This document shows positions 1 to 42,660 of a DNA stretch of 42,660 bases, one piece after another. The notes beneath the pieces are model-generated. The model searched no databases, was not told the DNA's origin, and saw only the letters and a list, made by a program, of their open reading frames with translations. This stretch comes from a virus. The stretch spans positions 1-42,660 of the IMG/VR virus record IMGVR_UViG_3300038441_000158; one strand, 5' to 3'. How positions within the stretch are numbered: the stretch's first letter is position 1; each line of letters starts with the position of its first letter. Both the position numbers and the translations under genes were made by a program.

Positions 1-82
1 CCTTCTCTGTATTACTTAAACCTGTATTCTTCCCTTGCGTGTTTTCCGAAGAACCTTCATCGCCTTTTCCGAAGGGGTTCTT
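1..82. repeat. Terminal direct repeat, left copy
   Basis: The first 82 bases match the last 82 bases of the window (42579-42660) except at position 75 (G here, T at 42653). The repeat lies inside the replication-initiator gene. 82 is not a multiple of 3, and the gene is intact only if one copy is removed. The duplication is therefore redundancy at the ends of a circular or circularly permuted genome, not a tandem repeat in the phage. The mismatch could be a population variant (Pro versus His in the protein) or an end-of-contig error. Confidence 0.9.
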
Positions 83-391
83 CGTATTTTCCGAAGAAGT
101 CGCATAACGCGGGATGATCTTGATGATCCGCTGAACCGTCCTGACGCCTTCACGCTTCTGCTCAACCGTCACGAAACCTTTGCTTGCCAACGAGCTGATG
201 ATCTCGGAAACCCGTGAGGCTGAGATGCTGAACATGTCGGCGAAGTGAGCATTGCTGGCAAAGCAGCCTCGCCCCAACCTTGAAAGGCTCTCGATCTCGA
301 CATACATCAGCTTTTCGCCAACGGTAAGTTCCTTGGTCAGCCAGAGGTCCGCTGGTATCCAGATCCCCCTGAAATCACGATTCGGATTCAC
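1..391 (-). CDS. Replication initiator (phage O-like), N-terminal part; gene continues at 42578
   Basis: This is the amino-terminal 130 codons of a 235-residue protein that continues at the other end of the window. The GTG start at 391-389 has the ribosome site AAGGAG seven bases upstream and overlaps the end of the HNH gene by 17 bases. Residues about 15-90 form a winged helix-turn-helix typical of lambda-O-type initiators (KELTVGEKLMYVEIESLSRL, then ASNAHFADMFSISASRVSEI). A Ser/Asn/Gly-rich linker follows whose DNA holds three iterons. The protein should bind those iterons and load the DnaB helicase encoded just downstream at 40862-42265. A DnaD-like initiator is a close alternative name; function comes from fold, position and iterons. 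Confidence 0.8.
   Translation of the reverse strand, partial: MNPNRDFRGIWIPADLWLTKELTVGEKLMYVEIESLSRLGRGCFASNAHFADMFSISASRVSEIISSLASKGFVTVEQKREGVRTVQRIIKIIPRYATSSENTKNPFGKGDEGSSENTQGKNTGLSNTEK
42..96. other. Candidate replication origin: three iterons inside the initiator gene
   Basis: TTTTCCGAAG occurs at 42-51, 65-74 and 87-96, with starts 23 and 22 bases apart, about two helical turns. The block lies in the linker of the O-like initiator gene, where lambdoid phages keep their origin. AT-rich DNA adjoins it (about 6-30). Copies 1 and 3 are read in one codon phase (Ser-Glu-Asn) and copy 2 in another (Phe-Gly-Lys), so the repetition is kept at DNA level rather than by protein sequence. An 8-bp inverted repeat GAAGAACC/GGTTCTTC (48-55/76-83) overlaps the array. 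Confidence 0.7.
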
Positions 392-935
392 TTCTGATCT
401 CCTTGCGCGAGATACCTGAATAGACCCGTGACCATTGCTCATCATGGTCTTCCTGAGTTGGAAGCGGGTATACGTGAGCCCAGCCCTCTATCTCGAAATG
501 AAATCTTGAGCCAACCTCGAGATCAAGAAACCCCATGTCGACGAGCTTTTTTGCCTGCTCGCAGGTTATGACTCCGTGGAGCCCTGCATCCCTTAGCGCC
601 CACTTCAAATGCAGCGAACGGAAAAAGTGATTTGACTTCATTGAGTTGCACGACTTACAGGCAAACATGAGATTCGGTGGGCAATCCTGACCGCCGAGGC
701 GGCGAGGTTTGATGTGCTCAACATGAGCGTCTTTGTTTCCGCTCCACGTATCGCCAAGGCTTGCGCCGCAGTACCCGCATTCCCCATCTTGTACGCCAAA
801 GAGCCAGTCCCGGAATTCATCAGTGAACGATGCCGTTCCGAATCCTACTTGACGAACGATGGGGCCTTTAAAGATGGCCTTTTCATCATCCGATTCGATG
901 AGCGTCACAGCGCGTGGCGTGTCGACGATCTTCAT
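375..935 (-). CDS. HNH endonuclease
   Basis: A 186-residue protein with a zinc-bound HNH nuclease core. CxxC at residues 53-56 (CGYC), the HVEH catalytic motif at 71-74, Asn88 and CKSC at 93-96 give the usual two-cysteine-pair HNH (McrA-like) pattern. The C-terminal half (about 105-186) has no domain I recognise. Its ATG overlaps the stop of the Cro-like gene as ATGA, and its end overlaps the start of the initiator gene, so it is translated within the leftward early operon. In lambda this slot holds cII. It could be a free-standing homing enzyme or a phage nuclease with a physiological role; the sequence does not decide. Confidence 0.85.
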   Translation of the reverse strand: MKIVDTPRAVTLIESDDEKAIFKGPIVRQVGFGTASFTDEFRDWLFGVQDGECGYCGASLGDTWSGNKDAHVEHIKPRRLGGQDCPPNLMFACKSCNSMKSNHFFRSLHLKWALRDAGLHGVITCEQAKKLVDMGFLDLEVGSRFHFEIEGWAHVYPLPTQEDHDEQWSRVYSGISRKEIRSESES

Positions 936-1105
936 TTGCTCACCTTATCCATCTTGATTTTCCCCTTGGTTGCCAGCTGAACGTGAGCTTGGCGCGGAGC
1001 TGGAACCTCTTCGCCCCAGCCATAGATTGCCTGGGTAGAAAGGTTCAGAGCCTCTGCTGCCTGTCGCACACCGCCGAAGTACTCAATTACTGCCTTGGTT
1101 TTCAT
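932..1105 (-). CDS. cro: Cro-like repressor
   Basis: A 57-residue protein that starts MKTKAVIEYFGGVRQAAEAL. Helix-turn-helix residues about 11-32 (GGVRQAAEALNLSTQAIYGW) match the P22 Cro/YdaS family, in which a short protein ends in a basic tail. It is the first gene of the leftward early operon and follows the site AAAGGGG. It very likely binds the palindrome at 1157-1175 and represses both divergent promoters. No partner CI-type gene is present in the window. Its stop overlaps the next start (ATGA), which couples it to the HNH gene. Confidence 0.85.
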   Translation of the reverse strand: MKTKAVIEYFGGVRQAAEALNLSTQAIYGWGEEVPAPRQAHVQLATKGKIKMDKVSK

Positions 1106-1135
1106 CTGTAACCCCTTTCGTTGTTGATGTTCATA

Positions 1136-1163
1136 ACTCTACACGCAAAAAATATCTTTGCAA
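1136..1163 (-). promoter_or_regulatory. Leftward early promoter (cro-O-dnaB operon)
   Basis: On the minus strand a -35 box TTGCAA (1163-1158) and a -10 box TAGAGT (1141-1136) are 16 bases apart, each 4 of 6 to the sigma-70 consensus. Transcription would begin near 1130, about 25 bases before the Cro-like start. The -35 box is the left half of the operator palindrome, so a bound repressor would block polymerase directly. Confidence 0.5.
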
Positions 1164-1175
1164 GCCCCTTGCAAA
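1157..1175. promoter_or_regulatory. Operator palindrome between divergent early promoters
   Basis: TTTGCAAG-CCC-CTTGCAAA is a perfect 8-bp inverted repeat with a 3-bp centre. It covers the -35 boxes of both the leftward and rightward promoters, which sit symmetrically around it. This is the arrangement expected for the target of the adjacent Cro-like protein. I see no second full copy nearby, unlike the three operators of lambda. Confidence 0.7.
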
Positions 1176-1197
1176 TCTTCCTGTCGTGATCCATCAT
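1169..1197 (+). promoter_or_regulatory. Rightward early promoter
   Basis: A -35 box TTGCAA (1169-1174) and a -10 box CATCAT (1192-1197) have a 17-base spacer, each 4 of 6 to consensus. It would drive the 1425-11158 operon with a leader of about 220 bases. The -35 box is the right half of the operator palindrome. Confidence 0.5.
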
Positions 1198-1218
1198 TCG
1201 CTCAACAACGCAGCACAC

Positions 1219-1259
1219 CGCTCTTTAACAACCAGACGCAACACCCCTCCCGACCGGGA
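1219..1259 (+). promoter_or_regulatory. boxA-like antitermination site with following hairpin
   Basis: CGCTCTTTAACA at 1219-1230 differs by one base from the boxA of bacterial rRNA operons (TGCTCTTTAACA) and lies just after the predicted rightward start site. A short hairpin follows (TCCC 1248-1251, loop GACC, GGGA 1256-1259) in the place of a nut-site boxB. The layout suggests NusB/NusE-dependent antitermination of the long early transcript. No N-like antiterminator gene was recognised. Confidence 0.55.
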
Positions 1260-1289
1260 AAGGCAGTTAGCCACCCACATAGCCATGCG

Positions 1290-1390
1290 GCTCCCTGGGG
1301 CTGGCCGTATCGGCCTCGGTAGGCGGGAGTAGGTGCATGGGGAGTCCCATGTACGGTTGCTTTCCTCGGTGCCATTCCATGAGTGGCATC
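1290..1390 (+). ncRNA. Structured 5' leader of the rightward early transcript
   Basis: The 195 bases between boxA and the first gene hold no coding sequence but contain several strong helices. 1290-1295 pairs with 1325-1330 and encloses GGCCG/CGGCC (1303-1307/1311-1315). CATGGG pairs with CCCATG (1336-1341/1346-1351, extendable by two pairs). 1368-1374 pairs with 1384-1390 (7 bp). None is followed by a U-tract, so they are not intrinsic terminators. The density of paired segments suggests a functional leader RNA, for example a polymerase-modifying (put-like) element or a processed RNA. Function is unknown. Confidence 0.4.
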
Positions 1391-1424
1391 AGGGGGAAAT
1401 CAACCAACCGAAAGGAGCTTCACC

Positions 1425-1736
1425 GTGAGCGATATCAACATCTTCAAGCTGGCAACCATGACCGAAACTGAAATGGCGAAGCTGACCAAGGCTGAGCTGA
1501 TCGCAGGTATCAAGAAAGACTCTTGGCTGCTTGCGCATCACAAGGACAAGGTGGCAACCCTTGAAAAGCAGATGGAGGACAACGGAACGAACGAGCGCGC
1601 TGCATGCGTGATGCTGGCCGCTTTCGTTGGCCAGCCGCTTGAGCGCAATGAGTACAGCGGGCAGATCGAAAGCAAGAAGCTGAACATCCTTGAGCTTGCC
1701 GGCCTTGTCGCCGCCAAGATCGCAAGCCGCACCTGA
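1425..1736 (+). CDS. Hypothetical first gene of the rightward early operon
   Basis: A 103-residue protein from the GTG at 1425, chosen because AAGGAG lies 8 bases upstream; the frame opens earlier, in the structured leader. The sequence is helical. A Lys/Glu-rich stretch (residues about 15-50) looks like a short coiled coil, and a hydrophobic C-terminal helix (LNILELAGLVAAKIA) ends it. I recognise no family. As the first product after a boxA site it occupies the position of the lambda N gene, but it lacks an obvious N-terminal arginine-rich RNA-binding motif. It could be a host-takeover protein. Confidence 0.75.
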   Translation: MSDINIFKLATMTETEMAKLTKAELIAGIKKDSWLLAHHKDKVATLEKQMEDNGTNERAACVMLAAFVGQPLERNEYSGQIESKKLNILELAGLVAAKIASRT

Positions 1737-1743
1737 TTGAGTC

Positions 1744-1767
1744 GATGCGCTTCCCCCGAGGCGCATC
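1744..1767 (+). other. Intergenic hairpin before the TerB-like gene
   Basis: GATGCGC (1744-1750) and GCGCATC (1761-1767) form a perfect 7-bp stem with a 10-base loop. There is no U-tract after it, so it may stabilise or attenuate the mRNA rather than terminate it. Confidence 0.4.
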
Positions 1768-1803
1768 TGCTGAGTCACCCAAACCAACCAAAGGAACTAC
1801 ACC

Positions 1804-2238
1804 ATGCTCAATCTGTTCAAGAAAAAAGCCCGCAACGCTGCTGCTGAAGTGAAGAAGTTCGAGCGCAAGGATCTGATGGAAGCCACGGTCGGCATCGCGG
1901 TCCTGATCATGTGGGCTGATGGCAATGCCGAAGACAGCGAGCGCGAGAAGATCGCCAAGGTTCTGGCGAATAATCCGGCTCTGGCGGCATTCGGGCCAGA
2001 GGTTCAGTCAACCTTCAACCGCTTCGATTCGCTGTGCAAGGAATCGGGCTTCATGCTGGCCAAGGTCACCATCATGCGCGAGATCCAAGACGTGAAAGGC
2101 GACCCTCGCGAAATGGAAGATGTGCTGGTCACTGGCCTGACCGTCGCCCTGGCTGACGGCGAGCTGGAAGAGCCAGAAGAAAAGATCCTGCGCCAAGTGG
2201 CCAGCGCCTTCGGCCTGCGCATTGAGGACTACCTGTGA
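1804..2238 (+). CDS. TerB-family protein
   Basis: A 144-residue soluble helical protein of the tellurite-resistance TerB superfamily. The family's two acidic repeats are visible: WADGNAEDSE at residues 37-46 and LADGELEEPEE at 116-126. Each has Asp-Gly followed by Glu seven residues on, and these sites bind metal in known TerB proteins. In bacteria TerB joins membrane-associated stress and phage-defence complexes. In a phage, a role in countering or imitating such a system is inference. The ATG follows AAAGGA in a leader nearly identical to that of the previous gene. The stop overlaps the next start. Confidence 0.75.
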   Translation: MLNLFKKKARNAAAEVKKFERKDLMEATVGIAVLIMWADGNAEDSEREKIAKVLANNPALAAFGPEVQSTFNRFDSLCKESGFMLAKVTIMREIQDVKGDPREMEDVLVTGLTVALADGELEEPEEKILRQVASAFGLRIEDYL

Positions 2239-2438
2239 ACAAGCCGTGGAAGCTGTTCGAGTTTATCGCGCTGCTCCTGATCATGCTGTGGCTGTTCCTG
2301 CCATCACTTTCATGGGCCGGCTGCGCAATCTACGGATACCAGACTGACCGCCAGACCAAGTACGCCGCGTTCGTAGGCTGCATGGTTGAGATCGACGGCA
2401 AGTGGTACCCACGCAACGAGCTGCGCATTCAGCAGTAA
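2235..2438 (+). CDS. Small exported or membrane-anchored protein
   Basis: A 67-residue protein from a GTG that overlaps the TerB stop (GTGA). Residues about 8-28 are strongly hydrophobic (FIALLLIMLWLFLPSLSWAG) and end in a plausible signal-peptidase site after SWA. Mature Cys30 and Cys49 could form a disulfide in the periplasm. No family recognised. Translational coupling to the TerB-like gene suggests a shared role at the membrane. Confidence 0.7.
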   Translation: MNKPWKLFEFIALLLIMLWLFLPSLSWAGCAIYGYQTDRQTKYAAFVGCMVEIDGKWYPRNELRIQQ

Positions 2439-2449
2439 CGATTCACTGG

Positions 2450-2471
2450 CAGGGGTTGGCAACAGCCCCTG
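2450..2471 (+). other. Intergenic hairpin
   Basis: CAGGGG (2450-2455) pairs with CCCCTG (2466-2471) around a 10-base loop in the 79-base gap between genes. No T-tract follows, so a terminator is unlikely; an mRNA-stability element is possible. Confidence 0.35.
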
Positions 2472-2517
2472 ACGGGAAGCACAACATCAAGCTGAATCGA
2501 ACGAATGGAGAAATGCC

Positions 2518-2811
2518 GTGAGCATCACATTTAACGCAGATGAAGTACGGGTAGAGTCAGCGCGCAACAATGAGGTAAGCGTGACGGTCGAGGCCAACGG
2601 CCGCGAAATCGCCGAGCAATTGGATCTGGACGACCGACTCTACGATCTTGACCCATCCGATATCGTTGGCGAAGTTGGCTTTGAGAAATTGCTTGAGGCC
2701 ATGGATGAAGACGATGTCCGAAAATGGCTTCTCGAAAACACCGATCCAGACGACACGCTTGAGCACATCGGATTGGACAAGATCCATGAGTACCTGAGCC
2801 ATGGCGAGTGA
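2518..2811 (+). CDS. Acidic hypothetical protein
   Basis: A 97-residue, very acidic protein (many Asp/Glu; DLDDRLYDLDPSDI, EAMDEDDVRKWL). It starts at GTG 2518 behind GGAG with a 7-base gap. No domain is recognised. Strongly acidic small early proteins are common in phages and include DNA mimics; that is only a possibility here. Its end overlaps the next gene by 11 bases. Confidence 0.75.
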   Translation: MSITFNADEVRVESARNNEVSVTVEANGREIAEQLDLDDRLYDLDPSDIVGEVGFEKLLEAMDEDDVRKWLLENTDPDDTLEHIGLDKIHEYLSHGE

Positions 2812-2956
2812 TCTTCCCCTAGACCCACCCGACGAAACCTATCGCTGTCCCTACTGCGCCAAGCAGTGCGGCGGCCCCAACTCCTACCGGCAGCACGTTC
2901 TTAGCTGCCATCTGAATGAGTATCTGGATCCTGAGCCAGAGATGGAGATCGAATGA
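2801..2956 (+). CDS. Mini zinc-finger protein
   Basis: A 51-residue ORF with the pattern C-x2-C...H-x4-C-H (YRCPYCAKQCGG, then YRQHVLSCHL), like a single C2H2-type zinc finger, and an acidic C-terminus (LDPEPEMEIE). It begins inside the end of the upstream gene and its stop overlaps the next start as ATGA, which supports translation. It may bind nucleic acid or a host protein. Confidence 0.7.
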   Translation: MASDLPLDPPDETYRCPYCAKQCGGPNSYRQHVLSCHLNEYLDPEPEMEIE

Positions 2957-3186
2957 ACGAGCAAACCCGTGAACAAGTGCGCGACCTGATCGAGGCGCGC
3001 TTTCTCTCCGTAGCTAACAAGGGCCTGACCTGCTGCCTACAGCGCGAGATCGAAACCGCTGTAGACATGGCCGGCCTGTGCGGCGCCATCGACATTGGCG
3101 AGCAGCGGCATTTCAAGGAGCGCTTGAGTCGGATGGTTGAGCGCGATCATCAGCAGTGGGCTACGACTAACCGACGCATCGGATAA
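2953..3186 (+). CDS. Hypothetical helical protein
   Basis: A 77-residue protein predicted to be all helical, beginning MNEQTREQVRDLIEARFLSV. It has three cysteines (CC at 27-28 and C43) but no ordered zinc motif. The ATGA overlap with the upstream zinc-finger ORF supports its start. No family recognised. Confidence 0.65.
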   Translation: MNEQTREQVRDLIEARFLSVANKGLTCCLQREIETAVDMAGLCGAIDIGEQRHFKERLSRMVERDHQQWATTNRRIG

Positions 3187-3199
3187 ACCGGAGACGATC

Positions 3200-3436
3200 A
3201 TGAAATCACAGGCCACCCGCTACACCCGAAAGGAACTGGCTTACCTGGCGTACTGGGAGGCCCGTGGTTATCGATTCAAGAAAGGCCAGAAGCCTCCGAT
3301 GAGTACGGATACGCCGCCCGGGTTCGCGGTGAGCAATCCGGTTCTGGATGCGCTGTGCGGCCTGTTCATCATCGTCTTCGTCACCGGCCTGTGCTTCACA
3401 TGGGTCTACTACGCGGCAGGACTGCATCATGGCTGA
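3200..3436 (+). CDS. Small membrane protein
   Basis: A 78-residue protein from ATG 3200, chosen over an upstream in-frame ATG at 3137 because GGAGA precedes it and it does not overlap the previous gene. A basic N-terminal half is followed by one C-terminal membrane segment at about residues 47-70 (LDALCGLFIIVFVTGLCFTW). The topology would place the basic part in the cytoplasm. Function unknown. Confidence 0.65.
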   Translation: MKSQATRYTRKELAYLAYWEARGYRFKKGQKPPMSTDTPPGFAVSNPVLDALCGLFIIVFVTGLCFTWVYYAAGLHHG

Positions 3437-3602
3437 CTTGACTGTCGTGCGCATCGTGAAGCCACCGCACTTCAAATTCCGGCAGTTCTGGATCCTCGCC
3501 GAGGTCAAGCAGGCCTTCGGCGAAAACTTCGAAAAGCTGCTGATGTTCAACACCAAGGCCGAGGCTGACAGGGTTCAGCCTGGGTATAACTTCAAGGGGT
3601 AA
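3429..3602 (+). CDS. Small hypothetical protein
   Basis: A 57-residue protein starting at ATG 3429, overlapping the end of the upstream membrane-protein gene by 8 bases. It begins MADLTVVRIVKPPHFKFRQF. Basic and aromatic residues in the first half are followed by a helix. No family recognised. Confidence 0.65.
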   Translation: MADLTVVRIVKPPHFKFRQFWILAEVKQAFGENFEKLLMFNTKAEADRVQPGYNFKG

Positions 3603-3604
3603 TC

Positions 3605-3949
3605 ATGATCCATGGCCGCACCTCCAGCGCGCCTCTGAACAGCCTCGATATCGTCCTCTGCCTTTCCCTCTCCCTCGCATTCAACAAGACAGCCGACGCG
3701 GTACGCCGAACGGCTATGCGAATCCGCGGGAAATCGCCATACGAGCACCAGCCCAAACTGGCAAAGCTCGCCCGAGCAGAGGACGACGAGGTTCTACGCG
3801 CCGTATTCGAAATGCTCGACAAGACCGTGGCGCTGACCAGCGATGCCGCTCCAGAAGCGCCACGATGCCACATGAAACCAATGCGCTTTGCAGGCTACAT
3901 GTACTACTGCCAGCACTGTTCGCATACCAAGCCGAGAACACTGGGATGA
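3605..3949 (+). CDS. Hypothetical protein with C-terminal Cys/His motif
   Basis: A 114-residue protein behind AAGGGG. Residues about 28-48 are basic, and the C-terminus carries Cys-His...C-x2-C (CHMKPMRF, then YCQHCSHTK), a likely small zinc-binding site. Its TGA overlaps the recT ATG, so the two are coupled. A role connected with recombination is suggested only by position. Confidence 0.65.
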   Translation: MIHGRTSSAPLNSLDIVLCLSLSLAFNKTADAVRRTAMRIRGKSPYEHQPKLAKLARAEDDEVLRAVFEMLDKTVALTSDAAPEAPRCHMKPMRFAGYMYYCQHCSHTKPRTLG

Positions 3950-4905
3950 GCCAAGCCCTTCAAACCATCGCCCAGGACATCTACGGGGCGCGAGATTCGT
4001 TCGCGTCCGTCCTGACCGATAGATCACTCAGCTTCGAGCGAGAAGCCGAGTTCGCAATCCAGACCCTGACCGGCAATGACTTCGCAATGAAGATCGCGAT
4101 GCAAAACCGGCAGTCAGTCTTCAACGCAGTGACCAACATTGCAGCCATCGGCATCAGCCTGAACCCTGCCAAGCGCCAGGCCTATTTGGTCCCGCGCGAC
4201 GGCAAGATCTGCCTTGACATCAGCTATATGGGCCTGATGGACCTTGCAATGGCCACAGGAGCGATTTTGTGGGCACAGGCTGAGCTTGTGTATGCCCAAG
4301 ACTCTTTCGCCCTCAACGGCTTCGACAAGCCGCCTACGCACTCATACAACCCGTTCAGTTCTGACCGTGGCGATATCGTCGGCGTGTACGTGGTTGTGAA
4401 GACGGCAGACGGAGACTACCTGACCACTTGCATGAGCCGCGCTGACATTGATGCGATCATGAACCGGTCGCAGTCGGTGAAGTCTGGAAAGTCGTCGCCA
4501 TGGAAAACCGACTACGGCGAGATGGCCAAGAAGACCGTCGTCAAGCGCGCCTACAAGTACTGGCCGAAGACTGACCGTCTCGACAAGGCCATTCACCATC
4601 TGAACACCGACAGCGGCGAAGGTCTGGCAGCGCTGGCGCCACAAGGGACAAGCCAGCTGGCCGAGCAGTGGATTCAGCAGGCGGCTGAGTGCAGCACGTC
4701 CGAAGCGCTCAGCAATGTCTGGCGCCAGGCAGGGCCGGCGTTCAAGAAAGCGGGAGACGTTGCTGGATATGCACAGTTCAAGGCCTTCGTAGAGAAACGC
4801 GGCCAGCACCTGAAAGAGTCTGAGAAGTCAGCGCCCGAGCCCATAGAAGGGCAGATCGTTGAAACCGACAGCTTTGGCGCACCACTTCAGGAGGATCAAG
4901 AATGA
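3946..4905 (+). CDS. recT: RecT-type single-strand annealing protein
   Basis: A 319-residue protein of the RecT/Redbeta superfamily. It anneals complementary single strands on the overhangs made by its partner exonuclease. The core spans residues about 20-210, with the typical FAMKIAMQNRQSVFNAVTNI and GISLNPAKRQAYLVPRDGKI segments followed by SYMGLMDLA; the C-terminus is an acidic tail. The ATG at 3946 overlaps the previous stop (ATGA); an upstream open frame is ignored. It overlaps the exonuclease gene by 4 bases, the usual recombination pair. Confidence 0.92.
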   Translation: MSQALQTIAQDIYGARDSFASVLTDRSLSFEREAEFAIQTLTGNDFAMKIAMQNRQSVFNAVTNIAAIGISLNPAKRQAYLVPRDGKICLDISYMGLMDLAMATGAILWAQAELVYAQDSFALNGFDKPPTHSYNPFSSDRGDIVGVYVVVKTADGDYLTTCMSRADIDAIMNRSQSVKSGKSSPWKTDYGEMAKKTVVKRAYKYWPKTDRLDKAIHHLNTDSGEGLAALAPQGTSQLAEQWIQQAAECSTSEALSNVWRQAGPAFKKAGDVAGYAQFKAFVEKRGQHLKESEKSAPEPIEGQIVETDSFGAPLQEDQE

Positions 4906-5663
4906 TCGTCATCGAATGCGAACAGGGCAGCGAGCAATGGCACATCGCCCGGGCAGGCTGCATTACGGCCAGCATGTTCACCATCGCCCGCTCAAAGGTC
5001 GGCGCGCTGGACGAGAAGCAAGAGAAATACGTTTCGGCAATGCTGCGCGGCCTGGACGAGAAGAAGGCCATGGAGATCGCCGGGTACAAGGCTCCTCCAA
5101 AGGCCGAGGCTGTTCGCCTAGCGCTCGAAGGCAAGCCAGTCGGCCAGCCATCAACCGCAGCGCTCAACTATGCGTTCAACCTCGCCGTTGAGCGAATCAG
5201 CGGCAAGCCATTGGACGAAGGCTTCGAGACGTGGAGTATGCGCCGGGGCAACGAGCTAGAGCCAATGGCGAGGATGGAACACGAGATTCAGAGCGGCCTG
5301 TTCGTCAAGCGTGCCGGGTTCGTTACCACTGACGACGGATGGTTCGGCGCAAGCGCTGACGGCCTGATCGGCGACGACGGCGGTAGCGAGTACAAGTGCT
5401 TTGTGTCGCCCGAGAAGGTCCGCGCCTTCCACATCGACAACGACGTCAGCGACGTGATCGACCAAGTGCAAGGCTGCATGTGGCTGACCGGTCGCAAGTT
5501 CTGGCACATCGGCCTGTACTGCCCGGCCCTTGAGCCAGTCGGCAAGCAACTGTGGTGGCGGGAGTTCAAACGCGACGACGACTACATCGAGAAGCTGGAA
5601 GCCGACCTGTGGCAGTTCAAGCTTCTGGTCGACGGGTACGAGCAGGTACTGAGGAGGCCGTAA
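4902..5663 (+). CDS. YqaJ/lambda-Exo family 5'-3' exonuclease
   Basis: A 253-residue alkaline exonuclease that resects double-strand ends for RecT. PD-(D/E)xK residues are visible: Glu120 in GNELEP, Asp153 in SADG, and Glu163-x-Lys165 in SEYK. Length is normal for the family. Its ATG overlaps recT. Together they give the phage a Red-like system for recombination and for making concatemers or circles. Confidence 0.9.
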   Translation: MIVIECEQGSEQWHIARAGCITASMFTIARSKVGALDEKQEKYVSAMLRGLDEKKAMEIAGYKAPPKAEAVRLALEGKPVGQPSTAALNYAFNLAVERISGKPLDEGFETWSMRRGNELEPMARMEHEIQSGLFVKRAGFVTTDDGWFGASADGLIGDDGGSEYKCFVSPEKVRAFHIDNDVSDVIDQVQGCMWLTGRKFWHIGLYCPALEPVGKQLWWREFKRDDDYIEKLEADLWQFKLLVDGYEQVLRRP

Positions 5664-5665
5664 CC

Positions 5666-6253
5666 ATGGCAGACCTGGCGCTAGTCCGAACTGCAAATGG
5701 CTTGGTCGGCGCCACGGAAGCCGACCGTGAGTTGATCAGCAAGACGAAGATCGGCAGCACGATTCATGGTGACTTCAAGCGGATGCGCAATGCGGCGCTG
5801 CATGGGAAGTTCTTCGCGCTGATAGATCTGGCGTACCAGTACTGGGAGCCGACCGGTGGTCTGATACCGCGTCAGGAAATGCGCGGCATCATCGGCCTGA
5901 AGAAGTACTTTGAAGAACTCAACGACAGGCCTGGGCAGCTGAACAAGGCTGTTCAGGCCTACATCGACAAACTGCAATCCGAGCGCGCCGAGCGATTCCC
6001 GACAGTCGAGAAAAGCCGCGAGGCCTTCCGCGAGTTCATCACCATCGAATCCGGATGGTACGACATCACGCAGACTCCAGACGGCATCCGCAAGAAGGCC
6101 AAGTCCATCAGCTGGTCGCGCATGGATGACGTCGCGTTCTCTGCGCTCTACAAGGACGTGTTCAACGCCTGCTGGCGCACCGTCCTGCAATCCCACTTCA
6201 ACAACGAGGCTGATGCGATGGCAGCAGCCGAACTTATGGGGACTTTTGCATAG
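5666..6253 (+). CDS. DUF1367 family phage protein
   Basis: A 195-residue protein starting at ATG 5666, two bases after the exonuclease stop; the longer upstream frame lies inside the exonuclease gene. The N-terminus (LALVRTANGLVGATEADREL) and the aromatic segment around ALIDLAYQYW match DUF1367, found next to recombination genes in lambdoid phages. Function is not established. It has normal length and was followed directly by the 6973 gene before the HNH insertion. Confidence 0.75.
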   Translation: MADLALVRTANGLVGATEADRELISKTKIGSTIHGDFKRMRNAALHGKFFALIDLAYQYWEPTGGLIPRQEMRGIIGLKKYFEELNDRPGQLNKAVQAYIDKLQSERAERFPTVEKSREAFREFITIESGWYDITQTPDGIRKKAKSISWSRMDDVAFSALYKDVFNACWRTVLQSHFNNEADAMAAAELMGTFA

Positions 6254-6264
6254 GAGTGTTCTAC

Positions 6265-6388
6265 AATTGCTGCGCGGGGTCAGAGCCGCTTGAAACGAGT
6301 AAGCAAAAGGCAGTGCGTTTTACCGGATGGGGTTACTCGCCCCTACTCTGACCCGGTTGAGCGCATTGCCTTTTTCTTTGGAGCAATT
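6265..6388 (+). promoter_or_regulatory. Structured RNA leader of the homing endonuclease gene
   Basis: The 137 bases before the HNH gene hold four long complementary segments. 6277-6285 pairs with 6346-6354 (9 bp, perfect). 6296-6302 pairs with 6333-6339 (7 bp, nested). 6305-6317 pairs with 6362-6374 (13 bp with one G.U) and crosses the first helix, giving a pseudoknot or a two-state switch. 6265-6271 pairs with 6382-6388, which masks part of the ribosome site GGAG (6380-6383). This resembles translational control of phage homing endonucleases by RNA structure. No group I intron core was found. Confidence 0.5.
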
Positions 6389-6390
6389 CC

Positions 6391-6963
6391 ATGGAAGAAA
6401 TCTGGAAGACAGTACCTTTCGCGCCTTTCTATGAAGCCAGTACGCATGGCCGAATACGTTCGATTGCTCGGTCAAGGGAAATTATCAGGTACGGCAAGTC
6501 ATTTATTCGCCCTTATCCATCGACAATGCTTGTACAGCCCCTAAACACAAGGGGCTATCCAGTTGTGTCGCTTGTCATAGGCAGCGAAAAAGCCAAGCAA
6601 TTTGTGTCGCATCGGGTGATAGCAATCACCTTTCTCGATCCCGATCCTGGCCGCCCTCCCGTGAATCACAAAAACGGCATCAGGAATGACAACAGAATCG
6701 AAAACCTTGAGTGGGTCACGCCATCTGAAAACGTTCTTCATGGATACCGTAGCAATGGCCGGATCGCTCCAGCAAAAGGTGTGCTCGGGAAGGACCACGC
6801 AGGATCAAGGCCGATCATAGGAACGAGCGTTGTTGATGGTACGACAATTCATTTCGATAGCGCAGCCGATGCAGGGCGCGCTGGATTTGACAAAAATCAG
6901 ATATACGCCTGCATTTCAGGCCGCCTAAAAACCCATCGCAAAATGAAATGGCAGAGAGCCTAA
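6391..6963 (+). CDS. HNH homing endonuclease (NUMOD4-HNH-NUMOD1)
   Basis: A 190-residue free-standing homing endonuclease. An N-terminal NUMOD4 segment (about 3-50, EIWKTVPFAPFYEASTHGRI) is followed by an HNH_3 core with His74, the VNHKNG motif at 91-96, Asn101 and NLEWVT at 105-110. A C-terminal DNA-binding repeat of the NUMOD1/IENR1 type covers about 142-188. The gene is visibly more A-rich than its neighbours and separates two genes that would otherwise be adjacent, so it is probably a recent mobile insertion. Its stop overlaps the ribosome site of the next gene. Confidence 0.9.
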   Translation: MEEIWKTVPFAPFYEASTHGRIRSIARSREIIRYGKSFIRPYPSTMLVQPLNTRGYPVVSLVIGSEKAKQFVSHRVIAITFLDPDPGRPPVNHKNGIRNDNRIENLEWVTPSENVLHGYRSNGRIAPAKGVLGKDHAGSRPIIGTSVVDGTTIHFDSAADAGRAGFDKNQIYACISGRLKTHRKMKWQRA

Positions 6964-6972
6964 GGAAGAAAT

Positions 6973-7968
6973 ATGACCCGCGAACAAAAAGCACTGCTGG
7001 ACCAAGCCCGCGCCGAAGGCAAACTGCCGATGGAGTACTCGCCGGAGTTTATCGTGCACGACATGGTCGACACCATGCGTAACCAGATGGCGCGCTACGA
7101 GGTCGGCTACAAGAAGCTTTCGCAGCAACAGCAGGACACGGTTCTGGCCGAACTTCAGCACGCCGCCGAAGGCATCGCGCACACCGTGGCCCGCATGATC
7201 CATGCGGCAGGCAGCCAGACCGTGAACATGACCTTGAAGGACCTAAAGGTTTCGAATGGCCAGGTGACTGGCATCGTCAAAGCTGACGAGGACTACTACA
7301 ACGACCTCATCAGCAAAGTCCAAGACAAGGGAGAGGTACTGATCGTCCTGTACCCTCGCGAGTTCAGCGCCGGCATGGCTGACATCCAGTCGGAAAAAGA
7401 TCAACGCTCGCTGCCACTGGACGGCGACGACAAGCCAGCCCGAAAGCCCCGCGCCAAGAAGTCAGACGAACCGAAGGCCATCGAGATCCCGCCGAAGATG
7501 CTTTCTGACGCTCGCGACTTCGTGACCGTGAACTGCAATGCCCACATCAGCGGGATGCAGAATTTCCTGAAGATCGGCTATGAGAAAGCGGTCGCCATCC
7601 TCGACAAGCTGTCCGCCGAAGGCATCGTCACTCGCACCGGTGAAGCCCCGAACGACGCATTCGAACTGGTCCGCAACAAACCAGCCGCTGATCCTGCCGC
7701 AAAGGACGCTGACGGCCTTCCAGAGACTTACGGCGACCTGACCTACAGCGAAGTGCAGCAGACCGTCGTACTGCACGCCAAGAGCTTCTACCTGCCATGG
7801 CTGAGCGACCGCTTCAAGATCGAAGGCGAGCAGGCTGAGCACCTGGCCCTGCGGCTGCTGGATGACCGCGTGATCGAGGCCGAGCAATCGGTTGAAGTCG
7901 AAGGTGAGCCTCCGCTTGTCACTTACAAGGTCATTGCCACCCTGGCTGATCTCGATCTTCAGTTCTGA
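6973..7968 (+). CDS. FtsK-gamma-domain DNA-binding protein
   Basis: A 331-residue protein without any ATPase domain. Residues about 172-234 closely match the gamma winged helix of FtsK (DARDFVTVN...ISGMQ...IGYEKAVAILDKL...GIVT), the part that reads chromosome-orienting KOPS sites. Residues about 256-325 look like a second, degenerate copy. The N-terminal half (1-145) is helical then beta-rich, and a Lys/Pro-rich linker lies at 152-170. AAGGAAG precedes the ATG. A role in handling or orienting DNA near host FtsK sites, or in recombination, is inference. Confidence 0.75.
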   Translation: MTREQKALLDQARAEGKLPMEYSPEFIVHDMVDTMRNQMARYEVGYKKLSQQQQDTVLAELQHAAEGIAHTVARMIHAAGSQTVNMTLKDLKVSNGQVTGIVKADEDYYNDLISKVQDKGEVLIVLYPREFSAGMADIQSEKDQRSLPLDGDDKPARKPRAKKSDEPKAIEIPPKMLSDARDFVTVNCNAHISGMQNFLKIGYEKAVAILDKLSAEGIVTRTGEAPNDAFELVRNKPAADPAAKDADGLPETYGDLTYSEVQQTVVLHAKSFYLPWLSDRFKIEGEQAEHLALRLLDDRVIEAEQSVEVEGEPPLVTYKVIATLADLDLQF

Positions 7969-7976
7969 TCCATCCC

Positions 7977-7996
7977 GCCCCGGGTAACTCCGGGGC
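7977..7996 (+). other. Intergenic hairpin
   Basis: GCCCCGG (7977-7983) and CCGGGGC (7990-7996) form a perfect 7-bp stem with loop GTAACT, eight bases after the FtsK-gamma gene. No T-tract follows on either strand. It may block 3' exonucleases or weakly attenuate transcription. Confidence 0.4.
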
Positions 7997-8017
7997 ACCT
8001 CACCGAGAACCACCACC

Positions 8018-8401
8018 ATGAACATGACTGCGATTTACGTAATGGCCGCAGTGCAGCGGGCGCAGAACGAAGGCGCCAGCAGCGTTTCGCTAAACGTGAA
8101 AGACATGATCGAGATGTGTCACTTGATCCAATCCGGCATGCACAAGGAGATCGTCGGGGTTCCGATGAAGCATGTTGGCTGGGCCAATCCATTCCAGATC
8201 CAGGCCATGCGCCGGGACAAGAAGAAAGACTTCCCTCTCAAGCGCAAGAAGTCCGCAGAGCATTGCGTGCAGGTCTTCTTCTCTGGCGACATCAGGGAGC
8301 ACATGCAGGAATCCATTCGCCTCGTCGCAGTTCGCGAAGAGGAACACCGTCAAGAAAGAGAGCGTCGGGAGAAAGCCAATGTGCAAAGTACTGTTTCGTA
8401 G
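8018..8401 (+). CDS. Hypothetical protein with charged C-terminal helix
   Basis: A 127-residue protein. The N-terminal two thirds have no recognised fold. Residues about 98-120 form a highly charged Glu/Arg helix (EEEHRQERERREK). No clear Shine-Dalgarno precedes the ATG at 8018, and Met3 (8024) is an alternative start. The following gene begins inside its end. Confidence 0.65.
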   Translation: MNMTAIYVMAAVQRAQNEGASSVSLNVKDMIEMCHLIQSGMHKEIVGVPMKHVGWANPFQIQAMRRDKKKDFPLKRKKSAEHCVQVFFSGDIREHMQESIRLVAVREEEHRQERERREKANVQSTVS

Positions 8402-8597
8402 CGGGTACATGTGGGCGATGGACGTTACCCGGGATCTGGTGGCGCTCACGGTCAAGGATGGCGGCTATGACGAACTTATCCGCATCACCAAGCGCGGCAA
8501 GCAGGACAAGCCTGATGACTACGCAAATGGCGTTCAGGCCTGGATCAACAAGCTGATGGATGCGCGGGATGTGGCAGCCATGAGGGGAAAGTCATGA
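8379..8597 (+). CDS. Small hypothetical protein
   Basis: A 72-residue protein from ATG 8379, chosen because GGGAGAAAG lies just upstream; longer versions of the frame lie inside the upstream gene. It begins MCKVLFRSGYMWAMDVTRDL. Its stop overlaps the next start as ATGA. No family recognised. Confidence 0.65.
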   Translation: MCKVLFRSGYMWAMDVTRDLVALTVKDGGYDELIRITKRGKQDKPDDYANGVQAWINKLMDARDVAAMRGKS

Positions 8598-8722
8598 ACC
8601 AGCGCGTCTACACCTTCAAAGAACTTATGCAGCGCCTGACGCACCGTGACTGGGCCGTCGCCGCCATCGGCAAAGACTTCTTTTTTGTTCCGCGTAGCTA
8701 CCTTCCGGGGAGGAAGATTTGA
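8594..8722 (+). CDS. Very small hypothetical protein
   Basis: A 42-residue basic ORF (MNQRVYTFKELMQRLTHRDW at its start) that begins in the ATGA of the upstream stop and ends directly at the next start codon. The tight packing, with stop at 8722 and ATG at 8723, argues that it is translated. No family recognised. Confidence 0.55.
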   Translation: MNQRVYTFKELMQRLTHRDWAVAAIGKDFFFVPRSYLPGRKI

Positions 8723-9007
8723 ATGGACAACAAGATCTGGCGCTATTCCTTCTGTGAGCAAGAGGGAATGCTGAAAGGAAACGAAAACGGCCATTGGTGC
8801 CATTACTCGCATGCAGAGCGACTGCAAAAAGAGCGCGACGCCCTCCAGCAGTTGCTGAATGCGCGGGATGAGGAGGTTGGTAGGCTTCGGGTAATTCTGG
8901 ATGTTGACCTCTTATCAAACATTATTCGCAAGGTTGATGGGGGTCACTCCCTCGGCGCAGGCGTCTTGGCGGAGAAGATCATCTATGAACTGGAGAACCA
9001 AGCATGA
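8723..9007 (+). CDS. Hypothetical coiled-coil protein
   Basis: A 94-residue protein with a strong ribosome site (GGGGAGGA) inside the end of the previous ORF. Residues about 30-58 form a coiled coil (AERLQKERDALQQLLNARDE). The N-terminus has Cys11 and Cys26 with nearby His. Its stop overlaps the next start (ATGA). No family recognised. Confidence 0.65.
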   Translation: MDNKIWRYSFCEQEGMLKGNENGHWCHYSHAERLQKERDALQQLLNARDEEVGRLRVILDVDLLSNIIRKVDGGHSLGAGVLAEKIIYELENQA

Positions 9008-9195
9008 GCAAGAACGAGAAGACAATCCCCATGCGTATAAACGGCGCGGACTTTCTATTCATCGTCATGTTTGCGTGGCTCGCAATCGACAGGCATCCGG
9101 CTTGGTGGCTAGCAGTTGTTGCGATGATCGCAGCTTGGTTCGTTCCGCCGAAATGGCGCCGTGTGACTATTTTCAAGTGGAGGGCAAAGGAATGA
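9004..9195 (+). CDS. Small two-pass membrane protein
   Basis: A 63-residue protein with two closely spaced hydrophobic segments (about 16-27 and 33-48, FLFIVMFAWLAI and AWWLAVVAMIAAWFV) and a basic tail. It overlaps both neighbours by ATGA. Possible roles are superinfection control or membrane attachment of replication; nothing in the sequence decides. Confidence 0.65.
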   Translation: MSKNEKTIPMRINGADFLFIVMFAWLAIDRHPAWWLAVVAMIAAWFVPPKWRRVTIFKWRAKE

Positions 9196-10217
9196 GCAAG
9201 AACGATATGGTGATGGTGCCGCGTGAGCTGGCGGATCGTATTTCCAAGATCTGCATGTTCACCATGTTCAAAGAGGATTTTCGAGCGCTGAGTGAGATCC
9301 TGGGCAAGCCAGCCGAGCAGCACCAGGGCGAGCCGGTGGCGTGGCAAGACCCAGACAATGACAGCCGGATGTGTACGGCAGAGCATAAGGCCTATGCACT
9401 TTCGAAAGGCGGAGCGCCCGCAGCCGCACTGTCCACGTTGACTCGCCCACTGTACACCCACGCCGATCCTAGCGAGGTTGAGCGCCACATCGAGCGCCGC
9501 ATGGAAATGGCAGGCGAGAAGACCGAGCTTTACCGAGAGGTTGAGCGGCTGCGCGAACAATGTGAAAGGCGCCGCGTGCGTGGCCTGGCTTGCGCAAACA
9601 AAGTAGCCACTCTTCGCGCCAAGCTGGCCACCGTGAAGGCTGATCGTGACGCCCACGCGCAGAACGCCATCGACCTGCGTGAGGAACTAGCACGAGAAAA
9701 GAAAGCGCACATGCGCGTCTATGACGTGCACCAGCATTTGAGCGAGGTTTATCACTCCCTGCGCGCCCAGCTGGCCGAGCGGGATGCGCTTCTGGCCAGG
9801 GTTGCGTACTGGCTCAAACGGAAACAGCAGCGCCCATCCCCCAATGATCTATGGGGGCAAAAGATCCATGACAAAGCATCTAAGAAGATAGAAGCCGAAC
9901 TAGCAAGGGACATTGACTCGGCTCTACCCGCCAGCGCAGAGCCGAGCGCGCCGAAGTGCAAGCACTGCCTTGACCAGGGCGAAATCCACACCGGCAAGAT
10001 GATTGACCAAGGTTACTGGCAGCCGCCAGAGCCGGATATGGAACCTTGCCCACATTGCCAAGATGAGCCGAGCGCGCCGGTTGAGCGCCATGAGCCGAAA
10101 GAGTGTCCGCAAGGCTACGGCCACGGCGGACAATGGTGCGGGCCAGATTACAAATGCTGGCTTGACCCGCGTAGCCGGGAAGAGAAAGCACGCGCCGCCC
10201 TGGAGCGCAAGCCATGA
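9192..10217 (+). CDS. Ea22-like early protein with coiled coil and zinc motifs
   Basis: A 341-residue protein from ATG 9192 (ATGA with the previous gene; an upstream open frame is rejected). Residues about 45-95 contain the EPVAW...LYTHADP pattern frequent in Ea22-like phage early proteins. A long coiled coil covers about 100-205. The C-terminus has paired Cys motifs (CKHC and CPHC, as in DnaJ-type zinc sites) followed by a Cys-rich tail. It looks like a fusion of modular early-gene parts. Function unknown. Confidence 0.65.
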   Translation: MSKNDMVMVPRELADRISKICMFTMFKEDFRALSEILGKPAEQHQGEPVAWQDPDNDSRMCTAEHKAYALSKGGAPAAALSTLTRPLYTHADPSEVERHIERRMEMAGEKTELYREVERLREQCERRRVRGLACANKVATLRAKLATVKADRDAHAQNAIDLREELAREKKAHMRVYDVHQHLSEVYHSLRAQLAERDALLARVAYWLKRKQQRPSPNDLWGQKIHDKASKKIEAELARDIDSALPASAEPSAPKCKHCLDQGEIHTGKMIDQGYWQPPEPDMEPCPHCQDEPSAPVERHEPKECPQGYGHGGQWCGPDYKCWLDPRSREEKARAALERKP

Positions 10218-10516
10218 CCATTCCTGAAATCGCGCCATGCCCATTCTGTGGAAGCTCTCAGTGCTCGCCGAACTACCACAACCATCGGACTTGGGTTGAG
10301 TGTGACGCTTGCGGCGCTCGCGGCCAATCGAGCAATTGCCCGAGTATTCTGGACAACCGCGGGCCTTCGGAGGGAGTCGCAATCAGGCACTGGAACCAGC
10401 GCGCCGGCCACTCAATCGCCGGCTACGAAGGTACCTCCGGCCTCTACTACAGCAAGCTCGCCGCCGTGGCCAATGGTGAACAGCGGATCGAGCCTATCTA
10501 CAGGGTGAAGAAATGA
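10214..10516 (+). CDS. Lar-like zinc protein (restriction alleviation family)
   Basis: A 100-residue protein with a zinc ribbon: Cys9-x2-Cys12 (CPFCGS) and Cys30-x2-Cys33 (CDACGARG), followed by the AIRHWNQRA motif typical of the Lar family of Rac and lambdoid phages. Lar of Rac moderates type I restriction by favouring modification. Many family members are untested, so anti-restriction is likely but not shown. Start and stop both overlap neighbours as ATGA. Confidence 0.8.
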   Translation: MTIPEIAPCPFCGSSQCSPNYHNHRTWVECDACGARGQSSNCPSILDNRGPSEGVAIRHWNQRAGHSIAGYEGTSGLYYSKLAAVANGEQRIEPIYRVKK

Positions 10517-10809
10517 ACGGGCCAATTGAGTTTACCCGGGAGCAGCTTTTGCAGATGTGCCGATCGTATCGGGCTGGCGCCAGTCTTGAGGCGCTGGGCA
10601 TGGAGTATGGAATCAGCAAGACGGCTGTATCTCGTAGGCTGAAGGCGCACGGCGTTAAGCTCCGTCCGCGCGGCTCTCCGCTTGGTGGCCGATCAAGCGC
10701 AGCCAAGGAGGCAATTCTCAAGCTGCTGGAGAAAGGCAACACGATCCATCAGATCGCTGAGTTCATGTCCGTGACCGTGAGGACCATCTACCGGAGGCTT
10801 GAGTCATGA
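10513..10809 (+). CDS. Tandem helix-turn-helix regulator
   Basis: A 98-residue protein with two helix-turn-helix units. Residues about 8-48 (LEALGMEYGISKTAVSRRLK) resemble resolvase-type HTHs, and residues about 67-97 (HQIAEFMSVTVRTIYRRLE) form a second one. Both are compact and basic. Near the end of the early operon, it is the best candidate in the window for a late-gene activator, perhaps acting on the shared TGATCA element, but that link is inference. ATGA junctions on both sides. Confidence 0.7.
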   Translation: MNGPIEFTREQLLQMCRSYRAGASLEALGMEYGISKTAVSRRLKAHGVKLRPRGSPLGGRSSAAKEAILKLLEKGNTIHQIAEFMSVTVRTIYRRLES

Positions 10810-11000
10810 TCGGCTGGCTGATCGAGGTTCTGACCTATGGCGCTATCGGAGCGCTGATCGGCGCCTGCGCTTGGAACCATTACAACGAAACCGCGAGGAC
10901 CTGCGTCACACATCACGAATGGCGCAAGGCTCCACACGAACAACAACCAGAGCCCATGATGGCGCAGGCCGTGAGTGGCGTAGAGAGGTGGTTAATGTGA
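10806..11000 (+). CDS. Small membrane protein
   Basis: A 64-residue protein with one N-terminal membrane segment (residues about 3-23, GWLIEVLTYGAIGALIGACA) and a polar tail with His residues. It overlaps neighbours by ATGA and GTGA. Function unknown. Confidence 0.6.
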   Translation: MIGWLIEVLTYGAIGALIGACAWNHYNETARTCVTHHEWRKAPHEQQPEPMMAQAVSGVERWLM

Positions 11001-11158
11001 AGAATCGTATGTCGGGCTTTATCTGGAAGTGCAGAGCGTATCTCTACATGCGGAAGCGTTGCGGCTGGGCGAGGTGGGATATGGTTTCCTCCCTGCATGG
11101 ATCATTCCCCGGCTACGACCCCCGCGATGCCGTAGATGAAGACCTCAGCTATTGGTGA
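10997..11158 (+). CDS. Small hypothetical protein, last gene of the early operon
   Basis: A 53-residue protein from a GTG overlapping the previous stop (GTGA). The N-terminus is basic and aromatic (FIWKCRAYLYMRKRCGWARW) and the C-terminus acidic (DPRDAVDEDLSYW). It ends 20 bases before the terminator hairpin. No family recognised. Confidence 0.6.
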   Translation: MKNRMSGFIWKCRAYLYMRKRCGWARWDMVSSLHGSFPGYDPRDAVDEDLSYW

Positions 11159-11178
11159 AAAATCTCCAAAACGAGAAA

Positions 11179-11204
11179 GGCCCGCGCAATGCGGGCCATG
11201 TTTT
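11179..11204. terminator. Bidirectional intrinsic terminator
   Basis: GGCCCGC (11179-11185) pairs with GCGGGCC (11191-11197), followed by ATGTTTT on the plus strand and by TTTCTCGTTTT on the minus strand. It sits between the convergent early and late operons and can stop both. An outer CGAGAA/TTCTCG pairing (11172-11177/11208-11213) extends the stem. Confidence 0.85.
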
Positions 11205-11222
11205 AGCTTCTCGAAATATCCC

Positions 11223-12245
11223 CTAAAGCAAGACTTCCTGCTGCGTGGTGTTGATCGTCGCGCTTGCAGTTCCATTGATTGAACCCGACCGGATGCGCAC
11301 GAACTTCCCGGCTGGGATATAGCGGCAGATAGACCAGTTGTTGCCCTGCACCTGATTCAGTACGACGGCCAGGGTTATCGTGTTGCTGTACGTCTGCTGG
11401 GCTTTCGTGGTCCAGTCGCCCGGCGTGGTGCTGTTGGTGTCTGCCGTCTCAAGGAACACGCTGGCCGAGGATGGTCCGCCGATGGTCGACGTGGTACTGA
11501 ACGAGCCTTCATAGCAGACGTGCGCAACCCGCGTAGCGCTGATCTGGAATCCGGTTGCCGTGGTCGTTGTGACCAGAGTACGGGCCGGGCTGTCGTTGAT
11601 TGATGGCGCAACAGGGGTTGCGTAGTTCGGGACGTTCAGAACGCCAGTGGCGCTGTTATAGGTAGCGGCGCCAGACGTGCCCGTGGTAGTCAACGAGATT
11701 GCAGATCTGGCCCCGGCCTGGTTGATGTAGGCCGACGGGTTCGTGGCGTTGTAGGGCGTGAATCCAAGCGCCGCGGTGACCTGTCCAGAAGTGATGCCAG
11801 TCAAGAATCCGGAAGGGTTGCCAGTAAGCGGATAGGCGTCAGTGACGCCATAGCCTGCCAGCGTCGTAGGCGTGCTGGTGATCGTGCTCCATGCCTGGGT
11901 GTGCGCTGATGGCGGGAATGTCGAAGGGATACCCGTGAGCGAGGCGTAGGTGCCTGCCGTGGCCACCGGTGCGAAGGCGGGCTTCCCAGTGATGTCTGTC
12001 CACGCCTGAGGCAGAGCGACCAGAGAGCCGCTGCTGATCTGCAGGCCGGTTCCGATGGTCCAGTGCACTGGCAACACGGTCGATCCGTTGAAGCCCATCA
12101 GACCATCTTGAGTTCCAGGCGGCTTGGCCACAGTGCGCGGGATGCTGCTGGTGTCAGTAGCGTTGCGCTGGTTCGTAACGATGTCGCTAGGCCCTGCGAA
12201 GGCCAGCGCCGGCAGTAGTGCCAGCGCGAGAAGGAAACGCTTCAT
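11223..12245 (-). CDS. Tail-fibre-like protein with a signal peptide
   Basis: A 340-residue Ser/Thr/Gly-rich protein. Residues about 20-220 contain the repeat-like segments of phage tail fibres (QAWSTITSTPTTLAGYGVTD, ALGFTPYNATNPS), usually trimeric shaft modules. The last 130 residues may form a C-terminal head. Unusually, it begins with a classic signal peptide (MKRFLLALALLPALAFAG, cleavage after AFA), which cytoplasmically assembled tail proteins do not need. Its start overlaps the previous gene (ATGA). Either it is a virion fibre that acquired a leader, or it is exported and acts at the infected cell surface. Confidence 0.75.
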   Translation of the reverse strand: MKRFLLALALLPALAFAGPSDIVTNQRNATDTSSIPRTVAKPPGTQDGLMGFNGSTVLPVHWTIGTGLQISSGSLVALPQAWTDITGKPAFAPVATAGTYASLTGIPSTFPPSAHTQAWSTITSTPTTLAGYGVTDAYPLTGNPSGFLTGITSGQVTAALGFTPYNATNPSAYINQAGARSAISLTTTGTSGAATYNSATGVLNVPNYATPVAPSINDSPARTLVTTTTATGFQISATRVAHVCYEGSFSTTSTIGGPSSASVFLETADTNSTTPGDWTTKAQQTYSNTITLAVVLNQVQGNNWSICRYIPAGKFVRIRSGSINGTASATINTTQQEVLL

Positions 12246-12622
12246 GCGGTGATCCTCGAAAAGATGGCGGGCTTGTTCCGGTAGAACACGCAGTTGTCGC
12301 CGGGATTGAACATGTAGTCGGCACCGTTGACGGTGATGGTCGACTGGAAGTGCGCCAGCGCAATCTGGCCATCAGAGTTCACGAACACCCGCTGCCCGAC
12401 CCTGCCGTCAGAGTTTCCCGGCAGATTGATAGTCACGGCGTTTAGCTGGGCGCCACCAGTCTCAAGGTTGAGCGTTACATCGTTGTTGGTGTTCGGGATC
12501 GTAACCGTCTGACCTTCTATCACGGCTTGGTTCATGACAGTCATTGGCGATCCGCTGGCCATGGCCTGTTCGATCATCGCTTGGACTTCTGAACCGGTCA
12601 TGCCGATAGATGGACCAATCAT
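12242..12622 (-). CDS. Tail-appendage protein
   Basis: A 126-residue protein starting at ATG 12622, which overlaps the upstream stop (ATGA); a longer frame to 12688 is rejected. The Asn/Thr/Gly-rich beta-type composition (IPNTNNDVTLNLETGGAQ) and the ending NPGDNCVFYRNKPAIFSRI suggest a fibre or baseplate-like virion part. It sits between two genes of the same small cassette after the lysis genes. No firm family. Confidence 0.65.
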   Translation of the reverse strand: MIGPSIGMTGSEVQAMIEQAMASGSPMTVMNQAVIEGQTVTIPNTNNDVTLNLETGGAQLNAVTINLPGNSDGRVGQRVFVNSDGQIALAHFQSTITVNGADYMFNPGDNCVFYRNKPAIFSRITA

Positions 12623-12915
12623 GATGCCCACTCCTGCACGCACATGCGGCCCTTTGGCGTGAATCCGACTTCCCAGTACAGCACCCATACCCCTGGAGGG
12701 TTTGCGCTCAGGGTGCGCGCTGGAAGGCCTCCAAGCACCAGTTCATATCCGTGTCGGTCATCTTCTCCGTCAGTGGTCGGCGGAGTGGCGCCCTCCCACA
12801 CGGCACACCGTCCACCGTTCTTGTTCTGCATCAACAGAGGCGTGCCAACGGCAAACCCCGTCAGCGCGTACACGTTCTGCCATACCCCTACGGTCGGCTT
12901 GATGTCTTTGATCAT
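12619..12915 (-). CDS. Hypothetical virion-associated protein
   Basis: A 98-residue beta-rich protein with many Gly, Pro and Trp residues (KPTVGVWQNVYALTGFAVGT near the N-terminus). GGAGAAGG precedes the ATG. It is the first gene of the fibre cassette and directly follows a terminator, so this cassette must be reached by read-through or by an unseen promoter. Likely a fibre adaptor or chaperone by position. Confidence 0.6.
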   Translation of the reverse strand: MIKDIKPTVGVWQNVYALTGFAVGTPLLMQNKNGGRCAVWEGATPPTTDGEDDRHGYELVLGGLPARTLSANPPGVWVLYWEVGFTPKGRMCVQEWAS

Positions 12916-12928
12916 TCGTCCTTCTCCA

Positions 12929-12951
12929 AAAGAAAAGGGGCCGTAGCCCCT
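12929..12951 (-). terminator. Intrinsic terminator after the spanin genes
   Basis: On the minus strand AGGGGC, loop TACG and GCCCCT (12951-12936) are followed by TTTTCTTTT. It ends the lysis transcript just after the outer-spanin stop. The next gene's ribosome site follows within 15 bases. Confidence 0.85.
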
Positions 12952-12954
12952 AGT

Positions 12955-13158
12955 TCAGCGCTTCCCGCACTTGAGGTCCCACATGTCGTTATGTGCTGCG
13001 ATCTCTTCCTTCGTCTGCCTGGTCATCACCTTGCGCTCTGCGGCAGTTGTGGTGATCGGCTTTACCCAGGCACAGCTTGTGTCAATCACTACGGGAGTGA
13101 CGCTGCAGCCGGCGCTCAAGCTCATCGTCAGAATCAGCAGCCACCTCAACTTCGACAT
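12955..13158 (-). CDS. Outer-membrane spanin lipoprotein (o-spanin, Rz1-like)
   Basis: A 67-residue lipoprotein precursor. An N-terminal signal (LRWLLILTMSLSAGC) ends in the lipobox L-S-A-G-Cys18. The mature chain holds two more cysteines and a helical tail. It joins the inner spanin across the periplasm and fuses the membranes in the last lysis step. AAGGAG lies seven bases before the ATG. It overlaps the inner-spanin gene out of frame by 77 bases, the classic overlapping spanin layout. Confidence 0.85.
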   Translation of the reverse strand: MSKLRWLLILTMSLSAGCSVTPVVIDTSCAWVKPITTTAAERKVMTRQTKEEIAAHNDMWDLKCGKR

Positions 13159-13330
13159 GGGTACGCTCCTTTGCGGCCTGCGCCGCCTTCTCGTTTTGCA
13201 CAGAGGCCTGCTCAGTCTTGGCTTGCTGTGCGCCCTCCCTCTTGCCGCTGGACTTCCCTATGGCGTTTCCGCCGAAGAAGCCCAGGGCTGCCGCTACAAG
13301 CGCGACAATTCCTAGAACCCATTCAATCAT
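13082..13330 (-). CDS. Inner-membrane spanin (i-spanin, Rz-like)
   Basis: An 82-residue protein with one N-terminal membrane segment (residues about 4-22, WVLGIVALVAAALGFFGGN) and a long Ala/Glu/Lys coiled coil in the periplasm (about 30-65). It pairs with the o-spanin. The start lies three bases after the endolysin stop with GAGGA upstream. Confidence 0.85.
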   Translation of the reverse strand: MIEWVLGIVALVAAALGFFGGNAIGKSSGKREGAQQAKTEQASVQNEKAAQAAKERTHVEVEVAADSDDELERRLQRHSRSD

Positions 13331-13333
13331 GGC

Positions 13334-13813
13334 TCAGTCCTCGATCAGGTTGGATGCGATGCGGTTCGCCCAGCCCTTGGCGAACGAAGGCCAGTTCTTC
13401 AGACCGGTCATGAACTTCAGCCGATACCCGCTGAAGCGCTTGTCGAGCTTCTGAGGGTCCATGGCCCGAACAGCCGCCAGGGTCTTTGGCCCGATCACGC
13501 CGTCATCCGTGACGCCGGCCGCACGCTGGAGAATCTTCACGGCCTGACCTACCCCAGAGTTGACCGCCGTATCGAACACATCAAACCGAACCTCCTCTGG
13601 CATTTCCTCGGCACGCACACGCTTCCAGTAAAGAGCCTGGTAGATCTCCTTGGCCGTGTCGCGCGGAAGGCTGCGCATGACTCCGGTGTAGCCCCAGGAG
13701 CGAGCGACGCTCTGTGTAACCCCCCACATGGTCGCTCCGCCTGGATCGTCTGGATGGTTTGAGTATCCACCTTCATGACCAATCAACCGATCGAATGCCT
13801 GATCGAATAGCAT
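13334..13813 (-). CDS. Endolysin, GH108 muramidase-type
   Basis: A 159-residue peptidoglycan-degrading enzyme. The family signature HEGGYSNHPDDPGGATMWGV with catalytic Glu14 opens the protein. A C-terminal peptidoglycan-binding segment (about 95-150, DDGVIGPKTLAAV) follows. I chose ATG 13813 because GGAGGA lies seven bases upstream and the protein then starts MLFDQAFDRLIGHEGG like its relatives. A weaker ATG at 13828 would add five residues. There is no signal peptide or membrane segment, so release would need a holin. Confidence 0.9.
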   Translation of the reverse strand: MLFDQAFDRLIGHEGGYSNHPDDPGGATMWGVTQSVARSWGYTGVMRSLPRDTAKEIYQALYWKRVRAEEMPEEVRFDVFDTAVNSGVGQAVKILQRAAGVTDDGVIGPKTLAAVRAMDPQKLDKRFSGYRLKFMTGLKNWPSFAKGWANRIASNLIED

Positions 13814-13836
13814 CCTAAAGTCCTCCATATCTAGCT

Positions 13837-16161
13837 TTATGGCTGAATCATGCGTTCTTCAATTGAGCTAATCCTATCCTCCAATTGTTTTATGGCTTCA
13901 TTTTTCTTGAGATCTTCCCGTTTCAGCAGCGCTAGCGTGAGTGCATCAGCTTCTTGGTATCGTATGGTGTACAGATCCCCAGCCTCTCTAGCAGGAACAA
14001 CCAGTTCGCTTCCTGCCTCTTTAGTGATGTTCCCATCTTGATCACGCTCTTCCTCCCAAGTCATGTATTCGGCTGGGGATTCCTCCCAATGATCATGGCA
14101 AAGGACGCCATAGGCGTAAGGGTTGATCCCGTGCGCCGAGAACACATCTCGAACTCTCTGAGCAATAACGCCGGTGTGCAGCCGCGCCTCATCGCCCTTC
14201 TCTGATACACGATCTGTCAGTCTGAACTGCAAGTACTCGACCTCCGCCCAGGCGTCCAAGACTGCATCAGGGATCGACTCGATGTCCTGCTTCTGACGCT
14301 CGTCAGAAGTGACGGTGAATGCGCTTTGTGTGAATCCGCCCGACCATGGAAGTGCGGCAGTACCGCAGGTGTAGGTGTTCGCTGCTAAGGGTGCCAGTTC
14401 CCTAACGAGCGTCTGCCGGAATTCGATACGGCAGACCCCGTTCCCAGCGATAGTTGGAACACCGCCTGCAGCAAGGATTCTGCCTGCGTAAAGGCCTATA
14501 TCCGTTGCGCCGCAGTGGAACTGGATCAGCGGAGTATTTGCGGTACCAGCAATTCCACCTAGGCGGATGGTGTAGTTGTCCGTGTAGTAGGCGCTATCTG
14601 CCAGCGAGATTCGCATGCGGCCATCGTCTGTGTTGTATAGGAACGACTTCGCAACGGCAGCCGATATCAACGTGGAGACGTTGGTTTCGTCGCGCATGTA
14701 AGCACTACTGAGAGGCTGTCGACCATTCTGCACCCCAGCGAACATACCGTACTTCCACTGAGCTCCGGTCACCCCGAGAGCGCCAATCGCATAAGCTGTA
14801 TCGATCACATCGCCTTGCTTCACGCCGGCGGATACAGAGCTATAGCCGGCTCTATAGCGTGCGGACGAGTTCGCATCGATGAGCACGTTGCTCTCGCAGC
14901 CATTCACATGGTCTGTGTACATCGCGTTGACCAGGCTGGCGTAGAAGTTGTGCGCGAAGTACGAGCCGCGAAGGGTTCCAAGCACGCCGGCATCGCCAGA
15001 AAGGCTCTGGCAGTAGGACACTGCGCCAACATAGTTCCGGTCGGTGTTATCCGTCTCTGTTGGTGCCCTCTGTATCAGCATGGCCTCGATAGCGTGACGA
15101 CCGCCACGGCATCCGGAGCCCCCGAAGTTGTGCTGGAAAATTGCACCGTCAACCTTGGTGCCGGCGTTCCCATCATTTTGCGCGTCAAGGCGATCATCGC
15201 GGATATAGAACCTGTTCAGCATCAGGGTATTGCTTGCGCCAATGCCGGTCAGAGATTCATGAATCTCCGAGCCATAGCCACGTGTCACAGTATCGGAGCG
15301 ATAGCTCCCTGCCTTACCGGCCCCCTGATACAGAATTGTCGAGTTGGACATGTCGGCACCAGAGATATAAGCCCCGTCTTGATACTCCAAAACAGTCCCT
15401 TGCGGAACCACAAAGCCAGTTGCCAAGTACACGGAACCGATCTCATTGCGCGGAACAATGATTTTCTTGCCGCCAGCAGCCGCACAGGCAGCCGATAAAG
15501 CCGCCGAGTTATCGGTAACGCCATCAGGAATAGCGCCGAAGTCGGTGATCGAGAACTGTTCTCGCATCTTCGACTGGAACGTACGCTGTACCGCACCAAC
15601 ACCAGTCTGGATGAACCACCCAAAACCACCGACGACACCAGCAACAGCGGCTTCGATATAGGCGATTACTTGACGAACATTGGTCGCGTCCTGTTGATCA
15701 GATCCATCAGCAAGATTCTTTATCTGGCGATTCTCTGCGTCGTAGTAATCCTTGCCGCGTGGCCTGCGAAGCGCCCGTGATAGCCCGCTGAATGCTTGCT
15801 GAATCAGCATCGTCAAACGGTCAAAAACATTCTCATGGATTTCAGGGAAGAAGCGCGCCTGGTTGATGATGTCGGTTTCTTGGACGACATCCATTTCACG
15901 CTCTGCCGTTAACGTATTGCCGATGGCCGGCGCCGCGAACATCGTAAGAGTGCTTAGCGCGTTTCCATCAACCTCTGGCTCGCCAGCACCAATTAGCGAG
16001 TAGTGCGTCCCGAGCGTGAGCGGCGTAACGACTTGCGTGGAATCGTTGACCAGATACACGGTTACATCGCTATTGCTGAAAAACCTGAAAGGCAAAGGGA
16101 AAACGGTGGTGACCCCGTTACCCGGAAACGAGGCTGTGCTTGCGGAGCTGGATACCGTCAT
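13837..16161 (-). CDS. Tailspike with C-terminal S74 intramolecular chaperone
   Basis: A 774-residue receptor-binding spike. Residues about 1-120 are a podovirus tail-attachment domain (FPGNGVTTVFPLPFRFFSNS). The middle (about 205-600) begins FSITDFGAIPDGVTDNSAAL, the entry to a pectate-lyase-type beta helix that often degrades capsule or exopolysaccharide. Residues about 615-774 are a peptidase S74 chaperone with the Ser619/Lys624 pair in SDERQK, where self-cleavage is expected after residue 618. AGGGGG precedes the ATG. It lies inside the lysis cassette rather than with the tail genes. Confidence 0.88.
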   Translation of the reverse strand: MTVSSSASTASFPGNGVTTVFPLPFRFFSNSDVTVYLVNDSTQVVTPLTLGTHYSLIGAGEPEVDGNALSTLTMFAAPAIGNTLTAEREMDVVQETDIINQARFFPEIHENVFDRLTMLIQQAFSGLSRALRRPRGKDYYDAENRQIKNLADGSDQQDATNVRQVIAYIEAAVAGVVGGFGWFIQTGVGAVQRTFQSKMREQFSITDFGAIPDGVTDNSAALSAACAAAGGKKIIVPRNEIGSVYLATGFVVPQGTVLEYQDGAYISGADMSNSTILYQGAGKAGSYRSDTVTRGYGSEIHESLTGIGASNTLMLNRFYIRDDRLDAQNDGNAGTKVDGAIFQHNFGGSGCRGGRHAIEAMLIQRAPTETDNTDRNYVGAVSYCQSLSGDAGVLGTLRGSYFAHNFYASLVNAMYTDHVNGCESNVLIDANSSARYRAGYSSVSAGVKQGDVIDTAYAIGALGVTGAQWKYGMFAGVQNGRQPLSSAYMRDETNVSTLISAAVAKSFLYNTDDGRMRISLADSAYYTDNYTIRLGGIAGTANTPLIQFHCGATDIGLYAGRILAAGGVPTIAGNGVCRIEFRQTLVRELAPLAANTYTCGTAALPWSGGFTQSAFTVTSDERQKQDIESIPDAVLDAWAEVEYLQFRLTDRVSEKGDEARLHTGVIAQRVRDVFSAHGINPYAYGVLCHDHWEESPAEYMTWEEERDQDGNITKEAGSELVVPAREAGDLYTIRYQEADALTLALLKREDLKKNEAIKQLEDRISSIEERMIQP

Positions 16162-16162
16162 G

Positions 16163-16480
16163 TTACCCCCTGTGATACGTCGGCTTGCGGGGCAGCATGC
16201 GCGCTGCGTTGCCCCTGGATTGAATAACTGGGATTAGGACCATGAAAACGAAAACGGTTGACCAGATTGAGCCTGCCAGGTCTGCAACCCGGCCCTGCCC
16301 CAAGGTGATCAACGAGTAAAGCGCCCAGCCAAATGACCCTCCAGCCAAGCCCCAGGCCATCAGGCTAACGCCAGCCTTGAACCTGGCGGAAGGGTCGTGG
16401 AAACGACCCAGCATGTAGGCGATTATCAGAAGCGCGACGCTGCGCACAACCACGATCCATGTACCGAGATCACTCTCCAT
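16163..16480 (-). CDS. Holin-like membrane protein
   Basis: A 105-residue protein from ATG 16480 (GAGGTGA upstream; an in-frame ATG at 16504 lies further inside the upstream gene). Three hydrophobic segments are visible (about 7-24, 37-55 and 67-86) and the C-terminus is basic (RMLPRKPTYHRG), as in class I holins. It overlaps the upstream membrane-protein gene by 11 bases. Holin or antiholin by topology and position; not proven. Confidence 0.6.
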   Translation of the reverse strand: MESDLGTWIVVVRSVALLIIAYMLGRFHDPSARFKAGVSLMAWGLAGGSFGWALYSLITLGQGRVADLAGSIWSTVFVFMVLIPVIQSRGNAARMLPRKPTYHRG

Positions 16481-16856
16481 TCTTCTCACCTCGCTTTGCG
16501 CCAAATGGCGACCAAAGTTTGAGGACAGACACGAGCCACGGCGGGAAATCTTCTTTCTTGCTGACCATCAGAGCGATAGCCATCAGCACGAAAACCAGAA
16601 GCGCTGCGCCGAATGCCGACCAGAGCATCGCGCCCGGCTCGTAAGGCGGCCCGTCTGGGTATTTGTAGATCCCGGTGGCGTATCCAAGACCCCATGAAAC
16701 CACCGTCAGCAGCAGGCGCCTTACGCCGCTCGTGACCGATGGGTATGTCAGGTAGAAGAGGCAGCCAATGGCTGCCCCCGAGGCGGCGTATGGGTTCATA
16801 GCCACCAACCCGGCAAATAATGTTGCGGCTAGCCAAGCTCCGAGTTGCTCCGTCAT
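16470..16856 (-). CDS. Holin-like membrane protein, first gene of lysis cassette
   Basis: A 128-residue protein with hydrophobic stretches at about 5-36, 47-65 and 75-98 and a charged tail (KLWSPFGAKRGEKNGE). GGGAGGG precedes the ATG. It lies just downstream of the shared 17-bp regulatory element. With the next gene it forms a pair of small multi-pass proteins, probably a holin and its regulator; which is which cannot be read from the sequence. Confidence 0.6.
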   Translation of the reverse strand: MTEQLGAWLAATLFAGLVAMNPYAASGAAIGCLFYLTYPSVTSGVRRLLLTVVSWGLGYATGIYKYPDGPPYEPGAMLWSAFGAALLVFVLMAIALMVSKKEDFPPWLVSVLKLWSPFGAKRGEKNGE

Positions 16857-16877
16857 TCGAGTTCCCTCCCAGGGTAA

Positions 16878-16920
16878 TGATCAAATTTTAACCAGATTTG
16901 AGTTATCGACCTATTGATCA
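16878..16920 (-). promoter_or_regulatory. Candidate late promoter/regulatory element, copy A
   Basis: The 17 bases 16878-16894 (minus strand TGGTTAAAATTTGATCA) are identical to 36777-36761 upstream of the terminase operon. A second TGATCA lies at 16915-16920 and overlaps the stop of the giant virion protein gene. TAAAAT could serve as a -10 box, but no good -35 lies 17 bases upstream, so an activator is likely. It is 22 bases before the first lysis gene. Confidence 0.5.
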
Positions 16921-19900
16921 TTTTTTGGGCGGACCGAAGATGACGCCTCGCGTCCAGTCGATGACGCCTTCAGGCTCGATGTCACCTTCAGCTACGCCAA
17001 TCAGGTACTTGGCTGTGCGCTTGGGCTGCGCAGTTGGGAGACCGAAGCCGTAGCCAATCGCATCGATTGCCAGGCCTGCAGTTCTGGCGGTATCAACCTC
17101 CTTGCCTTCTGCTGCAGCCTTGCCTGCAGATCCAGCCCTGCTCAGTGCGCCGAACACTTCTCCGATTGGCGTCGCGCCTTTGTAGGCCCATCCGCTTTCC
17201 AGGCTGGAAGCTAGGTCCCGAACAAGCGGGATACCGAGCAATGGATAGGTCGCAATCTTGAGCGATGCCCAGGCGCGCCAGTCTTCATCGTCGCCAGGGC
17301 CCTGGCCGCTCACCAGAGGGCCGAGCACGGCAGGAATTGCGATCAGGAACATGGTGCGCTCGAAGACGTTCAGGTAGTCGGCCGCCCCTTTGGCTCTGGA
17401 GAAGGCGCGCTTGATGTCTACCGTGCGGTTGTACAGCAGGTTGAAATAGCTGTAGACGATGGTCAGGGCGCGCATCAGGCCATCCTTGCGCTGGACCGCT
17501 GCCAGATCCTTTGGACCGGCTGCCATCTGCGAGAGGCGTACAGCGCGGTCACCAGCCGCAATGGCCTGCTCAGAATCTAGGCCGGTATCCAGACCATGCC
17601 GGTAGCCGGCAATCCAAGTCGGGTAGTCAACCAGAGCTTGGATCACGCCGATGTGCTTGAAAGCCAGGCGCTGAACGAAGGAAAGCCAGTCGCTTTTGCC
17701 GCTGATCTGCTTCAGGACGCCGCGCATGTCGCGGTCAAGGTTATCGACGCGGAAGCGCATTTCACTAGACATCTGATTGACCATTTCCATCGAGTCGAAC
17801 GGATGGCGAATGAACTCCTGCATACCCTTGAAGATGTAGCGCTTGCCGCCGACCTTGCTGAAATATTCGAACGACTGTGAGTAGCCAAGGATCTGTTGTA
17901 GGCCGGTGGTGGCGCTGAAGCCCATGAAACCAACGGCCAGGTTTGCGCGCAAGCGTTCGGCGCCGCGGGTCCATGCGTCGATGCCCTTTTGGCTATCCAG
18001 CACCATATCGTTCGCCACGCCCTGCAGCCATGGGTTGAACTGGTTGGCAACGGCAGGCCCAAGGGTATCGATCAGCATCTGCTTGATCTCCTTGTCGCCG
18101 ATGATCTTGGCCGCGTCCCTGATGGCCTTGCGGTGCGTCAGGTCGTGGATGACCTGTCCAAGGTGCGAAGCGATGATCTCAACGTCAAGCTGGATCGGCG
18201 CCGCGAAGGCATCGACACGCGCTTTGGTGTGACCCTTCGGCGTAGTTGCCCGGGCATAGCCTTGCTCGAATAGGCCACCCTCGTTCCCCAGCTCGTTCTG
18301 TACGCCCGCGTAAGCGCTGCTGCTGGTGTCGTACACAAGAGGCCAGTAACCGCCCTTGAACGTGCCGTATTGCGTCTGTACGGGCGTGGCTTCGACCTTC
18401 TCGGGCGCAACGCCGTGCAGGTCCTTCTCCAGCTGTACGATCGATGGCCAGAGTTCTTCGACCAGATCCCACATGGACTGCACGAATTCCCAGTCGCGCT
18501 GGGTCAGATTGCCAGTGATCTCGTTCAGCTGTTGCTCAGTCCAGGCCTTACCGTTGTGGCCACCATCGAGCAGCTTCTTGCGGTTGCTGGCGTTGCCGGT
18601 GTTAAGCGCCGCCGACAGGATGGCATTCATGGTCAGGGGCTGGCCGAGGCTCTGAATGTGGATCTTCTGCTGCATGACCTTGGCGCCGCGCTCCTTGGTG
18701 TAGGCGTCGACAATCTCGGTCATCTTGATGGCGATATCACGGTTGAGCTGGTCCTTGGCGCCCTGAGCCTCAACGAAGGGCTGGAAGAAGGCGGTAGACC
18801 AAGGGCCGTCAACCTGTCCACCGTCCAGCCACTCAACGATCTGCTCCATCTTGATCAGGGCAGAGCTGTATTCGCCAGCCTGATCACCGATGCGCTCCAG
18901 TAGGGTGCGGGTGTTCTTGTCGATAGGCGGCGCCTTGCGCTTCTCAAGGTTCGCGTATCCGGCCCGGATCAGGTTGTTCTTCGCCTCTTGGAAGTCCTTC
19001 AGGCGCTTGTTCGCCAACAGCTTGTTCTTGGTACCGGCCAGGTGGTTGACGTTGGCCACGAACTCGTCAAGCTCTTGCAGCTGGTCAAGGCTCAGGTCCT
19101 TGTAGTTCACGCGCTGGCTTGTGTTCAGCAAGAACTCAGGAACGATTGGCTCGTTACCCATGGCCAGCTGATCGGCGTACCACGCAGCGAACGACTTGCG
19201 TTTGTCAATCTCGCGCAGGCTCACCTTGCGGAACTCATACTGCTCCATGACGGCGTCGATCTGGTCGAGATAGTCATGGCCGGCCTTGCCCAGGCGCTCA
19301 CGGGTACTGGCCTTGTTGTACTTGAGCATACGGGCAGTGATGTCATCCACCTGTTCGCGGGCCTTGCGCGCCTCCCGGTACATGTAGAAGTTCAGCAGCT
19401 GGCGCTGTTTAGCCTCGTAGGCTGTTTCGAGATCTCCATTGACGAACGCCTCATACGACTGGCGGCCGGCCTTGGCCTCAGCGCGCTGGAACTCTGCAGG
19501 CTGGATATCGCGAACCTTGCGTTGCAGCATGACCCGGCGCGCAGCTTCTTTCAGGATCTGCTGGGTGGTGATGTTCTTGCGGTTGCCCACCTGGGCCAGG
19601 CGGCGCAGTTCTTTTTGCAGCACCTCGGCGCGGCGCTCGTTGTGCGTTGCATCAATGGCGCGCTCTGCGGCCTCGCCAGTGGACTTTGGCCCGTGGCGCT
19701 CAAGCATGCGCTGATCTGTTTCGCGCTTGATGACCTGGCTACGCGGCTCAGCGCCGAGCAGGGCCTTGACCAACTGATCACCAGAGTCATAGCCCAGCAT
19801 TGGGCCGACAATGTCCAGGGGCTGGCCGTCGCGGGCGTGGGTGAATGCCAGCTTGCGGGTTGCCCTGGCGCCGTAGCGTTCTGCCAACTCGCCGCTGTTG

Positions 19901-22900
19901 AGCTTGATGCTCAGTTCAGTACCGTCAGGCATCTGGCCTTTACGCAGGGCGCGCAGGGCGGCGTACTCGGGCAGCGTGTCGACTTCTTCGGTGACCTCGT
20001 CGCGTATCCGAGCGGACTCCTCACGCCACCACTTCGAACGGCGACGTTCTTCTTCGCGAACGATTTCTTCCTCAATGGAATCGCGGGCGTCTGCGTGAGC
20101 CAGGTCGATGCTGTTCTGGTACGAGGCGAACTCCTGCTCAGTCATACCGGCAGCGACTGCATCCGCGAACAGAGGGATGGCGTTTGTCACCTGTTCGGCA
20201 GCGGTGATCTGGTCGTCGGTAGCAACAAGGCGGTCGAACACACGGCGCACATCGTCAGTCAATGTGACATTGAGCCGGCGCAGGTCCTTGTAGATCTGGA
20301 TCAGCCAGCGCTTGAAGCGGGCGAACGCTCCGGCCAGTTCAGGGCTTGGGGCTTTACCCTCGGCAAGATAGCTTTCGAAGCCACGGGCAAACTGCTCATG
20401 TTGCTCAGTGGTGATCGGATCGCCTTCTTCTGCGCCAAGCCAGGCGCGAATGGTGGAAACGTCATCCTTGATCTGCTCAGGCGCGTTCTCATTGGTCGAA
20501 ATTTGATCAATGACTTCGAGGTAGTAGTGTCCGAGTTCGTGCAGGACCGTGGACAGGTCGCGCTTGTCGCCCAAGGAGATCTGGAATCGTCGGTCACCCT
20601 CGCCGCGTGGCGTGAAGGTGATGAAGCCCCGGGCATCGCCGTTGTCGCTCTGGTTCAGTCGGCGCTGGCCAGCAACGGCCGCCGAGTTCATTTCTGTGCC
20701 GTTCCAGCGAACAAGGACCTGATCAGATGGCGTATCAGCGGTCTGCTCAGGGCTGGCAGCCTGCCGCTCGTCGGCGGTCATGGTGCGGCGGCGCTCGGTA
20801 TTGCGGGCCTCGACTTCGCCAGCCAGGCGACGATAGGTCGTCTCAGGGTTGCCGATATCTCGCATCACCTGCTCAGCATCGGCGGCGCGCTGCTCAATCT
20901 GCGGCAGGTCAGTCGCCATTGCATCCTGCATCTGCTGCTCGGTAGGCGTGCGCTCGAAGGTGTCGATGAATGCTTGCCTGCCAGCTTCCTCGCCAAGACT
21001 GTCGATCTCCCGGCGAAGGTCGGCCACCTGACGCCAGTAGTCGCGGTCTGCCATCGCCTGGTCCTTGTCGGCACGCATAGCGTCCTCAGAGCCGCCTGTA
21101 GCGAATCCTTCTCGCACCTGAATAGCGTGCTGTACCTCATGCAGCAGAACGTCAATAGCCGGCGAATCAGCGCTATACAGGGTGGGGTCGCCGATCTCGA
21201 TGTAGGAGCCGACGAAGCCACGTCCTGGCTGAGAAACGAACATCCCGCCAGAGCGGCGGGCGGGGTTGACTCGGATCTGGACCTGCGCCAGCTCAGGGTA
21301 CGCGGCGAACAGTGCCGGGTGATTTAGCGCCTCGCCAAGCATTACGCCATCGACCTCGGCGTCATCAAGCCAGTCGTTGACAGGGGCGAACTGGGCTTGG
21401 CTATCGTCAATCTCGAAACGCCACTTGCCATCGGCGCCCTGTGCCCAGCCGGTCTCGCGGCGCACCTGCTCAGCATTGTCGCCATCCGCAATGCGCTGCT
21501 CGGCGTCGGCCAGCGATGACATGTCAGCAGTCCAGGCGGTCTGTCCAGCGAACTGATCCAGGCGTCGGCCCTGCTGCGGTCCAGCCTGTTCGGCGGTGAA
21601 GGTCAGCGGGAATTGCTGGCGGATCTGTTCCAAGGCTTGGCCGGTGCGCTCGGCCAGGTTGCTCAGTACGGACAGGTGCACGCTGGCGTACTGCTCGGCA
21701 TCTGCGCGGCGATACCCGGACGCAACAAGGTCATCGACAACTTCGCGGTAGGCATTGGTCTCCGGTGAGTTCTGCTGAACGATCTTGCCGAGGTCATCAA
21801 GCTGTGCTTCTTGGTCCGCAGTCCAGGCCTCGACATCTGCAGGACTCATGCCATCCGCCTGAGTGCGGATGCTTTGGCTGAGGTCTTGGTGATAGTCAGC
21901 GAAGACCCGCAGGTAGTCAGCAGTCTTGATTGCCACGCTGCCACCCCGGGCAGAGGCATCAGCGAACTGCTCGGTCATGCCCGGGATCGACAGCATCAGC
22001 TCTGGCAAATCGGCCTTCCCGTCTTGATTCAGACGGGTCAGTGCCTCTGCAGGAATCCACAGGGTTTCCATCGGCGTATCGGCAAGCTGGGCCTTGGCGA
22101 TGTCGCCGAAGGTGTCAGCTTCTCGGCCACGGGTCTTGCTGCTCAGCGAGGCGTCGACCATTTCATCCAGGGATGATTGACTCACCCTAGACTCACGCGC
22201 CCTGCGAAGACCATCCTTGATTCCCTCAATCAAGCGCCTGTTGCTAAAAGCAAGCACATCCAGTGACGACATGCCCGCCCCCGCAACCGATTCAAGAAGG
22301 ACTTCGCCAGCGTTTACTTTCCCTTCTGCTGCGAATTGCCCAGCTGCTTCGCTTGCCCCCTCACCTACACCTTGCACAGGGAATTGAATTGCGAGGTTTG
22401 CCAGTTCCCGCTGAGTATTCGTCAGGCTTCTTCCAGCGATCCTAGAAGGAGCAAGAAGTTTGCTTGCCAAGCCCATGCTAACCAAGTCTACGGCGGTGGT
22501 CCCAGCAGCCTTTAGGCTAGCCTTGCGCTCGGCTTGCGCCATTAGGTTGTCATCTTGTAGAGCCCTAAGAACTGCCTTTGGGTTGTTGATGTCTACCTTT
22601 GCTTCTCGCAGAACGTCCAGAATCTTGGACTGGTACTCGCCAGCGAAACCAATACCTCCGGCTGCTAGTGGTCCGGCTAGCGCGCCGGCAATAAGCATTT
22701 CTGCGCTGGTGGCACCCGCCCCAAAAGATGTCCTTACGGCGTACCCAGGGTTTTCTGCAAGAGCTTCAGCGGTTGCTGATAGGCTGCCTCGACCGGTTGG
22801 CTGCTGATAAATCTGCCGCTCAATGCCGCCAAGTGGGATGCCGACTGAAAGCCTGTTCTCAAGCTCAGCCGCTCGGCGTGCGCCTGGGTCCACTGGCATG

Positions 22901-23616
22901 TCAGCCAAAGCCTGTTCATCCTGCGCGGCGCGCTGCAGCTGATCAGTCTGGCGGCCAACAAGGCGCTCGCGCATCTGCTGGCGCTGCTCTGGCGTGGCTT
23001 GCAGGTAGTCGAAGCCGAAGCCAGTAGGATTGTCGCCGCCTGGGAATGGCTGCTCGCCCGCCTCAGCAGCTCGGGCAACCTCAAGGTCTACCCGATCGAA
23101 TTGGGCCTGGATATCATTCAGCCGAGCAGCATCGGCCACTCGGCCAGCCTGCCGCTGAGCTACCCATTGCTGGCGAACTGCGCCGAACAGCTTTTCTCCG
23201 GTGCTCTGCTGGTTGAACCGGGTGTCGCTTGCCGCGCCCTCGATGCGCACCAGCTGGTCAAGGTCGTCTTGCGAAACAGCTGCAAGGTTGCCGTCGCGCA
23301 GGGCATTGGCCGTCTTCCGGTAGTTCGTGTAGATGCCAGCGTACTGGTTGCCGCGCAGCAGCTGGTTCATGCGGTCGGCATTGTCGTGCAACACCTTGGC
23401 CGGCACGCCGCTGTAGCGCGAAACAGCAGTCGCTTTGGCATAAGCATCCGGGCTGATATTCGAAACCGTCTCCATGCTGTGCACGAAGTCTTGACTCTGC
23501 GACTGAGAAAAGTCACGGGCAGCATCGGCCAACTGCGTGGTCTTGGACGGCGGCGTTTCAGGCTGCGGAATCGCGCTTGAATCAACCGGTTTCAGCAACT
23601 CAGGAACTTGGATCAT
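16918..23616 (-). CDS. Giant internal virion protein with two zincin-like motifs
   Basis: A 2232-residue polyvalent protein, probably packed in the head and ejected with the DNA, like the large T7 core proteins. Two zinc-metalloprotease motifs are visible: HEVQH at 826-830 (context LLHEVQHAIQVREGFATGGS, a large-polyvalent-protein domain) and HELGH at 1026-1030. Hydrophobic segments lie near 290-330 and 2080-2100 and could insert into the membrane. Long Gln/Arg/Glu helices fill the rest. It overlaps the transglycosylase gene by ATGA. One zincin may modify host proteins; substrate unknown. Confidence 0.82.
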   Translation of the reverse strand: MIQVPELLKPVDSSAIPQPETPPSKTTQLADAARDFSQSQSQDFVHSMETVSNISPDAYAKATAVSRYSGVPAKVLHDNADRMNQLLRGNQYAGIYTNYRKTANALRDGNLAAVSQDDLDQLVRIEGAASDTRFNQQSTGEKLFGAVRQQWVAQRQAGRVADAARLNDIQAQFDRVDLEVARAAEAGEQPFPGGDNPTGFGFDYLQATPEQRQQMRERLVGRQTDQLQRAAQDEQALADMPVDPGARRAAELENRLSVGIPLGGIERQIYQQPTGRGSLSATAEALAENPGYAVRTSFGAGATSAEMLIAGALAGPLAAGGIGFAGEYQSKILDVLREAKVDINNPKAVLRALQDDNLMAQAERKASLKAAGTTAVDLVSMGLASKLLAPSRIAGRSLTNTQRELANLAIQFPVQGVGEGASEAAGQFAAEGKVNAGEVLLESVAGAGMSSLDVLAFSNRRLIEGIKDGLRRARESRVSQSSLDEMVDASLSSKTRGREADTFGDIAKAQLADTPMETLWIPAEALTRLNQDGKADLPELMLSIPGMTEQFADASARGGSVAIKTADYLRVFADYHQDLSQSIRTQADGMSPADVEAWTADQEAQLDDLGKIVQQNSPETNAYREVVDDLVASGYRRADAEQYASVHLSVLSNLAERTGQALEQIRQQFPLTFTAEQAGPQQGRRLDQFAGQTAWTADMSSLADAEQRIADGDNAEQVRRETGWAQGADGKWRFEIDDSQAQFAPVNDWLDDAEVDGVMLGEALNHPALFAAYPELAQVQIRVNPARRSGGMFVSQPGRGFVGSYIEIGDPTLYSADSPAIDVLLHEVQHAIQVREGFATGGSEDAMRADKDQAMADRDYWRQVADLRREIDSLGEEAGRQAFIDTFERTPTEQQMQDAMATDLPQIEQRAADAEQVMRDIGNPETTYRRLAGEVEARNTERRRTMTADERQAASPEQTADTPSDQVLVRWNGTEMNSAAVAGQRRLNQSDNGDARGFITFTPRGEGDRRFQISLGDKRDLSTVLHELGHYYLEVIDQISTNENAPEQIKDDVSTIRAWLGAEEGDPITTEQHEQFARGFESYLAEGKAPSPELAGAFARFKRWLIQIYKDLRRLNVTLTDDVRRVFDRLVATDDQITAAEQVTNAIPLFADAVAAGMTEQEFASYQNSIDLAHADARDSIEEEIVREEERRRSKWWREESARIRDEVTEEVDTLPEYAALRALRKGQMPDGTELSIKLNSGELAERYGARATRKLAFTHARDGQPLDIVGPMLGYDSGDQLVKALLGAEPRSQVIKRETDQRMLERHGPKSTGEAAERAIDATHNERRAEVLQKELRRLAQVGNRKNITTQQILKEAARRVMLQRKVRDIQPAEFQRAEAKAGRQSYEAFVNGDLETAYEAKQRQLLNFYMYREARKAREQVDDITARMLKYNKASTRERLGKAGHDYLDQIDAVMEQYEFRKVSLREIDKRKSFAAWYADQLAMGNEPIVPEFLLNTSQRVNYKDLSLDQLQELDEFVANVNHLAGTKNKLLANKRLKDFQEAKNNLIRAGYANLEKRKAPPIDKNTRTLLERIGDQAGEYSSALIKMEQIVEWLDGGQVDGPWSTAFFQPFVEAQGAKDQLNRDIAIKMTEIVDAYTKERGAKVMQQKIHIQSLGQPLTMNAILSAALNTGNASNRKKLLDGGHNGKAWTEQQLNEITGNLTQRDWEFVQSMWDLVEELWPSIVQLEKDLHGVAPEKVEATPVQTQYGTFKGGYWPLVYDTSSSAYAGVQNELGNEGGLFEQGYARATTPKGHTKARVDAFAAPIQLDVEIIASHLGQVIHDLTHRKAIRDAAKIIGDKEIKQMLIDTLGPAVANQFNPWLQGVANDMVLDSQKGIDAWTRGAERLRANLAVGFMGFSATTGLQQILGYSQSFEYFSKVGGKRYIFKGMQEFIRHPFDSMEMVNQMSSEMRFRVDNLDRDMRGVLKQISGKSDWLSFVQRLAFKHIGVIQALVDYPTWIAGYRHGLDTGLDSEQAIAAGDRAVRLSQMAAGPKDLAAVQRKDGLMRALTIVYSYFNLLYNRTVDIKRAFSRAKGAADYLNVFERTMFLIAIPAVLGPLVSGQGPGDDEDWRAWASLKIATYPLLGIPLVRDLASSLESGWAYKGATPIGEVFGALSRAGSAGKAAAEGKEVDTARTAGLAIDAIGYGFGLPTAQPKRTAKYLIGVAEGDIEPEGVIDWTRGVIFGPPKK

Positions 23617-25715
23617 TGGACGCTTACCCCCAGGCCAGAAATTCGTTCGAGATATGCTGCCACAATGTTCTCTTCGCTCGCCGACTGGCCGGCAGCGCGC
23701 AGGGCTTGGACGATACGCAGGCGTTCTTGCGCCGGGATGTCTGCGATCTTGATGTCTCCCTTGTCAACGTAGGCTTTATCCAGCTTCTCGGGGGTGACCT
23801 CCCACAGTTTCAGCGAGTCCTCAGAGAACAGGCCGGTACCGCTCAGGCGCACATCAAGCAGAAGCTGATCGGCGATCTGTTTTGACTCAGCCGCTGTCGG
23901 CTGCTTGCCGGTCGCTTGGAAGATGGCGTCCTTTCGAGCTTGGTACGCGGCGCGGAACTGCTCTTGACGCTCAAGGTTTTTTGGCTCTTTCGCGTCTTTG
24001 TTGTTGCCAACCTTGATGCCGGCCATTGCCATGACACCCTGAAGCTGTCGCTCTTCTGCCTTCACCGAACCCTGGCCAGACAGATCACCTTGCTTGACCT
24101 TCTGGTACATGGTCGTCACGCGCTTGAAGTCGGCATTGTTCAGGTACGGGCGCACATCACGCTCAAGGCTCAATTCTTCAAGCTGCGCCGGTGGCATGTC
24201 GATGAACTCTTGCAGCTTGGCGTAATCGGTCTTCGGCTCAGTTCCCTTGCGGCGGTGTTCGTCCATCTTCTGGAGCTTGACCTGATCGTCTGCCGTCAGC
24301 TGGTCGAGCATGTTCGGCGGTACCGCGTTGTAGCCACGCTGCAGTACGACTTGAGCCGCCTGATCGTAGGCGGCTTTCTGTTCCAGCTGCTGGGCCTTGT
24401 AGAGGTCGTCTACGCGGTCTTGGGCGTACTTGCGGGTCTTGGGGTCATCAATCTTGTTGATCTGCTGGGTGGCCGCTGCGTAGCGCGCTGATGCAGGTTC
24501 ACCGCCGACAAGCTGACCAACGATCTTGCTGGTGTAATCGCGGGTCTCTTGGTACGGAATCTTATCGATGAAGTCCTGATTGCTGATCTCTCCGGTGCGC
24601 GGATCGCCGTACTCCTTCACCCACTTATCAACAGCTCCAGGCCCGGCGTTGTATGCGGCCACGGCCAGCGTCTCGTTGCCACCGTACTTGCCCAGCATCT
24701 TATTCAGGTACTGAGTGCCCAGCGCCATGTTGTACTGAGGGTCTGCAGTCAGGCGCTCTTCGCTGTACGGGATGTTGAGTTCTGCGGCCATTTCCTTGGC
24801 GGTGTCCGGCATCAGTTGCATCAGGCCTTTGGCGCCCTTTGGCGATACGGCAGTAGGGTCACCTGAGCTTTCGGCCTGGATGATCAGGTTAGGCAGCGCT
24901 TGAGAGCCGATGCTGCCGCTCGCCCACACGCTGGCGCCGATCTGCGAGCCAAGCTGCTGACGAACGCTGGTAGAGAGCATCTTGCTGATCTTGTACTGGT
25001 CATCAGGGGTCATGTAGCCGGACGAGGCCGCGAAGTACTGCTGCGCTTTCAGTGGATCATCTACGGCCATGCGGCTGATCACATCGCTGGCCATGCTGCT
25101 GTTGAACTTCTGGATGTTCTGCTGCACGGCTTCTGGCGGAAGGCCCTTACGCTGGCCATTGGCGGCGATGATGCGCGCCCCCTTGTTCTGGTAGTACGCA
25201 ACCTGCTGCGGATCATTGAAGTAGGCTGTAGCTCCTTGCGTGGCCGCTTGCAGAGATGCCGCGTCCGTCTGGTCGTAGAAGGATTGGCGCTCGCCGTATT
25301 CGTAGCGGTTCAGTTCGGCGCTCAGGCTCTGGCGCTGGCCGGCCGTGATCTGCTTCCACCGTGCTTTCTGGCGGTCGTTGGTCAGTGAGTTTCCGATGGC
25401 GTCGGCTTGTTGGTCATACATGCCAATCGTCTGGTTGGTGATATCCAGGGCGTTCTTGCCCTTTCGCGAATACACGCCATCCTGCTCGTTGAACATCGTG
25501 TTCAGCTTCCAGTTGCTCAGCTTCGTTTCAGCGTCGATGAGCGCGGCGGTGTCGGCGTCCTCTTGGGACTTCTGGAAGATCTGATCTGCAGCGCGCAGGC
25601 CTGATTGGGCAAGCTGGGCGCCAGTTGGATCTACTGGCTCGGCCTGCACCTGAGGAGTGCCAATGCCACGGCTTCGAACCTGAGGACCGCCAAGAGTTGG
25701 GACTTGAACAGCCAT
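23613..25715 (-). CDS. Internal virion lytic transglycosylase
   Basis: A 700-residue protein. Residues about 272-385 are an SLT (lysozyme-like) domain with catalytic Glu282 in AESSGDPTAVSPKGAKGLMQ and the later AYNAGPGAV motif. Flanking regions are helical. In T7-like phages the equivalent gp16 cuts peptidoglycan locally so that the ejection tube can pass. AAGGAGG precedes the ATG. It is coupled to the giant protein downstream. Confidence 0.88.
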   Translation of the reverse strand: MAVQVPTLGGPQVRSRGIGTPQVQAEPVDPTGAQLAQSGLRAADQIFQKSQEDADTAALIDAETKLSNWKLNTMFNEQDGVYSRKGKNALDITNQTIGMYDQQADAIGNSLTNDRQKARWKQITAGQRQSLSAELNRYEYGERQSFYDQTDAASLQAATQGATAYFNDPQQVAYYQNKGARIIAANGQRKGLPPEAVQQNIQKFNSSMASDVISRMAVDDPLKAQQYFAASSGYMTPDDQYKISKMLSTSVRQQLGSQIGASVWASGSIGSQALPNLIIQAESSGDPTAVSPKGAKGLMQLMPDTAKEMAAELNIPYSEERLTADPQYNMALGTQYLNKMLGKYGGNETLAVAAYNAGPGAVDKWVKEYGDPRTGEISNQDFIDKIPYQETRDYTSKIVGQLVGGEPASARYAAATQQINKIDDPKTRKYAQDRVDDLYKAQQLEQKAAYDQAAQVVLQRGYNAVPPNMLDQLTADDQVKLQKMDEHRRKGTEPKTDYAKLQEFIDMPPAQLEELSLERDVRPYLNNADFKRVTTMYQKVKQGDLSGQGSVKAEERQLQGVMAMAGIKVGNNKDAKEPKNLERQEQFRAAYQARKDAIFQATGKQPTAAESKQIADQLLLDVRLSGTGLFSEDSLKLWEVTPEKLDKAYVDKGDIKIADIPAQERLRIVQALRAAGQSASEENIVAAYLERISGLGVSVQ

Positions 25716-25724
25716 GTGACCTCC

Positions 25725-26282
25725 TTAGGTGTAAGCCTGGTTGTTGTTGAGCCGACTGGCACCAGATAGCGCCGCCGCAGTTCCCGAGCCAGTCGAAGAG
25801 AACAGCCCGGATCCATAGGCGCCTGCTGCACCCTGGATCACGCCTCCAAGCAGAGAAGTGAACGGGCTGCGTTTGGCAATCTTGCTCAGTTGCTTGGCGT
25901 TGGAGAGCGCATTGCTGGCCTCGACCTGATAGCCATAGGCTTCACGGGCGGCGTTGTTCGAGATCGTCAGGGCGTCGAGTTCACCAAGCTGTGCGGTTTC
26001 TTGCTGGATGATGGCGTTGGAGCCTTCGTTGACAAGGCCGCCGTTCGCGGCCTGGGCCGCGCGCTGGGTGCCGATCAGCTGCTGGGTCTGAACACGCGCC
26101 TGATCAGACTCAATGGCGCCACGCACCTTGGCGTCATTGGCCGCGTTGTTCAGGTACAGGGCATTCTGGCGCAGGGCCGAGGCTTGAGCCTTTGCCTGCG
26201 CAGATTGCTGCTGGCCCTGCATGAAGCCACTGAAGGCACCCAAGGCAATTGGTATAGCTGCGGCTGCGGCTGGGAAGCACAT
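25725..26282 (-). CDS. Internal virion (core/ejection) protein, T7 gp14-like
   Basis: A 185-residue Ala/Gln-rich protein. A hydrophobic N-terminus (AAAAAIPIALGAFSGFM) is followed by helix and a Gly/Ser-rich tail (SLLGGVIQGAAGAYGSGLFS). This is the pattern of the small T7 gp14-type ejection proteins that form the outer-membrane part of the ejection channel. GGAGAG precedes the ATG. It sits between the GNAT-like and transglycosylase genes, as in T7. Confidence 0.78.
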   Translation of the reverse strand: MCFPAAAAAIPIALGAFSGFMQGQQQSAQAKAQASALRQNALYLNNAANDAKVRGAIESDQARVQTQQLIGTQRAAQAANGGLVNEGSNAIIQQETAQLGELDALTISNNAAREAYGYQVEASNALSNAKQLSKIAKRSPFTSLLGGVIQGAAGAYGSGLFSSTGSGTAAALSGASRLNNNQAYT

Positions 26283-26284
26283 AG

Positions 26285-26737
26285 TCAGTCTCTCCGGTAC
26301 ATGGTGAACTTGTGGAATGGCATGCCATGGGGGTAGATCGGCGTGGCTGGATCAATCGAGAATCCAAGCCACTCAAGCCACCTGATAGCCGCGGCATTCC
26401 TTGCATCCACATAGTTTGACAGGGTTGCGTGGCGCGTGAGCATGTCCTTGAGTATGGCCTTGCTGGCTTGCAGGAAGCCCCTGGCGTGGACTTCAACGTC
26501 ATGTGTGGTCACCATCCAAGGAACTCCGGCGCCAATGCCCTGCATGGTGTCACCCACGATGGCTATCGGATGATCGTCTGAACAGATCGACCAGCAGCGC
26601 ATGCTTTCCTCGAAGCCGACCCGCAGGCAGGAAGCCACGCTTTCCCCAAGCGCGGCCATTTCGTCTCTGTCTGCCTGCCTGGAACCGGCCTCTACGATGG
26701 CCAGATCGTCGATACTTGTGGCTCTCACGGAGATCAT
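26285..26737 (-). CDS. GNAT-fold virion assembly protein (T7 gp13-like)
   Basis: A 150-residue protein with an acetyltransferase-like fold: N-terminal strand (ISVRATSIDDLAIVEAGS), central PWMVTTHDVEVHARGFLQAS, and the C-terminal NAAAIRWLEWLGF motif of GNATs. The acetyl-CoA pyrophosphate loop (Q/R-x-x-G-x-A) is not evident, so it may be catalytically dead. Related podovirus proteins aid assembly of the internal core. ATGA overlap with the tail-tube gene. Confidence 0.7.
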   Translation of the reverse strand: MISVRATSIDDLAIVEAGSRQADRDEMAALGESVASCLRVGFEESMRCWSICSDDHPIAIVGDTMQGIGAGVPWMVTTHDVEVHARGFLQASKAILKDMLTRHATLSNYVDARNAAAIRWLEWLGFSIDPATPIYPHGMPFHKFTMYRRD

Positions 26738-29085
26738 TTGCGGCCACCGACTTCGGTCGCCGGGATCAGCGCCAGGATGGTCATTGGCAGCGGGTCCTTC
26801 TGAACCACGGTTATCTGGCCGTTCCCGCTCCAGTTATCGGTGATGACTTGGGTAGCTTTGCCAGTGAAGGCCTGGATTGGGCCGTAGTCGTCGGAGTCTT
26901 GGCGAGGCTTGAACTCCCACAGTTTCGATTCCTCGTTGGCGGTACCGTAGAAGCCGCCACGGGATTCAAGCAGAACCGCTGTCACCTGCTGAATGATCTT
27001 GGCCTTGTCGGAAAGGGTTTCCTGGCCGCCGAAAGTTACCTCTAGGGTCTGCAGTTCGCATTCGTATGGCAGGCCCACAAGAACTACGCCTGCCGGGGTG
27101 TCGAGTTCAATGGCGCCAGATGTGACGGTAACGTCCTTGGTAACGTTGCCATCCGCCAAGACTGTGACCTTCTTACCCTCAAGGTGGCTCAGGCCTGAAA
27201 GCGTGTTGCGTGCGAACGCCCAGGATGTGAATGCCACGCCACGGATGGCGGTCGGCACTTCGCCATAGGGCCTGACAGTGACTTGCGTTGCGCTTGTGTA
27301 GGCGGTGATGACCATGCGGAACGGGTCGGCATCAGGCGTGGCCAGGTACTGGATGGAGTCGCCAACGTCGCCGGGGGCAAACAGACTGGCGCTGGCAGTG
27401 GCCGTCAGTGCCTCGGGGTATTTCCATTCGGTACCGCCAGTGATGGTGATGGTTGTTGCCGTCTGGTTCGTGCCGTCATACATCAGGGCGCTGTCGAGGA
27501 ACCATGAATACTTGATCAGTGGAGTGCCTCTGTAGCGCTCTGGCTGACGATCTGCCATGCGTTCGACGTAACGCTTAGCCACGCCATTGATGACGCGCTC
27601 AACGCACAAATAGACCGCATCCCTGCGCCCCTCAGGCACAGAGCAAACGGAAAGCACGGTGCCATCGGTGTAGTGCCGATGCCAGCCGATGACCTGCTGC
27701 TCTGCCAGATACGTGATTCCGACCATTGCGCCGTCTTCCCGGGCGCCCCACACGATGCTGTACGGGATCTTCTGATAGTCCCAGTCGACCAGGCTGTACT
27801 CCTGCAGCATCTGCGGAGAGAGCACGCTGATGTCGCTTCCGCTGAAGCCATCCGATTCCAGGGTGTATCCAAATGCGGTGACGGTGCGTCCACGCTCCTG
27901 CGCATAAAGCGCGGTGTTGTTCAGCACCAGCGGGCGAAGCTGACCGATGCCGTTGTACGTCTGCGGGTCGCCGTTGATGGTCTTGGCGGTGAAGCCGCTG
28001 CTCTGGCCCTGGATGATCCACTCTGCGCCATCAGTGAACGTCATCAGCGCTCGCAGGGGCATCACATGGTTGATCTGGTTCACCTCGTTGCTCGCAATCG
28101 TCCATGTGATCGCGTCGTCGTCCTTGGTTGGGAATGAGTAGCCGAAGTTGGTGAACACGCCTGTACGGCTAAACCAGAGCGTCTGAGGCTTATTCTCGGT
28201 GCTGGCGTACACCAGACGCTGTTGGAAGTAGGCGACAGCACGCGGGAAGTTGCCGGCGCCAATGAATGGGTCGGTACCGGTCGGCGGGGTGTCTGTCTTG
28301 GTCGGCGTGATGTTCACGTCGGTGAAGCTAGTCGATGTAGCGCGACCGACGAAGCCATAGATTCCAGCCCCGGCGTTGTCCTTGTACACGTTGTAGTAGG
28401 TCGCACCGACGACGGCTGGCCAGGTCAGCGTGGCCTTCTGGTTGTCGCTCTTGACGTTGATCGAGTTCGAGGTAACCGGCAGCGACTCTTCAGGGGTTTG
28501 GCTGCCGTCATCAACCACAGCGGTGACTTGGTACTGCCAAGCGATCAGAACGGTTGAGCTACCGCCCGTGTCAGCCGTAGCAGTGGCGCTGGCCGGAGCA
28601 GGCACCGCAGGAACAAGGCTGACATCAGTCAGCGTCCAGTTGTCATGCGCAAAACGCTTCAGCTTCTTCGGCTTGTGCTCAGGGTGCACGATGTCCATCA
28701 CGTCCGCCGACTGGGTGAAGTTCAGTTCAAACAGCTGGTCGCGGGTAAATGGCGTTACCAGTTCGAAGATCTGCCCGACGCTTGGCCCGCTGCTGTACAC
28801 GATCAGCGCGCCATTGCGGTAGATCCGCATCTTCAAGTGCGTGAACTCAAGCGCGTAGGTGTCGTTCACGTTGAACTTGAAGCGGATCAGGCGCGCCACC
28901 TCATTACCGGCAGTCTGTGCAAGGAACTGGGTGCCCGGGCGGTTCTGTGCGCCGCCGTAAGGACTGATGATGAAGTTGATGCACTTGGCCAGGCCAGTCT
29001 GATATGCGGCAAGGTCGGTACGAGCAGCAAGCTCAGGGCCGATTTCACCGCGGGAGAACGTAGGCTGAATGAGAGATGTGGTCAT
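26734..29085 (-). CDS. Tail tubular protein B (T7 gp12-like nozzle)
   Basis: A 783-residue protein forming the tail nozzle. The N-terminus (LIQPTFSRGEIGPELAARTD, then FIISPYGGAQNRPGTQFL) is typical of gp12-like proteins, and the rest is beta-rich with a fibronectin-like stretch near 150-260. Length fits the family. The start overlaps tail tube A (ATGA). Confidence 0.88.
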   Translation of the reverse strand: MTTSLIQPTFSRGEIGPELAARTDLAAYQTGLAKCINFIISPYGGAQNRPGTQFLAQTAGNEVARLIRFKFNVNDTYALEFTHLKMRIYRNGALIVYSSGPSVGQIFELVTPFTRDQLFELNFTQSADVMDIVHPEHKPKKLKRFAHDNWTLTDVSLVPAVPAPASATATADTGGSSTVLIAWQYQVTAVVDDGSQTPEESLPVTSNSINVKSDNQKATLTWPAVVGATYYNVYKDNAGAGIYGFVGRATSTSFTDVNITPTKTDTPPTGTDPFIGAGNFPRAVAYFQQRLVYASTENKPQTLWFSRTGVFTNFGYSFPTKDDDAITWTIASNEVNQINHVMPLRALMTFTDGAEWIIQGQSSGFTAKTINGDPQTYNGIGQLRPLVLNNTALYAQERGRTVTAFGYTLESDGFSGSDISVLSPQMLQEYSLVDWDYQKIPYSIVWGAREDGAMVGITYLAEQQVIGWHRHYTDGTVLSVCSVPEGRRDAVYLCVERVINGVAKRYVERMADRQPERYRGTPLIKYSWFLDSALMYDGTNQTATTITITGGTEWKYPEALTATASASLFAPGDVGDSIQYLATPDADPFRMVITAYTSATQVTVRPYGEVPTAIRGVAFTSWAFARNTLSGLSHLEGKKVTVLADGNVTKDVTVTSGAIELDTPAGVVLVGLPYECELQTLEVTFGGQETLSDKAKIIQQVTAVLLESRGGFYGTANEESKLWEFKPRQDSDDYGPIQAFTGKATQVITDNWSGNGQITVVQKDPLPMTILALIPATEVGGRK

Positions 29086-29687
29086 TGGTGAATGGCCCCC
29101 TCATAGATCGAGGTGAATGGCCCGTCTGGCTGGCCTTCGTTCAGGCTCGCTGCGATGGCTACCTGAATCAGCTGCTCGGCAAGCTGGATCATGTCATTGC
29201 GCGTAGACAGATCCTTCTTGAGTGGCGCAGCGATGAACGATGCCAGGCGCGCAGCCATGGCCTCAACAAAGTACGCAGGCCAGCGCTCGACCTCTTCCAC
29301 GCGCTTGGTGTACCGAAGCTGAGCCTGCTCGATATCGCACAGGATGACGCGGCCATTGGCCTCGTACTGGATGTCGAACTTGGCTTTGAACTCTTCCGGC
29401 ACGGTACGAGCTATGCCACTCATGACCTCCAGAGCGTTGATACAGTCATTAGGGTAACGGTAGCGGAAGGCCCATCCCTCAGGCGGCGTGCCGAGGTCAG
29501 CCAGCGCCACGGTAGCGGTGGCGAACTTCCACTCGACATCCTTGTACGAGAACAGGGCATCCCGGCACGTATCCCAAAACCGGGAGCAGGTCACGCGCTC
29601 AGGGCTTCGCTCAAGCTCATCAGCCACCGTCTCTGATGACCCAATGTTGGATAGCGCCATGTTGAATACATCGATCTTGCTGGCCAT
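29082..29687 (-). CDS. Tail tubular protein A (T7 gp11-like)
   Basis: A 201-residue gatekeeper/adaptor protein between portal and nozzle. It starts MASKIDVFNMALSNIGSSET, a standard gp11-like N-terminus, followed by helices around SRFWDTCRDALFSYKDVEWK. I take ATG 29687. A TTG at 29702 would place the start inside the terminator's T-tract. Confidence 0.88.
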   Translation of the reverse strand: MASKIDVFNMALSNIGSSETVADELERSPERVTCSRFWDTCRDALFSYKDVEWKFATATVALADLGTPPEGWAFRYRYPNDCINALEVMSGIARTVPEEFKAKFDIQYEANGRVILCDIEQAQLRYTKRVEEVERWPAYFVEAMAARLASFIAAPLKKDLSTRNDMIQLAEQLIQVAIAASLNEGQPDGPFTSIYEGAIHQ

Positions 29688-29700
29688 GTCTGGACCCCAC

Positions 29701-29726
29701 AAAGAAAAAAGGCCCCCGAAGGGGCC
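29701..29726 (-). terminator. Intrinsic terminator inside the structural operon
   Basis: On the minus strand GGCCCC, loop TTCG and GGGGCC (29726-29711) precede TTTTTTCTTT. It lies between the LEM/HeH-domain protein and tail tube A, so it would reduce tail expression relative to head genes unless antitermination operates. Confidence 0.85.
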
Positions 29727-29738
29727 AGGGCTGGCTGA

Positions 29739-30077
29739 TTACGCGTCCGGGAGATTCTTGTCTTCCGGTGGTTCTTCTCCCCCCCCGCCGTCCTTGGCCT
29801 TGGCCTCGGCGATAAGTTCTTTCAGTTTCTCGGAGCCGGTGGCGTGATGAGGGTTCAGGCCCAAGGCGCGAGCTTCTTCAAGCAGGGCCTTACGGTCATC
29901 AGCGCCATCATTGGCACCAGTGTCTTCCTTTGCCTCGGTACCGCCAACCTTCTCCAGCCACTGACCAGGCTCAACACCTTTCTCCAGAGTTACCAACGAC
30001 TCGTCGCCGCGATCCGGGTAGACCAGACGACCACCGATGTAGTGAGGTACATGAGTGACTCGATATTGCTGGCTCAT
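29739..30077 (-). CDS. Hypothetical head protein with HeH/SAP-like C-terminus
   Basis: A 112-residue protein. Residues about 62-92 (ALLEEARALGLNPHHATGSE) resemble the HeH/LEM helix-extended-loop-helix found at the ends of small phage head proteins. A Gly/Pro/Glu-rich tail follows, and its codons include a run of eight G. AAGGAGG precedes the ATG. It lies between the capsid cement and tail genes. Function unknown. Confidence 0.7.
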   Translation of the reverse strand: MSQQYRVTHVPHYIGGRLVYPDRGDESLVTLEKGVEPGQWLEKVGGTEAKEDTGANDGADDRKALLEEARALGLNPHHATGSEKLKELIAEAKAKDGGGGEEPPEDKNLPDA

Positions 30078-30086
30078 GCTGCCTCC

Positions 30087-30536
30087 TTACACGGTGTAGT
30101 TGCGGTCATAGGCGCGCCACGAAGCAACATCGGTGGTCAGGAACGCATCGAAGTTGCCTGCGGTAAGCGGGCCGGTGCCTACGGTGTAGCGAACGCCGAG
30201 GTAGCGCTCGTAGTTACCGGCTGGCAGCTTGATCGCGACCATGCCCACGCCTGGCGCCATTTCAGCCAGCGCGAATGCCTTGCTGGTGAAGTGGACAGTT
30301 GGCGAAGACAGGGCGGCGTTGTCGTCCGATTCCAGGGTAACGGTGACGGTTGCAGCACCAGCCGCGGTCGGCTGAACAGTGGTGGTCACGACCAGATACA
30401 CATCCTGGCCGGTGCCGATATCGCGGATTGGGTTCTTGCCCGAGCTGTTGCTGACCAGATCCATGACATTGGTCGAGATCGCGGTAGCTGTGACCGCCTG
30501 GGCATCCGAGAACTCTGCTTGCTTGTCGACGTACAT
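30087..30536 (-). CDS. Capsid cement/decoration protein, Bbp16-like
   Basis: A 149-residue beta-rich protein beginning MYVDKQAEFSDAQAVTATAI. The N-terminal motif and its place directly after the capsid gene match Bbp16 of BPP-1 and the gp10 staple-type protein of epsilon15, which sit on the outer shell and stabilise it. AGGAGAAA precedes the ATG. Confidence 0.8.
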   Translation of the reverse strand: MYVDKQAEFSDAQAVTATAISTNVMDLVSNSSGKNPIRDIGTGQDVYLVVTTTVQPTAAGAATVTVTLESDDNAALSSPTVHFTSKAFALAEMAPGVGMVAIKLPAGNYERYLGVRYTVGTGPLTAGNFDAFLTTDVASWRAYDRNYTV

Positions 30537-30560
30537 AAGGGTTTCTCCTGTTGAGTGAAG

Positions 30561-30578
30561 CCGGGTCAGACGACCCGG
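30561..30578 (-). other. Hairpin at the capsid gene stop codon
   Basis: CCGGGTC and GACCCGG form a 7-bp stem with a 4-base loop, overlapping the last capsid codons and stop (30566-30568). No T-tract follows. It may protect the capsid message or adjust the ratio of capsid to cement protein. Confidence 0.45.
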
Positions 30579-31567
30579 GCCTCAGAGTTGAGCATTGCGT
30601 CGACGCGACGAACAGGCACTTCGCCGAACATCAGCGCTGGCTTGCCTGCAACGTTGTCGTAAGACAGGGTCGATGCGGCCACCTTGTTCACGGTCTGACG
30701 GCGCAGGAACGAACGGATGCGGCGCGGAACGTAGAACACCGGGGTGACGCCGTTCAGGCTGTGGATCAGTTCCAGGGCCTGGGTCATCAGGTCGATGATG
30801 TCGGCGCCGGCACTGGCGTTCTTGGTCAGGTCGCTGTTGTCGATGTTGGCGATGCGGACTGCATAGCGCCAGTCATGCACAGCGATACCGGCCTTCCACT
30901 GGTACTGGTCGCCGTAGGCGCGGAAGCGGTTCATGTTCGCATCGAACGCGTCAATCTCGCCAAGGTCGTTGTGGATCAGGCCAGCCTGCGAGCCTTTCGG
31001 ATAGATGCCGTGGATGGTGTTCGCGCCCCAGCCGATCAGCCAGATGGACGAGTTATCGGTACCAGTGCCGCCGGCATCGATTACGTTGTCCTTGGTGGCC
31101 GCGCCGCCGACAGTGGTGGGTACGTCGTCATAGCGCGGCGAAAGGCCTACGAAGGCCTCAGGGGTGGAGCGGTCGCCGTAGATGACTTGCTGCTGCATGC
31201 GCTGGTTCATGGCTTCGAGGTGAGCCTTTGCCTGCAGAAGGCGGAACTGCGGGGTGTTTCCGTTCAGCATGGCCAGGTCTTTGTCGATCTCGGAGCGCGC
31301 TTCCAAGATGCCGCAGGCCTCATCCAGCTGTGCAGTGGTCGCCTTGCTCGGTGGAACGCCGCCGTTCAGCTTGCGCCATACAGGCTCAGGCAGGCCGGTG
31401 CGAGTGGTCACGCGGTGGCCGGTGGGCAAGTTGCCCTCGTACCAAGGCATGTCGAGCAGCATTTCGTTGTCCTGGCTCAGCAGTTCCGCTACTGCAGCGG
31501 TCTTGCCGTCCGGGTCCAGGGTCTTCGCCACATCCAACAATGTGACTTTACCGGTCAGAGTTGCCAT
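30566..31567 (-). CDS. Major capsid protein (epsilon15 GP7/BPP-1 Bbp17 type)
   Basis: A 333-residue HK97-fold shell protein that starts MATLTGKVTLLDVAKTLDPD. Conserved blocks of the GP7 family follow (MPWYEGNLPTGHRVTTRTGL, then VIYGDRSTPEAFVGLSPRYD). Length fits the family (about 335). A strong ribosome site (GAGGGGA) precedes it. The scaffold and cement genes flank it in the standard order. Confidence 0.9.
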   Translation of the reverse strand: MATLTGKVTLLDVAKTLDPDGKTAAVAELLSQDNEMLLDMPWYEGNLPTGHRVTTRTGLPEPVWRKLNGGVPPSKATTAQLDEACGILEARSEIDKDLAMLNGNTPQFRLLQAKAHLEAMNQRMQQQVIYGDRSTPEAFVGLSPRYDDVPTTVGGAATKDNVIDAGGTGTDNSSIWLIGWGANTIHGIYPKGSQAGLIHNDLGEIDAFDANMNRFRAYGDQYQWKAGIAVHDWRYAVRIANIDNSDLTKNASAGADIIDLMTQALELIHSLNGVTPVFYVPRRIRSFLRRQTVNKVAASTLSYDNVAGKPALMFGEVPVRRVDAMLNSEARVV

Positions 31568-31594
31568 AAATCATTCCCCTCAAGTGGTTTGTGG

Positions 31595-32326
31595 TTACTG
31601 CTGTTGCATGGTTGGCCAAAGCACCGCTTCAGGTGGCTTCGGACCGGTGGATCTTTCGCCACCGTGGACCATCGTGTCTTCGCTGATGCTGGACCCGATG
31701 GCGTGGATGAATTTGAAGAACTCCGGGTGAGAGCCCAGGGCCGAGTAGTTCAGCAGCTCGCGCAACTCAGGACTGGCGAACTTGGCCATGACGTTCTGCG
31801 TGGTCTTCAGCGAAGCTTCGAAGTTCTGGCCGCCGATCTCCGGCAGCTGCTTGCACAGATTGCCCCAGTCCTTGTTCAGGTTGACGATCTGCGCGTTCAT
31901 GGCCTCGTGCTGCTGCTTCTGCTGCTCTGCCACCTGCTCGGCGGTGAGTTCAGCAGGCTGGCGGGCCTTGTCGATCTCCAGAAGCTTGTTCAGGACTTCC
32001 TGGGCCTTCTCCTGTGGCAGGCCGAGATCCTTGAACAGGGACTGCACCTGAGGCAGGACGGCTTCATCCAGGGTTTCGCCGTCAGGCAGGGTGAATGCCT
32101 CGTAGGCCTCTGGTGCACCGGCTGGCTTCTCCTGCTGCTGTTGCTGGCCTTCCTGCTGCTGCTCTGTGCTGGCCTGCTGTTCGCCGCCGCCAAGCATACT
32201 GGATGGCTCTGCCGATGCCTGAGCATCACCGCCAGTTGCAGCAGCTGCGCTGCCACCATCACCGCCGTCAGCACCAGCCTCATTCATGAAGAAATGGCCC
32301 AGTCGGCCATGGATGAACAGATTCAT
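31595..32326 (-). CDS. Capsid scaffolding protein
   Basis: A 243-residue, Gln/Glu/Ala-rich protein with low-complexity residues 20-75 and a central helical part (LPQVQSLFKDLGLPQEKAQE), typical of phage scaffolds that fill the procapsid and then leave. GGGAG precedes the ATG at 32326, which overlaps the previous stop (ATGA). Met14 is an alternative start. Position before the capsid gene supports the call. Confidence 0.82.
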   Translation of the reverse strand: MNLFIHGRLGHFFMNEAGADGGDGGSAAAATGGDAQASAEPSSMLGGGEQQASTEQQQEGQQQQQEKPAGAPEAYEAFTLPDGETLDEAVLPQVQSLFKDLGLPQEKAQEVLNKLLEIDKARQPAELTAEQVAEQQKQQHEAMNAQIVNLNKDWGNLCKQLPEIGGQNFEASLKTTQNVMAKFASPELRELLNYSALGSHPEFFKFIHAIGSSISEDTMVHGGERSTGPKPPEAVLWPTMQQQ

Positions 32327-32622
32327 TCGTCACTCCCAGTCTGTTGTTCCTGCGCTTCACGCAGAAGGCGTTCCCGGTTTTCTTTGACCATCAGGTCGTA
32401 AAGCTCTGGCACGTAGGCGATCAGGTCGCTCATCAGCTGAAGGGCGTTACAGCGCTTGCCCTCGTTGAACGCCAGTGTGCCGTGTTCTTGGTTCGGGGCC
32501 GCCTGGTAGATGGCTACCACCTCAAACCGCTCCCAGATGACCCTGCGCGCCTGTACGGTGCTCATGATCGTCTGGTAGCCCAGTTGCCGTTCAAGTTTAT
32601 CCGCTTCCGCTTGGTTGCTCAA
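32323..32622 (-). CDS. Bbp19-like head-module protein
   Basis: A 99-residue helical protein matching Bbp19 of BPP-1 and its epsilon15 counterpart (RRVIWERFEVVAIYQAAPNQ, then FNEGKRCNALQLMSDL). I place the start at TTG 32622, with GAGGTG nine bases upstream. A TTG at 32643 overlaps the portal stop but lacks a ribosome site. Function is not established; it always lies between portal and scaffold genes in this clade. Confidence 0.75.
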   Translation of the reverse strand: MSNQAEADKLERQLGYQTIMSTVQARRVIWERFEVVAIYQAAPNQEHGTLAFNEGKRCNALQLMSDLIAYVPELYDLMVKENRERLLREAQEQQTGSDE

Positions 32623-32639
32623 AATTTGTACACCTCGCT

Positions 32640-34334
32640 TCAACTCGCGCCAATCATAGCAGTTAGCGCGCTGTCACCGGTTGTTGGGGTTTCGGAGAGG
32701 GTCTTGGCGCTGTCGACCATCTGTGCGGCTTGCTCTGCCATGATCTGCTGCTGCTGGGCCTGGGCCCGTGCCTCGCGGATCGCGTTTACCTCATCCTGAG
32801 AGCGCAGCAGGGTTGGAGGAACGCCGATGGCGGTGAAGTACTCTTCCTGTGCAACGTCAGAATTGATCTTGTCGAAGGCGTCAGGCTGGGCCTGGGCAAG
32901 CAGAGAGGTGAACTGAATCGCGCGCTCGATGCCGCTGGCTGCAACGGCCTTCTGTGCTTGAGACAGGATGCTGACGTACTCAACCCGGAGAGGGACGCCC
33001 TGCAACTCTTCAGGTGGTGGCGGGATCAGCGGCTCACCCTCGCGCAACCCCATCCAATACGGAATACTGGCCTCGTACATGATCGAGAAGACTTGGTCGA
33101 TCAGAGGGTCAAACAGTTCGTCGTTGTTGCGCTCGACCACGGGGCCAAGCATCAGCATTTTCTCTTCCTTGCGCTGCGCCACCTCGTAAGCAGTCATCGT
33201 GCCTTCGCTTTGGCTGATCAGCAGGAACAGGTCCTCGTAGAATGCCTCGGAGATGTCCTGCTCACACTCGGCAATCTCAGCCCTGACGTTGACCAAGGCT
33301 GCAGGGTTAGGCTCGTAGGATGGGCGCATGGCAGCACCAACGAGGTTGTCCGGAACCCAAGTGATGCCGCCTGGAACAGTGCTTGCGCCTTGGCCCCTGA
33401 TGCTGATCGGCGCCGTGAGCGATGGCCGGGCGTACAGCTGGACCAAGCGCATCTTGTCGGCTTCCAGCAGCTGCAGTTCCTGAGACTTGCCAATGGCCAC
33501 ATCGCCAGGGCCAGTCCCGTACACGTTCACCCCGTTAACATCCCAGCGCGGCGCCATGATCGGGAAGGACTTGAAACCGCTCTGACGCAGGATGCACTCG
33601 TTCTGCTTGCCGTCCTCCCAGTAGGTGGACTTCCAAGGCATGGATCTGTTGTCCATCTTGGTCATGTCGGCGTCGGGGTTTGGCTCGATCAAGTGGCACA
33701 CGCAGATTTCGGTGTTCTGTCCCTGCTCGGCCAGCAACCTTGTCTGAGCGCTGCAATTATCCTTGCCGAACTGCTGCACGATCTGGCGCGGGGTCATGCT
33801 GTATTCGCGGTAGAACGTGTCGACCTGGCCGCGTGCGCTGGTAGCCAGGGCGAAAGTGCCCACGGGGTAGTGATAGAACCGAACCACATCTTCGTCATCC
33901 GGCAGCGCCGACATGGCCCCGGTGCCGTAGACCATTTCCGAGTGACAGACCTGAGGCAGGATGTTGTAGAAGTTCGAGCGTGCCAGTACGCCATGAATGG
34001 ACAGCTGCACGGCGTATAGCCACTGCTGAACAGCTGAGTTGTTCGGCACGCCTTGTGGAGGCTGGATCAAGATCCATGGTCGTGACTGACTGGCCAAGCC
34101 CGATGCCATGCCGGCGGCACCGATCTTGGCCGACCGCACAGGCTTCTGGTTGTTGATCCGCTGGTCCTTGCGCTTGCCGTCGTTCTGCTGGTCGCCCTCG
34201 AACTGGCCATCAGCCGGTGACAGGTAGTCGCGCTGGTTCTTCCACTTGGGTAGCCACTTCTCGTCCCGGTCAGCTTTGAGCTGCTGCCCCTTCTTGCTGA
34301 GGCGCTCGGCCTCTTTGGCATCGATCTTGGGCAT
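32640..34334 (-). CDS. Portal (head-tail connector) protein
   Basis: A 564-residue podovirus portal that forms the dodecameric DNA channel. Typical blocks include SKKGQQLKADRDEKWLPKWK at the N-terminus, AAGMASGLASQSRPWILIQ, and a C-terminal EYVSILSQAQKAVAASGIER. GGGAGC precedes the ATG. It lies downstream of the terminase genes and of two small genes. Confidence 0.93.
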   Translation of the reverse strand: MPKIDAKEAERLSKKGQQLKADRDEKWLPKWKNQRDYLSPADGQFEGDQQNDGKRKDQRINNQKPVRSAKIGAAGMASGLASQSRPWILIQPPQGVPNNSAVQQWLYAVQLSIHGVLARSNFYNILPQVCHSEMVYGTGAMSALPDDEDVVRFYHYPVGTFALATSARGQVDTFYREYSMTPRQIVQQFGKDNCSAQTRLLAEQGQNTEICVCHLIEPNPDADMTKMDNRSMPWKSTYWEDGKQNECILRQSGFKSFPIMAPRWDVNGVNVYGTGPGDVAIGKSQELQLLEADKMRLVQLYARPSLTAPISIRGQGASTVPGGITWVPDNLVGAAMRPSYEPNPAALVNVRAEIAECEQDISEAFYEDLFLLISQSEGTMTAYEVAQRKEEKMLMLGPVVERNNDELFDPLIDQVFSIMYEASIPYWMGLREGEPLIPPPPEELQGVPLRVEYVSILSQAQKAVAASGIERAIQFTSLLAQAQPDAFDKINSDVAQEEYFTAIGVPPTLLRSQDEVNAIREARAQAQQQQIMAEQAAQMVDSAKTLSETPTTGDSALTAMIGAS

Positions 34335-34337
34335 GAC

Positions 34338-34670
34338 TTAGCTCCCGAGCAGGCTCTTGGCGCCGGTGGTGGATGCGCTGCCAAGGCCACCGGCACCAGT
34401 GAGGATGTTCCCGCTCAGGCCGGCTGCTGCCAGTTGTCGGCGGCGCTGGGCCTCGCGTGCTGCCTCGGTGTCGGCTGATACGGCAGTTGGCGTGCTAGAT
34501 GGCGCCTCAACGGCTGCAGATGTGCTGCCGGTCTCTGCCCCTGCGCCAGCGCCGAGAGCCGATGCGCCGATGCCCAAAGCCGCCTTGAGCGGATCTACCG
34601 CCAGCTTCTCAGCGGCTCCAGACAGGCCAAAGGTGGCCACGTTTAGTGCTTTCTTGACCTTCTTACCCAT
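34338..34670 (-). CDS. Small Ala/Gly-rich virion-type protein
   Basis: A 110-residue protein from ATG 34670, with AAGGAG eight bases upstream (a GTG at 34679 is too close to that site). A basic start (MGKKVKKALNVATFGLSGAA) is followed by an Ala/Gly/Ser/Thr-rich chain and an ending SLLGS. Genes of this type often precede the portal in podoviruses. Function unknown. Confidence 0.68.
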   Translation of the reverse strand: MGKKVKKALNVATFGLSGAAEKLAVDPLKAALGIGASALGAGAGAETGSTSAAVEAPSSTPTAVSADTEAAREAQRRRQLAAAGLSGNILTGAGGLGSASTTGAKSLLGS

Positions 34671-34675
34671 GTTGT

Positions 34676-35104
34676 TCACTCCTTGGTGATTGCGTACATG
34701 ACGATGTCTTGGCCATCAGGTGAGGCCTTGCGCATTGTGGATTCAAACGTGTGGCCTGTCGCCCTGAGGAATGCGGCGCTGTGGCGGTCGCTGGCGGCGC
34801 AGGTTGATTGGACGCGGTGGAGGCTGTCGGAATGCATGAGGCGGTCGATGCTTGCGGCTACTGCCCGGGCAAGGCTCAGGCCGCTCCCCTTGACTGCTGC
34901 ACGGTCTATTACTGCGAACGCATATGCCACGCCATTCCAAAGCAACTGGTAGCCCGATACAGCGACGATCTGCTCGCCTAGGTAGTACGAGGTCAGGCCG
35001 CATGCCTCAGCCTCTGTATGCGCCTCCCAGCCCTCGCATGGGTTCTCTTCGTAGCACGGCAGCCGGGCAAGGTCGCCAGCCTGGTATGGCCTTGTCGTGA
35101 TCAT
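34676..35104 (-). CDS. GNAT-fold protein
   Basis: A 142-residue protein from ATG 35104, which overlaps the terminase stop (ATGA); an in-frame ATG five codons earlier is rejected. GNAT-like elements are the N-terminal MITTRPYQAGDLARLPCYE, a core strand VAYAFAVIDRAAVKG, and DRHSAAFLRATGHTFEST at the C-terminus. It resembles the 26285 gene in fold, so the phage carries two. The acetyl-CoA loop is not obvious. Confidence 0.7.
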   Translation of the reverse strand: MITTRPYQAGDLARLPCYEENPCEGWEAHTEAEACGLTSYYLGEQIVAVSGYQLLWNGVAYAFAVIDRAAVKGSGLSLARAVAASIDRLMHSDSLHRVQSTCAASDRHSAAFLRATGHTFESTMRKASPDGQDIVMYAITKE

Positions 35105-36435
35105 GCGTAGGGGTTCCATTCGGTCTGGACTTCGGCGCCAGTACCAGCTGCGTAAGGGTCCCAGTTGGTATGCGAACCTCTGTGCATGCCGTCCTTCTTC
35201 ATCACTGGCATGGCAAAGGTCAGGGCAAGCGCGTCGGCAGCGTCAGGAGATGGCAGCCCCCTTGCCTTGATATCGTCCTTCGACTCCAACTGGATCTTGT
35301 TCGCCCGGTCGTAGCTGTAGGTTGGCGTGGCCAAGTCCTGCTTTAGCCGCATGTTGTTGGCGATCACGCCGCCAGACCTTACCCACTCAGCCATCTCGTA
35401 CCACATCTCAGCGCGCTTGTTCTTGTACTTCAGGTTGGTCGCAGCCCCGCCGAAGTGAACCTCGATGATGTCGATGTAGCCAAGCTGCCTCAGGCGATCA
35501 ATCACGCCCTGGCCGTGCCCGGCATCGATGAACACTGCGTCAGGTTTGTGCTGCTGGATCTGCGCAGCGACATGGGAGGCGAACTGCATGTTGTCGATGC
35601 CGTTCCACTCAAGCGGCTCGTAGCTGGCCAGCCCCTGCCGGCGAACGATGGCGCACGAGTCGTTGCCGAAGCGCGCCACGTCGACGCCAAGGATCACTGG
35701 GGCGAAGCTGTATTGGTCTGGCCTGAGCTGTCTGCGCGATGCGTCTTCGATGTTTGACAGGCTCATGAGCTGGTCATCGCCCGCAGCAGAGAAGTCGCAC
35801 AGGTATTCCCGGGCAAATGCGTTCTCACTCATGTCAGCCCGCAAGCGCTCAACCTCAACAGGGTCAATCGCCTGGGTGTCGTACACGGTATATCGAACGC
35901 TGCACCAGTCAGCCTTCTGCATGCCTTCGAAGTAGAGCTTGGAGAACAGGTTAATGCCGTGCGGGGTACCGATGAACAGGGCCCAGCCCTTGCGGTCGGA
36001 CAAGGCCGGCTGTGCTACCTCCTCCCATAGCTCAGGCTTGATCTGCGCTACTTCGTCAATCACGACCCCGTCCAGGCGCAGGCCGCGCATGGCATCCGAG
36101 TTATCACCGCCAAACAGGCGAATCACCGCGCCATTGTGCGGAAACCTGATCCAAAGCTCAGACTCGTTGATCTCGATGCCGGGGATCTTCCCGCAGTAGT
36201 GCTTGAGTCGCTGCCACGAAATGGCCTTTGCCTGCTTGAGGAACGGCGCCACATAAGCAAAAAGGCCAAGCTCTTTCTGGAAGCGCATGGCCTTGTCTAT
36301 CAGCTCCATCACCGCAAGCTCTGTCTTTCCTGCCCGCCGATGGAGAGCGCACACAGTGAACCGCTTGCGCTGGGTGTGGACTTGCTGCTGCCATCCCCTG
36401 GGCCTGTAGCCTAAGTCAACGGTCTGCGTCTGCAT
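35101..36435 (-). CDS. terL: Terminase large subunit
   Basis: A 444-residue DNA-packaging motor. ATPase: Walker A HRRAGKTE (32-39), Walker B VVIDE (124-128), coupling motif GTPHG (156-160). Nuclease: acidic residues Asp252 (GVDVARFG), Asp304 (FIDAGHGQG) and Asp398 (PSPDAADAL), an RNase-H-like fold. GGGGTG precedes the ATG. It overlaps the small-subunit gene by 20 bases. Confidence 0.93.
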   Translation of the reverse strand: MQTQTVDLGYRPRGWQQQVHTQRKRFTVCALHRRAGKTELAVMELIDKAMRFQKELGLFAYVAPFLKQAKAISWQRLKHYCGKIPGIEINESELWIRFPHNGAVIRLFGGDNSDAMRGLRLDGVVIDEVAQIKPELWEEVAQPALSDRKGWALFIGTPHGINLFSKLYFEGMQKADWCSVRYTVYDTQAIDPVEVERLRADMSENAFAREYLCDFSAAGDDQLMSLSNIEDASRRQLRPDQYSFAPVILGVDVARFGNDSCAIVRRQGLASYEPLEWNGIDNMQFASHVAAQIQQHKPDAVFIDAGHGQGVIDRLRQLGYIDIIEVHFGGAATNLKYKNKRAEMWYEMAEWVRSGGVIANNMRLKQDLATPTYSYDRANKIQLESKDDIKARGLPSPDAADALALTFAMPVMKKDGMHRGSHTNWDPYAAGTGAEVQTEWNPYA

Positions 36436-36703
36436 TAGGCACCCCGGTCACAACGTTCAGATTGAGCCCTCCAGTGTGTTCCATCTCTTGCTTGGCCTTA
36501 CCATAGCCCCTATCGAAGATCTCCTTCACAGCGGCCACTCTGGCGGCGTGAGGGGCATCCTTGTCGCGCATGATCTTCACCAGGACCTCAAGACCATCCT
36601 GCCCATAGCTCTGAGCAAGTTCCTTGATGTCAGCAGTCACCTTGTTGCGTGAGCCAGGCTTTCTCCCTGCCCCCTCGCGCTTACCGCCACGTTGCGCAGC
36701 CAT
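36416..36703 (-). CDS. Terminase small subunit-like protein
   Basis: A 95-residue basic protein starting MAAQRGGKREGAGRKPGSRN, the motif shared by many small DNA-binding terminase partners. A helical middle (VTADIKELAQSYGQDGLEVL) follows. AAGGAG precedes the ATG. It is the first gene after the candidate late promoter and overlaps the large subunit. It probably recognises the packaging site. Confidence 0.78.
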   Translation of the reverse strand: MAAQRGGKREGAGRKPGSRNKVTADIKELAQSYGQDGLEVLVKIMRDKDAPHAARVAAVKEIFDRGYGKAKQEMEHTGGLNLNVVTGVPNADADR

Positions 36704-36724
36704 AAGTCACTCCTTATTCGATAT

Positions 36725-36777
36725 TGGTTGATTTTTGATCAACGACTGAATCTTTTGAATTGATCAAATTTTAACCA
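36725..36777 (-). promoter_or_regulatory. Candidate late promoter/regulatory element, copy B
   Basis: The minus strand 36777-36761 (TGGTTAAAATTTGATCA) is identical over 17 bases to 16894-16878. An inverted, diverged copy lies on the plus strand at about 36723-36742 and matches 17 of 20 positions when aligned from ATTGGTT. The AT-rich gap contains two TGATCA sites 25 bases apart. TAAAAT could be a -10 box without a good -35, so activator control is suspected. It sits 58 bases before the terminase start. Confidence 0.55.
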
Positions 36778-36804
36778 ATCATACCAGAGCAAACGGCAGG
36801 AATG

Positions 36805-36826
36805 AAAAAGCCCACCGAAGTGGGCT
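36805..36826 (-). terminator. Intrinsic terminator after the 36989 cassette
   Basis: On the minus strand AGCCCAC, loop TTCG and GTGGGCT (36826-36809) are followed by TTTTC. It separates the small cassette from the terminase operon. Confidence 0.85.
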
Positions 36827-36847
36827 ATGCCTGCAGGGCTTTGCCGG

Positions 36848-36988
36848 TTACCTGATCCGGCGCTTCAGGATTTCTCCTTGGCGGCGTGTAGCACCTTGAT
36901 CCGCGCCGGGATGGCGGTTCACTTGTGCATGAATGATGGCGTAAGCCTGCGTATCCACCTGAAAGCCAAAATTACCAAATCCAAGCAC
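36848..36988 (-). CDS. Possible small protein (46 residues)
   Basis: A GTG directly after the stop of the 36989 gene opens a 46-codon frame, MLGFGNFGFQVDTQAYAIIH at its start, with a basic end (RRQGEILKRRIR). It stops 22 bases before the terminator. Balanced, protein-like composition and tight spacing favour a real gene; the ribosome site is weak. No family recognised. If not coding, the 36827-36988 stretch holds only the 3' tail of the upstream message. Confidence 0.4.
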   Translation of the reverse strand: MLGFGNFGFQVDTQAYAIIHAQVNRHPGADQGATRRQGEILKRRIR

Positions 36989-37477
36989 TCACCGCACCAT
37001 TTCCGAAGGCGTCTGCTCCCTGGTGTTGATCCTGAAGTCAATATCGGCATCTTGGCCGGCGAGATTCTGGAAGGTCAGCACGTAGCTGGTGTTCTTCTTG
37101 AGGATCAGCGGCTCATCTTCTGGAATGGTGGTGGTGGCCTTGGTGCCGGTGGCATCACCTCGCAACAACAGGCTTGCGATTACGGTGTTCGGTGTGAAGG
37201 TGACGCCGGCCTTCATCTGCACCGGTGGATTTACTGGTCCAGCCTGATTGCGGTTGTACGTGCGCAGGATGTTGGTACCGCCAGTGAATGCGACCTCATA
37301 CAGAGAAATGCGCATCTTGTTCTCGCTGCAGGCGTAGGTTCGCCGGTCGAACTGGTAGTTGTAGGCGCCAGTGGTAAACCCAACCTGAACGACGGCGTTC
37401 TGTGCCACCGCGGCGAATTCATGCTCGTTCGTCCATACAGCGCCTAGCGCCATGAGTGAATCGTTCCTGTCGTCCAT
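36989..37477 (-). CDS. Virion-like beta-rich protein in its own cassette
   Basis: A 162-residue protein rich in Thr/Asn and beta-forming residues (PPVQMKAGVTFTPNTVIASL and KKNTSYVLTFQNLAGQDADI), which looks like a jelly-roll or fibre-type virion part. GGGGGAG precedes the ATG. It is isolated by terminators on both sides (36805-36826 and 37535-37564). That suggests separate transcription, as in phage morons, or a late virion gene lying upstream of the main late promoter. No clear promoter was found in the 57-base gap. Confidence 0.65.
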   Translation of the reverse strand: MDDRNDSLMALGAVWTNEHEFAAVAQNAVVQVGFTTGAYNYQFDRRTYACSENKMRISLYEVAFTGGTNILRTYNRNQAGPVNPPVQMKAGVTFTPNTVIASLLLRGDATGTKATTTIPEDEPLILKKNTSYVLTFQNLAGQDADIDFRINTREQTPSEMVR

Positions 37478-37534
37478 ATCTCCCCCTGAATGTGGTTAAG
37501 CGAAGCGCTTTGCGGAGTATGGCAGCACAAAAAC

Positions 37535-37564
37535 AAAACCCCAGACCTTTCGACCTGGGGTTTT
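37535..37564. terminator. Strong, probably bidirectional terminator
   Basis: AAAACCCCAG (37535-37544) and CTGGGGTTTT (37555-37564) form a 10-bp stem. On the minus strand it runs into TTTTGTTTTTG. It ends the leftward early operon, downstream of the RusA gene. Confidence 0.88.
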
Positions 37565-37625
37565 GCGAACTTCACCGTGAACACCGTTCTGAATCGCTGA
37601 TGGCGGGGAGTCGGGTGTGGGTGAA

Positions 37626-38069
37626 TCATGCGTTGAGCGGCAGACCTAAGTCAAGCTCCCGGACTTTGATGATCGCGCATGGCTCCTCTGAGTACTGCTT
37701 TGTGACCGTAGCCTCAACTACCTGCGAGTCATCCATCCATGCAATGCCATTTAAAGCGTCGCACAGCGCTTTACAGACGTTTTCCCAGTCAGGCTTACTC
37801 GTCGGTCTAATCTCTCCCGAAAACGCCTGTAATCGCTTCTTTTTGCTCCATGACTGCGGAATGCCAATCATCAAGTCGATCTTGATGCCAACCGGCCCGA
37901 GAATAGGCGCCTTTGCCCCCATTGATCGCCGCGCCTCGCACGACACCTTCAGTTCGTACTCTCGCGTCTTCTCAGGCGTGTACGTCGTGACAAAGGCGCC
38001 ACGCTTGGCGAACCGTGGCCTGCCCTTTGCCACTGGTTCGCCGGGAACTAGGATGAAGATCTCTGTCAC
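37626..38069 (-). CDS. rusA: RusA-type Holliday junction resolvase
   Basis: A 147-residue resolvase. Conserved acidic motifs are KPDWENVCKALCDALNG (Asp94, Asp104) and WMDDSQV (Asp113, Asp114), with the N-terminal GEPVAKGRPRF. It would trim recombination or replication branches before packaging and complement RecT and the exonuclease from the other operon. AAGGAGG precedes the GTG start, which overlaps the previous stop (GTGA). Confidence 0.92.
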   Translation of the reverse strand: MTEIFILVPGEPVAKGRPRFAKRGAFVTTYTPEKTREYELKVSCEARRSMGAKAPILGPVGIKIDLMIGIPQSWSKKKRLQAFSGEIRPTSKPDWENVCKALCDALNGIAWMDDSQVVEATVTKQYSEEPCAIIKVRELDLGLPLNA

Positions 38070-38347
38070 TGAGCCTCCTTGGTCATGGCGGTGTCAATGG
38101 CTTCATCTGCTTCAGCCTCACGAAGTCCTTCACCCTCATTGACCGAATCATCACCATTGCGCGTCCAGTGACAGATGTCGATGCGTGGCGCCGAACAGTC
38201 ATTTGGCTGCAGACGCAACCACCTGTAGCGCTCTGCATCCCTGATCAACCCCACCATAACCCCAGCCGGAACCGTAACCAGCAGCTCGGGGCATTTCTCA
38301 GCCGTGGCCTGGGCGGTGGCCTTTAGCGTTTGCAGGTCGGTGTTCAT
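38066..38347 (-). CDS. Hypothetical early protein
   Basis: A 93-residue protein from ATG 38347 (ATGA with the upstream gene; a longer frame is rejected). The segment RDAERYRWLRLQPNDCSAPR and the ending EAEADEAIDTAMTKEA are frequent in uncharacterised small phage early proteins. Function unknown. Confidence 0.7.
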   Translation of the reverse strand: MNTDLQTLKATAQATAEKCPELLVTVPAGVMVGLIRDAERYRWLRLQPNDCSAPRIDICHWTRNGDDSVNEGEGLREAEADEAIDTAMTKEAQ

Positions 38348-38535
38348 TCCTGCTCCTCCTTCCGCCCATGCCCCCGATCCAGCAGCACAAACCCTGCTGC
38401 CTGCCGAGCCTTTGAGCATTTGTCGTGGTTGTAGTAGGCCCTGCCGCGTCCGCATACATCGCAGCGACCGGTCATCGCGCTACGGAACAGCGGATTCATG
38501 CCGCCGTCTGGCTTGGTCATTGGTTGGACGTTCAT
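38344..38535 (-). CDS. Zinc-knuckle miniprotein, paralogue 1
   Basis: A 63-residue protein with CDVC-x10-H-x2-C (GRCDVCGRGRAYYNHDKCSK, then ARQ), a compact zinc site. It resembles the product of 38735-38890, with the shared CDVC and KCSK-x-RQA. ATGA junctions on both sides. Possibly nucleic-acid or partner binding. Confidence 0.7.
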   Translation of the reverse strand: MNVQPMTKPDGGMNPLFRSAMTGRCDVCGRGRAYYNHDKCSKARQAAGFVLLDRGHGRKEEQE

Positions 38536-38738
38536 GGCTTGCCCTCAAGATTCCACTTGGCCTTGTACTCAGCGATGAAATCGGCTGGGAATTCTGATCT
38601 CCATCCGCATGAGCACTTGAACTGCTCACCGTCCCATCGAGTGCGCGGCATAGGGCAATTGGACTTAGGGTCCATCGCGCCGCCGCAATATGGCGCGTAG
38701 CCCTGTTGGTTCATGAGGTTCTTTCGAACGATGCTCAT
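38532..38738 (-). CDS. Zinc-ribbon-like small protein
   Basis: A 68-residue protein from ATG 38738 (ATGA; longer frames rejected). Cysteines in YCGG, NCP and KCSCGWRSEF suggest a zinc ribbon. It lies between the two related zinc-knuckle genes. Function unknown. Confidence 0.68.
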   Translation of the reverse strand: MSIVRKNLMNQQGYAPYCGGAMDPKSNCPMPRTRWDGEQFKCSCGWRSEFPADFIAEYKAKWNLEGKP

Positions 38739-38890
38739 ACCTTCCCCTCCCGCGCATACCGCGCCTGTCTGATCTTTGAGCACTTCGTGTGCTTGTAGGT
38801 GTTGTGGCCGAAGGATCTTGGCTTGCGGCATACGTCGCAGATGTTGGTCGATGCCAGCGGCGGCATCTGCTTTCTTGGGTTGAGGGTCAT
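38735..38890 (-). CDS. Zinc-knuckle miniprotein, paralogue 2
   Basis: A 51-residue protein with CDVC-x14-H-x2-C (NICDVCRKPRSFGHNTYK, then HTKCSKIRQARYA), related to the 38344 product. ATGA overlaps at both ends support translation. Basic; probably binds nucleic acid. Confidence 0.68.
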   Translation of the reverse strand: MTLNPRKQMPPLASTNICDVCRKPRSFGHNTYKHTKCSKIRQARYAREGKV

Positions 38891-39093
38891 GGCTCGATCC
38901 CCTCAACATCACCTACATGGCGCTGGATCCTCTCCGCCCATTCATCGTCAAGCTGCATAACCCCGGAATCCTCAAGAAGCCACACCAGCTCCCGATATGA
39001 CTGGACTAGATCAAGAACCTCGTCTGCGTGATGCCGCAGGGAGTATTCGTCGCAGGATTCTATGTTTTCGATCTGGATCTCAGTGATGCTCAT
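38887..39093 (-). CDS. Small acidic helical protein
   Basis: A 68-residue acidic, mostly helical protein that starts MSITEIQIENIESCDEYSLR. ATGA overlaps at both ends. No family recognised. Confidence 0.65.
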   Translation of the reverse strand: MSITEIQIENIESCDEYSLRHHADEVLDLVQSYRELVWLLEDSGVMQLDDEWAERIQRHVGDVEGIEP

Positions 39094-39515
39094 ACCGCCT
39101 CCCCCTTAGCCAGGGCCAGTGCAATGATTAGCTTGTCTTGGCAGATGCGCAGCGACTCGAGCGGCATGTCGCGCTCGGCCTCGACGAAGGAGTCGATGCG
39201 TATGGCAATCTTCTCCAAACCTTGAATAATCCGCCGATCCTCATCACTTCGCCGCTCCGCCAGCCGCTCAATGTGCCGCACATTCTCCTGAACCTGCTCG
39301 CTGAGCTTCTGCGCGCGGGCGAAGTTCTCGTCGGCGACCTCGGTGGCTTGGCGCAGGGCTTCGGCTTGGGCGTAGGCCAGATCACCTACGGCCTTTTGCA
39401 GAATCTCAACGTCAAGAATGCGGATGGTGCTTTTGGTTCTAACCAGGGCGCCCAGCTGATTGAACAGGTCTTCCACTACCTGATTAGACTGCTTGATTTT
39501 CTCGATCGTGGTCAT
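39090..39515 (-). CDS. Hypothetical coiled-coil protein
   Basis: A 141-residue protein from ATG 39515, which overlaps the upstream stop (ATGA). Residues about 40-110 form a long coiled coil (AEALRQATEVADENFARAQK, then RHIERLAERR). Possibly an oligomeric early protein. Function unknown. Confidence 0.68.
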   Translation of the reverse strand: MTTIEKIKQSNQVVEDLFNQLGALVRTKSTIRILDVEILQKAVGDLAYAQAEALRQATEVADENFARAQKLSEQVQENVRHIERLAERRSDEDRRIIQGLEKIAIRIDSFVEAERDMPLESLRICQDKLIIALALAKGEAV

Positions 39516-39808
39516 TTGCACTTCACTCCTTGGGATTCGATGGAGGTGCGCACGTCGCGGATGTATGCCGCCTCGTTGAAGCTGCCGCCCTCGACATCCT
39601 CGAACTCTTCGCGATAGGCCTCAGATGCTCGGTCCGGTAGCTGTATCACCAAGGCCTGGCGCGAGGCTTGCCAGGCCAACCATGCTGCTCCGAGCAAAGC
39701 CTTCCCACGCTCATCGTCGGTGAGAAGGATTTCTTTCTTGCCAAAGCCGAACTCTTTTTCAAACCACGCTTGAAACTGCTCGAGCATTTCGTTTTCGTTG
39801 TTGGTCAC
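39512..39808 (-). CDS. Hypothetical protein
   Basis: A 98-residue protein from GTG 39808 with AAGGAG upstream. The central GKALLGAAWLAWQASRQAL is a phage-common helix in small early proteins with the pattern A-W-x-A-W-x-A. The ends are acidic. Function unknown. Confidence 0.68.
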   Translation of the reverse strand: MTNNENEMLEQFQAWFEKEFGFGKKEILLTDDERGKALLGAAWLAWQASRQALVIQLPDRASEAYREEFEDVEGGSFNEAAYIRDVRTSIESQGVKCK

Positions 39809-39819
39809 GGTGGTTCTCC

Positions 39820-40002
39820 TTACTCGATGATGCCTTCGTCTTCAATTCGCTTAATGAATTCTTCGATTTCCTCTTTGAAGCGATCGTATCTGTCACTGGT
39901 GCCATCCCAATAGGTCTGACCGATAGACCTCAGCTCGCCTTTCGCTCTCTCCCAGGCCATGGCTCTCATTGTCCTAAGAACCCGATCATCATTTATGCTC
40001 AT
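39820..40002 (-). CDS. Small charged hypothetical protein
   Basis: A 60-residue protein with an acidic C-terminal helix (RFKEEIEEFIKRIEDEGIIE). It starts directly after the upstream stop. No family recognised. Confidence 0.63.
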   Translation of the reverse strand: MSINDDRVLRTMRAMAWERAKGELRSIGQTYWDGTSDRYDRFKEEIEEFIKRIEDEGIIE

Positions 40003-40239
40003 TCACTCGCCCTCCGCAGGTGGCGCCGGGGGAAGTGGTTGCCAATGCGTGGCAACGGCGTCGTAATCATCGCGATAACCGCCGTCGATGTAGTCACCAT
40101 TGTTGATCTCAAACCACTTGTCGCCATCAGTCCAGCCGATGAAGACGTGCTCAGAATCGTTGCTGTCGCTCTGGCCAAAAGCCAAGACAGGTTCGATGGT
40201 TTCCGGGAGTCGATCCTTAACGCTAATCCAGTTGCTCAT
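40003..40239 (-). CDS. DUF551-family protein
   Basis: A 78-residue protein from ATG 40239 (ATGA with the upstream gene). It opens NWISVKDRLPE and ends THWQPLPPAPPAEGE, the two hallmarks of DUF551, common in lambdoid early regions. Function unknown. Confidence 0.82.
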   Translation of the reverse strand: MSNWISVKDRLPETIEPVLAFGQSDSNDSEHVFIGWTDGDKWFEINNGDYIDGGYRDDYDAVATHWQPLPPAPPAEGE

Positions 40240-40841
40240 GGCTTCACCCACAGTGCGTCATATTCGTTTTTGGTAAGAAATACTGCGTTGTCCGGCATGC
40301 GGCTTATGAATCTGCGCGGGATATCTCCGGCCGACCACAGGTTGTTGGTGGTGAACGACGAGCCCGAATTGGTGAGGATGTAGAACCGGCGCCCAGCGTG
40401 ACCCAGGAACTTGTCGTGGTAGCCGTTGGTGTTTTCGACGTTCCCATTGTCGCCATAGACCCAGCCGCCGATCACCAAAAGCTTCCCATCCATCTTCTCG
40501 GCCTCGTACTGATCTGCGTATTTCTCCCAGAACTCACAGCTTGAGCAGATCTGCATGTCGATCAGCTTGGGATACGTCGACATTTCAGGTCGGCCACAGT
40601 CCTTGCAAAAATGGATGTGATCGCCGCGCTTGATGTAGTCGAACATGTTGCGGATGTTGAGCAGGATGTTCCCGGTGTCGCGTTGAATCTCACTGCGGAT
40701 CTTGGCGCTGTCTTCGCGCACAAGCTCAGAGATCAGATTCTGAAGCCATACCTGAAATCGGTAGGCGTTGCTGTTCGCCTGCTCTTCGGCCGTTGGCTGG
40801 CCTGGTCTTTCTGAAAAAATATCTTCAAGGATATTGCTCAC
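40236..40841 (-). CDS. Hypothetical protein with zinc-ribbon motif
   Basis: A 201-residue protein from GTG 40841 behind GAGGAAA. CKDC and CSSC pairs (residues about 79-101) form a zinc-ribbon-like knot. The second half is rich in Gly, Asn and aromatics (GGWVYGDNGNVENTNGYHDK). It directly follows dnaB. No family recognised. Confidence 0.68.
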   Translation of the reverse strand: MSNILEDIFSERPGQPTAEEQANSNAYRFQVWLQNLISELVREDSAKIRSEIQRDTGNILLNIRNMFDYIKRGDHIHFCKDCGRPEMSTYPKLIDMQICSSCEFWEKYADQYEAEKMDGKLLVIGGWVYGDNGNVENTNGYHDKFLGHAGRRFYILTNSGSSFTTNNLWSAGDIPRRFISRMPDNAVFLTKNEYDALWVKP

Positions 40842-40861
40842 GGTGATTTCCTCTCTCAGCC

Positions 40862-42265
40862 CTACTGTTGTGGTGCGATTGAGTTGATGAATGATTTGGC
40901 CGAGCGTGTACGAGCCGGCCTAGCCTCCGTGTCGCCATAGCGCTTGATGGCCGGCACGAACTTGGCAATCTCGCCCCTGAACATAAGCGTGCAGCGGCCG
41001 GTTTTCCCGTGGCGGCACTTCGGCACAAAGATCTCTGTGTAGCCGTCGCGCCCGTCTTCCGAGTTCTCATCACGGTGCGCCATGATGATCGTGTCGGCGT
41101 CCTGCTCAATGTCGCCACAGTCGCGCAGGTCGGACATTTGCGGCGTCTTGTCGGCGCGCGACTCGATACCACGGTTCAGCTGGGCCAGGGCGATGACTGG
41201 AACCTTCAGCTCTTTGGCTAAGGCCTTCATGCCGCGCGAAACGATCCCAAGCTCTGCTGCTCGGTTGAACAACTTGCTGCCAGGCTCTGATGCCACAAGG
41301 CCGATGTAGTCCACCAAGATCGCCTTGAGCGGCTTCACGCGGTGCTGGTACCGGGCAATGGACGCGATACGGCTGAACGGCAGCGCAGGCTTCTCACAGA
41401 GCCGGTAATCAGCGTGCTGGATCTTATTCACGCCTTGGGTGATCAGTGGCCAGTGGCCGTCCTCTGCCTTCTCCGACCCATCAAGAACGCTCTGGGTTAC
41501 CTGAGACTGGGCAGCCAGGCAGCGGCGAGCCAGTTCGTTGCCTTCCATCTCCAGCGTGAAAACCAGAACGCCGTGCCCTTCGTTGATCGCGATGTTGTCA
41601 GCCAGGTTGAGGCCGAGCACCGTCTTACCAGTACCTGGCCGACCAGCAATGACAGTGAAGCTACCTGGGCGTAGGCGCTTGATGATGCGGTCAAGGTCAG
41701 GCAGCCCGAACGTAACGCCTTCTGGCTCGTACTGCTCTTGGCCGGCAGCATTCGCCCTGTCCAGTTCAGACACGACCTTAGGCAGCACATCAGACATCAG
41801 GATCACATCGGGACGATCATCCTCGGCATCCAGGCCCATCAGCATTGCCTGCGCGTTGGCGATCTGCTCCGAGATGTTGCCCTTGCTCAAGGCGATGTCG
41901 CTGATTTCCCATGCAGCCTGCTGTAGCTTACGAGCCTGGAACCGTTCGCGAACAACCTTGGCGTACTGCATGGCGTTGGCATACCCAGGCACGTTGCGCT
42001 GAATCTCAGCGGCGTAGATCAAGGTTGGTGCACCACTTGGTAGCTCAGCACGGTAATCACTGAGGGTAATCACGTCTGGTGAATGCCCCTTGGCACGTTG
42101 CGCCAGGATCATCGAGTACAGCATTGCGTTGTCAGCGTTGAAGAAGTGCTCAGGCAGCAGGCTGGCACCAATACGGTCGGCCAGGTCTGCCCTGTGTAGG
42201 AGCGCACCAATCACGCCGTGCTCAGCTTCCTCAGAAAAAATAGGTCTTTCAGGTGCTTCGTTCAT
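40862..42265 (-). CDS. dnaB: DnaB-type replicative helicase
   Basis: A 467-residue hexameric 5'-3' helicase. The N-terminal DnaB domain (about 8-110, EEAEHGVIGALLHRADLADR) is followed by a RecA-like core with Walker A GRPGTGKT (208-215) and later VPVIALAQLNRGIE and GDIEQDADTIIM motifs. The start overlaps the initiator stop (ATGA), which couples helicase to loader. The phage thus supplies its own helicase rather than hijacking the host's. Confidence 0.93.
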   Translation of the reverse strand: MNEAPERPIFSEEAEHGVIGALLHRADLADRIGASLLPEHFFNADNAMLYSMILAQRAKGHSPDVITLSDYRAELPSGAPTLIYAAEIQRNVPGYANAMQYAKVVRERFQARKLQQAAWEISDIALSKGNISEQIANAQAMLMGLDAEDDRPDVILMSDVLPKVVSELDRANAAGQEQYEPEGVTFGLPDLDRIIKRLRPGSFTVIAGRPGTGKTVLGLNLADNIAINEGHGVLVFTLEMEGNELARRCLAAQSQVTQSVLDGSEKAEDGHWPLITQGVNKIQHADYRLCEKPALPFSRIASIARYQHRVKPLKAILVDYIGLVASEPGSKLFNRAAELGIVSRGMKALAKELKVPVIALAQLNRGIESRADKTPQMSDLRDCGDIEQDADTIIMAHRDENSEDGRDGYTEIFVPKCRHGKTGRCTLMFRGEIAKFVPAIKRYGDTEARPARTRSAKSFINSIAPQQ

Positions 42266-42660
42266 ACGCCCAGTACCTTGGCCACGTTCTCAGGTCGAGT
42301 CAGGAACTCGAAGTCAGCCTTCCAGCCACGGTCGTTGTTGCCACGCCAGTGCTGGTTTTCAAGGCAGTCAGTGAAGTAGGCCTTCCAGAAGTCGGCGCCC
42401 ATTTCACGGAACGGGCGCTGGCCACGGATTTTCAGATCCATCAGCTTCTTCACGTTGGCTGCGCGCTTTGGCGTCATCAGTTCGGCGCCCTTGAAGACAC
42501 CGCCACAGACTTCCTGATATGCCTTGAGAATCTCGTCATTCGACGGTCGGCCATCTTGATGGTCGACAGAATTGCTCTCCTTCTCTGTATTACTTAAACC
42601 TGTATTCTTCCCTTGCGTGTTTTCCGAAGAACCTTCATCGCCTTTTCCGAAGTGGTTCTT
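42262..42660 (-). CDS. Replication initiator (phage O-like), C-terminal part; continues at 391-1
   Basis: This is the C-terminal portion of the initiator begun at 391. After the low-complexity linker comes a helical domain (EILKAYQEVCGGVFKGAELM, then PFREMGADFWKAYFTDC) and an ending HWRGNNDRGWKADFEFLTRP, common at the C-termini of phage O-like proteins, where the helicase is contacted. Counting one copy of the 82-base repeat, the whole gene is 708 bases. Counting both copies breaks the frame. Confidence 0.8.
   Translation of the reverse strand, partial: KNHFGKGDEGSSENTQGKNTGLSNTEKESNSVDHQDGRPSNDEILKAYQEVCGGVFKGAELMTPKRAANVKKLMDLKIRGQRPFREMGADFWKAYFTDCLENQHWRGNNDRGWKADFEFLTRPENVAKVLGV
42579..42660. 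repeat. Terminal direct repeat, right copy
   Basis: Copy of positions 1-82 with one mismatch (T at 42653 versus G at 75). See the left copy: only one of the two belongs in the closed genome. Confidence 0.9.

Follow-up and report, generated by a model that had tools for sequence, protein, structure and literature searches.

The genome analysed here, an IMG/VR virus record of 42,660 bases considered over its whole length and called the window below, carries an identical 17-bp element, TGATCAAATTTTAACCA, ahead of both its terminase genes and its lysis genes. We consider it probable, if well short of assured, that this element is the site of a dimeric DNA-bending protein, most likely host Fis, and that such sites, arranged in pairs, would restrain late and lysis transcription. 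The original prediction had taken it for the phage's late promoter or activator site. A conserved regulatory site does stand where the terminase unit begins and immediately ahead of the lysis genes, and 'late promoter region' was right. However, the element fits host Fis and lies 3' of the −10, touching it; a host Fis site is likelier than a phage activator site, and the prediction was probably wrong on both the factor and the sign of its effect.

The copies at 16878–16894 and 36761–36777, about 20 kb apart, agree letter for letter. Several other features first noticed with them were also recovered: the gaps that hold them are short and AT-rich (61% AT at 16857–16917 and 68% at 36704–36790, against 42% for the whole window), a diverged inverted copy with three mismatches lies beside one of them (36725–36741, minus strand), and each gap has a second TGATCA, at 16915–16920 ahead of the holins and at 36736–36741 ahead of the terminase. 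A further copy, with two mismatches, is found at 20493–20509. That the identity is unlikely to arise by chance is a weaker argument when taken alone than had been supposed, some exact 17-bp direct repeat being present in 8 of 100 shuffled genomes. It is reinforced by the fact that TGATCAAATTTTAACCA is the sole such repeat in the window, end repeat aside, that both copies lie in gaps, and that four matches to the 17-mer pattern with at most three mismatches were observed, against 0.02 expected by chance. The two halves of the 17-mer form an imperfect palindrome, TGRTYAAA-N-TTTRAYCA, as would be expected for the site of a dimer. Of the two half-sites, TGATCA varies less, which would also fit another dimeric regulator.

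Among candidate proteins, Fis has a 15-bp consensus, GNTYAAAWTTTRANC, listed with a Kd of 0.2–1 nM (PMC6907758). The cores of the two copies (16879–16893 and 36762–36776) match it at every position, with no mismatch. Fis also favours T/A at ±8, where G inhibits binding (PMC4784862); the sites called H1, T1 and T2 below and the copies in Pseudomonas phage AF all have T and A there, and the inhibitory G is absent. The broader consensus applied to P. putida, GnTYAWWWWWTRAnC (PMC4278767), has exactly six matches in the window at one mismatch or fewer (approx. 1.1 expected), two of them exact (0 expected). They start at 16879 and 16916 in the holin gap, at 36726 and 36762 in the terminase gap, at 32617 at the start of the gp6 homologue and at 20494 in coding sequence, so that four of the six form two pairs, one per gap, with centres 36–37 bp apart. 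In phage AF, broad-consensus matches occupy the four corresponding places (29; 4600; 16647; 20225 with 20262). A site for IHF was also considered and rejected, as the element, read by eye, does not fit WATCAANNNNTTR.

In the terminase gap, the two predicted sites, recorded without strand like all those below, have centres 36 bp apart. T1 (36761–36777) is a perfect Fis consensus with core 36762–36776, GATCAAATTTTAACC, and T/A at ±8, and T2 (36725–36741) has core 36726–36740, GGTTGATTTTTGATC, with one mismatch to GNTYAWWWWWTRANC at the critical position 5. Two minus-strand genes follow: a 95-aa ORF (36416–36703; phrog_15261, function not annotated), probably the small terminase subunit by its position and with no homology to the AF TerS, and the large terminase subunit (35101–36435; phrog_2, E=6.9e-57). 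Directly adjoining T1, at 36778–36786 on the minus strand, is a candidate extended −10, TGGTATGAT, which is plausibly that of the terminase unit; no classical sigma-70 −35/−10 pair was found in this gap. An intrinsic terminator (AGCCCAC-TTCG-GTGGGCT, then a T-run; 36809–36826, minus strand) separates the upstream operon from this candidate promoter and, since it stands just before TGGTATGAT, the terminase operon should need a promoter of its own. In the relative G002 (locus L098, approx. 4750–4850), a tRNA-Gly (TCC)-like sequence sits in the interval from the gp65 homologue to the terminator that precedes the terminase promoter.

The arrangement is conserved beyond the window. The sequence TCTGGTATGATTG is kept in AF, G002, G004, G005 and L135. 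In AF, G002, G004, G005 and the window the site comes immediately after it, and the position of T1 relative to the −10 is the same in the AF-like relatives. Both are retained despite differing sequence further upstream in G004 and G005 and differing terminases in the window. At the same spot of the terminase gap, AF reads TGATCAATATTTGACCA and the window TGGTTAAAATTTGATCA, that is, opposite orientations, which palindromic recognition would allow. A palindrome whose orientation changes from AF to the window is unlikely to be a dedicated phage late-promoter sequence.

If transcription starts 6–8 bases downstream of TATGAT, the predicted start point falls inside T1, and a bound dimer would cover approximately −6 to +11, which we infer to be the position of a repressor. 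Known class I and class II activator sites lie upstream of or at the −35. That Fis or another factor instead activates late transcription, close to what was first proposed, is improbable: late genes do lie downstream of the sites, and some P. putida promoters, lapA among them, are activated by Fis (PMC5612765), but the element starts right beside the −10 and extends across the predicted start point, and no promoter was recognised further downstream for which the sites would be upstream. It is by position only that an activator role seems disfavoured.

The holin gap shows a similar pair, with centres 37 bp apart. H1 (16878–16894; core 16879–16893) is again a perfect Fis consensus and is invariant in five AF-like sequences, and H2 (16915–16930; core 16916–16930, GATCATTTTTTGGGC) has one mismatch to GNTYAWWWWWTRANC, at the non-critical position 13; against the broad consensus, H2 and T2 have one mismatch each. 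The 2232-aa ORF that precedes the gap ends at 16918, and its stop codon falls within H2 and is overlapped by the second TGATCA of this gap, so that the original statement that coding constraint does not apply was nearly, rather than wholly, right. The lysis/tail-spike unit begins on the minus strand with two holin genes, at 16470–16856 (phrog_198, E=4.1e-12) and 16163–16504 (phrog_217, E=1.6e-13). Aligning the gap across the five AF-like sequences, we found the 17-mer, TGATCAATAG and the block AAAAAATGATCAATAG to be invariant, and the 16-bp spacer between the invariant blocks to have one invariant column; the holin protein of the window shares only 66% identity with that of AF. No convincing full or classical sigma-70 promoter was found in the holin gap, and TTAAAAT, inside H1, is the only −10-like sequence just ahead of the holins.

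Two TGATCA copies in a leader transcript would be able to pair, and the window's terminase leader folds slightly better than its shuffles (z −1.96). An RNA element such as a hairpin or an attenuator is nonetheless scarcely credible here, given that the other leaders gave z values of −0.25, −0.42 and −0.84, that the AF terminase leader holds one copy only, and that conservation tracks the DNA palindrome, in either orientation.

Two weaker matches lie outside these gaps. The one at the start of the gp6 homologue (32616–32632; core 32617–32631, GCTCAAAATTTGTAC, one mismatch) overlaps the ribosome-binding site and the TTG start codon, and AF, G002, G004, G003, G006 and G007 each have a counterpart there. 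The other, a one-mismatch match inside the 2232-aa ORF (20493–20509), was set aside: the surrounding DNA is the same in AF, and its conservation is thus uninformative.

The window has a direct repeat of 82 bp at its ends, and its genome is probably complete; the two terminal copies (1–82 and 42579–42660) differ by one mismatch, and this is therefore not a plain assembly overlap. Its late half is approximately 90% identical in DNA to phage AF, terminase genes excepted: two thirds of TerL aligns with that of AF, at 33% identity, and the two TerS proteins are unrelated. The replaced segment spans 35101–36703, and the genes directly downstream (gp3–gp5) have 97–100% protein identity, which is a sharp swap of the terminase module. 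AF-like Pseudomonas phages keep both positions of the element, with changed surroundings and early regulators and, in the window, changed terminases. The comparison with relatives that had been proposed at the outset found the sites present, not absent, upstream of the same genes in the AF-like phages. At two mismatches, 19 of the 26 records behind the loci gave no match, hence the sites belong to an AF-like subgroup, to which the gp6 site in G003 and G006 is to be added; one further match lies in G025.

The same comparison bears on packaging. TerS, or a host bending protein, might bind the element and so place the first cut, and the terminase genes do have one copy immediately on their 5' side, while the TerS of AF and three other TerS genes with an upstream site belong to phrog_51. 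However, the window's TerS is unrelated to that of AF, yet the site is kept and doubled; G003 and G007 encode TerS proteins approximately 50% identical to that of AF, and the site is absent there; and the holin copy is 20 kb away. As the site does not track the type of TerS, we regard a packaging start as very unlikely.

Which protein would then bind? Palindromic 17-bp sites at several late genes of one genome resemble an operator set, and the window does encode DNA-binding proteins, namely an early regulator of 57 aa (Pfam P22_Cro, 932–1105) and a double helix-turn-helix (HTH) protein (10513–10809). The latter has 98 aa and two helix-turn-helix stretches, and is 95% identical in G004. The element could thus be the operator of a phage-encoded dimeric repressor or late activator of AF-like phages, resembling a Fis site by chance. 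We hold this to be rather unlikely, since neither candidate has a homologue in AF (the P22_Cro-like protein is unrelated to AF gp49), though AF keeps the sites, and since the match to the Fis consensus would be mere coincidence. Further, no other HTH domain was found in Pfam among approximately 30 small window proteins, and no site matching the 17-mer was found near the cro-like gene. Upstream of that gene, a perfect 8+8 inverted repeat, TTTGCAAG-CCC-CTTGCAAA (1157–1175), is a candidate early operator distinct from the late sites. None of the DNA-binding proteins found in this way is common to the window and AF, which tells against a phage activator as first proposed, though a regulator with no recognised domain would escape such a scan. 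As no phage regulator that was found follows the sites, and the sites persist, a host protein is more likely than a phage one.

Host Fis, an abundant nucleoid protein that bends DNA, is the protein we favour. The host of the window is presumably that indicated by phage AF, and the P. putida strain in L328 has a Fis of 106 aa (PDB Fis match, E approx. 1e-24). Six P. putida-group genomes were scanned with the 17-bp pattern at two mismatches or fewer, the reversed pattern serving as control: 102 near matches were obtained against 23 for the control, a 4.4-fold excess. Those inspected were often intergenic and recurred next to mnmG. In L403, L405, L414 and L416 of this group, the near-consensus site stands just upstream of mnmG (gidA), a gene located beside the replication origin. 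The perfect strict 17-mer had no copy in the P. putida genomes, and thus no site found in those chromosomes comes as near the ideal as the phage copies do.

Similar sites occur in other phages. Among viral contigs, at least 120 stretches carry TGRTCAAAWTTTGAYCA, against 53 in total for the composition-matched control TGRTCTTTWAAAGAYCA. A rough gene model placed 50 of the 126 matches listed between genes, compared with 9 of 56 control matches (p = 0.002), an excess that is only supportive, the loci being neither GC-matched nor de-duplicated. Three groups with no relation to AF (L105, L118 and L123) carry the exact 17-mer ahead of TerS genes. In the L105 TerS family, collected by protein and including some contigs already found by the motif scan, the site is present with one mismatch or fewer within 75 bp of the gene in 11 of the 11 loci with upstream sequence. 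L123 has three Fis-like copies within approximately 230 bp (2194 to approx. 2430) upstream of its phrog_51 TerS. In an unrelated phage family (L419, L426 and L428), Fis-like sites lie approximately 60 bp before terS, and again in the terS–terL gap and at the start of terL. We raise tentatively, as a possibility that is itself doubtful, that several unrelated phage families independently placed high-affinity Fis sites at terminase promoters, with a growth-rate protein of the host gating late expression and lysis.

In the scheme that we propose for the window, each late gap would hold a pair of predicted Fis sites, one perfect and one weaker, 36–37 bp apart. Fis on T1 would cover the start point and so restrain the terminase–structural operon, and Fis on H1 would cover the −10-like TTAAAAT just ahead of the holins. 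Fis level peaks in fast growth. A drop in Fis as growth slows, or its dilution by replicated phage DNA, could ease the block, and the expression of late and lysis genes would thereby be tied to both the growth state of the host and the phage copy number. Repression is the outcome we infer from the position of the sites; Fis can alternatively activate, or act structurally, at such sites. If the scheme holds, a phage with no recognised late activator reads host physiology through Fis, which would offer a simple, testable account of growth-phase effects on late expression and lysis timing in phages, and a motif to seek in other phages.

Full-text searches, with most subscription journals outside their scope, returned no literature that connects Fis with the terminase or late promoter of a phage. 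The stoperators of mycobacteriophage L5, asymmetric 13-bp sites of a phage repressor, likewise recur in the short intervals around start and stop codons in late operons, whereas the window sites are palindromic and fit a host protein. Like lambda-type 17-bp operators, the element is a 17-bp imperfect palindrome covering a start point, here a predicted one, but it comes without a conserved CI/Cro-type protein, and the early divergent promoter showed no copy of it. Phages use Fis at the excision site of lambda attR and at the Gin and Cin enhancers of Mu and P1; in these too, host Fis is recruited by phage DNA, but they serve recombination, whereas the predicted sites of the window lie on the late and lysis units of a virulent-type podophage. 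The closest parallel in position comes from P. putida, whose Fis represses lapF by occluding the −10 from an overlapping site with the same consensus (PMC4278767). This Fis-F2 site resembles the phage sites in its 15-bp consensus, in its overlap with the −10 and in belonging to the host genus that AF infects; it is, however, chromosomal and was shown by footprint and reporter, whereas the phage sites are predicted and paired, with one perfect site in each pair.
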